From Psychrobacter sp. BI730 (GTDB lineage Bacteria > Pseudomonadota > Gammaproteobacteria > Pseudomonadales > Moraxellaceae): a DNA stretch of 64,000 bases. Within the stretch, counting starts at the first letter, position 1; each line of letters begins with the position of its first letter. The notes under the pieces were generated by a model that worked only from the letters and a program-made list of their open reading frames with translations, was not told the DNA's origin and did not search any database. Of the stretch, positions 1 through 64,000 are shown piece after piece. Position numbers and translations under genes: made by a program. The stretch covers positions 230,452 through 294,451 of the forward strand of contig NZ_JAATTV010000001.1 in NCBI RefSeq assembly GCF_013414195.1, in the 5' to 3' direction.

Positions 1-712
1 GCAGCTGAGCGCGAATGAGCGGATCAAGTGCAGAGAATGCTTCATCCATTAGTAAAATTGGATTGTTCGTTGCTAAAGCACGAGCCAGACCAACGCGCTG
101 CTGCATACCACCTGAGAGCTCATCAGGGTAACTGTTTTCCAGATTTGATAGCCCTACTTCATTCAGCCAATGTCGAGCCGTTTCATGTCGCTCGCTTACG
201 CTCATTTTTCGAACACGCAGACCATAAGCAACATTTTGTATGACCGTCATATGCGGCACTAAGCCGAAATGCTGAAAAACCATACTGACTGTCTGCTGAC
301 GATAATGCTGCAACTCTTTATCGTTGAGCGCTAAAATATTAATAGCCGCAGCAGAGCTTTCTTCTACTACCGTACTCATATTATCTATCACTGATTGCCT
401 ATCAGCTGTTGTATGAGTTGTATGATCTCTATTCAAAGCAGTATCTACCCATATCTCGCCACTGGTTGGATCGATCAAACGGTTAATATGGCGTATCAGC
501 GTTGACTTGCCCGATCCTGATAGACCCATGATGCAATGCAACTCGCCTGCCTTGATATCTAGATTGATATCATAAAGACCAACTGAATAGCCCGTTTGCT
601 CTTTTACTTTGATGCTATCCATACCCTCAGCCAGCAATGCCAATGCAGACTGTGCTTGCGTACTACTGGCATTATAAATCTTACTGATATTTTTCAATTG
701 GATATGATTCAT
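1..712 (-). CDS. Glycine betaine/choline-type ABC transporter ATP-binding subunit (partial)
   Basis: This is the ATPase of an osmoprotectant (ProV/OpuAA-type) importer. It hydrolyses ATP on the cytoplasmic face to drive uptake through the permease encoded just upstream. The sequence shows a Walker A motif GLSGSGKST near residue 65, a Q-loop region MVFQHFGLVPH, the ABC signature LSGGMQQRVGLARAL and Walker B NPILLMDEAFSALDP. The phrase FSALDPLIR is typical of the ProV/OpuAA subgroup. The reading frame begins at an ATG at 710-712 and runs off the left edge of the window, so the C-terminus, where CBS domains would lie in ProV, is not seen. It starts 85 bases after the binding-protein/permease gene on the same strand, so the two probably form one operon. 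The substrate is inferred from the partner. Confidence 0.9.
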   Translation of the reverse strand, partial: MNHIQLKNISKIYNASSTQAQSALALLAEGMDSIKVKEQTGYSVGLYDINLDIKAGELHCIMGLSGSGKSTLIRHINRLIDPTSGEIWVDTALNRDHTTHTTADRQSVIDNMSTVVEESSAAAINILALNDKELQHYRQQTVSMVFQHFGLVPHMTVIQNVAYGLRVRKMSVSERHETARHWLNEVGLSNLENSYPDELSGGMQQRVGLARALATNNPILLMDEAFSALDPLIRAQL

Positions 713-797
713 CGGTGCTCTCACTATTCACGTGGTTTTTATCATTAGGGCTTCGGTCAATTACCATGGATTCAGTCGTATGCCACTAGACAACTTT

Positions 798-2726
798 CTA
801 TCCAATCGGACGTCTGCCTGCTTCGATGGTTTTTTGACGGGTACGCTTACCTTGACCAAATGCTTGCGTAATACGGTCAATGATAATAGCAACGATAACG
901 ATGGCCGTACCTGCTTGTAGGCCCTGACCGATATTGAGCGTTTGGATAGACTGCAATACATCTTCACCAAGCCCCGGAGCACCAATCATTGAAGCCAATA
1001 CCACCATGGCAAGTGACATCATCACAGCCTGATTGATACCTGCCATAATACTGGGCAATGCTTGTGGCAATTTAATCCAGAGAAGTAGCTGTAAATGCGT
1101 ACTACCAAAAGAGCGCCCTGCCTCGACCATTTCATGATTGACTTGTGTAATCCCTAACGTCGTCAGACGAATCAAGGGCGGCAGTGCATAAATCACAGTC
1201 GCAAATAACGCAGGCACTTTACCAATACCAAACAACATCAGCACTGGTATGAGATATACAAAACTCGGCATGGTCTGCATGATATCTAGCACTGGCGTCA
1301 CTATCTTGCGTAGCAGTTTGCTACCTGACATAGCGATACCAATAGGAATACCAATTACCACCGTGACCAGTACCGATACGATAAGCAGTGCTAAAGTATC
1401 GATCAGTGCGCCCCATAATCCAAAAGCGCCAATCAAAAACAACCCTGCACCACATGCCAGCGCGAACCAAATCTTGCGAACACCAAACCACCCAAGCACA
1501 GTTACAAATGCAATAATCAGCCAAGGCGGGATAACCGTTAATAATCGCTCAATAGGTAGTAGCAGATAAGTAAGCGCCATCGTGCTAATAGTACGGAATA
1601 CATCGCCATAGTTTTGGACGACGTTTGCTAAAGCATTATTAAGTGGGGTCTCAAGCGACCATGAAGGAAAGCTTGATGCGAGCGCTGACGCATTGATACT
1701 AGATGCAGTTGCTTCTGTAGAGATAGCACCCGTTGAGCTAAGGCCTAACTTGGTAGCGAGATTGGTAGCAGCCTCATCGGATAACCATGCTTGCCAAACC
1801 TCTGGGTTGTCACGCAAAAACACCATGGCCTGCTCATCGCCAGTGCGTTTACTTTCGCTCATCTCCAAGATAGCACCGTTTAGCTCATCAGAGGTAAATT
1901 GCACCTTTTCAAAGACATTCGCTAGTTCAGGATTAGATTCGATAAATGGGGTAGAAACGGCAATACCTAACGGCGATACTGGGAATCCTGACACGCAATC
2001 CATCTTACCATCAGCGAGCAGCAGATTTTGCCAACAAGCATCCTCATAAGCTGGGAACTCTAATGGCGCAAGGTCATATTTTGCCATTAGCCCAGTGGGT
2101 TGCCAGTAGTAAAACAACAGTGGCTTATGCTGTTCAAAAGCGGAGGCAATTTCGGCATCGAGAGCAGCACCCGTACCAGGGTGTGCGTTGTTAAAGAGAT
2201 TGTCTAGGCCGGTGGTTTTTAACAAACGTGTGTTAAAAATCTCACACGTCCAACCAGAGGGACAGTTCATAAAGCGAGATTTACTAGGGTCTTCAGGGTC
2301 TTTAAATAGCTCAGTATATTTAGGCAAATCTTGATAGCTGCGAAGTCCTGGATTCTCTTCCAAGACGTATCGCGGGACATACCAGCCTTGAGTTGCACCA
2401 CCTTTTAGCGTATCACCGATGATGGCCACTTTATTTTGCTCAATGGCTTTTTCCATGATTGGCGAGCGACCAACCCACTGCTCCCCGATGACCTGAATGT
2501 CATTCTGTGATAGCGCCGTATCAAGTGCAGGCCCTGCTCCTGGTACTTCTTCTACTGTACAACCGTATCCATCTTCTACGATATGTCTCAGTACGCCGGA
2601 GGTGAACTGCCCACTCTCCCAGGTCAGTGCCCCAAATTTAATAGGCGAGTTGCAGGCTGCAGACGCCGATACAGGCAATAGTATCGCGCTCATCCACAGT
2701 AAGCTTAATGCAATCCATTGGCGCAT
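798..2726 (-). CDS. Fused osmoprotectant-binding protein and ABC permease
   Basis: The 642-residue product joins two functions of a betaine/choline importer. Residues 1-24 form a signal peptide (MRQWIALSLL to ASA). Residues of roughly 25-330 resemble an OpuAC/ProX-type binding domain, with aromatic motifs such as GEQWVGRSP and FYYWQPTGL that could form a cation-pi cage. The remainder is a ProW-like permease with several hydrophobic segments, including the stretch GIPIGIAMSG and an EAA-like loop around EAGRSFGST. The frame is open from 2765, but the ATG at 2724-2726 follows AGGAAAG and begins the signal peptide, so I use it. The partner ATPase gene follows. Fusion of binding protein and permease is known in the OpuA family, but there the binding domain is often C-terminal; here it is N-terminal. 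Betaine versus choline cannot be settled from the sequence. Confidence 0.88.
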   Translation of the reverse strand: MRQWIALSLLWMSAILLPVSASAACNSPIKFGALTWESGQFTSGVLRHIVEDGYGCTVEEVPGAGPALDTALSQNDIQVIGEQWVGRSPIMEKAIEQNKVAIIGDTLKGGATQGWYVPRYVLEENPGLRSYQDLPKYTELFKDPEDPSKSRFMNCPSGWTCEIFNTRLLKTTGLDNLFNNAHPGTGAALDAEIASAFEQHKPLLFYYWQPTGLMAKYDLAPLEFPAYEDACWQNLLLADGKMDCVSGFPVSPLGIAVSTPFIESNPELANVFEKVQFTSDELNGAILEMSESKRTGDEQAMVFLRDNPEVWQAWLSDEAATNLATKLGLSSTGAISTEATASSINASALASSFPSWSLETPLNNALANVVQNYGDVFRTISTMALTYLLLPIERLLTVIPPWLIIAFVTVLGWFGVRKIWFALACGAGLFLIGAFGLWGALIDTLALLIVSVLVTVVIGIPIGIAMSGSKLLRKIVTPVLDIMQTMPSFVYLIPVLMLFGIGKVPALFATVIYALPPLIRLTTLGITQVNHEMVEAGRSFGSTHLQLLLWIKLPQALPSIMAGINQAVMMSLAMVVLASMIGAPGLGEDVLQSIQTLNIGQGLQAGTAIVIVAIIIDRITQAFGQGKRTRQKTIEAGRRPIG

Positions 2727-2775
2727 ACTCTTTCCTATTATTATGTTGTATCGGCATGAAATCACTATTAAAACA

Positions 2776-2859
2776 ATAGAACTAAAAAACAGCTGAAAGG
2801 TCTATATCAAGTTTACCATAGAACTAAAAAACAGCTGAAAGGTCTATATCAAGTTTACC
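2776..2859. repeat. Tandem 42-bp duplication
   Basis: Two perfect head-to-tail copies of a 42-bp unit occupy 2776-2817 and 2818-2859, immediately upstream of the osmoprotectant transporter. Each copy includes AACAGCTGAAAGG. No third copy is visible. Confidence 0.97.
2782..2852 (-). promoter_or_regulatory. Duplicated candidate promoter of the osmoprotectant transporter
   Basis: Read on the minus strand, each 42-bp copy contains TTGATA (2810-2805 and 2852-2847), 17 bases, then TTTTAG (2787-2782 and 2829-2824). The -35 matches the sigma-70 consensus at five of six bases, but the -10 is poor. Position (about 55 and 100 bases before the ATG) fits a promoter. That both copies are active is inference. 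Confidence 0.4.
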
Positions 2860-3054
2860 AATGCTGGCTCTAGACCATTCAGCTACTATCTACTGTTGTT
2901 TAGACTTACTACAAAGTGTAGCGATTTATAGAAGTGATGACAAACGCTTATTTGTCGATTAACGCATTAGATAAATTTACGATAATTTTGATAAAGCTCT
3001 TATGAAAAGTCGCTCTTAATTTTAGAAATCTATATTTGTAAATTGGTATTTTAG

Positions 3055-3089
3055 ATAAAAAAATAGCACCTATCTGGATAGGTGCTATT
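3055..3089 (-). terminator. Intrinsic terminator after the aldehyde dehydrogenase
   Basis: A perfect 12-bp stem pairs 3062-3073 with 3078-3089 around a CTGG loop. On the minus strand it is followed by a run of T residues. It lies about 130 bases past the aldehyde dehydrogenase stop. Confidence 0.85.
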
Positions 3090-3160
3090 GGTTATGATAT
3101 CGACTAAAAAAGGTCACTATTAATTTCTATAGCTACTATAAAACGTCTAATTCAAGAATT

Positions 3161-3235
3161 GTTACTTTAAAGGCAATTATTTTAAGAGCGGTCATATTAA
3201 AAGTGGTTATCTTAAAGACGGTTATTTCAAAAACA
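3161..3235. repeat. Five degenerate 15-bp repeats overlapping a gene end
   Basis: Five 15-bp units (3161-3175, 3176-3190, 3191-3205, 3206-3220, 3221-3235) share a core like GTTATnTTAAAgnc. The last unit includes the final codons and stop of the aldehyde dehydrogenase. Read in that gene's frame, every unit supplies a stop codon (TAA, TAA, TGA, TAA, TAA). A sixth weaker unit may lie at 3146-3160. Confidence 0.75.
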
Positions 3236-4706
3236 GCGCCATCGCCTTTTTAAACAGTCCACCATAAGGCGGCAATAATAAATTCAGACCATTGAGCTTG
3301 GTTTGTACAAAAATTGGCTTCATATGGCTGAGGCGTTCAAAGCCAGCCTTACCGTGGTACGCGCCAGTACCAGAGTCACCCACGCCACCAAACGGCAAGT
3401 CATGCTGGGCAACATGTATCAAAACTTCGTTGATACATAAGCCACCCGAGACCGTATTATTACGCACGTTTTCGATACTGCTGTAGTTGTCACTAAACAC
3501 ATATAGCGCCAATGGGCGTGGGCGTGAGTTCACAAAGTAAATGGCGTCATCAAGCGTCTCGTAATGCATCAGCGGCAATATCGGGGCAAAAATCTCGTTT
3601 TGCATAAGGTCACTATCAGGCGCAGGCTCGCTGACGATGACTGGCGGCATCAGACGGGTTTCTATATTGGGTTCGGCGCCAGTTAACGCATGTACCTCGC
3701 CACCTGTTAGCGCATCTAGATAGCCATTTACCCGTTTGAACTGCTCACCATTAATAATGCGAGAATAGTCTGGGTTTTCTTCGATATCAGGATAATGCTT
3801 GGTCATCCACTCTTTTGCGAGTTGGATAAACTGGTCATGGTACTGACGTTGAATCAAGACATAATCTGGCGCAATACACGTCTGTCCAGCATTTAGTGTC
3901 TTACCCATCATCACTCGATTGACGACAGACTCTAGATTGGCATCATCTAGTACGATCACTGGTGATTTACCACCAAGCTCAAGCGTCACTGGCGTTAGAT
4001 TTGGCGCAGCAGCAGCCATGACCTTTTTGCCCACCGCAGTCGATCCAGTATATAGTAGGTGATCAAATGGTAGCTCACTAAAGGCGGCAGCAATCTCAAC
4101 CTCACCGAGCACCACACAGATCATATCTGGCGAAAAATAACGAGCAATGGCGTCAGCAAACGTCTGAGCAAATTGCGGCGCAGCTTCACTCATCTTGACC
4201 ATAATGCGGTTACCTGCGGTGATTGCATCAATCATCGGGCCAATTGCTAAAAATAACGGATAATTCCAAGGCACCATGATACCGACCACACCCAATGGCT
4301 GAGGCTGGATTTCATTATGGGCTGGCATATATAGCGCTGAAATAGGCGCACGATGTGCTTTCATCCATTTTTTGCCGTGTTTTTTGGCGTGGCTAATACC
4401 GGTAAAGCTAGGAAATAACTCAGCAAACTGCGTCTCTGACTGGCTACGATAGCCAAAATCTGCACTAATCGCCTTTGCAAAACTCTCTTGGTTGTCGCTA
4501 AGCATCACTTCTAGATTATCTAGCTGCGTCGTACGAGTGCCCCAATCGTTGATTGGCTGGGTGCGGCTTAACATTTGCAAGCGTGAAAATTGCGCTTTCA
4601 TCTCATCGATAGTCGTCGCCGTACTTAGGGCTTCAGGCACACGCTGCAGCGCAAAACCTGTCTCGGTCACTGCCTGCTCATGGGCGCTTTGGTTGCTATC
4701 TGTCAT
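3222..4706 (-). CDS. Aldehyde dehydrogenase (ALDH3/coniferyl aldehyde dehydrogenase-like)
   Basis: This 494-residue NAD(P)+-dependent enzyme oxidises aldehydes to acids. Visible family features are the active-site glutamate in VTLELGGKSPVIV, the catalytic cysteine in NAGQTCIAPDYVLI, the Rossmann-type glycine stretch YTGSTAVGKKVM, and the C-terminal NEVLIHVAQHDLPFGGVGDSG typical of the ALDH3 branch. The frame resembles coniferyl aldehyde dehydrogenases (CalB) in length and in its hydrophobic tail LNLLLPPYGG. The ATG at 4704-4706 is preceded by AAGGAAG. It stands alone between its own terminator and the divergent lipB. The physiological substrate is unknown; a broad fatty or aromatic aldehyde role is an inference. 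Its 3' end lies in a 15-bp repeat array. Confidence 0.9.
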   Translation of the reverse strand: MTDSNQSAHEQAVTETGFALQRVPEALSTATTIDEMKAQFSRLQMLSRTQPINDWGTRTTQLDNLEVMLSDNQESFAKAISADFGYRSQSETQFAELFPSFTGISHAKKHGKKWMKAHRAPISALYMPAHNEIQPQPLGVVGIMVPWNYPLFLAIGPMIDAITAGNRIMVKMSEAAPQFAQTFADAIARYFSPDMICVVLGEVEIAAAFSELPFDHLLYTGSTAVGKKVMAAAAPNLTPVTLELGGKSPVIVLDDANLESVVNRVMMGKTLNAGQTCIAPDYVLIQRQYHDQFIQLAKEWMTKHYPDIEENPDYSRIINGEQFKRVNGYLDALTGGEVHALTGAEPNIETRLMPPVIVSEPAPDSDLMQNEIFAPILPLMHYETLDDAIYFVNSRPRPLALYVFSDNYSSIENVRNNTVSGGLCINEVLIHVAQHDLPFGGVGDSGTGAYHGKAGFERLSHMKPIFVQTKLNGLNLLLPPYGGLFKKAMALFLK

Positions 4707-5112
4707 TTGTCTTCCTTGTCATAATCATAGTAATAGTCATAAGGTTTGTAGTCACTACATTATATTGGGTTAGAGGCTCTATCTTTCTAGTCAGGTGCAC
4801 TCTTTGATAACCTACTCTGACTATAAATTTCATCAGATTCCATTCATCACACTTTAATGTAGCGCATCGACTGAGCAATGAACAGCACCTTTGGTTGACT
4901 ACTGCGTCTGTACTAGCAGCACTTTTATAAGCGACTTGCCACTGTTCTATACCTATTATTTCGTCATCAATTACTAGCTGTTTTCTATTAGCATTTACGC
5001 CATTTACAGACATTGCGCCAGTATATATCTTTGGGCGATAGTCGCCAAAACTGCTACACTACCGATGAGCATTATTTATTTTAAACTTGATAATAATAAG
5101 ACAGATACTCTC
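4707..5112. other. Intergenic region between aldehyde dehydrogenase and lipB
   Basis: This gap separates divergent genes and should hold both promoters. An open frame on the minus strand here (4696-5013) has no ribosome-binding site and no recognisable domain. I see no clear operator or RNA gene. Confidence 0.5.
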
Positions 5113-5952
5113 ATGCAAAATGACACACAACCCCTTAATGACACGCTTGTCAGCAAATCTCTCTCAGCCGCCGATTATGTCCCTACTCTCGATGCGATGC
5201 TGGCACGCACCCTCGAACGTATCGATCTAAAAAAACAACAAGGGCTGCGTACGCCTGATGAATTGTGGATTGTCGATCATAACGACGTCTACACGCTGGG
5301 ACAGGCAGGCAAAGAAGAGCATATATTACAGCGTACTGACACGCCTATCATCAAGACCGATCGCGGTGGTCAGGTGACATGGCACGGTCATGGGCAGCTG
5401 GTTATCTATTGGTTGTTTGACTTAGACAGTCTCAAATGGAGTGTACGCAATCTCGTCTCCCATGCTGAGCAAGCGATAGAAGACGTCATCAATGACTGTT
5501 TGCGTAGCTCACCATCTAATAGTGATAATATCAGTGCTCATGCACGCCGCGATGCCCCAGGTGTCTACTTATATGCAGATACTGCTGCAACAGATGACCG
5601 CACCTCTACAGATGACAACTCTCTTGATAATAAGATTATGCTTGGCAAAATGGCCTCGCTAGGCTTTAAGATTAAGCATGGCTTTAGCTACCATGGCATT
5701 GCGATTAATCTAAACTGTGACCTGTCTTCATTTAATGCCATCAATCCTTGTGGCTATGCCGGCATGCAGATGTTGCGATTGTCTGACTTTGTAGCCATGC
5801 AGACAGATTCAGAGCAAACAGAGCCAGAGGCGCAGACCGAGCAGCAAATGAGCGATTCATTCAGCTATGAGACAGTCACTCAAAAACTTATTGATAACAT
5901 CGCCAAGCGTCATGCTGGTCTGATTGAGTTACGAGCTATCGCACCTAAGTAA
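5113..5952 (+). CDS. lipB: Octanoyl-[ACP]:protein N-octanoyltransferase
   Basis: LipB transfers octanoate from acyl carrier protein to the lipoyl domains of 2-oxoacid dehydrogenases and GcvH, the first step of lipoate synthesis. The product shows the family motif DRGGQVTWHGHGQLVIY, the substrate-pocket lysine in LGKMASLGFKIKHG, and the catalytic cysteine in NPCGYAGMQM. At 279 residues from the second ATG it is longer than the E. coli protein (about 213). The excess lies in an acidic, threonine-rich insert between GVYLYAD and NKIMLGK and in a C-terminal extension. The frame also has an ATG at 5065, but alignment with the known N-terminus favours 5113; neither start has a good Shine-Dalgarno. 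The aceF product further along the window is an expected substrate. lipA is not adjacent. Confidence 0.93.
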   Translation: MQNDTQPLNDTLVSKSLSAADYVPTLDAMLARTLERIDLKKQQGLRTPDELWIVDHNDVYTLGQAGKEEHILQRTDTPIIKTDRGGQVTWHGHGQLVIYWLFDLDSLKWSVRNLVSHAEQAIEDVINDCLRSSPSNSDNISAHARRDAPGVYLYADTAATDDRTSTDDNSLDNKIMLGKMASLGFKIKHGFSYHGIAINLNCDLSSFNAINPCGYAGMQMLRLSDFVAMQTDSEQTEPEAQTEQQMSDSFSYETVTQKLIDNIAKRHAGLIELRAIAPK

Positions 5953-6039
5953 GTTCTGAGCTTATTTTTGCATAATCTTTTTTTGCATAATATCTTGCAC
6001 GCTTAGACTTAAATATTAAGAGAAAATTCAGTACAAACT

Positions 6040-6048
6040 TGCTATAAT
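6040..6048 (+). promoter_or_regulatory. Extended -10 promoter for ppa
   Basis: TGCTATAAT at 6040-6048 is a consensus extended -10 element about 100 bases before ppa. No good -35 is visible, which is usual for extended -10 promoters. Confidence 0.55.
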
Positions 6049-6146
6049 CGCATGCAGTACAAATTGGACGCAGCAACTATCCTTGCTGTCTCCCTAGCTC
6101 AACCCCTTATTCAAACATTTAAAACAAAAGCAAATTGGAGCATTTT

Positions 6147-6677
6147 ATGGCAGATTTTAACAAAATTTTGGACGCAGGCGACGTAGACGGCGGCATCATC
6201 AACGTAGTAGTAGAGATCCCAGCTGGTAGCAGCCATAAAATTGAGTGGAATCGCGAATTAGCAGTATTTGAGCTTGACCGTATTGATCCACAGATTTTTG
6301 CCAAACCTTGTAACTATGGTTTCATCCCACAAACACTTGACGAAGACGGCGATGAGCTTGACGTATTGCTATTGACTGAGCAGCCACTACCGACTGGTAT
6401 TTTCTTAAAAGCCAAAGTTATCGGTGTGATGAAGTTTGTCGATGATGGCGAAGTAGATGACAAAATCGTTGTCGTACCTGCTGATGACCGTGACACAGGC
6501 AATGCTTACAACAGCTTAGAAGACCTACCAAAGCAGTTGATCAACCAGTTAGAGTTCCATTTCAGTCATTATAAAGACTTGAAAAAAGCTGGTACGACGG
6601 TTGTTGAATCTTGGGGCGATGTCGCAGAAGCGAAAGAAGTCATCAAAGAGTCTATCCAACGCTGGAAAGATCTATAA
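6147..6677 (+). CDS. ppa: Inorganic pyrophosphatase, family I
   Basis: This soluble, Mg2+-dependent enzyme hydrolyses pyrophosphate to phosphate and pulls biosynthetic reactions forward. The 176-residue length equals that of the E. coli enzyme. The family signature D67-G-D-E-L-D72 is intact, as are the substrate-contact segments SSHKIEWNRE and KPCNYGFIPQT. The frame is open from a TTG at 6135, but the ATG at 6147 follows GGAG with six bases spacing and gives the usual N-terminus MADFNKI. It has its own extended -10 promoter and terminator, so it is probably monocistronic. Confidence 0.97.
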   Translation: MADFNKILDAGDVDGGIINVVVEIPAGSSHKIEWNRELAVFELDRIDPQIFAKPCNYGFIPQTLDEDGDELDVLLLTEQPLPTGIFLKAKVIGVMKFVDDGEVDDKIVVVPADDRDTGNAYNSLEDLPKQLINQLEFHFSHYKDLKKAGTTVVESWGDVAEAKEVIKESIQRWKDL

Positions 6678-6717
6678 TTATCAAATATTGGCAAAAATGC
6701 CAGTAACGATAAATAAT

Positions 6718-6756
6718 AAAATACCGCAGTCACCATAGTGGCCGCGGTATTTTTTT
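6718..6756 (+). terminator. Intrinsic terminator of ppa
   Basis: An AAATACCGC arm at about 6718-6727 pairs with GCGGTATTT at about 6744-6752, with a smaller inner hairpin, and runs into seven T residues. Confidence 0.85.
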
Positions 6757-6834
6757 GCTTGAACATTGCTTATCTAACATGGTTATAATGAGCATATCAC
6801 TCATTCACACTTATACGCCGTAATAAGGACAGTC

Positions 6835-7299
6835 ATGTTTAACCCCGACCCTAGCGCAAAAACGGTCAATACCAAGTTGCCAAGAGACGTCATTATGATG
6901 GTCGAAAAAAACAACCTAGTAATGGCCATCAAAACTTTGGCGGCAGACGAAAACATCAGTATGGATGAAGCCAAAAGTAGAATTGATGCTTATGAGACCC
7001 AGCTGAAAGTAAAGCAACAACAGAAGCTCAATACTATCGCTAGTAAACAAGGCATTCCAAATCAAGCCGTCAGCTTTGATAGAGAGCAAGAAGAAGACGA
7101 GCCTGGGCCATTGGTAAAAAATCGTGTCAAAACCACCAAACAGAGTCAAGGGTTTAAGGGGCTGCAAGACGGTGTCGATAGTCAGCTAAATGACTTAGGC
7201 TATAAGAAACCTCTATTGCCTTATTGGCTAAAACGATTGCTCGTGATCGCTGTCTTAATGATAGGAATGTTTTGGATATTATGGCGAGTATTTGGTTAA
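6835..7299 (+). CDS. Hypothetical single-pass membrane protein with L7/L12 C-terminal-like motif
   Basis: This 154-residue protein is not a characterised family that I recognise. Residues 15-52 (LPRDVIMMVEKNNLVMAIKT to DEAKSRID) follow the pattern of the ribosomal L7/L12 C-terminal domain, in which a short helix, an AIK helix and an EAK helix are typical. The middle (residues 55-120) is charged and probably flexible, and residues about 130-153 form one hydrophobic helix, so the protein is likely tail-anchored with its bulk in the cytoplasm. AAGGAC precedes the ATG. It follows the ppa terminator and faces a convergent exporter gene. The L7/L12 resemblance is a visual inference and does not give a function. 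Confidence 0.7.
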   Translation: MFNPDPSAKTVNTKLPRDVIMMVEKNNLVMAIKTLAADENISMDEAKSRIDAYETQLKVKQQQKLNTIASKQGIPNQAVSFDREQEEDEPGPLVKNRVKTTKQSQGFKGLQDGVDSQLNDLGYKKPLLPYWLKRLLVIAVLMIGMFWILWRVFG

Positions 7300-7353
7300 G
7301 TAATTTAGCTAAATAAGAAACTGGTTCGACATATTCCCTATAAAACTACATAC

Positions 7354-7386
7354 CGACTAGCTACAATTTAAGAATGTAGCTAGTCG
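7354..7386. other. Perfect 12-bp hairpin between convergent genes
   Basis: CGACTAGCTACA (7354-7365) pairs with TGTAGCTAGTCG (7375-7386) around a 9-base loop. No T-run follows on either strand, so it may be a weak bidirectional terminator or an mRNA 3' end stabiliser. Confidence 0.6.
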
Positions 7387-7446
7387 AATAGTTCATTGAA
7401 AACCTGCCCTTGAATCCTTTCACAGCGTCCACTAATCTAAAACTAC

Positions 7447-8262
7447 TTATAGCAACCCTTTATATAAAAAGTAACAGCCTACGACGGTCAATAGTACCGC
7501 AAAGCATTTTTTCAGCAACTGTGGCGATAATGCGTGAGCAACTTTTGCCCCTAGCTTGGCGGTAAAGAAGCTCATGATGCTAATGCCTAAAAAAGCATAG
7601 ATATGGACAAAGCCAATCGTATTGGGTACGTCGACTTGAGCTTGCATGCCAAAGAACATAAACCCTAGCGCACCTGCAATCGCGATAGGCAATCCACAAG
7701 CGGCTGAGGTTCCAACGGCTTTTTGCATCACTACACCGTAACGGGTGAGATAAGGTACGGTTAAGCTACCACCGCCAATGCCAAAAATAGCAGAAGCAAT
7801 ACCGATACCCGCCCCTGCTGCTAATTGCTTAGGTTTTGAAGGCAAAGCTATATGAACATTACCCGCAACACTATCTGCTTTCTTTTTACCACCCATAAAC
7901 ATTTTATAAGCGACCCAAAGCAAAAACACACCAACAATCAACTGGAGATATAAACCAGATATCTGTCCTGCGATCCCCGCCCCTAAAAAGCACCCTATCG
8001 CCAAACCTGGCGTCAGATTTTTAAAGACAGGCCACATGACTGCGCCTTTCTTATTATGTGCCATGAGCGAGCTTATGGACGTAACGATGATAGTCGCCAG
8101 TGAGGTGCCCAAAGCCAAATGCATAATAGTGTCAGGACTGTAACCCATTTGCGTAAAGACAATAAATAGCAGTGGTACGATAATAGTGCCACCGCCTACT
8201 CCGAATAGCCCTGCAGCAAATCCTGCTAGCGCCCCTATTATTAAAAAAGTTATTAATTCCAC
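7447..8262 (-). CDS. TauE/SafE (TSUP) family membrane exporter
   Basis: This 271-residue integral membrane protein belongs to the sulfite exporter TauE/SafE family, whose members move sulfite, sulfonates or related anions across the inner membrane. Two repeated halves are visible, each opening with a glycine-rich signature: GFAAGLFGVGGGTIIVPLL near residue 14 and IASAIFGIGGGSLTVPYL near residue 155. About eight hydrophobic segments are seen. The start is a GTG at 8260-8262 with a poor Shine-Dalgarno; no better upstream ATG exists. It is the last of several minus-strand genes that include the methionine synthase pair, so a link with sulfur metabolism is possible but unproven. Confidence 0.88.
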   Translation of the reverse strand: MELITFLIIGALAGFAAGLFGVGGGTIIVPLLFIVFTQMGYSPDTIMHLALGTSLATIIVTSISSLMAHNKKGAVMWPVFKNLTPGLAIGCFLGAGIAGQISGLYLQLIVGVFLLWVAYKMFMGGKKKADSVAGNVHIALPSKPKQLAAGAGIGIASAIFGIGGGSLTVPYLTRYGVVMQKAVGTSAACGLPIAIAGALGFMFFGMQAQVDVPNTIGFVHIYAFLGISIMSFFTAKLGAKVAHALSPQLLKKCFAVLLTVVGCYFLYKGLL

Positions 8263-8375
8263 AGGATAGTTACTTCTTATTTAGATTTAATGAAATGATA
8301 ATTATAGTTAAACGACTGCTCAATGTTGCACGAGCAATAATCTATAGGCTTAGGTGTTGGATAATATGTATTGGA

Positions 8376-8891
8376 TTAAATAAGCTCCACTTGCCCCACT
8401 CTAGAATAGGCACGGTTAAAGTAAACCAACCCTTCATCAGTTCCGCCTTGTGGCTCAGCCTGATTGATGGCGACAACGCGACACATAAAGACGCTATGCG
8501 TGCCGACTTCTTGAATTTGTTCAATCTCACAATCAAAACTGACCAAGGCATCCTCCAGTACAGGAGCGCCTGTTTGTAATTGTGTCCAAGAACCATATTC
8601 AAACCGTTCTTCTGAACACAGTTTAGAGGCAAAAGCATTGGACAGCTGCTCATGTTGCGCGCCTAACACATTCACACTCAAAATTTTATTTTCTAGAAAG
8701 TAGCTATGTGACCGAGACGTTTGATTCATACAGACAAGCAAGGTCGGCGGTGTGTCTGTAACACTACATACTGCCGATGCTGTAAACCCATGTACGCCCG
8801 TTTCACCTGATGTGGTCACCACATTGACCGCAGTCGTTAGCAAAGACATGGCATCTCTAAAGTCGGTCGCGTCAATCCTATCTTCAATCAT
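8376..8891 (-). CDS. Flavin reductase family protein linked to the MesD/MesX locus
   Basis: This 171-residue protein matches the flavin reductase-like FMN-binding family (HpaC/RutF type), which reduces FMN or FAD with NAD(P)H for partner monooxygenases. Typical segments are FRDAMSLLTTAVNVVTTSG, GFTASAVCSVTDTPPTLLVC and FVSFDCE, followed by the VFMCRVV strand. The frame extends upstream to a TTG, but the ATG at 8889-8891 has AGGA upstream and gives the family-length protein. It lies 92 bases after mesD on the same strand. Because MesD activity needs oxygen and MesX in characterised relatives, supply of reduced flavin to MesX is an attractive inference, not shown here. Confidence 0.85.
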   Translation of the reverse strand: MIEDRIDATDFRDAMSLLTTAVNVVTTSGETGVHGFTASAVCSVTDTPPTLLVCMNQTSRSHSYFLENKILSVNVLGAQHEQLSNAFASKLCSEERFEYGSWTQLQTGAPVLEDALVSFDCEIEQIQEVGTHSVFMCRVVAINQAEPQGGTDEGLVYFNRAYSRVGQVELI

Positions 8892-8983
8892 TGCTTCAAT
8901 CCTGAGAAACGTTAAAAAATTGTGCTTCAATTTTAGTTTTGCAAGGGAAATTCTTTAAATAGAATTTCCTAAACAGCTAAACT

Positions 8984-10012
8984 CTAAGCAGTCAGCTCTT
9001 GACGAACGATTTGAGCACCAGCGCTTAATGCCGCGAGCTTACCACGTGCGACTTGGCGAGACAAAGGTGCCATGCCGCAGTTGGTCGCAGGATACAGCTT
9101 GTCAGCATCGACAAATTGTAGCGCTTTGCGTAGCGTATCTGCCACCTCTTCCGGTGTCTCGATAGTGTTGGTTGCCACATCAATGGCACCGACCATCACT
9201 TTTTTACCACGAATCAATTCAATCAGATCCATAGGTACACGTGAGTTTTGACACTCCAGTGAGATAATATCAATTTTCGACTGTTGCAGTTTAGGGAACG
9301 CTTTTTCGTATTCGCGCCACTCTGAGCCCAGTGTCTTTTTCCAATCGGTATTGGCTTTGATGCCATAGCCGTAGCAAATATGGACAGCTGTCTCACATTT
9401 CAGGCCTTCAATGGCGCGCTCTAAAGTCGCAATACCCCAGTCGTTTACATCATCAAAGAACACATTAAATGCAGGCTCATCAAACTGGATAATATCGACG
9501 CCAGCCGCTTCTAATTCTTTTGCTTCTTGATTCAGGATTTTAGCAAATTCCCAAGCCAGTTTTTCACGGCTTTTATAATGACTGTCATATAACGTATCAA
9601 TCATCGTCATCGGCCCTGGCAACGCCCATTTGATTGGCTGATCGGTTTGCTGACGTAAAAACTTGGCATCATCAACGAACACGGACTTCGGGCGACTCAC
9701 CGCACCAACGACTGAGGGCACGCTCGCATCATAACGATTACGGATTTTGACCGTCTCACGCTTCTCAAAGTCAACACCATCAAGGTGCTCGATGAACGTA
9801 GTCACAAAATGCTGACGGGTCTGCTCGCCATCACTGACAATATCAATTCCTGCATGCTGCTGCTCTTGCAATGAGACGCGTAGCGCATCTTGCTTGGCTT
9901 CAAGCAACTGCTCGCCTTCTAACGCCCAAGGTGACCAAATTTTCTCTGGTTCTGCTAGCCAAGACGGTTTTGGTAAGCTGCCAGCGGTAGACGTCGGTAA
10001 TAATAGTTTCAT
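8984..10012 (-). CDS. mesD: Core methionine synthase MesD
   Basis: The 342-residue protein corresponds to the catalytic C-terminal half of cobalamin-independent MetE and lacks the folate-binding N-terminal domain. Zinc ligands of MetE are visible: H and C in TAVHICYGYG (near residue 211), E or C in SLECQNSRV and C in PATNCGMAPLSR near residue 310. GPMTMIDTLY and FDEPAFNV are further MetE-like motifs. Neighbouring DUF1852 identifies it as the MesD family, reported in aerobic bacteria to make methionine without methyl-tetrahydrofolate or cobalamin and to need DUF1852 and oxygen. The methyl donor is unknown. It follows mesX by 54 bases in one operon. The ATG has AGAAGA upstream. Confidence 0.92.
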   Translation of the reverse strand: MKLLLPTSTAGSLPKPSWLAEPEKIWSPWALEGEQLLEAKQDALRVSLQEQQHAGIDIVSDGEQTRQHFVTTFIEHLDGVDFEKRETVKIRNRYDASVPSVVGAVSRPKSVFVDDAKFLRQQTDQPIKWALPGPMTMIDTLYDSHYKSREKLAWEFAKILNQEAKELEAAGVDIIQFDEPAFNVFFDDVNDWGIATLERAIEGLKCETAVHICYGYGIKANTDWKKTLGSEWREYEKAFPKLQQSKIDIISLECQNSRVPMDLIELIRGKKVMVGAIDVATNTIETPEEVADTLRKALQFVDADKLYPATNCGMAPLSRQVARGKLAALSAGAQIVRQELTA

Positions 10013-10066
10013 ACGATTTATCTTCTAATTAATTTATTTTTTATTATGTTGATGAGTGATGCTCAG

Positions 10067-11104
10067 TTAAGCGGCTTGCTTCCTAGCCGTTTTCTTGTCA
10101 GCGGCTTCTTTTTGAGCAGTATCGCCTGTTACATCATAGTTTGCAGCCCATTCCTCAAGGATGGTTTGATACGGCTTGATAAAATGCGTCTCAGTAAATC
10201 TGCCTTGGGTCACTGCCATCTGACTGCGTTCAGCGCGGTCATAGACTACTTGAGTCAATGAATAATCTTGGTAATTCAGGCTAGGTTGATACACTTGTCC
10301 AGCGCTTGAGTTGGCGTTGTAAATCTCAGGACGGTAGATCTTTTGAAAGGTCTCCATAGTACTGATTGCACTAATCAGCTCAAGATCGGTGTAATCACTT
10401 AGCAAATCCCCTGCAAAATAAAACGCTAATGGCGCGGCGCTACCCTCAGGCTTAAAATAACGTACCGTTAAGCCCATTTTATGAAAGTAGTCGTCGGTCA
10501 ACGAGTATTCATCCTGCTTGTATTCAATGCCCAATACAGGATGCTGATTGACAGTACGGTAGTAAGTCTTGCTGGTTGACACGCTCAGGCAAATCACAGG
10601 TTTTTTGTGAAAATGAGCATTGTAAGCTTCTGAATTCAATAAGTATTGAAACAGCTTGCCGTGCAACTCACCAAAATTATCTGGTGTTATGGATGCTAGG
10701 TTTTTGTCGCGATGCTCTGGTAACACAATACTAAAATCATAATCACGTACGTAAGATGAGAAACTGTTGCCAACCATCCCGTCGATACGCTTGTTTTCTT
10801 TATGATCCACAATCGTTGTTTTTAGCGTTTCGATAATAGGGAACGTCTGACCATTGCCTTTAACATCCAGATCGACAGAGATGATATCAACTTCAACAGA
10901 ATAACGATCTGCTGTCAGATTGTCCCAATGCGCCAATGCATTGAATCGATTATTGATCATATTTAACGTTTTGCGTAAGTTCTCTTGGCGGTGCTCGCCG
11001 CGTGCCAAATTTGCAAAGTTAGTCGTCAGACGCGTGCTATCTGCAGGCTGATAGTTTTCGTCAAAACGAATGTGCTTAATTGAACAATTGAATTCTTTAC
11101 TCAT
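10067..11104 (-). CDS. mesX: MesX (DUF1852), partner of MesD
   Basis: This 345-residue protein is a DUF1852 member, recognised by its N-terminus (FNCSIKHIRFDENYQPADST), the segment ARGEHRQENLRKTLNMINNRFN and strict placement beside mesD. DUF1852 (MesX) is required for MesD-dependent methionine synthesis in aerobic bacteria. Its chemistry is not established; an oxygen-dependent step producing or delivering the methyl group is one possibility. The C-terminus ends in an alanine/lysine-rich tail (about 20 residues). It is the first gene of a probable mesX-mesD-flavin reductase operon, and a candidate MetR site lies about 105 bases upstream. The start has only a weak GGA-containing Shine-Dalgarno. 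Confidence 0.92.
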   Translation of the reverse strand: MSKEFNCSIKHIRFDENYQPADSTRLTTNFANLARGEHRQENLRKTLNMINNRFNALAHWDNLTADRYSVEVDIISVDLDVKGNGQTFPIIETLKTTIVDHKENKRIDGMVGNSFSSYVRDYDFSIVLPEHRDKNLASITPDNFGELHGKLFQYLLNSEAYNAHFHKKPVICLSVSTSKTYYRTVNQHPVLGIEYKQDEYSLTDDYFHKMGLTVRYFKPEGSAAPLAFYFAGDLLSDYTDLELISAISTMETFQKIYRPEIYNANSSAGQVYQPSLNYQDYSLTQVVYDRAERSQMAVTQGRFTETHFIKPYQTILEEWAANYDVTGDTAQKEAADKKTARKQAA

Positions 11105-11209
11105 GGTGATCCGCTACCTTATTTATCTGAGATAAAACCAAATCTTTGTATGAGGTGAATCATACCGAAATCTAAACATGAATAAAAACGATACAATTTA
11201 AACATAAGA

Positions 11210-11222
11210 TGAATTTCATTCA
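11210..11222. promoter_or_regulatory. Candidate MetR operator upstream of mesX
   Basis: TGAATTTCATTCA at 11210-11222 fits the E. coli MetR consensus TGAA-N2-T/A-N2-TTCA exactly. It is centred in a longer inverted repeat, AAGATGAAT at 11206-11214 and ATTCATCTT at 11218-11226. It lies about 105 bases before mesX, where an activator would bind. Regulation by MetR is inferred from the motif and from the gene function. Confidence 0.55.
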
Positions 11223-11349
11223 TCTTCCTGAAAATTAGATATATAAAGGAAATTGAATAGCAGAAGTTTTGAGAATTCATTTAACGTATAACTAACCCCT
11301 TCCCATACTGGCGGCGAAGAAGGCTTTTATACTGCTTAAGAGTATTTGA

Positions 11350-11382
11350 GGCATAAAAAAAGGATACCGTAGTATCCTTTTT
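11350..11382 (-). terminator. Intrinsic terminator after the short-chain dehydrogenase
   Basis: An 11-bp stem pairs 11357-11367 with 11372-11382 around CGTA. The minus strand continues in a T-run. It lies 32 bases beyond the stop at 11414 and separates this gene from the mesX promoter region (11105-11350), which otherwise contains only the MetR-like repeat. Confidence 0.85.
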
Positions 11383-11413
11383 CATCGTATTCAAAGCTAA
11401 TAATAAATCGATT

Positions 11414-12301
11414 CTAGTGATGCTCACCCGGTAAAATTCTAGCAAAGGCACGCTGAGCAATATTTGGTTTTTTATCACTCGTCAATCCAGCACGAGTACT
11501 TGGGAAAATACGATAACCCATCGATTGAATACCAACGTTAATAGCTGGTGCTAATGAATAAGTCGCTGAGGCAAATTTGCCCATGTTACTGGCAATACTG
11601 TTTGGTTTATGGACAATCGCTTTGGCAACCATCATCGCCGCCTCATCCGGCATAAGCGCAGGCATGTAGCGGTATAACTTAGTTGGCTCAATCATCGGCG
11701 TACGCACCAACGGCATAAAGATATTGGTAATCGTGACATTATCGCCTTTTACTTCAGCAGCCAAGCAGCGACTAAAGGCATCCAATGCCGATTTTGAAGC
11801 GACATAAGCGGCAAAGCGCGGGCTATTCGCCAGCACACCAATCGATGATATATTAACAATTTGACCAGTCTGACGTTCAATCATCGTCGGCAAAAATCCA
11901 AGCACTATTTTAACCGCGCCAAAGTAATTGATATCCATGGTACGCTCAAAATCATGGAAGCGATCTATAGACTCGTGTACCGAGCGGCGAATTGAGCGAC
12001 CAGCGTTATTAACCAAGACATCTACATGACCGAAATCTGCCAAAATTTGCGCGCTGACTTTTTCTATATCATCCATATTGGTCAGATCACAAGGGTAATA
12101 AGTAGCTCTACCACCAAGCTCCTCGATACTGTCTTTCACGGCTTTTAATTTGTCTTCAGTACGTGCCAACAAAATCACATGAGCACCGCATTCACTGAGC
12201 AAATAGGCCGTACGCTCACCAATACCACTTGATGCCCCTGTGATAATAACATGCTTATCTTTGACTGCTTTGCTGATTGCTTTTTTTGAGGGATTGGCCA
12301 T
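11414..12301 (-). CDS. Short-chain dehydrogenase/reductase
   Basis: This 295-residue NAD(P)-dependent oxidoreductase has the classical SDR features: cofactor loop ITGASSGIGERTA near residue 20, NNAG near 100, the catalytic serine in NISSIGVLA and the YxxxK pair in YVASKSALDAF. An arginine in the second strand (ARTEDKLKA) suggests NADP(H). The sequence after the active site (PLVRTPMIEPTKLYR, then MPDEAAMMVAKAI) resembles bacterial acyl-CoA or lipid reductases of the type often named after acyl-CoA reductases, but no substrate can be assigned. AAGGA lies upstream of the ATG. It is probably monocistronic, with a strong terminator after it. Confidence 0.88.
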   Translation of the reverse strand: MANPSKKAISKAVKDKHVIITGASSGIGERTAYLLSECGAHVILLARTEDKLKAVKDSIEELGGRATYYPCDLTNMDDIEKVSAQILADFGHVDVLVNNAGRSIRRSVHESIDRFHDFERTMDINYFGAVKIVLGFLPTMIERQTGQIVNISSIGVLANSPRFAAYVASKSALDAFSRCLAAEVKGDNVTITNIFMPLVRTPMIEPTKLYRYMPALMPDEAAMMVAKAIVHKPNSIASNMGKFASATYSLAPAINVGIQSMGYRIFPSTRAGLTSDKKPNIAQRAFARILPGEHH

Positions 12302-12469
12302 AAAAGATCCTTTTCGTAAATGATACTTCCGTTAATGTTCGCCTAAAGCATAACAAATATAATTGGATTGAAGTTAATAAATAAGCCGTAAAATGCATTT
12401 AATATCATGAATATTAGCAGTTAGGTATTTATTATCAAGTGTATTGCTTAAACTGACCGTTTTTTCTTG

Positions 12470-13501
12470 CTATTCGTGCGCCTGCAAAAAAGTCTCGACC
12501 ACTTTAAATTGCCCAACCGTACTTTCTTCACCATACATCGCCTGTCTAAAGGCGTTAGAATTTGGAATGCCTGTCGTATACCAAGCGATATGTTTGCGAG
12601 CGATGCGGCAGCCTGAGTACTCCCCGTAGAAATCATAAAGCTCTTGCAAATGGGCCAGTACGATCTCTTTTATCTCACTAACGCTCGGTGCCTCTAGGCG
12701 CTCGCCAGTACGCAAAAAATGCTCAATATCACGAAATATCCACGGCTGACCTTGTGCAGCACGCCCAATCATCACCGCATCACAGCCAGTCATCTCATAC
12801 ACGTGTTGAGCTTTTTGTGCGCTATCGATATCGCCATTGGCAATAACAGGAATGCTAATGCTTTCTTTGACTTCGCGTATTAGCTCATAGCGTGCACTGC
12901 CTGTGTACATGTCTTCACGCGTACGTCCATGAATAGCAATTGCTGCAATGCCGGCCTGCTCAGCACGCTTGGCGACTCGTAAGATGTTTTCACGACCGTT
13001 TTCAAAACCCAGACGTGTCTTTAGCGTGACAGGTGCATCAACGGCATTGACCGTTGCATCTAGTAATCGCGCGACCAAATCCTCATCTTGCAACAATGCA
13101 GAGCCTGCCAGCTTACGACAAACTTTTTTGGCCGGACAGCCCATATTGATATCGATAATCTGTGCACCATTATCAATCTGATATCGTGCCGCTTCAGCCA
13201 GTTTGTCCGGCTCAGCACCTGCTATCTGTGCCGAAATAGGCGCAATCTCATTGTCAAAATTGGCACGGTATAAGGATTTTTTGCGCGCATAAAGGGCCGT
13301 ATCAGCGATGATCATTTCACTGACCGCATGACCTGCGCCAAATGATTTGCACAATCGACGAAAAGGATTGTCCGTCACGCCCGCCATCGGTGCGACCATT
13401 AGACGGTTTTCAATCGTCAGGCCACCGATATTTAATGGCTGCAACAATGGATGATCAGACAAAGTCGAGGATAAAGGTGAAATGGGAAAATCAATAGACA
13501 T
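12470..13501 (-). CDS. dusB: tRNA-dihydrouridine synthase B
   Basis: DusB uses FMN and NADPH to reduce uridine to dihydrouridine in the tRNA D-loop. The match to E. coli DusB is strong along the whole length: VAPMAGVTDNPFRRLC, INMGCPAKKVCRKLAGSAL with the catalytic cysteine of the GCPAKKV segment, IHGRTREDMYTG, PVIANGDI, MIGRAAQGQPWIFRDI and YSGCRIARKHIAWY. At 343 residues it has about 20 extra residues at the N-terminus. In many proteobacteria fis follows dusB; here no fis is present. An unusual hairpin abuts the start codon and no Shine-Dalgarno is visible. Confidence 0.95.
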   Translation of the reverse strand: MSIDFPISPLSSTLSDHPLLQPLNIGGLTIENRLMVAPMAGVTDNPFRRLCKSFGAGHAVSEMIIADTALYARKKSLYRANFDNEIAPISAQIAGAEPDKLAEAARYQIDNGAQIIDINMGCPAKKVCRKLAGSALLQDEDLVARLLDATVNAVDAPVTLKTRLGFENGRENILRVAKRAEQAGIAAIAIHGRTREDMYTGSARYELIREVKESISIPVIANGDIDSAQKAQHVYEMTGCDAVMIGRAAQGQPWIFRDIEHFLRTGERLEAPSVSEIKEIVLAHLQELYDFYGEYSGCRIARKHIAWYTTGIPNSNAFRQAMYGEESTVGQFKVVETFLQAHE

Positions 13502-13506
13502 AAGAA

Positions 13507-13538
13507 AACGGCTTGATTTGTAAGGAAAACAAGCCGTT
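13507..13538 (-). promoter_or_regulatory. Hairpin abutting the dusB start codon
   Basis: Arms AACGGCTTG (13507-13515) and CAAGCCGTT (13530-13538) form a perfect 9-bp stem with a 14-base loop. On the dusB transcript the stem ends five bases before the ATG and takes the place of the ribosome-binding site. A role in translational control, or a terminator, is possible. Confidence 0.55.
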
Positions 13539-13622
13539 ATTCTAAGGATTCCTGCGTTTATTGCAAGCGCTTAACATGAATAGCTTGCATAAGCATTACT
13601 CGTTTTTAATAAATCCCATGCA

Positions 13623-15668
13623 TTATTTATCAAGCACACTGCCCTGCTCTAGCGTGATGTCATCATCATGCTCTTGCATGCGCCACGGTAGACTATCAGG
13701 CGATATATTGAGGAAATGTAAATACTTCTCAAACTGATCAATAATGTCATTAATCACTGATTCAGATTTGTAGCCGTATAAGTCATAGGTCTGACCACCA
13801 CGGCGTAGATACACCTCAGCGCGATGATGGTGCTCTTGTGGCAAAGTATCTGCGCTGTCTTCAGTATAATAATCAGGCGCATCATGCTCAGATAAGCGCA
13901 CCTCATACCAAAACTCGACATCGTCACCACGCTGTAGCTCTAATACGGCTCGGTTGTTGACCGCATCATAGTTGACCTCAGTCGTCCAACCTGTTTCTGC
14001 AAATTTAGACGACACCTCCATCATCGAAGGCATAACCACTTCTTTAATATAGCTAAGAACCTTTTCACGCGTTGGCTTATCGGTCATATAATCGATACGC
14101 TCGCGCCATGCAGACGGTTTGAGTAGATGCGGCGGCAGTCTGTTGTCATTACCAAGGCTCTGATTACGATGTCCTTCGATACGCAGCGCACGCCACATAC
14201 CAAACATTGAAATAAGAATAATAATCGCAAATGGTAACGCACTAACGATAGCCGCTGTTTGTAGGGCTTCTAAACCACCTGCAAGTAGCAATACTGCTGC
14301 GACAGCACCTTCAGTCACTACCCAAAAGCTACGCTGCCACCATGGTGTATCACTGCGACCACCTGCCGCTAGCGAGTCGATTACCAATGAGCCAGAATCC
14401 GATGACGTCACAAAAAAGGTAATAATCAATAAAATGGTCAACGACGACACAAATTCAGTAAACGGTAGATTCTCTAACAGTTTAAACAAAGCGATCGCTT
14501 GGTTGTTTTGTACTTCACTGATTAATGAGGTATAACCATCGACCATAATCATATGTAGCGCGGTATCACCAAACACAGAAAACCAGAAGAACGTAAAGAA
14601 CGTTGGCACCAACATCACACCGAGTACAAACTCACGGATGGTACGACCACGGCTGATCTTGGCAATAAACAGACCGACAAAGGGGGCCCATGCAATCGTC
14701 CATGCAAAGATAAATAAGGTCCAGCTACCGATCCAATCGCTATTCTCATACGCTTGTAAGCTAAAGGTACGCTCAACGATATTACCCAAATAGCTGCCTG
14801 TATTTTCCATAAAGGCATTTAGGATAAAAATGGTCGGACCGACAACGAATACAAACAGCATCAACGCAGTTGCCAACAGCATATTCAAAATAGATAAGCG
14901 TTTTACGCCCTTATCCATCCCTGCCAATACCGATACCAATGCCGCGGCTGTCACCAATGCAATGGCAATCACCTGTACGGTCGTATTCACTGGAATGATA
15001 TCTGGCAATAGATAATTGAGTCCCGCATTAATTTGCGATACTGACAAGCCCAAACTGGTAGCAATACCGAACATCGTACCCAATATCGCAAACACATCGA
15101 CCGTATGACCGATAGGGCCATGAATCCTGTCACCAATAATCGGATACAGTGTCGAGCGTATTGATAATGGTAGACCATGACGAAACGCAAAATACGCCAG
15201 TGATAAACCAACAACACCATAAATCGCCCAAATATGAAAACCCCAATGGAAATACGCAATTTGCATCGCCTCCTTTGCCGCGGCGATAGTTTGCGGATCC
15301 GACATTGGCGGACTAGAAAAATGCATCACTGGTTCCGCTACTCCATAAAATAGTAGCGCAATCCCGTAGCCTGCCGAAAACAGCATGGCAAACCATTCAA
15401 GGAATCCGTATTCCGCCTCAGCATGATCAGGGCCCAGCTTGATACTGCCATAAGACGAAAACGCCAGTACAATAATGAACATCAAAAACAGTGCCACTGC
15501 CAGCATATAAAACCAGCCGAATGTCTCAGTCGTAAAACTAAGCACATCACTAAACAGAGCACCCGCTGCTTCAGGGTTAATAGCCGTACCAATGACCAAT
15601 AGCAGCATAATAATTGCTGCAGGTACAAAAACTGGTAATAAAATGGTCGAACGAGGTAATTTACTCAT
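13623..15668 (-). CDS. BCCT family betaine/choline transporter, BetT-like
   Basis: The 681-residue membrane protein is a secondary, ion-coupled transporter of betaine, choline or carnitine. It has about twelve hydrophobic segments and BCCT signatures: GVAEPVMHFSSPP near residue 90, and the tryptophan-rich WTLFIFAWTIAWAPFVGLF followed by IAKISRGRTIREF. The last 170 or so residues form a hydrophilic cytoplasmic domain, as in E. coli BetT (677 residues), where it senses osmotic stress. The frame extends to a TTG at 15686, but the ATG at 15666-15668 follows a GAGGA box and starts the family-like N-terminus. Together with the ABC system at the left edge it gives the cell two osmoprotectant uptake routes. 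Substrate preference is not determined. Confidence 0.9.
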   Translation of the reverse strand: MSKLPRSTILLPVFVPAAIIMLLLVIGTAINPEAAGALFSDVLSFTTETFGWFYMLAVALFLMFIIVLAFSSYGSIKLGPDHAEAEYGFLEWFAMLFSAGYGIALLFYGVAEPVMHFSSPPMSDPQTIAAAKEAMQIAYFHWGFHIWAIYGVVGLSLAYFAFRHGLPLSIRSTLYPIIGDRIHGPIGHTVDVFAILGTMFGIATSLGLSVSQINAGLNYLLPDIIPVNTTVQVIAIALVTAAALVSVLAGMDKGVKRLSILNMLLATALMLFVFVVGPTIFILNAFMENTGSYLGNIVERTFSLQAYENSDWIGSWTLFIFAWTIAWAPFVGLFIAKISRGRTIREFVLGVMLVPTFFTFFWFSVFGDTALHMIMVDGYTSLISEVQNNQAIALFKLLENLPFTEFVSSLTILLIITFFVTSSDSGSLVIDSLAAGGRSDTPWWQRSFWVVTEGAVAAVLLLAGGLEALQTAAIVSALPFAIIILISMFGMWRALRIEGHRNQSLGNDNRLPPHLLKPSAWRERIDYMTDKPTREKVLSYIKEVVMPSMMEVSSKFAETGWTTEVNYDAVNNRAVLELQRGDDVEFWYEVRLSEHDAPDYYTEDSADTLPQEHHHRAEVYLRRGGQTYDLYGYKSESVINDIIDQFEKYLHFLNISPDSLPWRMQEHDDDITLEQGSVLDK

Positions 15669-15847
15669 GAAAGATAATATCCTCAAAAGTTGACGATGCC
15701 TTTTTATAGAAAATTTTTAATTAAGGCAAAGATTAGAAAATGTGTGTGAATGGTTATAATAATTATCACACTCTTTTCCAAAACCCTAGACAAGCGTTCA
15801 ACTCGTAACATGACTTTAACGAATGTTACATGACTATTACCAAGAAA

Positions 15848-15877
15848 ATAAAAAAGGCAGCTTGCTAGCTGCCTTTT
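15848..15877 (-). terminator. Intrinsic terminator after the HIT gene
   Basis: A perfect 11-bp stem pairs 15852-15862 with 15867-15877. The minus strand then has TTTTTT. It may also act for transcripts on the other strand. Confidence 0.85.
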
Positions 15878-15979
15878 GATTGTATATGTATTTTTTTAGT
15901 GATTTATAATCTATAAATGCTCGCTAATTCGTAAATACCAATACTTTTTATACCTAAACAGAAGCACTCTGTTTCCTGA

Positions 15980-16420
15980 CTAGGCATCAATCACTGCCGC
16001 CAACTTCTTCGCAATATCTGCCAAATCATTGTTGTCGGCTTGGGTCACTGCATGACGTCCCAACTCATGGATACTTGATGGAATGAGATGTACATGGTAA
16101 TGAAAGACCGTTTGACCTGCTTGTGAACCATTTAACTGCATTTGGATAATGCCTTCACGCTCAAACACTTGACGCTGTGCTTGCATAACCTTTTTAGAAG
16201 TCATCAGGACAGCAGCGGCATATTCTGGCTCAAGATCTACCAAATCTACCGCTTTTTGCTTGGGTATCACCAATACATGACCTTCGGCTTGCGGCATGAT
16301 ATCCATAAAGGCGAGCGTTTTATCATCTTCATACACTTTATGATACGGAATATCACCATCTAGCATTTTGGCAAAGATATTATTGTCGTCATAAGTAGTC
16401 TGTTGATTCAATTCAGTCAT
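15980..16420 (-). CDS. HIT family nucleotide hydrolase (HinT-like)
   Basis: This 146-residue protein carries the histidine triad HYHVHLIPSS near residue 107, the active site of HIT enzymes that cleave nucleoside phosphoramidates or dinucleoside polyphosphates. The N-terminal half (FAKMLDGDIPYHKVYEDDKT, LAFMDIMPQAEGHVLVIPK) is characteristic of the HinT branch. A good AAAGGAAAA Shine-Dalgarno lies eight bases before the ATG. It stands alone with its own terminator. A housekeeping role is likely. Confidence 0.93.
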   Translation of the reverse strand: MTELNQQTTYDDNNIFAKMLDGDIPYHKVYEDDKTLAFMDIMPQAEGHVLVIPKQKAVDLVDLEPEYAAAVLMTSKKVMQAQRQVFEREGIIQMQLNGSQAGQTVFHYHVHLIPSSIHELGRHAVTQADNNDLADIAKKLAAVIDA

Positions 16421-16646
16421 TACTTTTCCTTTAAGAGTTTTATTATTAGTTAATTAATAGCTCAATAGCTATCCAAAATAGATAAAAGCATCTGTCATAT
16501 AGTGGACGAAATATAACTTTAGTACAAGTCAGTATGACAACCGAATTTGAAAAATATCAAGCCATATTCCAACCATGCTAGCTCACTAATTTATTGGCGA
16601 GTCATGCCCTTAAAATGTTATATTAATCCTCTATTTTAATAACGCT

Positions 16647-17408
16647 ATGTTTATGGATTTGCCTACTTTGCCAACTCAACCAGATATGGATAACACTACC
16701 GCAACCCTTGATAATCAGGAAGAACACTCTGATATTGAGAGTGAAAGTGGTACTCAAACCATTGATCCGAACGCTATCATATTAGCAGAAGCATTGACTG
16801 ATAAAGCCATCAGCTGGCAGATACACAATTGTAAAATTATAAAGAAGACTGTCACGCAAGATTTGCCATTGCCTTTTTTGTATCATTATGACAGTTTAGA
16901 TGATGCGATCAAACAAACGCACCCGCTTACTCCTGAGCTACTAATTCAATTCAATACACCCATGTCAGCTCATGAAGCTGCCAAATTAATCGGCATTGAC
17001 GAGGAGCTGCTGACCAGCCCTTGGCATGTGAAAATTATCGGCTCATTGGTGGTATTTAGTGAGGCATTGCAATTGGCTGTACGCCTACATTGGACCAATA
17101 CGGGTAAAGAGACGCAGCAGGTATATATTAAAGATGCTGCCGACGCTATTATTGCCGCTTTTAAAGACTGGCAGTTTTTTGGTCGTGTAGACGTCCTGTA
17201 TAAAAACACTAAGCAAATATTAATTAGTATTGACGAGCAAAACCCCAATACGCAAGCACTACCTGCCGAATCATTGCTGACGATTGAAGCTAGTGGCGAT
17301 TATCAACAGCTACTGGCTACTCATGCGCTTGCAGCCATTGTAAAACTAGAAGCAGACAAAGCCGATCTTCCTTGGTTTGACAAAGCCATATTAGAACGTA
17401 TTGAATAG
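16647..17408 (+). CDS. Hypothetical protein, possibly conserved in the genus
   Basis: I do not recognise this 253-residue protein. It begins MFMDLPTLPTQPDMD, then has an acidic, serine/threonine-rich and probably disordered segment to about residue 50. The rest is a compact alpha/beta sequence without signal peptide or membrane helix. The Shine-Dalgarno is weak, so the start might be the second ATG two codons on. It stands alone before ilvD. Codon use resembles that of its neighbours, which supports a real gene. No function is proposed. Confidence 0.65.
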   Translation: MFMDLPTLPTQPDMDNTTATLDNQEEHSDIESESGTQTIDPNAIILAEALTDKAISWQIHNCKIIKKTVTQDLPLPFLYHYDSLDDAIKQTHPLTPELLIQFNTPMSAHEAAKLIGIDEELLTSPWHVKIIGSLVVFSEALQLAVRLHWTNTGKETQQVYIKDAADAIIAAFKDWQFFGRVDVLYKNTKQILISIDEQNPNTQALPAESLLTIEASGDYQQLLATHALAAIVKLEADKADLPWFDKAILERIE

Positions 17409-17614
17409 ATGTTTTGAATAACTGTTTTTTTGCTCATCGCTTGTGATTATTAATTCGTTATTATTAGCATATTGTTTTTAGTTATTCATATCTAATGGTA
17501 TGGTAACGAATTAGTATTATTCACTAGTACTCACTCTCTATAAAAAGCACACTATCCCTATTAAAACTGAGGGTGCACATTTTAACAACCCCGCCTATTT
17601 GTAAGGAATATCAC

Positions 17615-19501
17615 ATGGATTATCGCTCAAAAACCTCTACCGGCGGTCGTAATATGGCAGGCGCGCGCGCATTATGGCGTGCAACCGGCATGACTGACGG
17701 CGACTTTGGCAAGCCAATCATTGCGATTGCTAACTCTTTCACCCAGTTTGTACCCGGCCATGTGCATCTAAAAGACCTTGGACAACTGGTCGCCCGTGAG
17801 ATTGAGCAAGCAGGCGGCGTTGCAAAAGAGTTCAATACCATTGCGGTCGATGATGGTATTGCGATGGGCCATAGCGGTATGTTGTACTCGCTACCAAGCC
17901 GTGATTTGATCGCTGATTCTGTCGAGTATATGGTAAATGCCCACTGTGCAGATGCGCTAGTTTGTATTTCTAACTGTGACAAAATCACTCCGGGTATGTT
18001 GATGGCCGCCATGCGCCTTAACATTCCAGTGGTATTTATCTCAGGTGGTCCAATGGAAGCGGGCAAAATCTTAGCCAGTACTGTTGGTAAGAGCCACAAT
18101 ACCGATAGTAGTGACAGCAGTGCTGTTCGCAAACTTGACCTTGTCGATGCGATGATGGACGCTGCTGATGATAGCATCAGTGATGAAGACGTCGCTGCTA
18201 TCGAAGCTTCAGCCTGCCCTACTTGTGGCTCATGCTCTGGTATGTTTACCGCCAACTCGATGAACTGCTTGACCGAAGCTTTAGGCCTAGCACTACCAGG
18301 TAATGGCTCACTGCTAGCTACTCATTCATTACGCCGCGAGCTATTCTTAGAAGCGGGTCGTACCATCGTGTCGCTTGCTAAACGTCGTTATGAGCAAGAT
18401 GATGACTCTGTACTACCACGCTCTATCGCTACCAAAGCCGCTTTTGAAAATGCCATGAGCTTAGATATTGCCATGGGCGGCTCAACCAATACCATCTTGC
18501 ATTTACTTGCTGCTGCTAATGAAGCAGAAATCGACTTTAAGATGGCTGATATTGACCGTTTGAGTCGCGGTGTGCCTTGTCTGGCAAAAGTAGCCCCTGC
18601 CTCACAAAAATACCATATGGAAGACGTGCATCGTGCTGGCGGTGTCTTTGCATTACTCGCTGAGCTTGATCGCGCCGAGTTACTAAAAACTGATGTACCA
18701 ACTATCCATAGCGCAACGATGAAAGAAGCGATTGATAAGTGGGATATCATGAACCCTGACAATCATGAAGCTCGCGCACGCTTCCTTGCAGCACCTGGTG
18801 GCGTACGTACCACGGAAGCATTCTCACAATCAAAAGAGTGGTCAAACCTCGATGTCAACCGTGAGTCAGGCTGTATCCGTAGTGCCAAACACGCCTACTC
18901 TACAGATGGCGGCTTAGCCGTACTATATGGCAATATCGCTGAGCGCGGCTGTGTGGTCAAAACTGCAGGCGTCGACGAAAGCATCTTGACCTTTACTGGT
19001 CGCGCGCGTCTATTTGAATCACAAGATGATGCGGTTGCTGCGGTATTGGCTGACGAAATCGTTGCAGGTGATGTGGTCATCATTCGCTACGAAGGCCCTA
19101 AAGGCGGCCCTGGTATGCAAGAAATGCTTTATCCAACGACTTATCTCAAGTCAAAAGGATTGGGTAAAGAATGCGCCCTACTGACTGATGGTCGTTTCTC
19201 TGGTGGTACATCAGGTCTATCAATTGGTCATGCCAGCCCAGAAGCTGCTGAAGGTGGGGCGATTGGTTTGGTCGAAGAAGGCGATAGTATTCATATCGAT
19301 ATCCCAAATCGTACCATCAACATGCAAGTGAGCGACGCAGACTTAGCCGCTCGCCGAGAAGCTATGGAGGCGCGTGGTCGTGATGCATGGAAGCCTGTCA
19401 ACCGTGATCGTCATGTCTCGCCAGCATTACGTGCTTATGCTGCTATGACTACCAGTGCTGATACTGGTGCCGTACGTGACGTGAGCCAAGTGGAGCGCTA
19501 G
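17615..19501 (+). CDS. ilvD: Dihydroxy-acid dehydratase
   Basis: IlvD removes water from 2,3-dihydroxy-3-methylbutanoate and its homologue, giving the 2-oxo acids for valine, isoleucine, leucine and pantothenate. The 628-residue product shows the cluster cysteines in [12 protein letters not shown] and [18 protein letters not shown], the Mg-binding [11 protein letters not shown], and C-terminal [20 protein letters not shown]. The frame is open to a start at 17573, but the ATG at 17615 has AAGGA upstream and the usual N-terminus [19 protein letters not shown]. No other branched-chain genes are adjacent. It ends at a strong terminator. Confidence 0.97.
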
Positions 19502-19543
19502 TCTGTAAGCTATCAATGCTCCAGACATACTGATAAAAATATT

Positions 19544-19570
19544 AAGCCTGCGTAATGCAGGCTTTTTTTT
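19544..19570 (+). terminator. Intrinsic terminator of ilvD
   Basis: AGCCTGC (19545-19551) pairs with GCAGGCT (19557-19563), followed by an eight-T run. Confidence 0.93.
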
Positions 19571-19749
19571 CACCAAAAAACAACGTAGCTGTCGTTTTGA
19601 TAACTATTTTTTGCGGTAATTATTTTATTTTGACGTCATGATAAAGAGTATCAGTGACTGACTATCAACTATCGCTGTTGATAGTCATCAACATCTAAAA
19701 TTACCCTCTTAAAATCGATCCTTAAAACATAACGACGTGCGTAAACCTT

Positions 19750-20997
19750 ATGATTGAAAAATATAACTTATTCTTATTAATCTGCGGGATTGCCTTTTTA
19801 CTCGGGGCCTTGTTTCCTGTTATTTTTAAGCGCACCTCTATCTCATTACCGATGCTCCAAGTCAGCTTCGGTCTGATGATGGGCTACTGGTGGACGTCTT
19901 TATCCTTTTTAGACCCACTTGATAACGGTTTACTCATCGAAAAACTGACTGAGATTGTTGTATTGGTCTCATTGGTTGGTGCTGGTATTAAAATCGACAC
20001 TGAGTTGTCTTGGCGATTGTGGCGACCAACAGTAAGACTGCTACTCATTACCATGCCTATTGGTATTTTTGCGATGGCAGTCTTGGGATATTACGCGTTT
20101 GGTTTAAGCCTTGGTGCTGCTATTCTGTTGGGTGCAGTGTTAGCACCTACTGATCCAGTATTGGCTTCGAGCATTCAAGTGGGACCTCCCAATACAGGAG
20201 GAGAAGACACACCGCGCTTTACCTTAACGTCAGAGGCAGGGTTGAACGATGGTCTGGCTTTTCCGTTTGTGTATCTAGCGATTAAGATCGCAGAAGCGTT
20301 CAGTGAAGGCAAAACCTTTACTTACGAGATGCTATGGTCGTGGTTTACTCATGATGTCTTATGGAAGATTGGCGCAGGCGTAGTGGTGGGTGTATTGGTT
20401 GGTAAATTATTGGCCAAAGTCGTATTTTCTAAACATACCCGTGAGACTACCATCTCGCAAGGTTATGTGGTTATTGCATTGACGCTACTAGCCTATGGTC
20501 TTGCAGAGTATGTACACAGTTATGGCTTCATCGCTGTATTCGTGGCCGCATTTGCGTTTCGTCGCTCGGAGTGTGAGCATACTTATCACCAAAAACTGCA
20601 TGATTTCGCTGAGCAATCAGAAGGCTTATTGATGTCATTAGTGCTGGTTATCTTTGGCATGTTCCTCGGTCAAGGGTTACAGGCAGGCGTCGAGTTGACA
20701 TGGCGCGTCTATATTGTCAGCTTTACCTTCTTACTACTTATACGTCCAATTGGTGGATTTATTGCTTTATCAGGATTGAACTTACCACATACCGAGAAAT
20801 ACGCAATATCGGCTTTGGGTATTCGCGGTATCGGTACTTTGTATTATCTGTCCTATGCGCTCAATCAAGGTTTCTTCGCGGATGAAGATGCGCTCAAATT
20901 GTGGATTGTCTGTTCGATTGTCATTTTGACTTCTATCTTTATCCATGGTCTCAGCGCATCAAGATTGCTTAAAATGACACCAAAAAAGCAGCATTAA
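19750..20997 (+). CDS. CPA1-type cation:proton antiporter
   Basis: This 415-residue inner-membrane protein has about twelve hydrophobic segments and the core motifs of monovalent cation/proton antiporters: GAVLAPTDPVLASS near residue 130 and the ion-binding SEAGLNDGLAFPFVYLA near residue 160, with the ND pair typical of electroneutral CPA1 (NhaP-like) members. It would exchange Na+ or K+ for H+ in pH and salt homeostasis. The ATG has no strong Shine-Dalgarno. The last codons overlap a hairpin that terminates the convergent gene. Ion specificity cannot be read from the sequence. Confidence 0.9.
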   Translation: MIEKYNLFLLICGIAFLLGALFPVIFKRTSISLPMLQVSFGLMMGYWWTSLSFLDPLDNGLLIEKLTEIVVLVSLVGAGIKIDTELSWRLWRPTVRLLLITMPIGIFAMAVLGYYAFGLSLGAAILLGAVLAPTDPVLASSIQVGPPNTGGEDTPRFTLTSEAGLNDGLAFPFVYLAIKIAEAFSEGKTFTYEMLWSWFTHDVLWKIGAGVVVGVLVGKLLAKVVFSKHTRETTISQGYVVIALTLLAYGLAEYVHSYGFIAVFVAAFAFRRSECEHTYHQKLHDFAEQSEGLLMSLVLVIFGMFLGQGLQAGVELTWRVYIVSFTFLLLIRPIGGFIALSGLNLPHTEKYAISALGIRGIGTLYYLSYALNQGFFADEDALKLWIVCSIVILTSIFIHGLSASRLLKMTPKKQH

Positions 20998-21011
20998 AAT
21001 TAATGCTGCTT
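20982..21011 (-). terminator. Terminator of the serine hydrolase, overlapping the antiporter 3' end
   Basis: AAGCAGCATTA (20986-20996) pairs perfectly with TAATGCTGCTT (21001-21011). On the minus strand it is followed by TTTTTT. The left arm includes the antiporter stop codon, so one piece of DNA serves both genes. Confidence 0.85.
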
Positions 21012-21052
21012 ATATTTGAAATAGAATAAATTCGCGATTGAAGTTTGCATTA

Positions 21053-22489
21053 TTAAAGTATTTCTTCTACCCAGCTCAAGACGGCTTCTGTCAGCGCAAA
21101 CTGACGAACGTCATTGAGCATAGTGGTATCAAAATTATGAATAAAAGCAAATGACAGTTGGCGCTCAGGGTCGCACCAAGCAACCGATCCGTTATATCCC
21201 ATGTGCCCGAATCCTGATAAAGCAGGACTCTTTTTCTTATCCGTATCATCGTTGTTAGCATACAAGCTAAATAATCTATGGTATCCCAATCGCCATTTCA
21301 TAGCCGCTGGCATAACCGCATCTAAACCCTCAACCTGCGGAGTAGATAACTGCTCAAAAGTAACACCATCAATCAGCGTTTTCCCTTGCCATATACCGCC
21401 ATTAGCAAGCATTGCATAAATCGTTGCCAGTGCTTTAGCGGAAGCGACACCATTTGCCGCTGGAATGACAGCTTGTAGCGTCTGGCGGTTATGATAATCA
21501 AGGGCATGTTTGCCAGCAGGTATCAGCGCTGACTTATAGTTTTTTAGATTAAGCTGACTGGTATTGAAATATAAGCTATTGATACGCGCCGTATTTAATA
21601 CAGGTTGTGCGTTATCAATATCAGAGCTATCTAGATTTTCATCAAAGCTGTCATCAAGGCTATTTTGCGTCTCAGCTGCACGCTTATCATTTATCATTTT
21701 CTGCTGCCAGCAGTGATAACTAGGTAAGCTTGCATAAGTACGTAAAGTCTCTTGAGAGTCTACTTTTAAGGTTGGTTTTTGACGTCTCGATTTTAATTGA
21801 GAGCTTGTATCCTCTGTTTCTTCAAAATCTTTGGCCAATTTTGCCACCTGATCTACTTTACTATCTGGCACACCAAAATAGCAGCTGTCGGCAATACCCA
21901 GAGGCTCCGTTAGATACTGGCGCAGTGCTGCAGCGAATGGTAAGTTCGTAACCGCCTCTATTACGCCGCCCAATACCCAACCGTAGACCAATGCACTATA
22001 AGCGCTGTCATACTTAGTAGCATCTTCGGGAGAGGTAATGGGCATCGCTGCAATGTGGCGCAGCATCGTATCCCAATCGAGTACCATCTCGCTATCGACC
22101 TCGATACTTTGAATCGAAAACAAATCAGCCTGATGTGACATGATTTGTCGCAACGTAATTTGGTCTTTGCCGTTTGCAGCAAATTCTGGCCAATAATGGG
22201 CAATAGGTTTGTCATATTCGATCAGTTGCTGCGAAACCAGCACATGAACCAACGTTGCCAATACCCCTTTACCAGTAGAAAAGTTAATTGCCAACGTATC
22301 GGGTAGCCACGACATATCGGGACGCGCCATACCTGTACTGGCTTGCGCAATGCATTGACCTGCTTGATACACGGCCACAGCCCCGCCAGCAGGTGCATCA
22401 TCAAGCTGTAAATCTGTCAGTAATTGCTGTAATCTTTTTTGAAAGTCAGCGTTTATGGGTGTATTAGAATTTTCTGTATTATGATCCAT
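21053..22489 (-). CDS. Serine hydrolase of the beta-lactamase/class C fold
   Basis: The 478-residue protein belongs to the class C beta-lactamase-like serine hydrolases (EstB, D-aminopeptidase and similar). The nucleophile motif SxxK appears as STGKG near residue 71, the second motif as YSALVYG, and the C-terminal LGYHRLF to GHMGYNGSVAWCDP carries the third element (HMG in place of KTG). There is no signal peptide, so it is cytoplasmic. An acidic insert of about 70 residues lies after residue 225 (SLDDSFDENLDSSDIDN). True beta-lactamase activity is unlikely; an esterase or peptidase is more probable. AAGG precedes the ATG. Confidence 0.83.
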   Translation of the reverse strand: MDHNTENSNTPINADFQKRLQQLLTDLQLDDAPAGGAVAVYQAGQCIAQASTGMARPDMSWLPDTLAINFSTGKGVLATLVHVLVSQQLIEYDKPIAHYWPEFAANGKDQITLRQIMSHQADLFSIQSIEVDSEMVLDWDTMLRHIAAMPITSPEDATKYDSAYSALVYGWVLGGVIEAVTNLPFAAALRQYLTEPLGIADSCYFGVPDSKVDQVAKLAKDFEETEDTSSQLKSRRQKPTLKVDSQETLRTYASLPSYHCWQQKMINDKRAAETQNSLDDSFDENLDSSDIDNAQPVLNTARINSLYFNTSQLNLKNYKSALIPAGKHALDYHNRQTLQAVIPAANGVASAKALATIYAMLANGGIWQGKTLIDGVTFEQLSTPQVEGLDAVMPAAMKWRLGYHRLFSLYANNDDTDKKKSPALSGFGHMGYNGSVAWCDPERQLSFAFIHNFDTTMLNDVRQFALTEAVLSWVEEIL

Positions 22490-22662
22490 TATTATTACCT
22501 TGCTCCAGTGATATAAATTATTCTAGTTTTAAGATGATAGTAATACATAAGCTATAGTCAAAGAAGTCTAAAACGCATACAAGGTAGCCGATTACAGATT
22601 GCACAAGTATTTCTTTGACTATATAAAATATTTGAACCAGTATAAATGAATTGTGAGCCAAT

Positions 22663-22692
22663 AAAAAAGGCCACCTATTGGTCGCCTTTTTT
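22663..22692 (-). terminator. Bidirectional intrinsic terminator
   Basis: AAAAAAGGC pairs with GCCTTTTTT across a nearly continuous inner stem. It lies between the stop of the phosphatase-like gene (22768) and the start of the serine hydrolase, and can act on the minus strand. Confidence 0.85.
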
Positions 22693-22767
22693 ATTATTTA
22701 TTTCGATGTTATTTTTAGAGTTTACCAACGTCTAAGACAGCACTAATATTCAACGCCACAAATCTAG

Positions 22768-23340
22768 TTAACGCGGTACTAGCAAACGATTATGAACTTC
22801 TTGTTCAAGCTTAGTCAAACCATGACTGCGACCACGTTCCATCGCTGTATCCATCTTACGTCCACGCAACCATCCTGCCCGCAGCGCTATTGCAGCTCCC
22901 ACTCTATTGCCCGACCCACAGTGCATAGCGACTTTTTTGCCATGATGTTGACGTAGTACATTATCAAATGCCAATATCTTAAGCTGCTTTAGCTCTTTAG
23001 CACCGCTGATAGGCAGCTGTTCGTAGTGCATACCTGCTTGCTCAACTGCTGATGCCTCATCAAAGCTTAATTCGTCATCAGGCTGCAAGTTGATGACCAG
23101 CTCGACACCTGCTTTCGCTAAAGCCGCAACTTTTTCGTCATCTAATGCACCGCACACGATAGTGTTTGCATCTGGACGAAAATAAGGCTCAAAGATATCG
23201 GCCAAATCAACGCCATTATCGGCACTAACATGAATGTTAGCGCCGCTATCGTTAGCAGCGACCGTATCGGTTGCTATCGAGCTATCTGTTTGATCTACGT
23301 CTATCACGTTTTCTTCTGAAGGCATGTTTTGTGAAGTCAT
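22768..23340 (-). CDS. DUF442-type (beta-lactamase-hydrolase-like) phosphatase-like protein
   Basis: The 190-residue protein has an acidic, low-complexity N-terminus of about 55 residues, then a domain like the DUF442/TIGR01244 group of dual-specificity phosphatase-fold proteins: ANTIVCGALDDEKVAALAKA, VELVINLQPDDE and the loop MHCGSGNRVGAAIALRAGW. The catalytic loop is C-x4-R (CGSGNR), as in rhodanese-like and DUF442 proteins, not the C-x5-R of classical phosphatases. The biological substrate is unknown. The start has no clear Shine-Dalgarno. It follows the dehydratase gene by 58 bases on the same strand and may be cotranscribed with it. Confidence 0.75.
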   Translation of the reverse strand: MTSQNMPSEENVIDVDQTDSSIATDTVAANDSGANIHVSADNGVDLADIFEPYFRPDANTIVCGALDDEKVAALAKAGVELVINLQPDDELSFDEASAVEQAGMHYEQLPISGAKELKQLKILAFDNVLRQHHGKKVAMHCGSGNRVGAAIALRAGWLRGRKMDTAMERGRSHGLTKLEQEVHNRLLVPR

Positions 23341-23398
23341 AATAATAAATATGTACGTTAAATATGGCTGTTAAAATAGAAGCTTTATGATGTTTATA

Positions 23399-24313
23399 TT
23401 ACTTGCTGTCGCTCTTTAAGGTTACAACACCCGCCAAATGCGGTTTATTGTTTTTAGAGCTATACAGTCCAAACTCACAAGTATCATCTACGTTTGTAAG
23501 CTGGGCTACTGGCTCAGCAATCAGCTCTACTTCAGCTGGCAAAAAGATAGGCAGCTTAAATGAGACGTCAATTGTATAAGCATCAGGCAAATCACCCATT
23601 AGAGCAAGACACTTAGCCTTTGACCACATACCGTGCGCAATCGCTTTAGGGAAACCAAAGGCACGTGCTGATAGCGGATGCAAATGAATCAAGTTAAAAT
23701 CGCCTGAGACAAAGGCATAACGACGACCGATATCTTCTGGCACTTCAAAAATGCTATGAACACCTTCTTCGTTTACTTCAGGCTTGACCATGACCGGACG
23801 CGGCGCGCTCTTCTTATCTTTACTGCTAGGTTTCTTGCTACGTGATAAATAAGTCGATGTACCTTCCCAGATGACTTCATCTTCTGACTTTACGATAGTG
23901 ACAAAGTCAAACTGCTGACCTTGAGCATGATCGCGCAAATTGTCAAAAGTGACCGACATTGCTACCGTTTCACGCTCTCCAATCGGGCGATACTGGGTGA
24001 CGCTATTATCAACGTGGACAAGACCTAACATGGCAAATGGGAATGGCTCTTTGACCATCATGTTCATTTGTAGCGTCTGTGACAATACCGAGAAGTAAGT
24101 CGCTGGCACTTTGCCATCATCAGCAAAACCGCAAATTTTGCGATAGTCATCTAGGTTTTCTTGATCGATATGCAAGTCATCTACATAGTAAGTAGATTGT
24201 GGCAACTGGTCTCTACTAACCTTGCCACCATTACCGATAGGCAATAAGCTTTTGACAATATTGGCGTAAGTGGTGTGCGTTTTTGGCAACGCATCATAAT
24301 GTTTGTCTGACAT
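23399..24313 (-). CDS. MaoC-like hydratase/dehydratase (HtdX-like)
   Basis: This 304-residue protein is a double hot-dog acyl-thioester hydratase. The C-terminal half holds the MaoC active-site helix: FVSGDFNLIHLHPLSARAFG then FPKAIAHGMW, with the catalytic aspartate and histidine. It would interconvert enoyl and (R)-3-hydroxyacyl thioesters. The N-terminal half lacks these residues, as in HtdX and HtdZ. The gene precedes the phosphatase-like gene and follows a FabG4-like reductase. In Mycobacterium tuberculosis htdX, fabG4 and fadA2 have the same order and orientation. AGGA lies nine bases before the ATG. A role in fatty acid elongation or hydroxyacyl turnover is inferred. Confidence 0.87.
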   Translation of the reverse strand: MSDKHYDALPKTHTTYANIVKSLLPIGNGGKVSRDQLPQSTYYVDDLHIDQENLDDYRKICGFADDGKVPATYFSVLSQTLQMNMMVKEPFPFAMLGLVHVDNSVTQYRPIGERETVAMSVTFDNLRDHAQGQQFDFVTIVKSEDEVIWEGTSTYLSRSKKPSSKDKKSAPRPVMVKPEVNEEGVHSIFEVPEDIGRRYAFVSGDFNLIHLHPLSARAFGFPKAIAHGMWSKAKCLALMGDLPDAYTIDVSFKLPIFLPAEVELIAEPVAQLTNVDDTCEFGLYSSKNNKPHLAGVVTLKSDSK

Positions 24314-24484
24314 AAGTACATCCTAAGTGTGGCTTGAACAAGTTCTTTAACATATATAAAGACAATCTGCAGTCATTGACTAAAGCCTACTATTAAATCA
24401 TCTAATAAGCATTAAATTTAATCAACCTCATGAGTATTTTTAACAGCAAAAAATAGTTTAGCTATTGGTTCTTGTGTTTTTATC

Positions 24485-24512
24485 ATAAAAAAGCCACCCT
24501 TGGGCAGCTTTA
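24485..24512 (-). terminator. Intrinsic terminator after the FabG4-like gene
   Basis: AAAGCTGCCC and GGGTGGCTTT form a stem with two mismatches on the minus strand, ending in TTTTTT. It lies in the 324-base gap 24314-24637, which holds no other feature and no gene. It implies that the reductase and the dehydratase need not be on one transcript. Confidence 0.75.
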
Positions 24513-24637
24513 TTACACTTTATCAAAGATTATTTCGTAAGCATATGTGATACAAACGAGAAATAATAGCTTATATGATACAACTACTGTCTCTATCTGT
24601 ACCTTATTTCTCACATATACCTGTCAATTAATCAACA

Positions 24638-26038
24638 TTACGCACCAAGTAAGCTTTGACCACAGACGCGAACCGTGTTGCCATTTAGACCGCCAGAGGC
24701 AGGTGAAGCGAACCATGCAATAGTTTCAGCCACATCTACTGGCAGGCCGCCTTGGCTCATTGAATTCATGCGGCGACCAGCTTCACGAATAGCAAATGGA
24801 ATGGCTTCTGTCATTTGGGTTTCGATGAAACCAGGAGCGACTGCATTGATCGTCATGCCTTTAGCATTGTCTTCTAATTGCTTGGCAGTTGCGTTAACCA
24901 AACCAATCACACCAGCTTTAGAAGTGGCATAGTTGGTCTGACCCATGTTGCCAGCGATACCTGAAATTGACGACACACATACGATACGTGCGTTTTCTTT
25001 CAGTACGTCATTGTCCAACAAGTAGCGGTTCAATCTAGCGATACTGCCCAAGTTGATATCGATGACCATGTTCCACTTTTTCTCATCCATCTTAGCCAAC
25101 GTCTTATCACGAGTCACGCCAGCATTATGGATGATTGAATCTAGGCCACCACGTTTTTGGGCAGCGTCAGCGATTTCTGCCCCAGCATCTTCACTAGTGA
25201 TATCTACTGCCAAAGCAGAGCCGCTGATTTCGCTAGCAACTTTTTGTAGGTCAGCTTGCTGCTGTGGTACATCTAGACAGATAACATGAGCCCCTTCACG
25301 AGCCAATACACGAGCGATAGCTTCGCCAATACCGCGACTTGCGCCAGTCACTAGCATCGTCTTGCCGCCCAAAGGCTGGTTCCAGTCAACATCAACTGAG
25401 CTGCCTTTACTGACACGTACTACTTGTCCTGATACATAAGCTGAACGAGCTGAGGTAAAAAAGCGTAAGGTTGAATCTAGGTTTTGCTCTGCGCCTTCTT
25501 CAACATAAATCAGCTGCGCTGTGATACCGCGCTTAAACTCTTTACCCACTGACTTCACAAAACCCTCAAGCGAGCGTTGAGCCATTGCAGATTCAATATC
25601 AGTGATGTTCTCTGGCGTACGACCAACCACAACCACACGGCCTGATTTTTCTACGCGGCGTGCAACTGTATGGAAAAACTCATAAAGCTCTTTTAGCTGT
25701 TCAGCATTGCTAATATTACTGGCATCAAAAAGCAGTACTTTGAATTGATCATCGCCGCCCGTGTTGGCTTTTGCCTCGACGCCTGCATCAGCAAGTGCGT
25801 CTTTGATATCATCACTGCTGTTTACATATACTTCGGCATGGACGTCTGACAGGATACGGGCAACAGACTCACTGACACTCTTGTCATCACCAGTAGCACG
25901 GCCAACCAATACGCTACCACGCACCAAACGCTCACCGCTTTCGAAACGATCAAGCGTCGTTGGCATTGGCAAACCTAAGTTTTTTGCTACTTTTTTGCCA
26001 ATAGAAGATTGAACAAAATCACCATAACGGTCTGACAT
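24638..26038 (-). CDS. High-molecular-weight 3-oxoacyl-thioester reductase (FabG4-like)
   Basis: The 466-residue protein has an N-terminal flavodoxin-like domain (residues 1-about 205) followed by an SDR domain. The SDR part shows the cofactor loop VTGASRGIGEAIARVLA, HNAGVTRDKT, the catalytic SSISGIAGNMG serine and YATSKAGVIG, and the terminal GGLNGNTVRVCGQSLLG. This two-domain build is that of FabG4 (Rv0242c), an NADH-using 3-oxoacyl-CoA/ACP reductase. The frame is open to 26113, but AAGGA precedes the ATG at 26036-26038, which begins MSDRYGDFVQS. A divergent thiolase and a nearby dehydratase support a role in 3-hydroxyacyl metabolism. The product is cytoplasmic. Confidence 0.92.
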   Translation of the reverse strand: MSDRYGDFVQSSIGKKVAKNLGLPMPTTLDRFESGERLVRGSVLVGRATGDDKSVSESVARILSDVHAEVYVNSSDDIKDALADAGVEAKANTGGDDQFKVLLFDASNISNAEQLKELYEFFHTVARRVEKSGRVVVVGRTPENITDIESAMAQRSLEGFVKSVGKEFKRGITAQLIYVEEGAEQNLDSTLRFFTSARSAYVSGQVVRVSKGSSVDVDWNQPLGGKTMLVTGASRGIGEAIARVLAREGAHVICLDVPQQQADLQKVASEISGSALAVDITSEDAGAEIADAAQKRGGLDSIIHNAGVTRDKTLAKMDEKKWNMVIDINLGSIARLNRYLLDNDVLKENARIVCVSSISGIAGNMGQTNYATSKAGVIGLVNATAKQLEDNAKGMTINAVAPGFIETQMTEAIPFAIREAGRRMNSMSQGGLPVDVAETIAWFASPASGGLNGNTVRVCGQSLLGA

Positions 26039-26587
26039 AATATAATCCTTATAATTAATGATTCGTATAATAATAAAAAATGCAATGAATCTATTATATA
26101 GAGACATTGACATCGTAATTATTTAAATTTAGTAAATCACCTCAAAACTAGCCTAACTATACACTTCCCTTATAAACAAGTCCAAAAACAGATAATGTCT
26201 ACAACAATCTGTAAACAAGTCAGTATACAAGCCAGTCGTTTTTAGCAGCATTAAGCGCCACTATAACATGTTAAAATCTGACCTATAGGTTATGGCATAC
26301 TTAATTATTGATAACAATATATTATCAAACGTACTGTTATGCAATGCTAATATTTCTTACTAGCCAGTCTATTAGAGCGATGCGTCATGGTCATGAATCT
26401 ACTACCGACCTCATACAAGCGTCACATAGTTTGCTAAAGAGATACATTAAGTGAATAAAAAACGCCTTATGATAAACAGCTGTATTGCGTAATAAATGAT
26501 AATATTTGCCTGTATAAAATAACTTAACTATTTTTTATTGTTACCTATCACTTTTTACTTCTACCCATACTTTTTAAGGATAATATT
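26039..26587. other. Divergent promoter region between FabG4-like and thiolase genes
   Basis: This AT-rich gap of about 550 bases holds no gene. It must contain both promoters. An inverted repeat at 26308-26328 is the only clear candidate operator. Confidence 0.5.
26308..26328. promoter_or_regulatory. Candidate operator: TTGATAA-N7-TTATCAA
   Basis: TTGATAA (26308-26314) and TTATCAA (26322-26328) form a perfect 7-bp inverted repeat with a 7-base spacer between the divergent lipid genes. The size suits a TetR- or FadR-type dimer site. The regulator is unknown. Confidence 0.4.
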
Positions 26588-28102
26588 ATGAGTAATAAAA
26601 ACAATCATCCAGATAGCCCTGTTGTTGAAAGTACAGTTGTTAAAGCAACGGATACAAAATCAGATACAGCAAAAAAAGAAACCGCTGCAAAAAACACCAC
26701 GACTAAAGACACCAGCGCTAAAGAAACTACTAGCAAAAAAGCAGTCGATGAAAAAGTAGAAACCACTGTTGCCAAAAAACCTGCTCCAGCTAGAAAAGCC
26801 AGCGCAACCAAACCAGCTTCAAACCTAAACCGTGTTGCGATCTTAGGTGGTAACCGTATTCCATTTGCGCGCTCAAATGGATCATACGCTGACGTTAGCA
26901 ACACAGACATGTTAACCGCTGCATTGGACGGCTTGGTTGAGCGTTATAACCTGCAAGGCGAAACCGTAGGTGAAGTGGTATCTGGCGCAGTCATGAAACT
27001 TAGCCGTGATATCAACCTTACTCGTGAAGCCACATTGAATACCGCGCTAAACCCACATACGCCAACTTATGATATCTCACAAGCTTGCGGTACTGGCTTA
27101 CAAGCGACCTTTGCTTCTGCTAACAAGATTGCACTTGGTCTGATTGATTCGGCGATTACTGGCGGTGTAGATACTACTTCTGACGCTCCTATTGCTGTCG
27201 GCGATGGCTTGCGTAAAGTACTGATCAAACTTGGTGCAGCAAAAGACAACAAGCAACGTCTAAAAGCATTAATGGGTCTAAATCCAAAAGACTTAATCGA
27301 TTCACCGCAAAACGGTGAGCCACGCACTGGTCTATCAATGGGCGATCATCAAGCGATTACCACGCTTGAGTGGAATATCAGTCGTGAAGCACAGGATGAG
27401 CTTGCATTTAACAGCCATCAAAACCTAGCACGCGCTTATGACGAAGGCTTCTTTGATGACTTGATCACGCCGTACAAAGGCCTGACTCGTGATAACAACT
27501 TGCGTCCAGATACTACATTAGAAAAACTGGGTAAATTAAAGCCAGTATTTGGTAGAAAAAATGCCAATCCAACGATGACAGCTGCCAACTCTACGCCGCT
27601 TACTGACGGTGCTTCTTGTGTGCTATTGGGTACTGATGAGTGGGCAAAAGAGCACGGTCTAAAGCCACTTGCTTATATCGTCCATCAAGAAACCGCAGCG
27701 GTAGATTTCATTGGTAAATCTGGTACTACAGAAGGCTTACTAATGGCACCAGCTTATGCGGTACCACGTATGCTTGAGCGCGCTGGTCTGACTCTACAAG
27801 ACTTTGACTTTTATGAGATTCATGAAGCTTTTGCTTCACAAGTACTATCAACCTTAGCTGCTTGGGAAGATGAGAAATTCTGTGAAGAGCGCTTAGGCTT
27901 AGATGCCCCGCTAGGTTCTATCGATCGCAGCAAATTAAACGTAAACGGTTCATCACTAGCGGCAGGTCATCCATTTGCAGCAACTGGTGGTCGTATTTTA
28001 GCTACTGCTGCTAAATTATTGGATCAAAAAGGTTCGGGTCGTGCACTTATCTCTATCTGCGCAGCAGGTGGTCAAGGTGTGACTTGTATCCTAGAAAAAT
28101 AA
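26588..28102 (+). CDS. Acetyl-CoA/3-ketoacyl-CoA thiolase with lysine-rich N-terminal extension
   Basis: Residues about 80-504 form a thiolase (FadI/FadA2-like) that condenses or cleaves acyl-CoA. The nucleophilic cysteine is in DISQACGTGLQATFAS, the histidine in YEIHEAFASQ, and the second cysteine in ISICAAGGQGVTC. The first 78 or so residues are unlike the family: a disordered Lys/Thr/Ala-rich segment with runs such as KKETAAKNTTTKD and about 15 lysines. The ATG follows a good AAGGA, so the extension appears translated. It faces the FabG4-like gene. The ppk2 gene follows after a strong terminator. The extension's function is unknown; cytoplasmic anchoring or polyanion binding are guesses. 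Confidence 0.93.
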   Translation: MSNKNNHPDSPVVESTVVKATDTKSDTAKKETAAKNTTTKDTSAKETTSKKAVDEKVETTVAKKPAPARKASATKPASNLNRVAILGGNRIPFARSNGSYADVSNTDMLTAALDGLVERYNLQGETVGEVVSGAVMKLSRDINLTREATLNTALNPHTPTYDISQACGTGLQATFASANKIALGLIDSAITGGVDTTSDAPIAVGDGLRKVLIKLGAAKDNKQRLKALMGLNPKDLIDSPQNGEPRTGLSMGDHQAITTLEWNISREAQDELAFNSHQNLARAYDEGFFDDLITPYKGLTRDNNLRPDTTLEKLGKLKPVFGRKNANPTMTAANSTPLTDGASCVLLGTDEWAKEHGLKPLAYIVHQETAAVDFIGKSGTTEGLLMAPAYAVPRMLERAGLTLQDFDFYEIHEAFASQVLSTLAAWEDEKFCEERLGLDAPLGSIDRSKLNVNGSSLAAGHPFAATGGRILATAAKLLDQKGSGRALISICAAGGQGVTCILEK

Positions 28103-28169
28103 GCTTGGTTACTTTTAAGTGAAAAAGATACGCTGACTTATTATTTTAATCAGTACATATCTATTAATA

Positions 28170-28206
28170 AAAAATGCCCTTTAATTTATTTAAAGGGCAT
28201 TTTTTA
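28170..28206 (+). terminator. Intrinsic terminator of the thiolase gene
   Basis: AATGCCCTTTAA (28173-28184) pairs with TTAAAGGGCATT (28190-28201), followed by a T-run. It lies 70 bases past the stop. Confidence 0.92.
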
Positions 28207-28287
28207 TTGTCTGTACTTTGCTATGATAGAAACGACCTAGATAGTAGCCTCTTAAAAAAGCCGATACGCAAAACAAAGGTAATATTT

Positions 28288-29367
28288 ATGGGTAAGACAA
28301 AAATTTTATTAAGAAAAATGAGGCAAGTCATTTTTAGCTCTGAAAAACTGGTGATGACAGAACCGCTTGCAACCGCTGATTTTCAATCTCTAACGACTGA
28401 GGAGGATATAGATCGGTACCATCAGGAACAAGCCATTCTTACTGAACGCATCGAAAAAGACATTCTTGATGATGATTTACGTCGAAAAATGCACCAAGAC
28501 TTAATCGATACATATGATGAAGAACTAGAAAATGAAATAGATGACTATGCACGTGACTTTCGTTTTAACGGACGTGAGATGAGCGAGCAAGAAAAACTGG
28601 ATCGACGCACCTACTTTCAAGAGTTGGTACGACTACAGCGAGAACTGATAAAACTACAAGATTGGGTCGTTGATCGCGGTGAGCGTATCGTCGTTATCTT
28701 TGAAGGGCGGGATTCTGCTGGTAAAGGTGGTGCCATTAAACGCATTACCCAACGATTAAACCCACGCGTGTGCAGGGTAGCTGCCCTGCCGGCTCCCACT
28801 GAGCGTGAGCAAACACAGTGGTACTTCCAACGTTACGTGGCCCACTTGCCTGCAGCAGGCGAAATCGTATTGTTTGACCGTAGTTGGTACAACCGCGGAG
28901 GCGTTGAGCGTGTTATGGGGTTTTGTACTGACGCGCAATATGAAGAATTTTTTCAATCAGTACCAGAGTTTGAGCGTATGCTCGTACGCTCAGGCATTCG
29001 CTTAGTGAAATACTGGTTTTCTATCACTGATGATGAGCAACATGCACGATTTATGAGCCGAATATATGATCCGCTTAAGCAGTGGAAACTCTCACCAATG
29101 GACCTACAGTCGCGTCGACGCTGGGAAGATTACACCAAAGCAAAAGAAACTATGTTTGAGCGCACTCATATTCCTGAAGCACCTTGGTGGGTTGTCGAAG
29201 GCAATAATAAAAAACGTGCTAGGCTGAACTGTATTGCCCATTTGCTCGACCAAATCCCTTACAAAGAAGTGCCTCGTGACGAAATTGAGTTACCCAATCG
29301 CAAACGCGATGATGAATATTACCGCGAACCTATTCCCGATGATATGTATGTACCCCCTCGTTATTAA
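28288..29367 (+). CDS. ppk2: Polyphosphate kinase 2
   Basis: PPK2 enzymes transfer phosphate between polyphosphate and nucleotides. The 359-residue product has the Walker A motif FEGRDSAGKGGAIKRI, the conserved PAPTEREQTQWYFQRYVAHL and Walker B/lid FDRSWYNRGGVERVMGF, all complete. The C-terminal region with QWKLSPMDLQSRRRW and RLNCIAHLLDQIPY fits class I PPK2. Positions upstream of the ATG at 28288 carry AAAGG with eight bases spacing. The frame runs further back into the thiolase terminator, so I use 28288. N-terminal residues 1-70 are charged. The preferred direction (GTP or GDP, ADP) is not clear from the sequence. Confidence 0.95.
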   Translation: MGKTKILLRKMRQVIFSSEKLVMTEPLATADFQSLTTEEDIDRYHQEQAILTERIEKDILDDDLRRKMHQDLIDTYDEELENEIDDYARDFRFNGREMSEQEKLDRRTYFQELVRLQRELIKLQDWVVDRGERIVVIFEGRDSAGKGGAIKRITQRLNPRVCRVAALPAPTEREQTQWYFQRYVAHLPAAGEIVLFDRSWYNRGGVERVMGFCTDAQYEEFFQSVPEFERMLVRSGIRLVKYWFSITDDEQHARFMSRIYDPLKQWKLSPMDLQSRRRWEDYTKAKETMFERTHIPEAPWWVVEGNNKKRARLNCIAHLLDQIPYKEVPRDEIELPNRKRDDEYYREPIPDDMYVPPRY

Positions 29368-29410
29368 GCGACTATCGCCTACTACTATAAAAATCTAAAG
29401 AAACTTGATC

Positions 29411-29445
29411 TAAAAAAGCAGCCTTACTAATTAATAAGGCTGCTT
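29411..29445. terminator. Bidirectional intrinsic terminator between ppk2 and pilZ
   Basis: AAGCAGCCTTA (29416-29426) pairs with TAAGGCTGCTT (29435-29445). The minus strand has TTTTTTA after it and the plus strand TCTTT. It can serve the convergent ppk2 and pilZ genes. Confidence 0.88.
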
Positions 29446-29532
29446 TCTTTATATTAATCAGTTCAAAACCACAGCCAAACTTATTAAAGATACAAATGTG
29501 ATTTCTAGATACTATCTAGTTATCAATAGATA

Positions 29533-29880
29533 CTACATAGTATAAGTCGATTGCAAGCTATCGATTTTTCCCGCTAGTAGGCGCTCAACTTCATTCTTAA
29601 TTCTTTGACCAGAGACATCACTACCAATTTGCACAGCAAACCCTGCAGGGCGACTGCCTTGACTCTTAGAGTTAATCCAAACCACCTTACCATTCATTGG
29701 TAGGCGTTCACTAGAGTTGGGTAGCGTAATGGCAATAAACACTTCATCACCCAATTGCTGAGGTTTGTCAGACGGTACAAACAAAGCGCCATTACTGACA
29801 AATGACAAATAGCTGGCATATAACATTTCGATACTTTCATAATGACAGGTTAAAATCCCGCCACGTCCTGGCATTGCCAT
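29533..29880 (-). CDS. pilZ: Type IV pilus PilZ-like protein
   Basis: The 115-residue protein closely resembles the P. aeruginosa PilZ pattern: an early hydrophobic strand, LSFVSNGALFVPSDKPQQLGDEVFI, KVVWIN near residue 65 and a basic C-terminal helix. PilZ proteins of this type act in type IV pilus biogenesis and lack the c-di-GMP-binding RxxxR motif, which is also absent here. It is the last gene of a long minus-strand run, following holB by 111 bases, the same neighbour as in Pseudomonas. GAAGG lies nine bases before the ATG; a second ATG follows two codons later. Confidence 0.88.
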   Translation of the reverse strand: MAMPGRGGILTCHYESIEMLYASYLSFVSNGALFVPSDKPQQLGDEVFIAITLPNSSERLPMNGKVVWINSKSQGSRPAGFAVQIGSDVSGQRIKNEVERLLAGKIDSLQSTYTM

Positions 29881-29991
29881 AGTCAGCTTCCTTCATCAAC
29901 TGGGTTTAATATATTTATATAAATAATCGATAGTATATAGTTAAGAACAATTGCGAATTTTCGAGCACTAATTAAATGCTCAAGCATGGCT

Positions 29992-31122
29992 CTATAAGCC
30001 TGCCAACTCTTGCATTAGCTTATCATAGGCAAATTTTTCTTGCACATTTTGTTGCAGTGCAATTTTGGTCTGCTGTACGCTGTTGGCAAATGCCTCTAAC
30101 CCGCTATCAGTAGGCTGATAAGTCGCCAATATCGTTGATAGATTGACATCCTTTTGTAGTTCAACAAGGCCCAAACAGACACGGCGTATATCAAGGAGCA
30201 TCAGCTCAGACAGCTGTATAAATTCTTTAATATTAAGCTGACCTTGCCAATAATCACTTGCCGCCACGCCACTACGTTTACCGCTACGTAATGCCTGCCA
30301 TGTGGTCAGCCATAGGCTGCGTTTGCTATACCATGGTGCTTGCGCCAAAGCTATAGCAGATAAAGGCGCACCATTGGCTAGTTGTATCAACTGCTCAATC
30401 GCAGCGTTACCAACGGCTTCGCGGTTAATCGTGTGACCTAGTGCCTGCGTCACATAATCGACAGCAACAGTCTGCTCAATTGTCTGTAATGCTAACTGTT
30501 GCACACGACTCTTAATCGTTGGCAATAGCTGAGCAGGCGTATCACTAATCAAAAACAGATGCACCTGCGCTTGCGGCTCTTCCAATGTTTTAAGCAGCGC
30601 ATTAGCAGCGGCCACCGTCATTTTTTCAGCGTGATCTAACACGCAGATACGCATCCCCTGCCCGCCTTGATAAATAAAAGGCTGCAAAGCACGAATATCA
30701 TCTACTTTGATCTTAAGAGCACTATTGCTAGTAGTTTTAGCGCCTTTTTTATCTTTTGTACTACTTAATTTTTCTTGAAGCGCATCGCTCTCGGCACTGA
30801 TAGGCATGCTAACGAGTGGTAATACTTGCAAGCTCGGATGAGTTCCCGATTTGAGCCACTGACAGCTCTCACACACTTCACAAGCACCTAGTGGGTGTGC
30901 GCCACGCTCACGGCATAATAGCCAAGCGACCAATCGCCATATAAAGGCGCGTTTGCCCATACCTTGCATACCAGCAGCGAGCAATGCATGCGGCAAAGAC
31001 TGCTGCTTAAGTACGCGCTCGGTCAACTGTAACCACAGTACTTTTTGCCATGGCAGTAGTGGCGCAAAATACATACGGTCTGTGTTATCTAGTGCGTCCA
31101 TATTTCCTGTCAAATTATTCAT
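29992..31122 (-). CDS. holB: DNA polymerase III subunit delta prime
   Basis: HolB is a clamp-loader subunit that helps place the beta clamp on DNA. Features are MQGMGKRAFIWRLVAWLLC, a degenerate phosphate loop lacking part of Walker A, and zinc-binding cysteines in GACEVCESCQW. The segment VCVLDHAEKMTVAAANALLKTLEEP and SRVQQLAL, an arginine-finger-like motif, are conserved. The frame opens with GTG at 31167; I use the ATG at 31120-31122. An ATG at 31099-31101 is another choice, close after AGGA. A low-complexity insert of about 30 residues follows PISAESDAL. It sits between kdsB and pilZ in one operon. Confidence 0.9.
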   Translation of the reverse strand: MNNLTGNMDALDNTDRMYFAPLLPWQKVLWLQLTERVLKQQSLPHALLAAGMQGMGKRAFIWRLVAWLLCRERGAHPLGACEVCESCQWLKSGTHPSLQVLPLVSMPISAESDALQEKLSSTKDKKGAKTTSNSALKIKVDDIRALQPFIYQGGQGMRICVLDHAEKMTVAAANALLKTLEEPQAQVHLFLISDTPAQLLPTIKSRVQQLALQTIEQTVAVDYVTQALGHTINREAVGNAAIEQLIQLANGAPLSAIALAQAPWYSKRSLWLTTWQALRSGKRSGVAASDYWQGQLNIKEFIQLSELMLLDIRRVCLGLVELQKDVNLSTILATYQPTDSGLEAFANSVQQTKIALQQNVQEKFAYDKLMQELAGL

Positions 31123-31226
31123 GGTTATGGCTCTGTCACATTGATTAGGTACTTTAGGTATAGCCACGACAACGATACTTTAGCGTTGTATGAAGCTTAG
31201 AATCACACGCAACTTTGCTCAGACTA

Positions 31227-32039
31227 TTACTTATGAGAGTTATGAAAGCTATCTAAGCTCATCGCGTTTAGACGGTCTAGATCCTCTTGTGTATCGACAC
31301 CCGCTGGTAACTGATAGGCGGCTTCTGCGATTGCGATATGCTGACCATTTTCTAAAACACGTAATTGCTCTAAGCTTTCGAGTATCTCAAGTGGCGTTTG
31401 TGGCCAGTTTACGAACTGCTGTAATAGACTGACACGATAAGCGTATAAACCCAAATGACGATAGGCGTTCTTTGGTGGTTGCATCTGGTTATTATCAGCT
31501 AATACAACATCACGATCACAAGGAATCGGTGCGCGGCTAAAATAGAGCGCACGCTGTAAGTTATTAGCAGATTGGCTGACCACTTTTACTACCGATGGTT
31601 TTTGGAACGTATCATAGTCATCGATAGGCTCACAGAGTGTGGCCATCACGCTATCCTCATCCGCTACCAAAAGCGCCTGTACTTGCTCCAAAAGCAATGG
31701 CGGTACAAGGGGCTCATCGCCTTGCATATTCACCACAATATCGTGATCAGCCCAGCCTTTGATAGACGCTACTTCTGCCAAGCGATCCGTCCCTGAAGCA
31801 TGCTCGCTACTGGTCATAACCACATCAAAGCCTGCATCGGTGCATACTTTTGCGATTTGCTCATCATCAGTCGCTATACACATGTCATCAGCAAAACTTG
31901 CTGTCTGCGCTTTTTCTGCTACCCAAAGTATCATTGGCTTACCATGAATAGTTAGCAATGGCTTACCAGGTAGTCTCGTACTTTTAAAACGTGCAGGAAT
32001 CACGATATGGGTTTTGGCAGGTGTGGTGGCGAACGACAT
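31227..32039 (-). CDS. kdsB: CMP-KDO synthetase (3-deoxy-manno-octulosonate cytidylyltransferase)
   Basis: KdsB activates KDO with CTP for transfer to lipid A. The 270-residue protein shows the signatures [18 protein letters not shown] near the N-terminus, IATDDEQI and NMQGDEPLV. The C-terminal [13 protein letters not shown] and [11 protein letters not shown] are typical. AGGA lies seven bases before the ATG. It follows lpxK by 49 bases and precedes holB, as in Pseudomonas. Confidence 0.97.
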
Positions 32040-32088
32040 GGCGTATTCCTATAAAAATTATACGGCGATTTAAAATATTAACTGATAT

Positions 32089-33219
32089 TTATAATGAGGC
32101 TGACGTGTTCATATCATGGTCGATACAAATGCCTAGTGCCTTTAGTTGCGCATCTAGATTATGATAACTATTCTCTGATAATACAGCCGTTACTGGTAAC
32201 ACCCATAGTCTACTGACAAGATCTACATACTCATCACTTAAGGCTTGTGTCGCTGCATATTCCGCCAATAATACGCTGATTTTTACCGCATCTTTACTGG
32301 TTACGATGATAGGATAATCACCATATTGTAAAAGCTCAGCCAAACTAAAATCATAATGGTCAGGGTAAGGATGCCCTATGACCTCAAAGCCAATAGATTC
32401 CAAGGTATCAAAAAACCGCTGCGGATAGCCGATACCACTAACAGCATGGACGCGGCTATTATTAGTAGGCTTCACACTATTGAGTTGAGCTGTGCTCGAT
32501 GTATGATTCCATAGACGTTGCAACTCATCAGCTTGCAGATGCATGGTCAAACGGTCAGTAGACTGTATCTTATTACCACTTCTAGAAGTCTGAGTTGAAT
32601 CTGTACTTGGCTTTTCATGATAGATAACATTTGCACCTTCTAATCGTGACATCGGCTCACGCAAAAAACCTGTTGGTAATAGCTGCTTATTGCCAAACCC
32701 ACGAGCGGCATCTACCACAATCCATTCGATATCGCGCTGTAGTGCATAATGCTGCAAACCATCGTCTGCAATAATCAATTGCAAATTAGGCTCTGCCTTT
32801 AATAGAGTGGCAATCGCTTGCTGACGATTGGGACACACTGCCATAGCAGCGCCTGTCATATGAGCAATCAAACACGGCTCATCCCCTACTACATGGGGCA
32901 AACTGGTAGCACTAACTAATGCAGGCATTTGACTCGTATCACCGCCATACCCGCGACTGATTACCCCTACTTTTATGCCTTTTTTTTGTAAGTAGTTGAC
33001 CAGAGCAATAATCAGCGGCGTCTTACCACTACCGCCCACACTGATATTACCAATGATCATCACGGGAATAGGTGCTCGATAGCTTGATAACAGGCCGGCC
33101 TTATAAGCTTGACGGCGCAGCAAAGTGATGAAACCGTATAACCAACTGACAGGCAGCAACAACCACAACCAAACAGCTTGACCTTGCCATGCACGGGTGA
33201 TTGTCGTCTCAATACTCAT
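32089..33219 (-). CDS. lpxK: Tetraacyldisaccharide 4'-kinase
   Basis: LpxK phosphorylates lipid A precursor at the inner membrane. The 376-residue protein has an N-terminal hydrophobic helix (WLWLLLPVSWLYG), the P-loop IGNISVGGSGKTPLIIALV near residue 55, GVISRGYGGD and the catalytic DDGLQHYAL. An insert of about 30 residues (STDSTQTSRSGNKIQSTDR) follows the middle domain. It directly follows msbA (66 bases), the usual arrangement. No strong Shine-Dalgarno is visible; the start may be translationally coupled. Confidence 0.95.
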   Translation of the reverse strand: MSIETTITRAWQGQAVWLWLLLPVSWLYGFITLLRRQAYKAGLLSSYRAPIPVMIIGNISVGGSGKTPLIIALVNYLQKKGIKVGVISRGYGGDTSQMPALVSATSLPHVVGDEPCLIAHMTGAAMAVCPNRQQAIATLLKAEPNLQLIIADDGLQHYALQRDIEWIVVDAARGFGNKQLLPTGFLREPMSRLEGANVIYHEKPSTDSTQTSRSGNKIQSTDRLTMHLQADELQRLWNHTSSTAQLNSVKPTNNSRVHAVSGIGYPQRFFDTLESIGFEVIGHPYPDHYDFSLAELLQYGDYPIIVTSKDAVKISVLLAEYAATQALSDEYVDLVSRLWVLPVTAVLSENSYHNLDAQLKALGICIDHDMNTSASL

Positions 33220-33285
33220 TCATCAATGTCGCTTATCTTATTGGTTCATGGCTGCGTGAAAATTGGCTAAAAATTTCTAAACTGG

Positions 33286-35073
33286 CTACTCGAAATCTCG
33301 AGCATACATTTGCGCATAGTGGCCTTGCAGCTGCATTAGCTCATTATGCGTTCCTAATTCAACAATCTGACCGCCATCCATCACAGCAATACGATCCGCT
33401 GACTCAATAGTTGTCAATCGATGGGCAATGACCAACGTGGTGCGGTCTTTCATCACATTATCGAGCGCTTGCTGGATATAATATTCAGACTCATTATCAA
33501 GCGCACTGGTGGCTTCATCTAAAATTAGAATCGGCGCATCCTTTAATAGCGCACGAGCAATCGATAATCGCTGACGTTGACCGCCTGATAGTTGCAACCC
33601 TTCGGCACCAATTTCGCTCTGATAGCCATTTGGCATTTTTATAATAAAGTCATGAGCGAAGGCATCTTTTGCGGCTTGTTCAACCTCAGCTTGAGTCTTG
33701 TCAGCTAGGCTGCCGTAAGCAATATTATTAAATACGGTGGTATTAAACAATACTACCTGCTGGTTCACCATTGCAATCTGGGCACGCAAACTCTCTAACT
33801 TAATGTCTTCGATTGGCATACCATCCAATGTGATCTGCCCTGAAGACGTCTCTAGAGTACGTGTTAATAAATTGACTAGTGAGGACTTGCCCGCGCCACT
33901 TCGCCCTACTAGTGCAACTGTCTCGCCTGCTTTAATATTCAAGGTAAAGTCACGTAGAGCCACCGTCGAATCTGGATAAACCAAGCTGATATTGTCTAAC
34001 GACATTTGCCCTGATAGCGCCTTACTGATTGTGCCTGTGTCTTCTTCTTCTGGCTCATCAAGTAGTGCAAAAATCGACTCACCAGCAGCCAGACCTTTTT
34101 GCAGCTTCTGATTAATATCAGTCAGCGAACGTACTGGCTTACTTAATAAACCTGCTGCTGCAATGTAGGAGATGAACTCACCTGCTGAAATATCATCTAT
34201 TACTGCAGGTCGCAACGCAAGCCAGACGACAACGGCCATCGCAACCGCCATCAACAGCTGTACGGCTGGCGTATTAATACTATTGGTAACAACCACCTTC
34301 ATACCTTGGCGTAGATTTTTCTTCGATGTCTTATCAAAACGTGCTGATTCGTATGATTGACCACCGTAATTTTTGACCACTTGATAGCCGCCGATGACTT
34401 CATTAGTAATGTGACTGACATTACCCATCGTCTCTTGGATACCTTTTGAGAGTCGTAGATAGCGCTTTGATGCAATGCGCACCAGCCATAGTATTGGTGG
34501 CAGTACCACAAATAGAATAAGCGTTAGACGCCAATTGCTATAGAACAAAAAACCAATCAACGCGACGACGGTCAAACCATCACGCAGCAAAGTCTTCATT
34601 GAGTCTGTACTGGCGGCCGTGACCTGTTCAACATCAAATATCAATTTCGATGAAATCGTACCGGCTGGATTGGCCAAATAAAACGAACTAGGCAAGCGCA
34701 GTAACTTATTAAAAACTTCTACGCGTAGCTCATAGACTAAGTTGCGTGAGACCAATGCAGAGTAATAGTTACCCAAAAAACTACCAACCCCGCGCACAAA
34801 GAATAGCAATATAATCAATAGCGGAAATAAGGCTTGTTTGCTTCGATCATTCTGATTGATAGCATCAGTAATATATTGCAAGAGCTTGGCAGTCCAAATC
34901 TCTGTCCCTGCATTAATCGCAAAACCTAAAGCTGTCAATAGCAATGCCCACCAGTAAGGCTTTAAATACCTTAACAAGCGTAATAACGTCTTGCTCTTAG
35001 GGATAACGGGCGATACTGCCGATGCGTTTTTAGCAGAAGATTTTTTAGAGTCAGGTGAATAAGCTTGGCTCAT
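33286..35073 (-). CDS. msbA: Lipid A export ABC transporter MsbA
   Basis: MsbA flips core lipid A across the inner membrane. The 595-residue half-transporter begins with about six hydrophobic helices (residues 35-330) and ends with a nucleotide-binding domain: Walker A GRSGAGKSSLVNLL, signature LSGGQRQRLSIARALL, Walker B ILILDEATSALDNESE and the switch histidine in IAHRLTTIE. GAGG lies six bases before the ATG. It belongs to the exbB-exbD-msbA-lpxK-kdsB run on one strand. It is of normal length for the family. Confidence 0.96.
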   Translation of the reverse strand: MSQAYSPDSKKSSAKNASAVSPVIPKSKTLLRLLRYLKPYWWALLLTALGFAINAGTEIWTAKLLQYITDAINQNDRSKQALFPLLIILLFFVRGVGSFLGNYYSALVSRNLVYELRVEVFNKLLRLPSSFYLANPAGTISSKLIFDVEQVTAASTDSMKTLLRDGLTVVALIGFLFYSNWRLTLILFVVLPPILWLVRIASKRYLRLSKGIQETMGNVSHITNEVIGGYQVVKNYGGQSYESARFDKTSKKNLRQGMKVVVTNSINTPAVQLLMAVAMAVVVWLALRPAVIDDISAGEFISYIAAAGLLSKPVRSLTDINQKLQKGLAAGESIFALLDEPEEEDTGTISKALSGQMSLDNISLVYPDSTVALRDFTLNIKAGETVALVGRSGAGKSSLVNLLTRTLETSSGQITLDGMPIEDIKLESLRAQIAMVNQQVVLFNTTVFNNIAYGSLADKTQAEVEQAAKDAFAHDFIIKMPNGYQSEIGAEGLQLSGGQRQRLSIARALLKDAPILILDEATSALDNESEYYIQQALDNVMKDRTTLVIAHRLTTIESADRIAVMDGGQIVELGTHNELMQLQGHYAQMYARDFE

Positions 35074-35148
35074 AAAAGCCTCAATTTGGGTATCGTGGTA
35101 TGGATGGGCTGTGTGTCACACAGTTTTATGATGGTAAGGCTGTCTATG

Positions 35149-35580
35149 TTACTGCGGCAGCGTTTGGCCAAGTGGCACCACTGTACTGATGTTTAAGTTC
35201 AAAAATCCGAGCTTTCCAGCGATATCCATCACTCGTACCACAGACTGATGGGTCGCATTGGCATCCGCGGCAATGACAAATAGCATATCGCGATTGCTGC
35301 CCGCCTCTTGCTGCAACATACTGGTCAGTTCTGCCTCATTGCTACTAGCAAGTGTAATGCCGTTGACCAAATAGCTACCATCTTCTTGCACAGCTACTTC
35401 GATACTGTTGTTTTGTTCTGTCAGTGCGACACCTTCCGCTTCAGGAAGGATAATATTTAAACGACTAAAATGATTGAATGAGGTAGCAAGTAATAAAAAC
35501 ACAATCAAAAACAGTAAACAATCAATCATCGGTGTTAGATTAATTTCAAGTGGTTCAACCGTTGGTTTTCTAAAACGCAT
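35149..35580 (-). CDS. ExbD/TolR-type energy transducer
   Basis: This 143-residue protein has one N-terminal membrane helix (LTPMIDCLLFLIVFLLLATSF) with the proton-conducting aspartate in PMIDCLL, then a periplasmic domain, as in ExbD and TolR. With the next gene it forms a proton-driven motor. The placement upstream of msbA is typical of a MotA/TolQ-type pair found in Pseudomonas and Acinetobacter whose exact role in lipopolysaccharide or envelope function is not settled. An AGAGA box precedes the ATG. Confidence 0.92.
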   Translation of the reverse strand: MRFRKPTVEPLEINLTPMIDCLLFLIVFLLLATSFNHFSRLNIILPEAEGVALTEQNNSIEVAVQEDGSYLVNGITLASSNEAELTSMLQQEAGSNRDMLFVIAADANATHQSVVRVMDIAGKLGFLNLNISTVVPLGQTLPQ

Positions 35581-35645
35581 ATCAATCTCTTTAATTCAGC
35601 TACCATGTATAGGCTCAAGATTTCTATTCTTTAAAACCGCATTGA

Positions 35646-36371
35646 CTACACTGCCGCTATGCTGGTCTTATCCGAATCCAACCCACCGAATGAACGTTCT
35701 TGCACAATACTATCTTCTATTGACAGACGGCTAGAAGCTGTAGATGACTGCGCACTAGCAAGCAAATGATAATCATACAGCTCTTGAATCATAAGCCCTG
35801 CTTGAGTCTCAAACTGAGCATTAATATCAATGATACGGCGCTGAAAATAACGATAAGCAACCAGCGCAGGGATAGCAACAATCATACCTGCAGCGGTAGT
35901 TATTAGTGCCTGTGATACACCAGCGGCTAGCATCGTCGGATCTTGCATTGCGCCATCGGTAATCGTTAAGAATGAAGAGATGATTCCTAGTACCGTACCT
36001 AATAGACCAAGTAACGGCGCTATCGCACCGATAGTGCCTAACATATTGATGTTTTTTTCCAACTGATGAACTTGGACGCTGGCACGATTTTGCATGTGCA
36101 TCGTCATCGACTCTAGCCCATACTGACGATATAGCAACCCCGTTGCCAAGATATCGCCAAGCGCCGTCTTTTCTTTTACATTCATCAATTGTGTGCGGCC
36201 AATATCGCCATTTTCACGTAAACGAGTTATTAGCTGTTCGCGTAACCTGCTAGGAGCGACTTTGTTAAACTGCAGCGTATGACTACGCTCAATGATAATA
36301 ACCAAAGCCAATACAGAGCAAACAACGATAGGTGTCATTAGCCAGCCACCTGCTTTTACCAATTCCCACAT
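35646..36371 (-). CDS. MotA/TolQ/ExbB-type proton channel
   Basis: This 241-residue protein has three hydrophobic segments and the family's conserved region LGTIGAIAPLLGLLGTVLG followed by TTAAGMIVAIPALVAY. It partners the ExbD-like protein. The N-terminus MWELVKAGGWLM matches the family in Pseudomonas, so I use the ATG at 36369-36371 (with an AAGAGAG Shine-Dalgarno) and not the frame opening at 36407. It begins the lipid A operon; parB ends 101 bases upstream on the same strand. Confidence 0.93.
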   Translation of the reverse strand: MWELVKAGGWLMTPIVVCSVLALVIIIERSHTLQFNKVAPSRLREQLITRLRENGDIGRTQLMNVKEKTALGDILATGLLYRQYGLESMTMHMQNRASVQVHQLEKNINMLGTIGAIAPLLGLLGTVLGIISSFLTITDGAMQDPTMLAAGVSQALITTAAGMIVAIPALVAYRYFQRRIIDINAQFETQAGLMIQELYDYHLLASAQSSTASSRLSIEDSIVQERSFGGLDSDKTSIAAV

Positions 36372-36471
36372 ACTCACTCTCTTCCGTATTTTTGCAAAAA
36401 CGATCACTACAAAATAATTATTACAGAGGCGATTTAGCGTTTGGATAGATACAGCTAACTCGCAAACGTTA

Positions 36472-37623
36472 TTAAGCCTGAGCTTCTATATGTTTGATCA
36501 ACGCAGCTAATTGGTCTTGATTGTGGAAAAATATCTCAACACTACCTTGACCATCTTTTTTATGTTTGAGTTTGACTTCAGCACCAAGCATGTCTGTCAA
36601 TCTTTGGGTCAAACGCTCTGCATCACGAGATTGTGCTTGTTCAGCACGGTTTATCTTGGGTGCTGGCTGCAAGATTGATTTGACCAATTTTTCAGCTTCT
36701 CGCACGGTCATACCACCATCGATAATCTTTTGCGCGATGATAGGTTGCTGTTCAGAGGACAATGCTAAAAGTGTACGAGCATGACCCATATCTAGCGCAC
36801 TGTTGGCCAAATGGTCTTTTACTGTATCATGCAGCTGATTTAAACGAAGTAGATTCGATACTGTTGTACGCGCCTTGCCAACGACTTCAGCGATCATGGC
36901 ATGACTCATACCAAATTCGGTATGAAAACGCTGCAATGCTGCTGCCTGCTCAATCACTGATAAGTCTTCACGCTGGATGTTTTCAATCAGTGCTAATGCA
37001 ATTGCCAACTCATCAGATAAGGCGCGCTCAATCGCGGGGATGACCGCTTTTCCTGCCATTTTTGCAGCGCGCCAGCGGCGTTCACCAGCGATAATTTCGT
37101 GAGTGACAAATGCTTCACTCTTATCCTCATTTGCCAACAGTGGACGGATAACGATAGGCTGCATCACGCCATGCTGCTCGATAGAAGACGCCAATTCTGC
37201 AAGTGCTGTCTCACTCATATCACGACGAGGCTGGTACTTACCTGCTTGCAAGCGTGTGACATCAATCTGCACAAGGCTAATCTGGTCTTCGGTTGCGCTC
37301 GTATCTGCACTATTGCCACGCGATTTGTTGAGCGACGCCTTGCTAGTAGCACGAGGTGAACGTGGCGCGCGAGTGCTATTCTCACTAGCAGCATCGTTAT
37401 CAGTAGTCTTCGCAGATGATTTTTTACTGACTTTTGTCGGAGTGATATCAGGCGCTATATCCGTAGACACAGTATCTACAGGCACATTAATATCTGGCGC
37501 AGCATTTTCACGCGCCACCATGTCGTCTTGCAAGGCAGAGGCGGTAATTTGCTTTTCTTTTTTGATTGACCCTAATAAGGCATCTAAGCCCCGATTAGCA
37601 GCCAACCCTCTTTTCTTCGCCAT
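36472..37623 (-). CDS. parB: Chromosome partitioning protein ParB
   Basis: ParB binds parS sites and forms the segregation complex moved by ParA. The 383-residue protein has the usual N-terminal RGLDALLG patch, the CTP-binding motifs GKYQPRRDMSE and GERRWRAAKMAG, and the helix-turn-helix LALIENIQREDLSVIEQAAAL followed by GKARTTVSNLLRL. A dimerisation domain ends the protein. A charged Ser/Asp-rich linker of about 90 residues (30-115) separates the N-terminal patch from the core and makes the protein longer than many homologues. AGGAT precedes the ATG. It follows parA by 158 bases, a gap with a hairpin. Confidence 0.95.
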   Translation of the reverse strand: MAKKRGLAANRGLDALLGSIKKEKQITASALQDDMVARENAAPDINVPVDTVSTDIAPDITPTKVSKKSSAKTTDNDAASENSTRAPRSPRATSKASLNKSRGNSADTSATEDQISLVQIDVTRLQAGKYQPRRDMSETALAELASSIEQHGVMQPIVIRPLLANEDKSEAFVTHEIIAGERRWRAAKMAGKAVIPAIERALSDELAIALALIENIQREDLSVIEQAAALQRFHTEFGMSHAMIAEVVGKARTTVSNLLRLNQLHDTVKDHLANSALDMGHARTLLALSSEQQPIIAQKIIDGGMTVREAEKLVKSILQPAPKINRAEQAQSRDAERLTQRLTDMLGAEVKLKHKKDGQGSVEIFFHNQDQLAALIKHIEAQA

Positions 37624-37740
37624 GATTACCTATCCTCTAACGCTAAAATAAAAGCCAATTGATTAATGATGCGGCTTACTAAATACAATGTTAAGTGTTC
37701 TATACTTATGCTATTCATTCACTGTGCTGATCAGTGACGC

Positions 37741-37781
37741 TTTTTATCTAAAAATCCTTTGTAAGAGATTTTAGATAAAAA
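37741..37781 (-). other. Hairpin in the parA-parB gap
   Basis: TTTTTATCTAAAAATC (37741-37756) and GATTTTAGATAAAAA (37767-37781) form an AT-rich stem with one bulge, immediately after the parA stop. It could attenuate or stabilise the parA transcript. Confidence 0.5.
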
Positions 37782-38561
37782 CTAGCTACTTTGTTTCATC
37801 ACTTCAGCAGCCAACTTTTGATACGCGCGCGCGCCTTTTGACCATCTCTCATACGCAATAACTGGTAAGCCGTGCGCAGGGGCTTCTGCCAAGCGAATAT
37901 TCCTTGGAATATGAGTCTTGTACATGATATCGCCAAAATGTGCTTCTAGCTCAGTAGAGACATCACGGGCAAGCGTGTTACGCGCATCAAATAGCGTTCT
38001 GACCACACCGCGAATGTACAGCTTAGGGTTCAACTCTGTTAGGCGTTCAATCGTTTGTGATAAGTCAGCCAACCCTTCTAATGCATAGTACTCACACTGC
38101 ATAGGAATAATCACACTATCCGTAGCCACCAACGCATTAATCGTCAGTAGATTCAAACTAGGCGCACAATCGATAATCACATAATCGTATGGCTGTTTTT
38201 GTGTGGATATCTGATCGTTAACCAATTCAGTCATCGCAGTTTTGAACAGCTCATGACTATCGGTCTTGCTCATTAAGGTAATGTCCATGCCAGCCAAATC
38301 GCGATTGGCACCGATGACATCGAACCCTGCAGGACTAGTAACAATTGCTTCAGACAACGCGACGCCATCTAGCAAAACGTCCGCTATGGTAAGATCTAAC
38401 TCGTTTTTGTCAACACCTGTACCACTGGTCGCATTACCTTGTGGGTCTAAGTCAATCAGCAGTACATGCTTGCGTTTAGCGGCTAAGCTGGCGGTCAAAT
38501 TTACTGCCGTTGTGGTTTTACCCACACCGCCTTTTTGATTCGCAATTGCTATGATTTCCAT
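37782..38561 (-). CDS. parA: Chromosome partitioning ATPase ParA
   Basis: The 259-residue ATPase has the deviant Walker A NQKGGVGKTTTAVNL, the A' region DLDPQGNATSGTG and Walker B DYVIIDCAPSLNLLT, as in Soj/ParA. With ParB it moves the origin region. It is of normal chromosomal (not plasmid) length and lacks an N-terminal helix-turn-helix. I choose the ATG at 38559-38561 (MEIIAIANQKGG) in place of the TTG four codons upstream. It lies between rsmG and parB. Confidence 0.96.
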   Translation of the reverse strand: MEIIAIANQKGGVGKTTTAVNLTASLAAKRKHVLLIDLDPQGNATSGTGVDKNELDLTIADVLLDGVALSEAIVTSPAGFDVIGANRDLAGMDITLMSKTDSHELFKTAMTELVNDQISTQKQPYDYVIIDCAPSLNLLTINALVATDSVIIPMQCEYYALEGLADLSQTIERLTELNPKLYIRGVVRTLFDARNTLARDVSTELEAHFGDIMYKTHIPRNIRLAEAPAHGLPVIAYERWSKGARAYQKLAAEVMKQSS

Positions 38562-38676
38562 ACACTCACTCAATTTTATTAGGGTCTATTACTTTTGACT
38601 CGGTTGGTACGATTATTTTTGTTCAATCTTGTGCAGCGACACTCACTCAGTATTTAAAAATAAGCAATTCATTGTC

Positions 38677-38707
38677 TAAAATGCTCAGTTTATGGTCGAG
38701 CATTTTA
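38677..38707 (-). other. Hairpin between rsmG and parA
   Basis: TAAAATGCTC (38677-38686) and GAGCATTTTA (38698-38707) are a perfect 10-bp inverted repeat. On the minus strand only a short T-run follows. It may be a weak terminator of rsmG. Confidence 0.45.
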
Positions 38708-38799
38708 AATGCTTTTAAATACTATGTCATTTAGATACAGACGTAAACTGTGTTTCACAAAAAACAGTGCCTGTTTCATGACTGCGAAGTGTTTATGCC

Positions 38800-39516
38800 T
38801 TAGCTATCTTTGGCAGACATTTCAATTAAATGACGACTGTCGTGCAAACGTGGTACCGTCAGCTTGATTGTTTTGATATGCCAATCACTATCTAATGCCT
38901 GCAGCTCTTCTTCACTCGGCACTTTACCTTTCATAGCACATAAGAAGCCGCCATCTGCTAATCTTGGCTGTGCTACTTCTACAAAATCTATCAAACTGGC
39001 GAACGCTCGTGATGTCACCACCGCATAACTTGCTTCATGCGCTTCAATACGCGATGCGATCGGCTGCATATTACTCAAACCGAGCTCGCTGCTGATTTGC
39101 TTGATAAAGCGAATTTTCTTCTGATTGCTATCAAGCGCAGTACACTGGCGCTCAGGCTGACAAATGGCAATAATCACTGCTGGCAACCCTGCTCCCGTGC
39201 CGATATCTAGCAACGATCCGGCGGGTAAATGCGTTATAATAGACAGACAATCTATCACATGCTTGATCAGCGCTTCTTCTGGATCAGTGATGGCGGTCAG
39301 ATTATACGCTTTATTCCATAGTAAAAGCTGGTCTAAGTACAATAATAACGTGCGCTGCTGCGTTTCACTTAACGGCAGACCCAGCTCATTTATCGCTTGC
39401 GCTAAGATATTGGCCAGCTTTGGCAGTTGCGCACCAAGCTTTACGAAACCAGTCGGATCAATATTGATAGTACCCATACTAGCAGACGATGAAGAGTTTT
39501 TAGCGGAAGCTGACAT
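38800..39516 (-). CDS. rsmG: 16S rRNA (guanine527-N7)-methyltransferase
   Basis: RsmG (GidB) methylates G527 of 16S rRNA using S-adenosylmethionine. The 238-residue protein has the binding motif LLDIGTGAGLPAVIIAI, the preceding KHVIDCLSI and downstream VTSRAFASLIDF and MKGK. A serine-rich stretch of about 25 residues precedes the usual start; the ATG at 14 codons in might be the real one. It precedes parA and parB on the same strand. mnmG, its usual partner, is not present in the window. Confidence 0.94.
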   Translation of the reverse strand: MSASAKNSSSSASMGTINIDPTGFVKLGAQLPKLANILAQAINELGLPLSETQQRTLLLYLDQLLLWNKAYNLTAITDPEEALIKHVIDCLSIITHLPAGSLLDIGTGAGLPAVIIAICQPERQCTALDSNQKKIRFIKQISSELGLSNMQPIASRIEAHEASYAVVTSRAFASLIDFVEVAQPRLADGGFLCAMKGKVPSEEELQALDSDWHIKTIKLTVPRLHDSRHLIEMSAKDS

Positions 39517-39855
39517 ACAACGAGTTATCCAGTTTTGACTTGTGAACCGTTTATTTTATCATGCAGTCTGCCCATTGAATAGTTGCAGATTGCGCCAATG
39601 TGGGACATCTTATACTATCTACGCTTATCATGAGGCGTTATTCTGCTTTGATTGCCTCCAATTCGCTGATTAAGTCATTCGTTTTTTACTAGTTTTACTC
39701 AAGCATTTGCCTAAATATGATACAAAACTGCGCTTAATGACTTCGCTAATAGGTGACTATATCTTGTAAGATGTCATGATTGATTATAAAAAACTCAGAA
39801 TACGCATGACTAGATAAAACCAATCACTTCTCATATTCCTTTAATACTTTTTAAG
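39517..39855. other. Intergenic region between rsmG and the Lon-like gene
   Basis: These 339 bases separate divergent genes. I see no gene, repeat or clear operator, only AT-rich sequence that may hold both promoters. Confidence 0.45.
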
Positions 39856-42714
39856 ATGATTTTTCAAACGCCTATGACAGAACAACCCTACACCCCTATA
39901 TCGCAAGTATCAAAAGACGCTAACAATATGGTAGTACCTGCTACCGATACAAAAAACACTAAGCAAACAGCACCTGATACCCCAAACCCTATCTTCATAG
40001 AAGTTCAGCAAAATTGTCGCATTTCCGCTGAGCAATTAAAACGCTATAGCGACCCTGATGAGTTGCCTACAGACACACGTACTGCGCCCGACTTAGATGT
40101 GGGCTTCGGTCAACAACGCGCGCTTAAAGCATTGCATACAGCGCTGGATATTAAAGCCAGTGGCTACCATGTGTTTGCCGCTGGTGAAAACGGTTTGGGC
40201 AAACGTACTGTCATTAGTCGTCTGTTAACACGTATTGCCGCCGACGCACCAACGCCAGATGATTGGGTATATGTGCATAATTTCACCGATCCACGCACAC
40301 CATTGGCGCTGCGTCTACCAGCTGGTCAAGCCTCGCTATTACAGCAGCAAGTTAATAACTTATGGCAGCAAGCAAAAAAGCGTTTAAGCCAACGCTTTCG
40401 TAGTGATCAATACCAGAGCAAAATCGAAGCCATCAAAAACAGTACTCATCAAAAAGAAAGTCATGCCTATGACGCGCTTAATGCTGAAGGCAAACAATAT
40501 GACCTAGCATTGACGTTTCGCTCGTTCGATAATAAAGCAGTATTTGTTCATCCTAGTCAGCTGCCTACAGAAAGCAACAGCGATGATGACAAGCAAATAA
40601 AAATACCTAGCAATCATAAAGATTCAGAAAGGCTCAATGATAGCGAAAAAGTTAATATCTTGAGCAATAAAGATAATGAGAGTAAAGAAAATAAAGACTC
40701 TACATATGGCAATAATGAATACGAAGCTGAGCTGAATAACTTCGTGCAGAAGAACCATATGCAAAAGCGCCTGAGTCAATTGACTATCGCCTTAGAGCAA
40801 CTAGAAGACGAAGCCAACGATGAGATAGAGGCATTACATCGTAGTATTGCTCAACGTGCTTTACAGCCATTATTTACTCCTATTTATGAGCAGTTTGCGA
40901 CTCATCCACTTGTCGTGGCATATCTCAAGGCTGTATTTGATGACATGGTCACTCACGTAGAGCGTATCGTTAATGGCGATGATGAGGAGTTTGTGACGGC
41001 AGTGTTGGCTACGACGCCCAGTCGTTATGCAGTAAATGTTATTGTCAGTCACACACCTGACAGTGGCGCACCTGTGGTCTTTGAGGATTTGCCAACCCAT
41101 CTCAATTTATTGGGGCATGTCGAGCAAATCACCCAATTAGGCACAGTAACCACTGACGTGAGTATGATTCGTGCAGGTGCTCTACATCGCGCTAATGGCG
41201 GCTATTTACTGTTAGAAGCCAGCCACGTTCTTGAGCATCCTTATGCATGGCAGGGCTTAAAGCGCGCATTACAATCACGAAAAATCAAACTATCAAGTCT
41301 AGAGCAAATGCTAACGCTAACCGGTAGCTTGTCTCTCTCACCAGCGCCTATTGATTTAGATATCAAAGTTATCTTGTTAGGTGAAGCAGATTTATATTAT
41401 GAGCTGCTAGAGCTTGAGCCTGAATTTGATGCAGTATTCAAAGTCCGAGCTGATTTTCATGACGATGTGCCTCGTACCACTGAGCATGAATTGGCATTGG
41501 TCGCAAAAATGGCCGATATCATCGACTATGCCGACCTTTATCCGTTTAATAGCAGTGCGCAAGCTACGTTACTTGAGCATTTAAGCTTGCAAGCTGAAGA
41601 ACAAGATCGTTTAAGCCTACACAGTGACTTATTGATTAAACTATTGCATGAATCAAACCGGCATGCTCGATTAAATAATGAGGCTATGGTGACGGCAGAT
41701 CATGTCACTCAAGCAATCGATGACATGGATGAGCGTTCAGGATATTTACGCGATCTGTACTGGGATGAGCTGAAAAACGGCCAGCAGCTAATCCAAACGC
41801 AAGGCGATGCTATTGGACAAGTTAATGCATTGACCGTGGTCAGTTATGCTGATAGTGAGTTTGGCATGCCAGCACGGCTTACTGCGGTCATTCAGCCCAA
41901 TATTGGCACAGGTGAAATTCTTGATATTGAGCGTGATGTAGACTTGGGTGGTAGTTTACACGCCAAAGGCATGCTGATTATGACCAGCTATTTGCGCGCG
42001 CTGTTTAGTCAACATCATGCACTGAACTTTAGTGCCTCACTGGCGTTCGAGCAAAGCTACGCACAAATCGATGGCGATAGTGCCACTGTGAGCGAAGGCT
42101 GTGCATTGCTATCCGCGTTAGCAAACGTGCCTATCAATCAGTCTCTTGCGATTACTGGATCTATGAACCAGCTAGGCGAAGTACAGGCAGTTGGTGGCAT
42201 CAATGCCAAAATCGCAGGTTTCTTCGACGCCTGCCGCGAGCAAGAGCTAACAGGCGATCAAGGCGTCGTCATTCCGATGGCTAATGTCAAACAGCTGATG
42301 TTACGTGACGACATTATCGATGCCGTAAATAGAGACAAATTTCATATCTATGGCGTCTATACTCTAAGTGAAGCCCTGACGCTGATGACTGGCTTGCCCA
42401 TCGACACCATGAATAAAAAGGGCCGTTATCGTAAAGATACTTTATTTGGCAAAGTATTAAGCCGTCTGATGCTGTGGGATGAAAACCAGGAAAACACTGA
42501 TGACATCGATGATGAAAAGTCCAAAAAAAAAGCGAAGAAAAAGCGTAAAGAAAAACGTCAAAAGAAAGAAAATAAGAGAATAAAAGAAAAGCGTAAAGGT
42601 GAGAGAAGTAATGAGAAAAGCAGCGGGGAAAGTAGCAAGCAAAGCGATGCTAAACCTATTGATGACGCCCTAAGCGATAGTGAGACAACAGCTGTTGACG
42701 GGAATGATAGTTGA
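39856..42714 (+). CDS. Lon-like ATP-dependent protease (LonH/YcbZ type)
   Basis: This 952-residue protein has an AAA+ domain with Walker A AAGENGLGKRTVISRL (near residue 110), followed by a Lon-type protease domain. The catalytic Ser-Lys pair is visible as GDSATVSEGCALLSAL and GGINAKIAGFF. The sequence resembles E. coli YcbZ (LonH), not the major Lon, because it lacks the Lon N-terminal domain. Two oddities are a polar Asn/Asp/Lys-rich insert at residues 235-295 and a strongly basic tail after LSRLMLWDE. The ATG at 39856 directly follows TTTTTAAG; an ATG at 39874 is possible. Role in proteolysis is inferred. Confidence 0.92.
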   Translation: MIFQTPMTEQPYTPISQVSKDANNMVVPATDTKNTKQTAPDTPNPIFIEVQQNCRISAEQLKRYSDPDELPTDTRTAPDLDVGFGQQRALKALHTALDIKASGYHVFAAGENGLGKRTVISRLLTRIAADAPTPDDWVYVHNFTDPRTPLALRLPAGQASLLQQQVNNLWQQAKKRLSQRFRSDQYQSKIEAIKNSTHQKESHAYDALNAEGKQYDLALTFRSFDNKAVFVHPSQLPTESNSDDDKQIKIPSNHKDSERLNDSEKVNILSNKDNESKENKDSTYGNNEYEAELNNFVQKNHMQKRLSQLTIALEQLEDEANDEIEALHRSIAQRALQPLFTPIYEQFATHPLVVAYLKAVFDDMVTHVERIVNGDDEEFVTAVLATTPSRYAVNVIVSHTPDSGAPVVFEDLPTHLNLLGHVEQITQLGTVTTDVSMIRAGALHRANGGYLLLEASHVLEHPYAWQGLKRALQSRKIKLSSLEQMLTLTGSLSLSPAPIDLDIKVILLGEADLYYELLELEPEFDAVFKVRADFHDDVPRTTEHELALVAKMADIIDYADLYPFNSSAQATLLEHLSLQAEEQDRLSLHSDLLIKLLHESNRHARLNNEAMVTADHVTQAIDDMDERSGYLRDLYWDELKNGQQLIQTQGDAIGQVNALTVVSYADSEFGMPARLTAVIQPNIGTGEILDIERDVDLGGSLHAKGMLIMTSYLRALFSQHHALNFSASLAFEQSYAQIDGDSATVSEGCALLSALANVPINQSLAITGSMNQLGEVQAVGGINAKIAGFFDACREQELTGDQGVVIPMANVKQLMLRDDIIDAVNRDKFHIYGVYTLSEALTLMTGLPIDTMNKKGRYRKDTLFGKVLSRLMLWDENQENTDDIDDEKSKKKAKKKRKEKRQKKENKRIKEKRKGERSNEKSSGESSKQSDAKPIDDALSDSETTAVDGNDS

Positions 42715-42925
42715 AATTTGAACGGTACTACCGTTACACATATATTGCTGTTCGACTAGATTCATTGTTATATCTATGGCTAGATCGAGCAGCAACCATC
42801 GAATAAACATACGCATGCATGAACGTCGCTAGACGATACGCTGCTTTTCTGCGATGATTAACGGTTCCTGATCGAGCAATATCGTGCCAGAAACCGACTT
42901 GTAACTTCATAAAGGGTATCTCTTA

Positions 42926-44068
42926 ATGACTGTACATCCTACTGATGCTGATAACATCCAAGCTCAGTCCAATCCTAGTGAGCAAACAGGTGCACTTGCA
43001 GCTGTAGACACTGGTCCCTCGAAAGAGGCCAATGCCGCCAATATTAGTGATAATCGACATGGTGCGGCAACGACTGCTCGGCAATGGCAGGTACTATCAC
43101 AACTACAGCGCAATCGTTGGGTAGGCACCACGCATATTTATGAGCAGCTGATGATGGCAGGCTTTGATATTAGTCTACGTACTGTCCAACGCGATTTGAA
43201 TGCCCTTGCCAAACGCTTCCCTATTGAAAAAAACAATGCCAATCCTCAGGGTTGGCGCTGGAAAGAAGACGCGCCATTGCAAAGCTTGCCGCATATGAAC
43301 TTATCACAAGCGGTTGCTTTTAATATGGTTGAGGCCAATTTGACCCAGTTACTGCCCCCTGTGATCTTAGATGAATTATTTCCTTGGTTTGACTTAGCAC
43401 GGCGACAGCTCAAGAACAGCAAAGTGACCCACTCTTGGATAGACAGAGTGCGTATCGAGCCTGCCACCCAGCCGCTTATTGCACCAGATATAGATTTGGA
43501 CAGTAAAGACAATATTTACCATGCGCTATTTTATCAGCTGCAGATTCATGCTTGTTATACTCGTAGCAACAAATTACAAGCCAGCGAATATATTCTAAAT
43601 CCAATCGCGATTATCCAGCGCGGCGTGATTATCTATCTACTGGCAACTCGTACTGACGATCCAGAAGCCACCATTCGCACCTTTGCCTTACATCGTTTTG
43701 ATAGTGTTGAGATTCTCGAAACCGCTGCAAAAACGCCAGAGAACTTTCAACTCGATACATATTTGGATGAAGGCAGCATGGGCTTTAGTCACCCACTGTT
43801 TGGCGAATTGGACGAGCGTGGCAAGAATACCGCTGTTGAGCTTAGATTTACTAGGCAAGCTGGTAAGAGTCTGACCGAAAGTAAGCTTAATGACGATCAA
43901 ACCGTGACGCTAAATGAGGATAACACCCTTACTGTCACAGCCACTATTAACTTGACCTCACAGCTGGTCTGGTGGCTACGTGGATTTGGTAGTGGGTTAT
44001 TAGATGCTAAACCTGAGCTACTTTGTCAAGCAGTATTAGATAAGTCTTCGACAGCAATCAGTGAGTGA
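42926..44068 (+). CDS. WYL-domain transcriptional regulator
   Basis: The 380-residue regulator has an N-terminal helix-turn-helix (WVGTTHIYEQLMMAGFDISL to RTVQRDLNALAK) of the DeoR-like type and a WYL domain in the middle (YILNPIAIIQRGVIIYLLAT) and a C-terminal WCX-like portion (LTSQLVWWLRGFGSGLLD). WYL domains bind single-stranded nucleic acids or small ligands and often regulate stress or defence genes. It is followed after 97 bases by the TerD-like gene on the same strand, a possible target. An acidic N-terminal stretch of about 45 residues is disordered. AAGGG precedes the ATG. Confidence 0.9.
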   Translation: MTVHPTDADNIQAQSNPSEQTGALAAVDTGPSKEANAANISDNRHGAATTARQWQVLSQLQRNRWVGTTHIYEQLMMAGFDISLRTVQRDLNALAKRFPIEKNNANPQGWRWKEDAPLQSLPHMNLSQAVAFNMVEANLTQLLPPVILDELFPWFDLARRQLKNSKVTHSWIDRVRIEPATQPLIAPDIDLDSKDNIYHALFYQLQIHACYTRSNKLQASEYILNPIAIIQRGVIIYLLATRTDDPEATIRTFALHRFDSVEILETAAKTPENFQLDTYLDEGSMGFSHPLFGELDERGKNTAVELRFTRQAGKSLTESKLNDDQTVTLNEDNTLTVTATINLTSQLVWWLRGFGSGLLDAKPELLCQAVLDKSSTAISE

Positions 44069-44165
44069 CATCACTGGCCTGAGATAGGCTAACATCCGCA
44101 CGCCTAATGTAAGCAAACATCAAATCTAGATAACGGTTAGAAACTAAGAATAAAAAAGGAATATT

Positions 44166-44813
44166 ATGCCGACCACTGCCCCATCACCACTGTTGTCAGA
44201 TAGTTTACGAGGACTGGGACTAGACGCAGGGACTTTGTTCTTTGCGCTCAATTATGAATTTACCAAAATTGAGCCAAAAGGCATGTTTAAGCGCTTTAAG
44301 AAAAATCAAAGCGCGATGGATATTGATTTAGCTTGCGTGTTGTACGATGATAATTGCGTCATCAGTGACATCGTTTGGTTTAAGCAATTACGAGATAAAG
44401 CTGAGTCGGTCAAGCATCAAGGTGACAGCTTAAATGGTAAGGATCGCGGTGAACAAGCCATGTATCTTGCCCCACTTGATCAAGAGCAAATCAGATTGGA
44501 GCTCGAAAAAATTCCCGCTCATATTACTCATATTGGTTTAATTGCCAACTCATACCATGGCCATTCGTTTTCTAGGGTGAAAAAAGGCGAAATTCATCTG
44601 AGTGACGATGAAGGAAACCGTTGTTTTGAAGTCAACCTTAAGCAGCTCCCACGCGACTGCACCACGCTATGGGTAGCGCATTTGCGTCGATCTGTTGACG
44701 ACTGGCATTTAACATTGCAAAACTTACCACTCACTGCAGAAGATCTAGCAGATGCAGCACAAGAAGTGGCTCATGAGTTAGCACGTGCACTGCCCATTCC
44801 TCAGGGAATATAA
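44166..44813 (+). CDS. TerD-family stress protein
   Basis: The 215-residue protein belongs to the TerD/TerE-like family. It shows the pattern DIDLACVLYDD, IVWFKQLRDKAESVKHQGDS (in place of the usual SVHHSGDN), the conserved RLELEKIPAHITHIGLIANSY and RCFEVNLKQLP. Family members bind calcium and appear in tellurium and stress operons; their biochemical activity is uncertain. The first acidic ligand positions are partly retained. AAGGA precedes the ATG. It lies after the WYL regulator and ends with a strong terminator. No other ter genes are adjacent, so tellurite resistance should not be assumed. Confidence 0.85.
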   Translation: MPTTAPSPLLSDSLRGLGLDAGTLFFALNYEFTKIEPKGMFKRFKKNQSAMDIDLACVLYDDNCVISDIVWFKQLRDKAESVKHQGDSLNGKDRGEQAMYLAPLDQEQIRLELEKIPAHITHIGLIANSYHGHSFSRVKKGEIHLSDDEGNRCFEVNLKQLPRDCTTLWVAHLRRSVDDWHLTLQNLPLTAEDLADAAQEVAHELARALPIPQGI

Positions 44814-44834
44814 GAGCAATTAGTAATCGCATAT

Positions 44835-44874
44835 AAAAGAGGTCTTGTGCTATGTAGACACAAGACCTCTTTTT
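44835..44874. terminator. Bidirectional intrinsic terminator
   Basis: A perfect 15-bp stem pairs AAAAGAGGTCTTGTG (44835-44849) with its complement (44859-44873). It lies between the convergent TerD-like and K+ channel genes and has T-runs on both strands. Confidence 0.92.
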
Positions 44875-44943
44875 ATAGTCAAAATATTAACTACGATTAA
44901 TTGCTAAAAACCTATTATCTGTTATAAACCATTTCATACTTGC

Positions 44944-45927
44944 CTATAAAACTTCACCGCAATGCGGACAGAAGTTTTTTTGGCGCGTTTCAACTTCTTT
45001 TTCACGCCGTTCAAGCTCTTGCTCTCGAAGTACCTGTAAGACGATATTTTGTGCCTGCTCTTTATCTAAACCCAGCTCTCGACGAATTTTATCAATCATC
45101 ATCTGATTCTGTACCAGATCGAAATCGCTATCAATTAACTGCTCACGAAAGTGCTGTTCAAGCTCTTCGCGGCGCTGAGCCAATTCATTTGCCAATCCTG
45201 TCGCTAAAATACCAGCCGGCAATGCGGCGAGACCCACACCCAATATGGTAATGATAGCACCCAATATTTTGCCAGCATTAGTAATTGGCGTGACATCTCC
45301 GTAGCCTACTGTTGTCAGTGTCACCACAGCCCACCACATCGCTTTAGGTATAGACTCAAACTCGTCTGGCTGGGCGTGATTCTCTACCAGATAAATGCCG
45401 CTAGAGGCGGTCACAATCATAATAATGAGAATAAAGATAACAGCCTGAAATGAGCCTCGCTCCTTACTAATAACGACTAGCAAGATGCGCATTGAAGCAA
45501 AGTAACGAGTCAATTTTAGAATTCGAAACAAACGTAAAATACGTAAGAAACGCAAATCAATGTTGACGAAGAAATTCAAGAACGCCGGCACAATAGCAAC
45601 CAAATCAATCAATGCCGAGGGGCTTTTTAGCCATTGCCAACGCTGACGCCAAGTGGTGTGATCGGGCTTCGCTTCGGCAACACTCCACAAACGTAGCAGA
45701 TACTCAATAGAGAACACTACGATGGAGAAGTTTTCGAACCATGTAAAATAATCTTGATAAGGGTAGTACCAACTGTCTACAGACTCCGCAATCACGGCTG
45801 CCACGTTGGTCATGATTAGAAATATCAAAAAATAATCGACGTAGCGGCTAAAAAGCGTGTCATGCTCATCATTTTGCAAAATGTTATAAACGAAAGTACG
45901 CAAGCGCCGTATATGTTGGAATTGCAT
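44944..45927 (-). CDS. Voltage-gated-type potassium channel
   Basis: The 327-residue inner-membrane protein has six hydrophobic segments, with a basic S4-like run (RFLRILRLFRILKLTRYFAS) and the selectivity filter TLTTVGYGDVTPI near residue 206. This matches the Kv/ion-transport superfamily. The cytoplasmic tail is coiled-coil-like and ends in CPHCGEVL, a short zinc-binding-like motif. It may act in potassium or membrane-potential control. AGGGA lies six bases before the ATG. It converges with the TerD-like gene. Confidence 0.92.
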   Translation of the reverse strand: MQFQHIRRLRTFVYNILQNDEHDTLFSRYVDYFLIFLIMTNVAAVIAESVDSWYYPYQDYFTWFENFSIVVFSIEYLLRLWSVAEAKPDHTTWRQRWQWLKSPSALIDLVAIVPAFLNFFVNIDLRFLRILRLFRILKLTRYFASMRILLVVISKERGSFQAVIFILIIMIVTASSGIYLVENHAQPDEFESIPKAMWWAVVTLTTVGYGDVTPITNAGKILGAIITILGVGLAALPAGILATGLANELAQRREELEQHFREQLIDSDFDLVQNQMMIDKIRRELGLDKEQAQNIVLQVLREQELERREKEVETRQKNFCPHCGEVL

Positions 45928-46024
45928 GCGGTCCCTATACGGTGTAACACCGATCTTATGATAATGAAATAAAAGTATTAAAGCCTGATTATCGCGCTAA
46001 ATGACATAATGAAAAGCAGTATCA

Positions 46025-46252
46025 TTATACAAAATTTACGTAATAAATGTAGACGCAAGCCAGCAACATTAACCCCGTCGCAAGAAAGGTGTATTGTAAA
46101 AATCGCTCATCGGCACGTAATTGACGACTGAGATTTTGAGCAGGCAATAAAAAAAGGCCGCATTCTGGGCAACAAGAATCCACTTGGTTTAATAAAGTCA
46201 TTGAACCTGCTTGTCCGCAGCGCAGCGGCGAGTTACTACAGTAGCCCAGCAT
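46025..46252 (-). CDS. Small membrane protein with zinc-ribbon-like cysteines
   Basis: This 75-residue reading frame has cysteines in GYCSNSPLRCGQ and SCCPECGLF, which could bind one zinc ion, then a single hydrophobic helix (FLATGLMLLACVYIYYVNFV). It follows AGGG eight bases before the ATG. The combination of Shine-Dalgarno, cysteine pattern and membrane helix suggests a real protein, but I do not know a family. It lies 97 bases upstream of the K+ channel on the same strand and may be cotranscribed. Confidence 0.55.
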   Translation of the reverse strand: MLGYCSNSPLRCGQAGSMTLLNQVDSCCPECGLFLLPAQNLSRQLRADERFLQYTFLATGLMLLACVYIYYVNFV

Positions 46253-46395
46253 AATACACCCTATCCGTCGTCGTTAATTGTCCCTTTATATTAATTTATA
46301 CCAGCCGTATAAAACTGACTACTAACTTACAGTAACGAGAACTGTTTAACAAATATGTTTTGATGAACCTGTCATTTACACCATAACCTTTCATT

Positions 46396-46420
46396 CCCTT
46401 AAAATTATTAAGGGTTTTTT
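46396..46420 (+). terminator. Orphan terminator-like hairpin upstream of ompW
   Basis: CCCTTAA (46396-46402) pairs with TTAAGGG (46408-46414), followed by six T residues. No plus-strand gene lies before it. The stem is only 7 bp and AT-rich, so strength is doubtful. The rest of 46253-46573 shows no gene. Confidence 0.4.
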
Positions 46421-46464
46421 AGTTAAAACCTTACTATTAAAATGGTTTTAATGCTACAATAGCG

Positions 46465-46491
46465 TTACAATGTTACAAGGCAATCTATAAT
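46465..46491 (+). promoter_or_regulatory. Candidate ompW promoter
   Basis: TATAAT lies at 46486-46491, with TTACAA at 46465-46470 (15-base spacing, shorter than ideal). It sits about 80 bases before the ompW ATG. Confidence 0.35.
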
Positions 46492-46573
46492 GATAACATT
46501 GTGTATCAGCACTTAATGCCATCCCTCATTAAATGCTTATCGATAACCTATTATTGCGTTGAGGAATCAAACG

Positions 46574-47200
46574 ATGAAACTACAATCCCTAGTTTTAGCC
46601 GCTGCTACTGCACTTACTATGACCTCTGCTTTTGCAGTACCTGCTGGTACTTGGACAGTGGCTGCCGGTGCTCACTATGTAGATCCTAAAAGCAACAACG
46701 GTACTCTAGATAACGGTTTATCTGTTGATGTTGATGGTGGTGTACGTCCTACTATCAGTGGTGAGTATTTTATCGCTAACAACGTTGGTGTCGAACTACT
46801 AGCGGCGCTTCCATTCCATCATGACATCACTCTGAAAACTGGTGATACTACTATTGATGCAGAAACTCAGCACCTACCACCTACTCTATCTGTACAGTAT
46901 CACTTCGATGGCTATGATCTGCCTATGAATGTGAAGCCTTTTGTTGGTGTTGGTGTGAACTACACGACTTTCTTCAAAGAAAGAATCTACCTTGGTAATG
47001 GTAATGATTTAGAGCTTGATGATAGCGTTGGTGTAGCTGGCCATGTTGGTCTTGATATTCCTTTTGCTCCTACCGAAGCTTTCCGTATTGATGCCCGTTA
47101 TATGGACATCAAAACAGATGCAAGCCTAAACGGTACTGATATCGGCGAAGTTGATATCAGCCCTTGGGTATATGGCGTAGCATTCGTTAAACAGTTCTAA
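46574..47200 (+). CDS. ompW: Outer membrane protein OmpW
   Basis: OmpW is an eight-stranded outer-membrane barrel. The 208-residue precursor has a signal peptide ending at SAFA near residue 21, then GTWTVAAGAHYVDPKSNNG, the family's N-terminal strand. The protein has the usual hydrophilic turns, RPTISGEYFIANNVGVELLA, FKPFVGVGVNYT-like strands and ends with KQF, a typical C-terminal phenylalanine. The frame opens earlier at TTG 46559; GAGGAA precedes the ATG at 46574. OmpW may help transport small hydrophobic molecules. It is followed by its own terminator. Confidence 0.95.
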   Translation: MKLQSLVLAAATALTMTSAFAVPAGTWTVAAGAHYVDPKSNNGTLDNGLSVDVDGGVRPTISGEYFIANNVGVELLAALPFHHDITLKTGDTTIDAETQHLPPTLSVQYHFDGYDLPMNVKPFVGVGVNYTTFFKERIYLGNGNDLELDDSVGVAGHVGLDIPFAPTEAFRIDARYMDIKTDASLNGTDIGEVDISPWVYGVAFVKQF

Positions 47201-47224
47201 ATTAGTAAAGTTACCATGCGTAAT

Positions 47225-47252
47225 AAAAGCCAGCTTGATAGCTGGCTTTTTT
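47225..47252 (+). terminator. Intrinsic terminator of ompW
   Basis: AAAAGCCAGCT (47225-47235) pairs with AGCTGGCTTTT (47240-47250), followed by TT. Confidence 0.92.
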
Positions 47253-47349
47253 GTGCCTATTAACTATGGTTACTACCGTCTGTCTACACTAGCTACTAGG
47301 CAATTATTTATAAAAATAGCTAATAACCTGTAAGAACAAATAATCTCCA

Positions 47350-47379
47350 TAAAAAAGACCACCCGTGGGCAGTCTTTTT
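47350..47379 (-). terminator. Intrinsic terminator of aceF
   Basis: AAAAAGAC pairs with GTCTTTTT around a central CCC/GGG stem on the minus strand, 17 bases past the aceF stop. A T-run follows. Confidence 0.88.
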
Positions 47380-47395
47380 GTATTGCTAGTTAGCT

Positions 47396-49117
47396 TTAGA
47401 TCAAGATACGACGTGGGTCTGCTAATAGCGTTGCGATATAACGAGTGAATACAGCAGCATCTGCGCCATTGATCACACGGTGGTCATAAGACAAAGACAG
47501 TGGCAGCATCAAACGTGGCTCAAAGCTTTGTTTTTTAGCATCCCAACGTGGCTGCATACTTGCTTCAGAGACACCTAAAATACCAACTTGTGGCCAGTTA
47601 ACTAATGGCGTAAATGCCGTACCACCCAAGTTACCTTGGCTCGATATGGTAAAGCTAGCCCCTTGCAAATCTTTAGTGCTGAGCTTCTTATCACGAGCTT
47701 TTACAGCAAGCTCGCCGATCTCAATCGCAATTTGCTTCAGACCTTTATCTTGTACGTTTTTGATAACCGGTACGATAAGACCATCATCTGTTGCCACAGC
47801 AATACCCATATTGACACTTTTACGCAATATGACCTGAGTATTGTCATCACTCAAGTGACTGTTGAATCGTGGGTGCTGGGTCAACGCATAAGCAGTTGCT
47901 TTAACCACAAAGGCCAAGATAGTAAAGCCAATACCTTCAGCTTTCATGCCACCTTTTAGCTCACCGCGTAGTTTTTCGGTCTCAGTGATATCAGACAGAT
48001 CGAACTGCGTTACTTGCGGTAGCAAAGTATTGTAGTTGAGCTGTGGTATCGAGACTTTCTGCAAGCGGCTGAGGTCTTGTGTTTCTGTCTCTCCCCAGAT
48101 CTCAGCGTTACTCATGTCAGGCAGCTTCGGTAGACCTGAGCTAACAGGATTACTGCTCACAGGTGCCGCTTTTTGCTTGGTTAGACTGTTCTTAACATGT
48201 GCAAACAAGTCTTCTTTTAGAATGCGATCATTTAGAGCTGAACCATTCACTTGTGTGATATCCACACCTAACTGACGCGCTAGTTTGCGAACGGCAGGAC
48301 CTGCATACACATCAACCAATTTTTCATTGACTTGTGCTTCAGTTAATTTACCCTCTGTTTTGCTAGCAGCTGTATCAATATTGGTCGGTTTGGCCGCTTG
48401 TTTTGGCTCACCAGTAGTTTTAGCAGCTGGTTTATCTTCTGTTTTGGCTGGTGCTGACTCTTGGGGTTTAGGAGCTTCAGATTCACTATCAGTAGCATCA
48501 TCTGCACCACTTTCCATGATGACGATAAAGTCTTGACCATTAGCAACCATATCACCTGCTTCGACCAAGATTTTTTCAATCTTACCGGCAACTGGCGCTG
48601 GTACTTCAACCGAAGCTTTATCTGATTCGATTAGCAAAATCGACTGCTCAGCGCTAACAGTATCACCAACACTAACCATAATTTCAGAAACTTGTGCCTC
48701 ATCAACACCTAAGTCAGGTAATGCATGAGTAGTTGCTTTACCAGCATTAGCGGCTGGCTTGGCAGCAGACTCTGATTGCTTTGATTCAGTTGCAGCAGGC
48801 TCAGGTTTTGATTCTGGCTTAACATCGTCTGTGTTGTTCGCTTCTTGCTCTTCAGCAGCAGCACTGTCATCGTTGCTTTCTACGCTATCATCTGCACTTT
48901 CAAGCTCAATCAGCACCATACCTTCGCTAACTTGATCACCGATAGCAACACTAATCTTAGTCACTTTACCAGCAGCAGAGCTTGGTACTTCAACCGATGC
49001 TTTGTCAGATTCTAATAATACGATGTTGTCGTCTTTTGCGATGACGTCACCAACTTCTACCATAATCTCGCTGACTTCGGCGCTGTCCACACCTAAATCG
49101 GGGGCTTTAATGTCCAT
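47396..49117 (-). CDS. aceF: Pyruvate dehydrogenase E2 (dihydrolipoyl acetyltransferase)
   Basis: AceF transfers the acetyl group from lipoate to CoA in pyruvate dehydrogenase. The 573-residue product has two lipoyl domains, with lipoylated lysines in ESDKASVEVPS (near residue 40) and ESDKASVEVPA (near 170). Then comes an E3/E1-binding domain (VYAGPAVRKLARQLGVD) and a catalytic core with SYDHRVINGADAAVF containing the active histidine. Linkers rich in Ala/Lys/Glu separate the domains. E. coli has three lipoyl domains; two here match P. aeruginosa. GAGGAAA precedes the ATG. It follows aceE by 28 bases and needs LipB for lipoylation. Confidence 0.96.
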   Translation of the reverse strand: MDIKAPDLGVDSAEVSEIMVEVGDVIAKDDNIVLLESDKASVEVPSSAAGKVTKISVAIGDQVSEGMVLIELESADDSVESNDDSAAAEEQEANNTDDVKPESKPEPAATESKQSESAAKPAANAGKATTHALPDLGVDEAQVSEIMVSVGDTVSAEQSILLIESDKASVEVPAPVAGKIEKILVEAGDMVANGQDFIVIMESGADDATDSESEAPKPQESAPAKTEDKPAAKTTGEPKQAAKPTNIDTAASKTEGKLTEAQVNEKLVDVYAGPAVRKLARQLGVDITQVNGSALNDRILKEDLFAHVKNSLTKQKAAPVSSNPVSSGLPKLPDMSNAEIWGETETQDLSRLQKVSIPQLNYNTLLPQVTQFDLSDITETEKLRGELKGGMKAEGIGFTILAFVVKATAYALTQHPRFNSHLSDDNTQVILRKSVNMGIAVATDDGLIVPVIKNVQDKGLKQIAIEIGELAVKARDKKLSTKDLQGASFTISSQGNLGGTAFTPLVNWPQVGILGVSEASMQPRWDAKKQSFEPRLMLPLSLSYDHRVINGADAAVFTRYIATLLADPRRILI

Positions 49118-49145
49118 GATTTATTTCCTCGTCTTATGGTTATTA

Positions 49146-51956
49146 TTATTTGACATCTTTATCATCAAGTACATTTGCATCTGCTTGATCTTCAGCACGG
49201 CCTTCATTACTGATTTCATCATCGTCTTCAGCGATAAACTCAGGTACAGGATTTGGATTTACGTTACCTGGCGCTGGTGCATCTGGAGACTGATCATAGT
49301 AAGATTGCTGTTGCCATGCAGGCGGATGATCCACATCGATACCTAAGCTTGAAATCGCGTCTTTAACCAAACGCATCTCAACTTCGCCTTCATCGGCTAG
49401 GCGTTTAAGCGTAGCCACAACGATATGCGCCGCATCAACGTTGAAGAAACTACGTAGGTTTTCGCGTGTATCAGAACGGCCATAACCATCGGTACCAAGA
49501 GTCGTGTAAGGACGGTTGTCTGGCAACCAAGCACGGATTTGCTCTGAGTAGTTACGCATATAATCTGTCGCTGCAACCACGATACCTTCGTGCGGTGCTA
49601 ATTGCTCAGTAACCCAAGGCACTTTCTCTTCGTCCATTGGATGTAGACGGTTGTAATCATCACAAACCATACCATCACGAGTCAACTCATTAAAGCTGGT
49701 TACACTCCAAACGTTGGACGTAATATTGAACTCGTCTTTTAGTATTTGTGATGCTTTTTGTACTTCGCGTAAGATAACACCAGAACCTAATAGCTGTACT
49801 TGTGTTGAGCCGTTGTCCTCGAGCAAGTACATACCACGTTTGATACCTTCTTCGGCATCTTCTGGCATAGCAGGTTGCTCGTAGTTTTCATTCATCAACG
49901 TCAAGTAATAATAGACGCGCTCGCCTTCACCATACATACGACGTAAACCATCATGCATGACCACAGCTAGCTCATAACCAAAGCAAGGATCGTAGCTGAC
50001 GCAGTTTGGCACGACATTGAATAGAATCTGTGAATGACCATCTTGATGCTGTAAGCCTTCGCCATTGAGCGTAGTACGACCCGCTGTTGCGCCAAGCAAG
50101 AAGCCTTGCGCCTGACAGTCACCTGCCGCCCATGCAAGGTCACCAATACGTTGGAAACCAAACATCGAGTAGTAAATATACATCGGAATCATCGGTAGTG
50201 CGTTCACAGAGTAACTGGTTGCCAATGCAATCCAAGTACTCATTGCGCCCGCTTCGTTGATACCTTCTTCTAACATGTGACCATCGATAGCCTCTTTATA
50301 GCCCATCAACGCTTCACTGTCTTCTGGCGTATATTTTTGACCAACAGCTGAGTAGATACCTAACTGACGGAACATACCTTCTAGACCAAACGTACGCGCT
50401 TCGTCAGGTACGATTGGTACGACGCGATCTTGGATGTCTTTGTTTTTAAGCATCGCAGATAGCAAGCGCACAAATACCATCGTCGTAGACTGCTCTTTAC
50501 CATTGCTGCCTTTTAATACCCGATCAAACATTGATAGTTCAGGGATATTCAGTGGGATATGACCACTACGGCGGTTTGGTAAATGACCACCTAACGACTC
50601 ACGACGACCTTTGAGATACTTCATCTCCGCCGAACCTTCTTCAGGGCGGTAGAACGGTAGAGTCTCTAACTGCTCATCAGTAAATGGCAAATCAAAACGA
50701 TCACGGAAATACATCAACGCTTCTTGATCAAGCTTTTTGACCTGATGCGATTTGTTGACTGCTTGCGTTTGGGTAGACAAACCATAACCTTTAACGGTTT
50801 TGACTAAAATAACCGTTGGTTGGCCTTTGGTTTTCATCGCTTCGCTAAATGCAGCATAAACTTTAACTGGATCATGGCCACCGCGGTTCAGACGTGAGAT
50901 TTCTTCGTCAGTCAACGCATCTGCCATTTCTTCTAGCTCTGGATATTTACCAAAGAACTCTTTGCGAGTAAATTCAGGCGTACGCGCTTCATATAGCTGA
51001 TACTCACCATCCACCACTTCTTCCATACGTTGCTTAAGAACACCCGTATGATCTTTACCAAGCAATGAATCCCAGTTGCCACCCCAAATGACTTTGATGA
51101 CTCGCCAGCCTGCGCCGCGGAATACCGACTCTAGCTCTTGAATGATTTTACCGTTACCACGGACTGGACCATCAAGACGCTGCAAGTTACAGTTAACTAC
51201 CCATATTAGGTTGTCCAGCTTCTCACGACCTGCCAGAGAAATAGCACCCAAGCTTTCTGGCTCATCCGTTTCACCATCACCTAAGAATGTCCAAATCTTA
51301 CGACCTTCTTTTTCTAGCAATCCACGATTTTCCATATAGCGATGTACATGGGCATGATAGATAGACATGATTGGGCCCAGTCCCATTGATACCGTTGGGA
51401 ACTGCCAGTAATCCGGCATGAGATATGGATGCGGATAGCTTGATAGGCCTTTGCCGCCTACTTCACGGCGGAAATTATCGAGCTGATCTTCGGTCAAACG
51501 ACCTTCTAAATAAGAACGGGCATAGATACCTGGCGCTGAGTGACCTTGATAATAGATCATGTCGCCACCGAAGTGATCGCTAGCGGCGCGGAAGAAATGG
51601 TTAAAACCTGTTTCATAAAGCGTTGCACTAGAGGCGAATGTCGCTAAGTGACCACCTAAGTCGTCATCATTTTTATTGGCACGCATGACCATGGCAAGGG
51701 CATTGTAACGAATTAGCGCACGTATCTTACGCTCCATGCCTAGATCGCCTGGGTACATTGGCTCGTCTTCAACAGCGATACTATTGACGTACGCAGTGTC
51801 TAGTCTGTTGAACGGCAGTCCTTCTTGAACCGCCATATTGTATAAGGCTTTTAGGAGGAACTGAGCACGGTCCTTGTCTGCGTGTTTAACCACAGACTCA
51901 AAGGCCGCCAGCCATTCCTGAGTTTCGGTGCTATCAGCATCCTTATAATAATTCAT
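49146..51956 (-). CDS. aceE: Pyruvate dehydrogenase E1 (homodimeric)
   Basis: AceE decarboxylates pyruvate with thiamine diphosphate. The 936-residue product shows the TPP motif FLGDGETDEPESLG with the following NLIWVVNCNLQRLDGPV, and the family pattern SHFGGDMIYYQGHSAPGIYAR. The frame is open to an ATG at 51983, but the ATG at 51956 aligns with the E. coli N-terminus and has AAGGA nearby. The C-terminal 40 residues are acidic. It is the first gene of an aceEF operon. No lpd gene is present here. Confidence 0.96.
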   Translation of the reverse strand: MNYYKDADSTETQEWLAAFESVVKHADKDRAQFLLKALYNMAVQEGLPFNRLDTAYVNSIAVEDEPMYPGDLGMERKIRALIRYNALAMVMRANKNDDDLGGHLATFASSATLYETGFNHFFRAASDHFGGDMIYYQGHSAPGIYARSYLEGRLTEDQLDNFRREVGGKGLSSYPHPYLMPDYWQFPTVSMGLGPIMSIYHAHVHRYMENRGLLEKEGRKIWTFLGDGETDEPESLGAISLAGREKLDNLIWVVNCNLQRLDGPVRGNGKIIQELESVFRGAGWRVIKVIWGGNWDSLLGKDHTGVLKQRMEEVVDGEYQLYEARTPEFTRKEFFGKYPELEEMADALTDEEISRLNRGGHDPVKVYAAFSEAMKTKGQPTVILVKTVKGYGLSTQTQAVNKSHQVKKLDQEALMYFRDRFDLPFTDEQLETLPFYRPEEGSAEMKYLKGRRESLGGHLPNRRSGHIPLNIPELSMFDRVLKGSNGKEQSTTMVFVRLLSAMLKNKDIQDRVVPIVPDEARTFGLEGMFRQLGIYSAVGQKYTPEDSEALMGYKEAIDGHMLEEGINEAGAMSTWIALATSYSVNALPMIPMYIYYSMFGFQRIGDLAWAAGDCQAQGFLLGATAGRTTLNGEGLQHQDGHSQILFNVVPNCVSYDPCFGYELAVVMHDGLRRMYGEGERVYYYLTLMNENYEQPAMPEDAEEGIKRGMYLLEDNGSTQVQLLGSGVILREVQKASQILKDEFNITSNVWSVTSFNELTRDGMVCDDYNRLHPMDEEKVPWVTEQLAPHEGIVVAATDYMRNYSEQIRAWLPDNRPYTTLGTDGYGRSDTRENLRSFFNVDAAHIVVATLKRLADEGEVEMRLVKDAISSLGIDVDHPPAWQQQSYYDQSPDAPAPGNVNPNPVPEFIAEDDDEISNEGRAEDQADANVLDDKDVK

Positions 51957-52539
51957 TCTTGTTAATCCTTTTATATCAGTCATACCTACCTAATGGCAGG
52001 GCTTCATTGAAAAATGCATGATGAGAGATTGGTTTACTTATGACATCCTTGCTACGTCCAAGCATTCCCTTGTTTTGTGCGATGATATACAGCTTGATTA
52101 TAAAAATAGTATTACTCATATCGACAAATGCATCAAATCAACACATCTGCCAAACCGTCATAATGCTATAGCTATTCGTTTAATCATTATTTGACTATGA
52201 CATTCCATTATAAGCCTTTACAGCTAAGTTGTTTATGGCTGTAGAGAAATGATGGAATAAGAAGTATTTTTTAAATAAATAATGATTAGTTGTTAGGTAA
52301 ATATTATTAACCATTATTCCGTTGATACCAAGATTTTAGTAATAGGTAGATGAAATTTGCTGTCCATAGCGGTAGATATCTGCTTTTTTAATTAATAAAT
52401 ACACTAATCGAAAATACACTTCTTGTTACTCATACCCTATAAATAGACATTCGTCTCATTTGTGTATATTAATTGTGATTTAAGTATTATTCTTATTATA
52501 AGATTATATGTATATTCTATCCTTGTTCTCGGAGCTATT
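51957..52539. other. Intergenic region between aceE and surface cluster
   Basis: This gap of about 580 bases separates divergent genes and is AT-rich. It holds one imperfect inverted repeat and no gene. No PdhR-like site was seen. Confidence 0.5.
52202..52258. other. Long imperfect inverted repeat
   Basis: ATTCCATTAT (52202-52211) and ATGATGGAAT (52249-52258) pair with one G-T, and inner arms TACAGC (52219-52224) and GCTGTA (52238-52243) also pair. It lies between aceE and the surface cluster. It may be an operator or a small RNA structure. Confidence 0.4.
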
Positions 52540-54564
52540 ATGAACCCGTATATTATACCATCGACTCTAAAGTCAAGAGTAACGCGTTGGATAGCTCTAC
52601 CATCCTTATTAATACTGCTACCTAATTATTTAGCTTTTGCAGCGATAACAACATGTCCTGCTGGATACATTTCTGATGAGTTTTCAAGCGTTGATTACAG
52701 CAACTTAGGATCGACAGCATCACCACCTATTCTTGGTGTAAACCAACTTTTAAATGGACTTAAAGGTGAAAACTACGTCATTGCATCTAATAGCCTTAGT
52801 ACTACTGGCACTCTAGATTCCGGAGGTTCCAACTTTTATAGTCCTAAAACGCTAGCGGGCAACCTCCAATCGTTTGAATTTTTTCAGGACTTTGCTACCA
52901 AGGAATCTACTCGTACGGTTTCGTATACTTTTACAAATAATTTTAGTAAGCAATCACAAGCACTTGATAATGTCAGCTTAAGTATCTATGACATAGATGT
53001 GAACTACGTAGCGACAGGAACAGGTAGTAGTAATTTAGGTGTTAGATATTTTGAGTTTTCTGACCAAGTGACAATAACAGGCTTCACCAGCGCAGGTGCA
53101 CCGGTAACTCCAATTCGAAAATATAGCGGTGCCGGAATGACGACTACGGCACCTTATCGCCAAACGACCACAACTTCTGACGTTCTATGTAGCACAGACT
53201 CAATAGACGAAAAATGCAAAGTGTCGGTAGCTTTTGATCAACCTATAGTCAGAGTAGATGTAACTTACGGCAATAATCCTAATTTAGAATATTATGACTT
53301 TAATAGTATCGGCAACCCAGGTGACCAACTAATTAATATTGTGTTTGATGGCTACTGCTATCAACCGCAGCCGCGTCTAACATATACAAAAGCGCTTTCA
53401 ACTTCTCGTAAAACGAATAACGATCAATTTACTGTCCAAATCAAAGACAATGCAGATAATTCGGTCGTTACGAGTGGCATTACTTCTGTTACTACAACGG
53501 GATCGAATAACACTGTCACGACTGGTACAGGTACTACAGGAACTTTCAAAGTTAATCCTACCAAGACCTATACATTGACAGAAGCAGTCTCAGGATCGAC
53601 AAATTTAGCAGATTATACTGCCTTATATGCTTGTAGAAAATCAGATGGTACATCCGTTAGCACTTTAGACCCAAAAAACCTTAAGCTAACTTACGGAGAC
53701 AACTGGACGTGTACAATCACAAACGGCAGCCCTAACTATGTCTTCTCAGGCACTGTCTTTAACGATAATGGCGGTATTACTGCTGCAGACTCTACTAAAC
53801 AGAATATTACTAACACCTTTACTGCAAATAGTGCTTACTTTAATGGCATCTTAGATAGTAACGAGTCTGGAATATTTGACAGTGCGTTACAAGTTACTTT
53901 AACAAACTGTAACGGTACTAAGGTTATTACAAGCTCAGCTAATCCACAAACAGTATCAAGTTCAGGTAAGTACAGTTTTACTGTTCAACCAAGTGCATTG
54001 CCAACTAGAATCTGCTTAGTGGAAACCGAGCCAACCTCATGGGTTTATAGTGTAGATACCACTGCTAATACCAGAGAAGTATCACTTAATAATGGCACCT
54101 ACATATATAACAATTTAGACTTTGGGGAAGTTCAGGCGAATAACGCTTCTTTAGTGCTTATTAAATCGCAATATGTCCATAATTGTAATATCAATACAAA
54201 CTTTAACGGTACTACTGGTACACCTTCTCAAACCCCTGCATTTAGTATTGCAGAAATAAAAGACATAGAACCCGGAAAATGTATTGCTTATAGAATTGAA
54301 GCTTATAACCGAGGTCATGTTGATTTGAAAGATATTCAAATCAACGATCAATTACAGGTAAAGTCGCAAACCAACTTGGTAACCTCTGTTTTCGCTTTGC
54401 CAGTTCCTAAAGGAGATCCTACTTCTCTCTATACTGGCACAACTCTACCGACAGGTACTATTACCTCTGAGCTGTTTAACTTAAACAAACCTACTGGATC
54501 AACTCCTACCAAAGCCACGCTATATTTTAATACTAAATATGGCACGACTATGGACACTCAGTAG
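52540..54564 (+). CDS. Secreted DUF11/SdrD-B-like surface protein
   Basis: This 674-residue protein has a signal peptide (residues 1-34, ending FAAIT) and is rich in Thr, Ser, Asn and Gly, as in extracellular adhesins. The middle has a conserved-repeat-like module ITKAL to TNGSPNY. An SdrD-B-like region starts at YVFSGTVFNDNG and ends near NNLDFGEV. The C-terminal module (IKSQYVHNC to DIQINDQLQ) carries two cysteines and the CIAYRIEAYNRG motif. The same module recurs in the 716-residue protein downstream. GGAG precedes the ATG at 52540; the frame itself opens earlier. Its own terminator follows. It probably lies on the cell surface or is secreted; partner and ligand are unknown. Confidence 0.8.
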   Translation: MNPYIIPSTLKSRVTRWIALPSLLILLPNYLAFAAITTCPAGYISDEFSSVDYSNLGSTASPPILGVNQLLNGLKGENYVIASNSLSTTGTLDSGGSNFYSPKTLAGNLQSFEFFQDFATKESTRTVSYTFTNNFSKQSQALDNVSLSIYDIDVNYVATGTGSSNLGVRYFEFSDQVTITGFTSAGAPVTPIRKYSGAGMTTTAPYRQTTTTSDVLCSTDSIDEKCKVSVAFDQPIVRVDVTYGNNPNLEYYDFNSIGNPGDQLINIVFDGYCYQPQPRLTYTKALSTSRKTNNDQFTVQIKDNADNSVVTSGITSVTTTGSNNTVTTGTGTTGTFKVNPTKTYTLTEAVSGSTNLADYTALYACRKSDGTSVSTLDPKNLKLTYGDNWTCTITNGSPNYVFSGTVFNDNGGITAADSTKQNITNTFTANSAYFNGILDSNESGIFDSALQVTLTNCNGTKVITSSANPQTVSSSGKYSFTVQPSALPTRICLVETEPTSWVYSVDTTANTREVSLNNGTYIYNNLDFGEVQANNASLVLIKSQYVHNCNINTNFNGTTGTPSQTPAFSIAEIKDIEPGKCIAYRIEAYNRGHVDLKDIQINDQLQVKSQTNLVTSVFALPVPKGDPTSLYTGTTLPTGTITSELFNLNKPTGSTPTKATLYFNTKYGTTMDTQ

Positions 54565-54614
54565 CTATTATTTCTTGCATCTTTAAAATATTACTGATGT
54601 TCTTTCTAACCAGA

Positions 54615-54646
54615 AAAAGCCCTGTCTACCCAGACAGGGCTTTTTA
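54615..54646 (+). terminator. Strong intrinsic terminator
   Basis: AAAAAGCCCTGTCT (54615-54628) pairs perfectly with AGACAGGGCTTTTT (54633-54646). It separates the first surface gene from the later ones. Confidence 0.95.
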
Positions 54647-54833
54647 CCGTTTAGCTACCTCGAATTACCATTTGTCATCTTTATAATGAATATTTGTATC
54701 GGTTACGTGACAATAGCTCAATGAGAAATATAGGCATTTTGCAGACAATACTCATATGAAACTGTAGATAGTTTTATTATGACTCAAAACATTAATAGCC
54801 CAATGATAGCAACGGTATAAGAAAGGATTTTAT

Positions 54834-55298
54834 ATGAAACGTTTCAAGATTTTACGCAGTGTTTTATTAGCTACGTTAGCCTCTAATTGTCTACTAAATG
54901 TAGCACATGCTGATGATGCTCTAAAAATGGAATTGACGTCTAATCAAGTCGTAAAAAACTCGGAAGGTAAAACGATTTATACACCGGTACGTACCGCACC
55001 AGCAGGTACAGTAATCCAATATAAAGCAACTTATATCAATACCATCAACAAAGATATTAATGACTTGATGGTAACTCTGCCTATTCCTACTAACATGACA
55101 TTTACTGGTGAAGCAGTCCCTGCGAGCGCACAAGCCAGCACGGATGGTAAGAACTACGCTGACATGCCGCTGATGCGTAAAGTAGACGGCAAAATGGTTA
55201 AGGTTCCATATTCTGAATACCGTACGCTACGCTGGAATATTAAGCTATTACCAGCTAAGAAATCTGCAGCCGTTGCTCTTAATACCACCGTCAATTAG
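54834..55298 (+). CDS. Small secreted DUF11-like protein
   Basis: The 154-residue protein has a signal peptide (MKRFKILRSVLLATLASNCL to AHA) and a single beta-rich domain. The stretch IQYKATYINTINKDINDLMV resembles the DUF11 pattern, in which a polypeptide states a polarity of tissue-like repeats. AAAGGA precedes the ATG. It is probably cotranscribed with the next gene, which starts 79 bases later. It may be a minor subunit or periplasmic helper of the surface structure; this is inference. No cysteine is left in the mature form. Confidence 0.75.
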   Translation: MKRFKILRSVLLATLASNCLLNVAHADDALKMELTSNQVVKNSEGKTIYTPVRTAPAGTVIQYKATYINTINKDINDLMVTLPIPTNMTFTGEAVPASAQASTDGKNYADMPLMRKVDGKMVKVPYSEYRTLRWNIKLLPAKKSAAVALNTTVN

Positions 55299-55377
55299 TT
55301 CAGTAACTATTAAGCCCCAACTCTTTCGAAACTCTAACTTTTAATCTAAGTTCTTACCATCTCTTGTGGAGCATTAT

Positions 55378-57528
55378 ATGAAATCAAATACTTTTAACTA
55401 CAGCGTGCTTGCTGTCGGTGTTGCGGCTGTTATGGGTCTATCTACTGGAGCGAATGCTGCAACCCCTACTGGTGGCACTTCAGGCTCTTTCAATGTTACT
55501 AACAAAGCGACAGCTTCTTATACAGTTGCAGGTAGTGATGCTTCACAAACTGCAGAGTCAAATGTAGTTACAGTGAATGTTACTGAAACAGGGTCATTCT
55601 CTTTAATCTCAACAGTAGTAGACGATGTAAAAGATGATGATTTTGGTAAAGACCGTGCCATTAATGCGCAAGCGAGCTCAACAGTAGACTTTACTCATAC
55701 ACTAACTAACGGTGGTAACGTTAACGACACTTATAAGATCACTCTTGCTAATATAACTGGCGATAATTTTGACTACAACCTTGGCAACAGTGTTATTAAG
55801 TATCAAAAGGTTAATGCTGCTGGCACTAACGTTGGTGGGGAAGTCACTATTGCTAATAATGAATCAATTGCGTTAGCACCAGGTGAAAAAGCTCTAATCA
55901 CAGTTACTGCTCAAGCTGATACTAAACGTGTTGCTGATACTAACGGTATCCTTACGGTTACTGCTGAAAGTACGTATTTGAAGTCTAAATCTGCAAATAC
56001 AGACCCTGCTACCTATACAGCAGTAAACACCGATAATGCGTTGACTAAGACACCTATTTACGCAATTACCAAGTCAGCTACGACCAACCTTGGTAACAAA
56101 AACTTTGACTTAAACAATACTGATGCTTTTGTTGACTACACTATTACTGTCAAAAACGAAGGTAATATCAGTGGTACTGCAATTAGCATCTCAGATGATC
56201 TACCATCAGGTTTAGTAGCGATCGCATCAGGACAGCAAAACTATAAAGCACCTTCTGTTGCAACATCTAATGGTAGTGCGGTGGGTACTGCTGTCCTTTC
56301 GAACAGTAACAAAACAATCACTGTAGCTGGTCAAAACATCAAAGTGGGCGAAACTATTACAGTTACTTTCCGTGCGAAAAAGGCAACTGATGCAACATCT
56401 AGTAGCTTATTTACCAACTATGCAGTTGTTAGAGATAATACTAATAGTGATGTAAATGCTAATACCCCTGATATCATTGATAGATCTGATGATGGTGTGA
56501 CGCCGGGTGGTCTAACAGAAAGCACTTATGAAAACCCTGCATCTCCTCTAACAGGTAAAGATGACAATACTAATGCAACAGTGACGACGACTAATCAGAC
56601 TCGTGCTATTGCTATCACTCCAGGTGTAAACAAAGAAGTAGCTTTAATTACTCCTGAAACTAATAACAAGGCTGCTAATACTTATACTTATACCATTACA
56701 AACAATGGTACTGACATCACAGAAGCAGCAGGAACAGGTGATAATGACAGCTCTGTTAAACTGTCTATAAAACCGACTGCCACTAGAAATTCTGGCATTA
56801 GCGATGATCCTAATATCAGTATCACACGTGTATACGTAGATGCTAATAACAATGGTGTATTTGATATTGGTGAAACTGAACTCGTCGGTGTGAATGGTAT
56901 TTATGAGCTGAACGCAGCTACTCCGTTTGTGACAGGCAGTACCACCAATCGCAAAGGCCTAGCTCCTGGCGAAAGTGTCAAAATTGGTGTGCAAGTTACC
57001 ACGTCAGGTGAAGGGAGTAACGATCCAAACTCCACACAAGCTAATGTAAATAACATAGGCGATTTTGAAACTTTAACCCTATCTATCCAACCTAAGGGTC
57101 CAGTTAACGGTACCGCTGTACCTACTAGTACTTCTGATAACCCATTGTCTACAACGTCTACTACGATCATGCAGGGCATTAATCTAGCGAAATACCAAAT
57201 AGTAGATAGTTGTGGTGCAAGTCCTGCTGTTAACTCTGCTGCATGGGTGACTGGAAATCTAACAGCGACTGCTGCTCAATGTATCTTCTATAAATTAGAA
57301 TCTAAGAACACTTTCACTGATAGCGCTAGAGTTATTAATAATCTTGTCGTATCAGATACTTTGGCACCTACGCTAACGTATCAAGCCAACAGCTTTTCAG
57401 CCTCGCCGACGGCAACTGACCAGTCCCTTGGTCAGACAATAAAGGTTACATTTGCAACGGTAAATGCTGGTGCAACAGCCAACGTTGTATTCTCTGCAAA
57501 ACCTTCACAAACTGGTACTAATCAATAA
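55378..57528 (+). CDS. Secreted multi-module DUF11 surface protein
   Basis: This 716-residue protein begins with a signal peptide (MKSNTFNYSVLAVGVAAVMG, ending GANAA). It contains about four beta-rich modules. Features include TITVKNEGNISGTAISISDD, a DUF11 signature, and the DxNxNG loop VYVDANNNGVFDIGETEL. The C-terminal module has two cysteines (IVDSCGAS and AAQCIFYKLES), like the end of the 674-residue protein. GGAG lies seven bases before the ATG, so this start is better than the frame opening at 55366. Two hairpins follow it before the barrel gene. High Thr/Asn/Ala content and no membrane helix fit an extracellular polymer or adhesin. Its partner is likely the barrel. Confidence 0.82.
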   Translation: MKSNTFNYSVLAVGVAAVMGLSTGANAATPTGGTSGSFNVTNKATASYTVAGSDASQTAESNVVTVNVTETGSFSLISTVVDDVKDDDFGKDRAINAQASSTVDFTHTLTNGGNVNDTYKITLANITGDNFDYNLGNSVIKYQKVNAAGTNVGGEVTIANNESIALAPGEKALITVTAQADTKRVADTNGILTVTAESTYLKSKSANTDPATYTAVNTDNALTKTPIYAITKSATTNLGNKNFDLNNTDAFVDYTITVKNEGNISGTAISISDDLPSGLVAIASGQQNYKAPSVATSNGSAVGTAVLSNSNKTITVAGQNIKVGETITVTFRAKKATDATSSSLFTNYAVVRDNTNSDVNANTPDIIDRSDDGVTPGGLTESTYENPASPLTGKDDNTNATVTTTNQTRAIAITPGVNKEVALITPETNNKAANTYTYTITNNGTDITEAAGTGDNDSSVKLSIKPTATRNSGISDDPNISITRVYVDANNNGVFDIGETELVGVNGIYELNAATPFVTGSTTNRKGLAPGESVKIGVQVTTSGEGSNDPNSTQANVNNIGDFETLTLSIQPKGPVNGTAVPTSTSDNPLSTTSTTIMQGINLAKYQIVDSCGASPAVNSAAWVTGNLTATAAQCIFYKLESKNTFTDSARVINNLVVSDTLAPTLTYQANSFSASPTATDQSLGQTIKVTFATVNAGATANVVFSAKPSQTGTNQ

Positions 57529-57541
57529 ATAATTCAATCTA

Positions 57542-57577
57542 TTTATCTACGAGTAGTAAATGCTACTCATAGATAAA
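57542..57577 (+). other. Hairpin after the 716-residue protein gene
   Basis: TTTATCTACGAGTAG (57542-57556) pairs with CTACTCATAGATAAA (57563-57577) with one mismatch. No T-run follows, so it may protect the upstream mRNA. Confidence 0.65.
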
Positions 57578-57579
57578 CC

Positions 57580-57620
57580 CTCTAGCTTGACCTAATCGAT
57601 TTTGATGAACCAAGCTAGAG
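57580..57620 (+). other. Second hairpin, in the barrel gene leader
   Basis: CTCTAGCTTG (57580-57589) and CAAGCTAGAG (57611-57620) pair perfectly with a 21-base loop. The loop holds an ATG at 57605, an alternative start. It lies 38 bases before the chosen start. Confidence 0.6.
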
Positions 57621-57658
57621 ATTTATTACCTCTTTATGTTTTATTGGATAAGCGACAT

Positions 57659-60600
57659 ATGACTCTATCAATTATGACACCGTCTAATCGTACTACGTTG
57701 CATACAGCGAAGATCTCTGCGCTGACGGCTGCAATGTTGCTTATGCAATCAAATATGGCATTTGCTGCACCCACCACTCTTGTACAAACTATCAATAACA
57801 TTGCTAATGCAGCTTATGACGTTGATTCTATCAAACAGAATAGCATTTCAAACCAAGTACAAGTCAAAGCCTCTGCCTTACCTGAATATGGTATTAACTT
57901 AACTCAGCATGCTTTACGCACAGTCATGCCTAATACACAGGTAAGTTGGACTAACGTACTGAGTAATACTAGCTATAGTGATCAGACTGTCGAGCTAACG
58001 CTAAATGTTTCGCCTACTCTATCTAATTTACAAGTTTATCAAGATTTAAATAAAAACGGTATTGTCGATAGTGGTGATACACAACTGATTCTTGATAACA
58101 TGAGTGCCCAAATCAAGCTTGGTCAGAGTGAAAGTATTCAGCTTATCGTACAGGCTTTGTCAGATGCCAATGGTAAGGATGGCGATACTGCTGACGTAAA
58201 AATTGGCGCTATCATACTAGAGGATCCATCAATAGCAGCTGTCGAAGCAATCGATAGACTGCTTATTATCGAACCTGAAATCAAATTTACGACTCCTCAA
58301 TTCGATGGTACTAAAACCGACTCGCAAATCGGTGACAACGTTTATATTGATGCCAGTTATGCACAGTGCAACGTGCAATCTGATAAACCTGATCAAGTAT
58401 GGGTTACTGTTAATTCGCCAAAAACTGGAGATAGCTATTCACTTAAAGCTATAGAAACTGGTAATAACACAGGTAAATATCAGCTATCAGCATCCACTCA
58501 AAATAACGCTAACGCTATTGATGATAAGCTTATCCAAACCTTGAACAGCGACACATTGACTGTCAGTTTAGATGCTTGTATCGCCCCTTCGGTTGGTACT
58601 GGTGCTGATGAACTGCCGAATGCGTCTGACTTCACCGTGCGTATCAGTGATCTGAGCTCACAAATTAATATCGTCGATGACAACCCAGCTTTAGTTGTCA
58701 CAAAGGAAAGTGACGTAAAAAGTGCTGAACTCGGCGATTATGTCAGCTACACCATCAATATCACGAACAATGGTAACGCTACTGCTTACGATGTACAGCT
58801 AAAAGACGCATTACCACGCGGTTTTGATTATGTCGATAGCAGTGTGCGTGTGAGCCCAGCGACTGCTATCGATATCAATCAGACACAGACTACTGAGTTT
58901 AAGTCTGACGGTAAATATCAGGTATTGAACTTAGGCAATATGGCAAATGGCGAAAGTAAAAAAATTACTTATCGTGTGCTTGTCGGTGCTTCATCACTAG
59001 GTGGTGATGGTATCAACCGTGCAATCGCAGTTGCTAACAACGAGCAAGGCCAAAGCTTAGTATCAAGAGAAGCGCAGTGGAAAATTGATGTAGAACGCGG
59101 CGTCATGAATACTGACGGTATCATCGTCGGTAAGGTCTATCACGATATCAACCGTGATGGCATTCAGCAAAAAGAAGACGGCGAGCTTGGCGTTGCTGGT
59201 GTACGTATCTATATGGAGAACGGCAACTTCATCGTGACTGATCCTGAAGGTAAATATAACTTCTATGGTGTCAGTGCTAAAACACACGTACTAAAAGTTG
59301 ATCGTACTACTATTCCTAGAGAAACTGAACTGGTCACTCAGAGCAATCGCAATGCTGGTGATGCCGGTAGTCGTTTTGTTGATTTGAAATATGGCGAATT
59401 ACATCGTGCGGATTTTGCAATCGTTGGTGGCATGGCAGATAGCACTGAACGCTTAAACGCTGAATTAATTGCTCGTAGCAAATTAGTAGAAGCTAAAAAT
59501 GACACGTTAGAGCAAGCGGTAAAAACCGAGCTGACTTTAGATCCTGACTATGATACCGATACTACCGATAATGTAGATGCTAGTGGTTGTAACATCAATG
59601 GTGACTTAGACCTTGGTAATAGCTGTGATTCGGCTATCGTTAATGACATGGTCAATCCAGTAGATAGCCGTGTTGATATGACGGTAACCACTGTTGCTCC
59701 GCCAGTAGAAAAAGAGCTCGAAGAATACTTAAAAGAAGTGGCGAGTAATGATGTTGCTTTCATCAACCTAAACGAAGGTCAGCAGCTTAGCACTTATAAA
59801 CAAATGGTACAGGTTCAGGCACCGCTTGGGTCTGTGTTCACACTGTATGTCAATGGCAAAGCTGTATCAGAACAAAAAATAGGTAAGACTGCTGAACAAG
59901 AAAAACAGAATGTAACGGCTTTTGATTACTATGCTGTTGATTTACAACGCGGCAAGAACACCTTACGCGGTGTTGCGACTGATATAAATGGTCAGGTCAT
60001 CTCTGAGCAGACGATCAAAGTATTAACTCCTGATAGCCTACAAGCTATCGGCTACCGTACTCAGGAAAATCTAGTACCAGCTGACGGTATTAGTGAATAT
60101 CAGGTAGTCATTAGTCTAAAAGATCGTGATGGTCGTCCATATATTGCATCAACTCCGATTACTATCGATACGAATATCGGCCGAGTTAATCTAAAAGATG
60201 GCAGTAAAGACCAATCTGGCACTCAAGTAATCGTATCCGGTGGTGAGCTGTTAATACCCGTAACTGCGCCTAGCGTACCAGGAAAGGGCGAGCTAGTAAT
60301 TGACACGGGTAGCAGCAAACAAATCATTCCGTTACAGTTTACCGCTCAATTACGTCCACTACTCGCTGTGGGTATCGTAGAAGGCGCTATCTCGCTTAAA
60401 GACTTTGATGGCGGCAGCATTACTGATGCTCAAGGCGCATTTGAGCAAGAGCTCAATGAGATTTCTGGCGATGACAACTATTCAGCGACTGGTCGTGCTG
60501 CTATGTTCCTCAAGGGCAAAGTACGCGGCGACTATCTGCTGACATTAGCATATGACAGTGATAAAAAAGGCGAGCGTTTGTTCCGTGATATCGAGCCGGG

Positions 60601-62977
60601 CGAATACTATCCTGTCTATGGCGACTCATCAGCCAAAGGCTTCGATGCGCAGTCTACTAGCAAGCTTTACGTGCGTCTTGATAAAGGTCGCTCGTTCGCT
60701 ATGTATGGTGATTTAAAAACGCAAATTGATAACGATGAAGGTATCAAGCTTGGTCAATACAACCGTACATTAACTGGCCTAAAGGCTCAATTTGAAGATA
60801 GCAATACTCGTGTTACTGCCTTTTTAGCAGAGACCAGTACTAGCCAACGTGTAAATGAGACTCGTGGTTTGGGCATTTCAGGCCCATATCCATTGGCTGA
60901 GAACTTCGATGCGGTATTAGAAAACTCTGAAACGGTTGAAGTTATTACTCGTGATGCCAACAACCCTGGGTTGATTATCAATCGTGAGACGCTTACTCGC
61001 TTTGCTGATTATGAGATCGACCCTATCAGCCGTAGCTTATTCTTGACGGCACCAATTGCTAGTCAGGATATCGAAGGCAATCCTATCTATATCCGTGTCA
61101 CTGTAGAAGTTGATGAGGGTGGTGAAGATTATTTGGTTGGTGGTATTGCCGCGAAACAGCAACTGACGGATAAAGTCGCCATCGGTGGTAGCTATGTGAA
61201 TAGCGATGACCCATTGAACAAAGAAGAGTTGGCTAGTGTTAATAGTGTTGTTAAATTCAATGATAAGCTAAAGCTGGTCGCTGAATATGCGATGAACAAA
61301 GCTGAAAACCCAAATTTTCAGTCAAGTAATCAAATCAACGCGACAGAACTGACTGATAGTGATGTTGAAGGTAACGCACTACGTATTGAGCTTGATTTTG
61401 ATAATAAGAAAAATACACGAGCTAAAGCTTATTATAATGATGCTGATGAAGGTTTTGTCACTGGTGCATCACCGCTTACGGCTGGACGTACTGAGTCTGG
61501 TGTAGAGGTTACTCATACTTTAAATGATAAGAAAACTGCTCTTAAGTTAGAAGGCATACGCACAGAAGAGCATACTACTGACGCTAGCCGCGAAGGCGTT
61601 CAAGCGAGCATTGAGCATCGTTTAAGCGAAAACATCGTTGGTGAAATTGGGGTTCGTTATTACAAACAAGATGCGACTGCTGCCTCACGTAATACTCAAG
61701 CCGCGACAGACGTTGTAGATATTACAGACGACACTTTGTTTAATGATGACATTATCAATCAGTCAGCGTTAAGCAGTGTTAGTAACGCTGAAGAAGATAT
61801 TGAAGGCACGACTGTTCGTGCTCGTATTACCTCTCGTCTACCTAAGTTGAATGATAGCTTGGTATTTGCAGAGTATGAGCAAGATATCGAAAACAGCTCA
61901 CGTAATGCGACTTCTATTGGTGGTGAGACACCGCTCGGAAATCTAGGACGACTATACGCACGTCATGATTTGATTAATAGCCTATCTGGCACTTATGGTC
62001 TTGATGATACAGATGAGCGTCAACGTACCACTGTTGGTTTTGACGCGACTTACATGAAAGATGGTAAGGTTTATAGCGAATACCGTATGCGCGATGCCAT
62101 CAGTGCACGCGAAGCAGAAGCAGCCATTGGTCTAAAAAACAAGTGGTATGTTCAAGAAGGGCTAACTTTAAATACGTTATTTGAGCGTGTTGAATCTCTG
62201 GAAGGTGAAGAAAGTAACACTGCAACAGCGGCAGGTATCGGTGTTGAATATCTTGCCAAAGAGAATTATAAGGCATCAGGACGTTTTGAAAAACGTTGGG
62301 GCGAAACAAGTGATACGCTACTTGGTAGTGCTGGTATCGCCTATCGCTATACCGATGAGGTTACCTTCTTAGCCAAAGACATCTATTCACGCACTGACTA
62401 TAGTGATGGCGATCGCACTATCAATCGTTTTCAGCTAGGTGCTGCGTATCGTGACTACGATAGCAATCAGTTAGATATGCTTGCAAAATTCGAATATCGT
62501 TTGGATGATAATAATACTGGCGATGACGCTTACCAAAAAGACACCATGATTTGGTCATGGAATGGTAATTACCATCCTACGCGTCCTTTAACGTTGTCTG
62601 GACGTTATGCTGGTAAGTATACAGAATACGAAGCAGACAGCTTAACCAGCGATAACACGGCTCACGCTGTTTATGGCCGTGGTCTTTATGACATCAGTGA
62701 GCGCTGGGATATTGGTTTACAAGCAGGTACTTATTGGAATGATCAGGCGAATGACTTGGCTTATATGCTTGGTGCAGAAGTGGGTTATAGCCCAATGACC
62801 AACCTTTGGTTATCACTTGGTTATAACTTCATGGGCTTTGAAGACGAAGATATTGCTTATGACGACAGTACTCAGCAAGGTGCTTACTTTAGATTGCGCT
62901 TTAAGTTCGATGAAGACTTATTCAAACGTGAAGACCCACGTAAGAACCAACGTCTAAGCAGCAATTCTGCATTTTAA
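57659..62977 (+). CDS. Outer-membrane beta-barrel with DUF11 and SdrD-B-like domains
   Basis: This 1772-residue protein has a signal peptide (residues about 1-36, ending MAFA). Next come DUF11 repeats, including VVTKESDVKSAELGDYVSYT, and an SdrD-B-like domain with VYHDINRDGIQQKEDGELGV. A linker and two Ig-like domains follow, with IQVQAPLGSVFTLYVNGKAV-like segments. From about residue 940 the sequence (AMFLKGKVRGDYLLTLAYDS, YYPVYGDSSAKGFDAQSTSK) shows alternating strands typical of an outer-membrane barrel, and it ends in SNSAF, with C-terminal phenylalanine. A weak GGATA box precedes the ATG at 57659; ATGs at 57605 and 57674 are other choices. It may anchor or export the adjacent DUF11 proteins. 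Confidence 0.82.
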   Translation: MTLSIMTPSNRTTLHTAKISALTAAMLLMQSNMAFAAPTTLVQTINNIANAAYDVDSIKQNSISNQVQVKASALPEYGINLTQHALRTVMPNTQVSWTNVLSNTSYSDQTVELTLNVSPTLSNLQVYQDLNKNGIVDSGDTQLILDNMSAQIKLGQSESIQLIVQALSDANGKDGDTADVKIGAIILEDPSIAAVEAIDRLLIIEPEIKFTTPQFDGTKTDSQIGDNVYIDASYAQCNVQSDKPDQVWVTVNSPKTGDSYSLKAIETGNNTGKYQLSASTQNNANAIDDKLIQTLNSDTLTVSLDACIAPSVGTGADELPNASDFTVRISDLSSQINIVDDNPALVVTKESDVKSAELGDYVSYTINITNNGNATAYDVQLKDALPRGFDYVDSSVRVSPATAIDINQTQTTEFKSDGKYQVLNLGNMANGESKKITYRVLVGASSLGGDGINRAIAVANNEQGQSLVSREAQWKIDVERGVMNTDGIIVGKVYHDINRDGIQQKEDGELGVAGVRIYMENGNFIVTDPEGKYNFYGVSAKTHVLKVDRTTIPRETELVTQSNRNAGDAGSRFVDLKYGELHRADFAIVGGMADSTERLNAELIARSKLVEAKNDTLEQAVKTELTLDPDYDTDTTDNVDASGCNINGDLDLGNSCDSAIVNDMVNPVDSRVDMTVTTVAPPVEKELEEYLKEVASNDVAFINLNEGQQLSTYKQMVQVQAPLGSVFTLYVNGKAVSEQKIGKTAEQEKQNVTAFDYYAVDLQRGKNTLRGVATDINGQVISEQTIKVLTPDSLQAIGYRTQENLVPADGISEYQVVISLKDRDGRPYIASTPITIDTNIGRVNLKDGSKDQSGTQVIVSGGELLIPVTAPSVPGKGELVIDTGSSKQIIPLQFTAQLRPLLAVGIVEGAISLKDFDGGSITDAQGAFEQELNEISGDDNYSATGRAAMFLKGKVRGDYLLTLAYDSDKKGERLFRDIEPGEYYPVYGDSSAKGFDAQSTSKLYVRLDKGRSFAMYGDLKTQIDNDEGIKLGQYNRTLTGLKAQFEDSNTRVTAFLAETSTSQRVNETRGLGISGPYPLAENFDAVLENSETVEVITRDANNPGLIINRETLTRFADYEIDPISRSLFLTAPIASQDIEGNPIYIRVTVEVDEGGEDYLVGGIAAKQQLTDKVAIGGSYVNSDDPLNKEELASVNSVVKFNDKLKLVAEYAMNKAENPNFQSSNQINATELTDSDVEGNALRIELDFDNKKNTRAKAYYNDADEGFVTGASPLTAGRTESGVEVTHTLNDKKTALKLEGIRTEEHTTDASREGVQASIEHRLSENIVGEIGVRYYKQDATAASRNTQAATDVVDITDDTLFNDDIINQSALSSVSNAEEDIEGTTVRARITSRLPKLNDSLVFAEYEQDIENSSRNATSIGGETPLGNLGRLYARHDLINSLSGTYGLDDTDERQRTTVGFDATYMKDGKVYSEYRMRDAISAREAEAAIGLKNKWYVQEGLTLNTLFERVESLEGEESNTATAAGIGVEYLAKENYKASGRFEKRWGETSDTLLGSAGIAYRYTDEVTFLAKDIYSRTDYSDGDRTINRFQLGAAYRDYDSNQLDMLAKFEYRLDDNNTGDDAYQKDTMIWSWNGNYHPTRPLTLSGRYAGKYTEYEADSLTSDNTAHAVYGRGLYDISERWDIGLQAGTYWNDQANDLAYMLGAEVGYSPMTNLWLSLGYNFMGFEDEDIAYDDSTQQGAYFRLRFKFDEDLFKREDPRKNQRLSSNSAF

Positions 62978-62990
62978 TTATTTGATACTA

Positions 62991-63028
62991 ATGATACTGT
63001 CGTAAGTACAATCTTATGACAGTATCAT
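62991..63028 (+). other. Hairpin after the barrel gene
   Basis: ATGATACTGTCGTAAG (62991-63006) pairs with CTTATGACAGTATCAT (63013-63028) with one mismatch. No T-run follows. It may be a weak terminator or mRNA stabiliser. Confidence 0.6.
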
Positions 63029-63132
63029 GCTTGTCTTATGATGAGTTATTTTGTCATTCAATAAACAACTAAGTCAGCCCTAGTAATGGTAAATAATACC
63101 AACGTTTATTACCTTAACATAAGGTTTACACC

Positions 63133-63898
63133 ATGTTTGATTCAGCCATCAATGCAGCACCTTTCAAGCGCTCAGTATGCGTTACACTATCAGCTTTATT
63201 TTCGTTAACCTTTATGCAGCCAGCTTTAGCTAAGAGTGAGACTCTCCAAGTAGCTAACTCAACTAGCATGGGTGAATATTGCCGCGATGATAGTCAGACT
63301 CAAACACGCTCTTATAGATATCAAAGCGAACAGCAGCGCCTATTAAATTGTATGGTAACGCAGTTAAAACCTTATCAACAAAAAGACAAGACAGTAGCTC
63401 AACAGTATTTCGCATATAAAGCGCAAGCGTGGTTGAACTATGCCATCCATCAAGACAGTATGAATAGCCGCTCATCTGCTGGTCAAGTTGCGTTAGAAAT
63501 GGCAGAGCCTATATTGCAAGCGCTAGATAATGACACGGTACAAGACTTGGGCTTGCATCAAGATATTCCGTCTACCTCTGCTCTAATGCGTCCTGATCTA
63601 TGGGCAACTTTAAGCGCACTTAAAGATGGTGATGGCATAGCGTCAGCACCACGTGAGATGGCATTGAGTGAAGTGGCTTTAATTTGGGCTGCGACCAATC
63701 AATGCGCGCGAATCTGGCATGCATTTTCGCATGGCTGATCGCTGGCTTGAGCAGGCCCGCGAAGCTTACGTCAATGCCAATGACTCACAGACCAATGTAG
63801 CACTAGAGAAGTCAATAGTCAGTTACCATAAGCAGTACTCGCCTTTAGACGCGAGCGATGATACTTGCCGTGGACAAGATTTGATATCTAATCGTTAA
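63133..63898 (+). pseudogene. Frameshifted secreted protein of the surface cluster
   Basis: The reading frame starts at ATG 63133 (AAGG eight bases upstream), with a signal peptide ending at ALA, and encodes 201 residues to a stop at 63738. The last residues RIWHAFSHG look out of frame. Shifting by one base inside GCGCGCG near 63705-63712 gives CAESGMHFRMADRWLEQ and continues to TAA at 63896. So a one-base insertion, or a sequencing error, splits one gene of about 255 residues. The intact form would have four cysteines and no repeat domain. It probably belongs with the surface system. I do not recognise a family. Confidence 0.7.
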
Positions 63899-63912
63899 AA
63901 AACAGCTGTTTT
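63899..63912. repeat. 14-bp perfect palindrome
   Basis: AAAACAGCTGTTTT follows the stop of the frameshifted gene. It could be part of a terminator, but it has no loop. Confidence 0.5.
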
Positions 63913-63927
63913 ATTAGAGATATTAGA

Positions 63928-64000
63928 CCTCTTGCAAAAGTCATAAGCTAAGCTCGAAATTAACAAGACCGGCGAACAGCTTCATTCTAAGATCATAGCG
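63928..64000. mobile_element. Possible end of an IS5-family insertion sequence
   Basis: AGACCTCTTGCAAAAGTC near 63928-63945 resembles the terminal repeats GAGACCTTTGCAAAA seen in IS5-group elements of Neisseria and Moraxellaceae. The window ends before any transposase, so this cannot be confirmed. Confidence 0.3.

Follow-up and report, generated by a model that had tools for sequence, protein, structure and literature searches.

On balance, we regard the largest protein of a five-gene locus in Psychrobacter sp. BI730, here termed P4, as forming a very large predicted barrel that likely exports and anchors DUF11-type surface proteins ending in a common C-terminal domain (CTD). We read the locus most plausibly as a so far undescribed system by which fibrous surface proteins tagged with the CTD would be exported across, and anchored in, the outer membrane, in the manner of type IX secretion. 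No paper describing such a system was found in the literature searched. The locus lies in a window of 64,000 nucleotides (the whole stretch of DNA that was analysed).

All five genes of the initial annotation, coding for proteins of 674, 154, 716 and 1772 residues and for a frameshifted one, were found at 52540-63898 on the plus strand. Three of them (P1, P2 and P3) precede P4 and P5 alone is located downstream. P1 (52540..54564; 674 aa) is likely secreted and contains a prealbumin-like SpaA_3 domain (Pfam, residues 280-395) and a CTD (54127..54561; profile match to residues 530-655 of 674) whose last strand reaches the C-terminus of the protein in the alignment, beyond the profile match. Between P1 and P2 a perfect 14-bp inverted repeat with a 4-base loop and a T-rich end (54614..54645, plus strand) can be read directly from the sequence and is likely a terminator separating the two genes; the pattern scan did not report it, an omission probably due to the position of the T run within the stem. 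P2 (54834..55298; 154 aa) has a signal-peptide-like N-terminus and one small DUF11-like domain. P3 (55378..57528; 716 aa) is of DUF11 type (24.1 bits with a Pfam cut-off of 24.6, while TIGR01451 scores above its own cut-off) and has its CTD at the end (57067..57525; residues 564-709 of 716 in the profile match, and alignment). Signal-peptide-like N-termini of P1 to P5 were judged by eye. The terminator pattern scan gave 13 hits versus 8.1 in shuffles and the promoter scan 25 sites, fewer than in shuffles (mean 32.1), and plays no part in our reading; the tRNA scan found none and PADLOC returned one weak, meaningless match for P4.

P4 (57659..62977; 1772 aa) has a signal-peptide-like N-terminus, a DUF11 (CLIPPER) domain (58691..59032, residues 345-458), an SdrD_B-like domain (59132..59329, residues 492-557), two Ig-like domains (59798..60397, residues 714-913) and, behind them, the predicted outer-membrane barrel (60479..62908, residues 941-1750). 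Both repeat domains had been named initially: DUF11 (PF01345) is confirmed in Pfam at 51.2 bits with a curated cut-off of 24.6, while SdrD_B, at 29.5 versus 29.7 bits, stays 0.2 bits below its own. The DUF11 domain can be aligned to 9ifr, a CLIPPER domain of known structure (E 0.0015); from the Lys-Asp-Asn isopeptide triad the columns of Lys and Asp align and Asn lies beyond the aligned stretch. The C-terminal barrel that had been proposed is supported by a structure check, since in both AlphaFold2 models (pLDDT 81.9 and 79.1, pTM 0.69 and 0.73) the C-terminal part of approximately 810 residues is predicted as a very large, antiparallel outer-membrane barrel with 38 strands of at least eight residues in each. 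When the barrel-only model was compared with the PDB by Foldseek, 50 of the 50 matches listed were outer-membrane barrels, with low TM-scores of at most 0.31 to these solved structures. SprA of type IX secretion was first by E-value in this list (5.7e-7, TM 0.23); SlpA from Deinococcus radiodurans (8ae1) ranked first in one search and sixth for the barrel-only model, and TonB-type barrels topped a second structural comparison. Phenylalanine is literally the last residue of P4, as initially described, but it is probably not the closing signal of the barrel because about 22 residues separate it from the end of the final strand in the model.

To judge from the sequences, the cluster is not a chance arrangement because homologous clusters recur in many taxa. 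In a set of 80 loci, reduced to 65 by leaving out 15 with less than 3.5 kb before the barrel, a P3-like gene (a same-strand ORF of at least 290 aa with a P2/DUF11-type profile match, ending at most 400 bases from the barrel ORF) occurs upstream in 62 loci and a P2-like gene likewise in 62; two of the three loci that miss P3 (L021, L025) possess such an ORF overlapping an over-long barrel start. All 203 of 203 ORFs matching the P2 profile are on the same strand as the barrel. Of the 50 Moraxellaceae genomes with barrel, 44 have P2 upstream and no fewer than 33 have a downstream P5 (for downstream counts in the locus set, 12 of the 80 loci with less than 4 kb after the barrel were left out). The conserved co-occurrence for which the initial annotation had asked is thus present, and the order P2-P3-P4(-P5) is kept across many taxa.

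Homolog searches with P4 as well as with an 11-row profile returned near copies only among their best 120 matches, the named ones being all from Psychrobacter. By sequence comparison the cluster is not specific for this genus and is spread over several phyla: relatives of the barrel are found in alpha-, beta-, gamma- and deltaproteobacteria, Verrucomicrobiota and Cyanobacteriota and weakly in Deinococcus, and the barrel is present in roughly one of every seven genomes sampled from the phylum. This means that the earlier restriction to Moraxellaceae, where the system does occur, was too narrow, also with respect to proteins encoded away from the barrel. In ten other loci the DUF11-SdrD_B part of P4 is a separate gene directly before the barrel gene, and in 10 of 10 such split loci the part around residues 345-587 matches near the C-terminus of this separate upstream protein. 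In Eleftheria an OmpA domain precedes the barrel, whereas in Croceibacterium the giant protein encoded upstream ends in one.

According to the profile, P1, P3 and other DUF11/SpaA neighbours end in one common CTD. The training sequences of this profile came from genes next to barrel genes. Further DUF11 neighbours match it in 45 of 54 cases; the 54 include a few P3-like genes set aside by the gap rule (e.g. L003 with 880 aa, L030 with 882 aa and L041 with 972 aa) and some that are cut off by a contig end. In 39 of the 45 the best match lies at most 12 aa from the C-terminus, and where a protein has several matches the last one is also the best (18 of 18). The six with a best match elsewhere are L071 (190 aa), L074, L076 (cut off), L078 (591 aa), L083 and L090. 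P2 was considered as a bare CTD and rejected; as the CTD profile covers only residues 32-104 of its 154, P2 is a related small DUF11-like domain and not the tag.

The CTD tracks the barrel across Moraxellaceae genomes. In a sample of 119 Moraxellaceae genomes, which are not independent of each other, it was detected in 45 of 50 with barrel and in none of the 69 without (a 36-residue barrel remnant in G096 was scored as no barrel); within Psychrobacter it occurs in 18 of 19 genomes with barrel and 0 of 7 without. The exceptions comprise G013, G039, G072 and G084, which have barrel relatives without CTD match, and G080, where barrel, P2 and P5 are present and P3, P1 and CTD are absent. P2 and P5 persist without barrel in G074 and G096, as does a P5 in G042 and a P2-like gene in G008, G105, G108 and G111. 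In the phylum sample a CTD match is missing from 27 of 56 genomes with barrel, and of 37 genomes that match the CTD, 8 give no barrel match; in G340, without barrel match, the CTD match extends across nearly the whole profile.

CTD proteins are also encoded far from the barrel. There are 25 CTD places on another contig than the main barrel match or far off, and 11 of them were examined; three (L134, L136 and L137) turned out to belong to clusters that are split by contig ends and the other eight were counted as elsewhere, while among the remaining 14 places three (G027:C3) are near a second barrel-like match. These eight distant proteins, located between unrelated genes and up to 4622 aa long, all end in the CTD (8 of 8), at 0-11 aa from the C-terminus. 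L129-L132 were missed by the default bias filter of hmmsearch and matched at 5e-10 to 4e-20 with --max. L134 and L136 adjoin aceE, as P1 does; in L136 the CTD match ends 47 aa short, and in L137 the contig end after the gene holds a possible P4 start.

P5 (63133..63898) is a helical partner gene. Its frame from 63133 stops at 63738 and the homologous end continues in another frame to 63898. By alignment, an OmpA domain is present in 16 of 27 P5-like rows and absent here; since the intact P5 of L074 (258 aa) has the same kind of end and also no OmpA domain, the frame change is the sole peculiarity of this P5 and, so close to the contig end, possibly an error of sequencing. The start of an IS-like element (63921..64000, no strand assigned) lies at the contig end, about 23 bases past the end of P5, and is outside the system. 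The genome has three more copies of it (88-100% over 78-81 bases); a further match is short and partial. That P5 was cut by this element was rejected, as the element starts after P5 and the P5 of L074 is intact with a like end.

The initial proposal that the barrel anchors or exports its neighbours is partly supported by these comparisons, because the CTD tracks the barrel in Moraxellaceae and because of the fused and split gene pairs. In the proposed mechanism Sec would bring the proteins to the periplasm, where the barrel would recognise the CTD as a tag and the chain would pass through it or dock on it. The chain would then be held at the barrel by its own CTD or by an SdrD_B/OmpA end, P5, many relatives of which bear an OmpA domain of peptidoglycan-binding type, would tether the whole assembly to the wall, and the DUF11/SpaA repeats would protrude as adhesive fibres stiffened by isopeptide bonds. 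As a more tentative generalisation, for which we see somewhat less than an even chance, this would be an unrecognised Gram-negative secretion system for proteins at the outer membrane, in which a barrel with over 30 strands would recognise a DUF11-derived C-terminal tag and would export and hold the tagged fibres, wherever they are encoded. Such fibres would reach several thousand residues, and outside Bacteroidota the system would correspond to type IX secretion.

A large barrel is not necessarily a protein exporter, SlpA of Deinococcus being an example, and this counts against export. P4 could be an envelope connector similar to SlpA/OmpM, with its N-terminal domains in the periplasm and the barrel together with P5 tying the outer membrane to the wall, while P1-P3 dock on it and cross the outer membrane otherwise. 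The top Foldseek match to SlpA (8ae1), also a very large barrel, and the OmpA domains adjoining the barrel and occurring in P5-like proteins speak for such an anchor, but we consider it unlikely, as it poorly explains both the tightly packed pairs of giant and barrel genes and the CTD on distantly encoded proteins only when a barrel is present. The order of passenger and barrel within P4, as well as the split loci that resemble two-partner secretion of a DUF11-SdrD_B protein by a barrel, would also fit a barrel that exports only its own N-terminal part, next to adhesins that are independent of it and only happen to be encoded at the same place. This is less probable still, because the conserved P2 and P3 genes and the association of CTD and barrel would then be coincidence and P4 shows no autotransporter or POTRA domain match. 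A role in uptake, with the barrel as a transporter of the TonB-dependent type and the DUF11 proteins acting as receptors at the surface (SusD-like logic), is very improbable: several relatives of P4 are annotated as TonB-dependent receptor and TonB-type barrels head one structural comparison, but P4 matches neither plug nor receptor domain in Pfam, its strand number is well above the 22 of TonB receptors and multi-thousand-residue CTD fibres encoded elsewhere are unlike ligand receptors.

Gram-negative fibrillar adhesins with DUF11, SdrD_B and SpaA domains are known, and the literature found gives no outer-membrane route for them. The present locus unites a dedicated barrel, a partner often equipped with a wall-binding domain and a common C-terminal tag. 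If our reading is true, it would explain the way in which numerous surface fibres of Gram-negative bacteria reach the cell exterior, the barrel would be among the largest known and the CTD profile would list surface fibres straight from genomes.

Several known systems can be compared. Type IX secretion, a system of Bacteroidota with the SprA/Sov translocon and CTD-bearing cargo, also has a very large barrel, whereas here the cargo tail is a DUF11-type domain and no Bacteroidota are among the 80 titled barrel loci. No family marker shared with it was detected in P1-P4 among SprA_N and the sorting-domain families searched: P1, P2 and P3 gave no T9SS sorting-domain match in NCBIfam/Pfam (E 0.01), and SprA_N (PF14349) matched neither P4 nor its own genome, as was also the case in all 14 control genomes. 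In two-partner secretion (T5bSS) the genes for exoprotein and barrel are adjacent, as in the split loci, but P4, with a far larger barrel, has no POTRA and no ShlB/Omp85-type domain (Pfam, E 0.01), and the TPS domain of the cargo there is N-terminal while the tag proposed here is C-terminal. Classical autotransporters (T5aSS) have a 12-strand barrel (PF03797) that is not matched in Pfam by P4 with its 38 modelled strands; TonB-dependent transporters combine plug and receptor barrel, neither matched in P4 although its relatives are so annotated; and chaperone-usher pili need an usher (PF00577) and a PapD-type chaperone, not matched in Pfam by P4 and P2, respectively. SlpA/SDBC of Deinococcus radiodurans, among the top structural matches of P4, is likewise a large barrel tied to the envelope. 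It has 30 strands and, to our knowledge, no DUF11/SdrD_B part, and such connectors carry an SLH domain ahead of the barrel, which P4 does not match in Pfam. Type 11 secretion (DUF560/Slam) resembles our system in using a dedicated outer-membrane barrel for surface proteins of Proteobacteria, but the DUF560 barrel is not matched in P4 (Pfam), and P1-P3 lack a Pfam match to the C-terminal eight-stranded barrel that the accessible part of PMC12282271 gives for predicted T11SS cargo. T11SS as the identity was dropped; the literature match for DUF11 was mostly DUF1194, and as a word of its own DUF11 appears a single time in that part of the paper. Finally, DUF11 corresponds to CLIPPER, and the accessible part of PMC12617251 treats DUF11, SdrD_B and SpaA_3 as isopeptide-type domains of fibrillar adhesins, among them an adhesin of Acinetobacter silvestris with an OmpA-like anchoring domain. 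In its main text "outer membrane", "secretion" and "translocat" have no occurrence and no outer-membrane route is named; such a route would be provided by the barrel that we propose as partner.

The cluster lies on the + strand of the window (52540-63898) as a series of five genes encoding P1 (674 aa), P2 (154 aa), P3 (716 aa), P4 (1772 aa), which carries a predicted outer-membrane barrel at residues 941-1750, and P5, whose frame is broken. It neighbours divergent genes which we take to encode pyruvate dehydrogenase E1 and E2. Pfam domains are found in P1 (SpaA_3), in P4 (DUF11 and SdrD_B, the latter 0.2 bits below the Pfam cut-off) and in P3 (a borderline DUF11). The top-scoring solved relative of P4 residues 345-458 (DUF11) is 9flp (E 0.0008), the Aureispira grappling-hook protein GhpA. 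Since a strong inverted repeat, read from the sequence, is located 3' of P1 (54614-54645), this gene is probably transcribed apart from P2-P5.

P5 (63133-63898), judged from its sequence a helical protein, shifts frame near 63.7 kb in this genome. Whole reading frames of about 260-300 aa occupy the matching place in several related genomes, and in 16 of 27 aligned rows the protein continues into an OmpA-like domain (Pfam-checked for one). The contig (G000:C11), assigned to Psychrobacter by how near-identical proteins are named, terminates exactly at the final base of the window. Its end (63921-64000) begins about 23 bases past P5, and this genome contains three further copies of it (88-100%, 78-81 bases) as well as a fourth, partial one; its edge GACCTCTTGCAAAAG resembles an IS5-type end.

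A match to P4 is present in 51 of 119 sampled Moraxellaceae genomes, one of which (G096) retains merely a 36-residue stub, and in the phylum sample the barrel is matched at E 1e-10 in 56 of 398 genomes, spread over 33 of the 212 genera, with some of these matches being partial. The initial annotation proposed that the barrel and its neighbours form one surface system, and their co-occurrence across Moraxellaceae is in line with this: in the 50 barrel genomes (stub excluded) P2 is found upstream in 44 and P5 downstream in at least 33. Among the 65 of 80 compared loci with at least 3.5 kb ahead of the barrel gene, a P3-like gene (a same-strand frame of at least 290 aa with a P2- or DUF11-type profile match, ending within 400 bases of the barrel frame) stands immediately 5' of it in 62, and a P2-like gene is found 5' of it likewise in 62. 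Across the window, these 80 loci and a further 11 from plasmids, all 203 frames matching the P2 profile share the strand of the barrel. Downstream, a P5-like gene occurs in 23 and an additional DUF11 protein in 23 of the 68 loci with 4 kb available. On a plasmid of Acinetobacter haemolyticus (L002:9600-11803) the P3-like gene is annotated in several short pieces, with the barrel and downstream genes intact.

P1, P3 and other DUF11 neighbours share a C-terminal domain (CTD), whose profile was built from the final 150 residues of 58 P3-like proteins, that of the window excluded. Conserved are Lys-x-Gln, Pro, Cys, Tyr, Asn, Asp and a Phe in the last strand. Of 54 other DUF11 neighbours, 45 match the profile, and 39 of them have their best match ending no more than 12 residues from the C-terminus; where a protein shows several hits the most C-terminal one scores best (18/18). 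In the window, the matches end 7 residues before the C-terminus of P3 and 19 before that of P1. With a cut-off of E 1e-6, 45 of 50 Moraxellaceae genomes with the barrel contain the CTD, compared with none of 69 without it (Fisher 1.5e-27, kinship ignored); within Psychrobacter the figures are 18 of 19 and none of 7 (1.2e-5). In the phylum sample it is matched in 37 genomes, 29 of which also have the barrel; in the other eight mostly the generic DUF11 half alone is matched. One of them (G340:C27:138113-138550, within a 1252-aa frame) matches across nearly the whole profile, the barrel being unmatched in this genome at E 1e-10.

As the profile was trained on barrel neighbours, it is prone to disappear together with the cluster, and CTDs on proteins encoded elsewhere are therefore the stronger point. 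Of 25 candidate places 11 were retrieved, and three (L134, L136, L137) were rejected as cluster genes severed by contig ends. The remaining eight proteins (617 to 4622 residues, three with incomplete start) adjoin unrelated genes at three distinct positions, and their CTD finishes 0-11 residues from the C-terminus in every case. One position is common to two genomes (L129, L130), another is single (L135), and in five Moraxellaceae genomes (L131, L132, L133, L138, L139) the gene lies beside or near a common neighbour, assumed here to be parC/gyrA-like. No barrel match was found in the stretches fetched around these eight; in G060 (L129) gene and barrel share a contig and are 710 kb apart. The two proteins scanned (L129, L131) contain SpaA_3, SpaA_4, DUF11 or Calx-beta domains, that of L131 (4622 aa) with SpaA_3/SpaA_4 repeats.

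When the 119-genome family sample was searched with the CTD profile, proteins of the P1 and P3 kind, ending in the CTD, were not found without the barrel. P2 and P5 do occur without it in this sample and are thus not strictly tied to it: in G096 and G074 (L123, L124) they are adjacent beside dehydrogenase genes, with P1, P3 and the barrel absent there. At the same chromosomal site G080 (L128) retains P2, barrel and P5 without P3 and P1, and G008 (L125) solely a P2-like gene. In a further Psychrobacter (G116:C1:84500-104400, L127) the cluster forms two tandem copies in the order P2-P3-P4-P1-P2-P3-P4.

At ten loci, from alpha- and betaproteobacteria, one further proteobacterium, cyanobacteria and Deinococcus, the counterpart of P4 residues about 345-587 lies near the C-terminus of a separate protein encoded 5' of the barrel gene (best E 2e-8 to 4e-54). 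By longest reading frame, seven of these ten pairs show a four-base start/stop overlap; record annotation confirms it in three (L004, L006, L011), places the barrel start 14-17 bases beyond the upstream stop in L012 and L013, and is missing for L009 and L082. An OmpA domain precedes the barrel within the barrel protein of Eleftheria and terminates the upstream protein in Croceibacterium. The order DUF11, SdrD_B, (OmpA), barrel is therefore constant whether it is encoded as a single protein or as a pair, and this speaks for physical contact between the DUF11-SdrD_B part and the barrel. Because OmpA binds peptidoglycan, its domain would locate the junction before the barrel in the periplasm. A 3400-residue chain of Ig-like repeats exceeds the room of the periplasm if extended, and its remainder would leave via the barrel.

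From these sequence comparisons we slightly favour, as the best reading, a predicted barrel that exports and anchors CTD-tagged proteins. That it acts as an anchor only appears rather unlikely, and export by P4 of just its own N-terminus is more doubtful still. Nutrient uptake through the barrel is very improbable.

A search by title and abstract, with most subscription papers and bioRxiv preprints outside its scope, found no paper describing the P1-P5 cluster, the barrel or the CTD. PMC12617251 identifies DUF11 as CLIPPER, an isopeptide domain, and presents an adhesin from a Gram-negative bacterium in which an OmpA-like domain serves for anchoring; its main text names no secretion route. PMC12282271 and PMC9210967 are also near. 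P4 matched none of the secretion families tested, and in the search for SprA_N of the type IX translocon control genomes failed to match too. In working logic, the mechanism proposed here for the barrel and its CTD-tagged proteins would resemble type IX secretion as outlined in PMC12618676.
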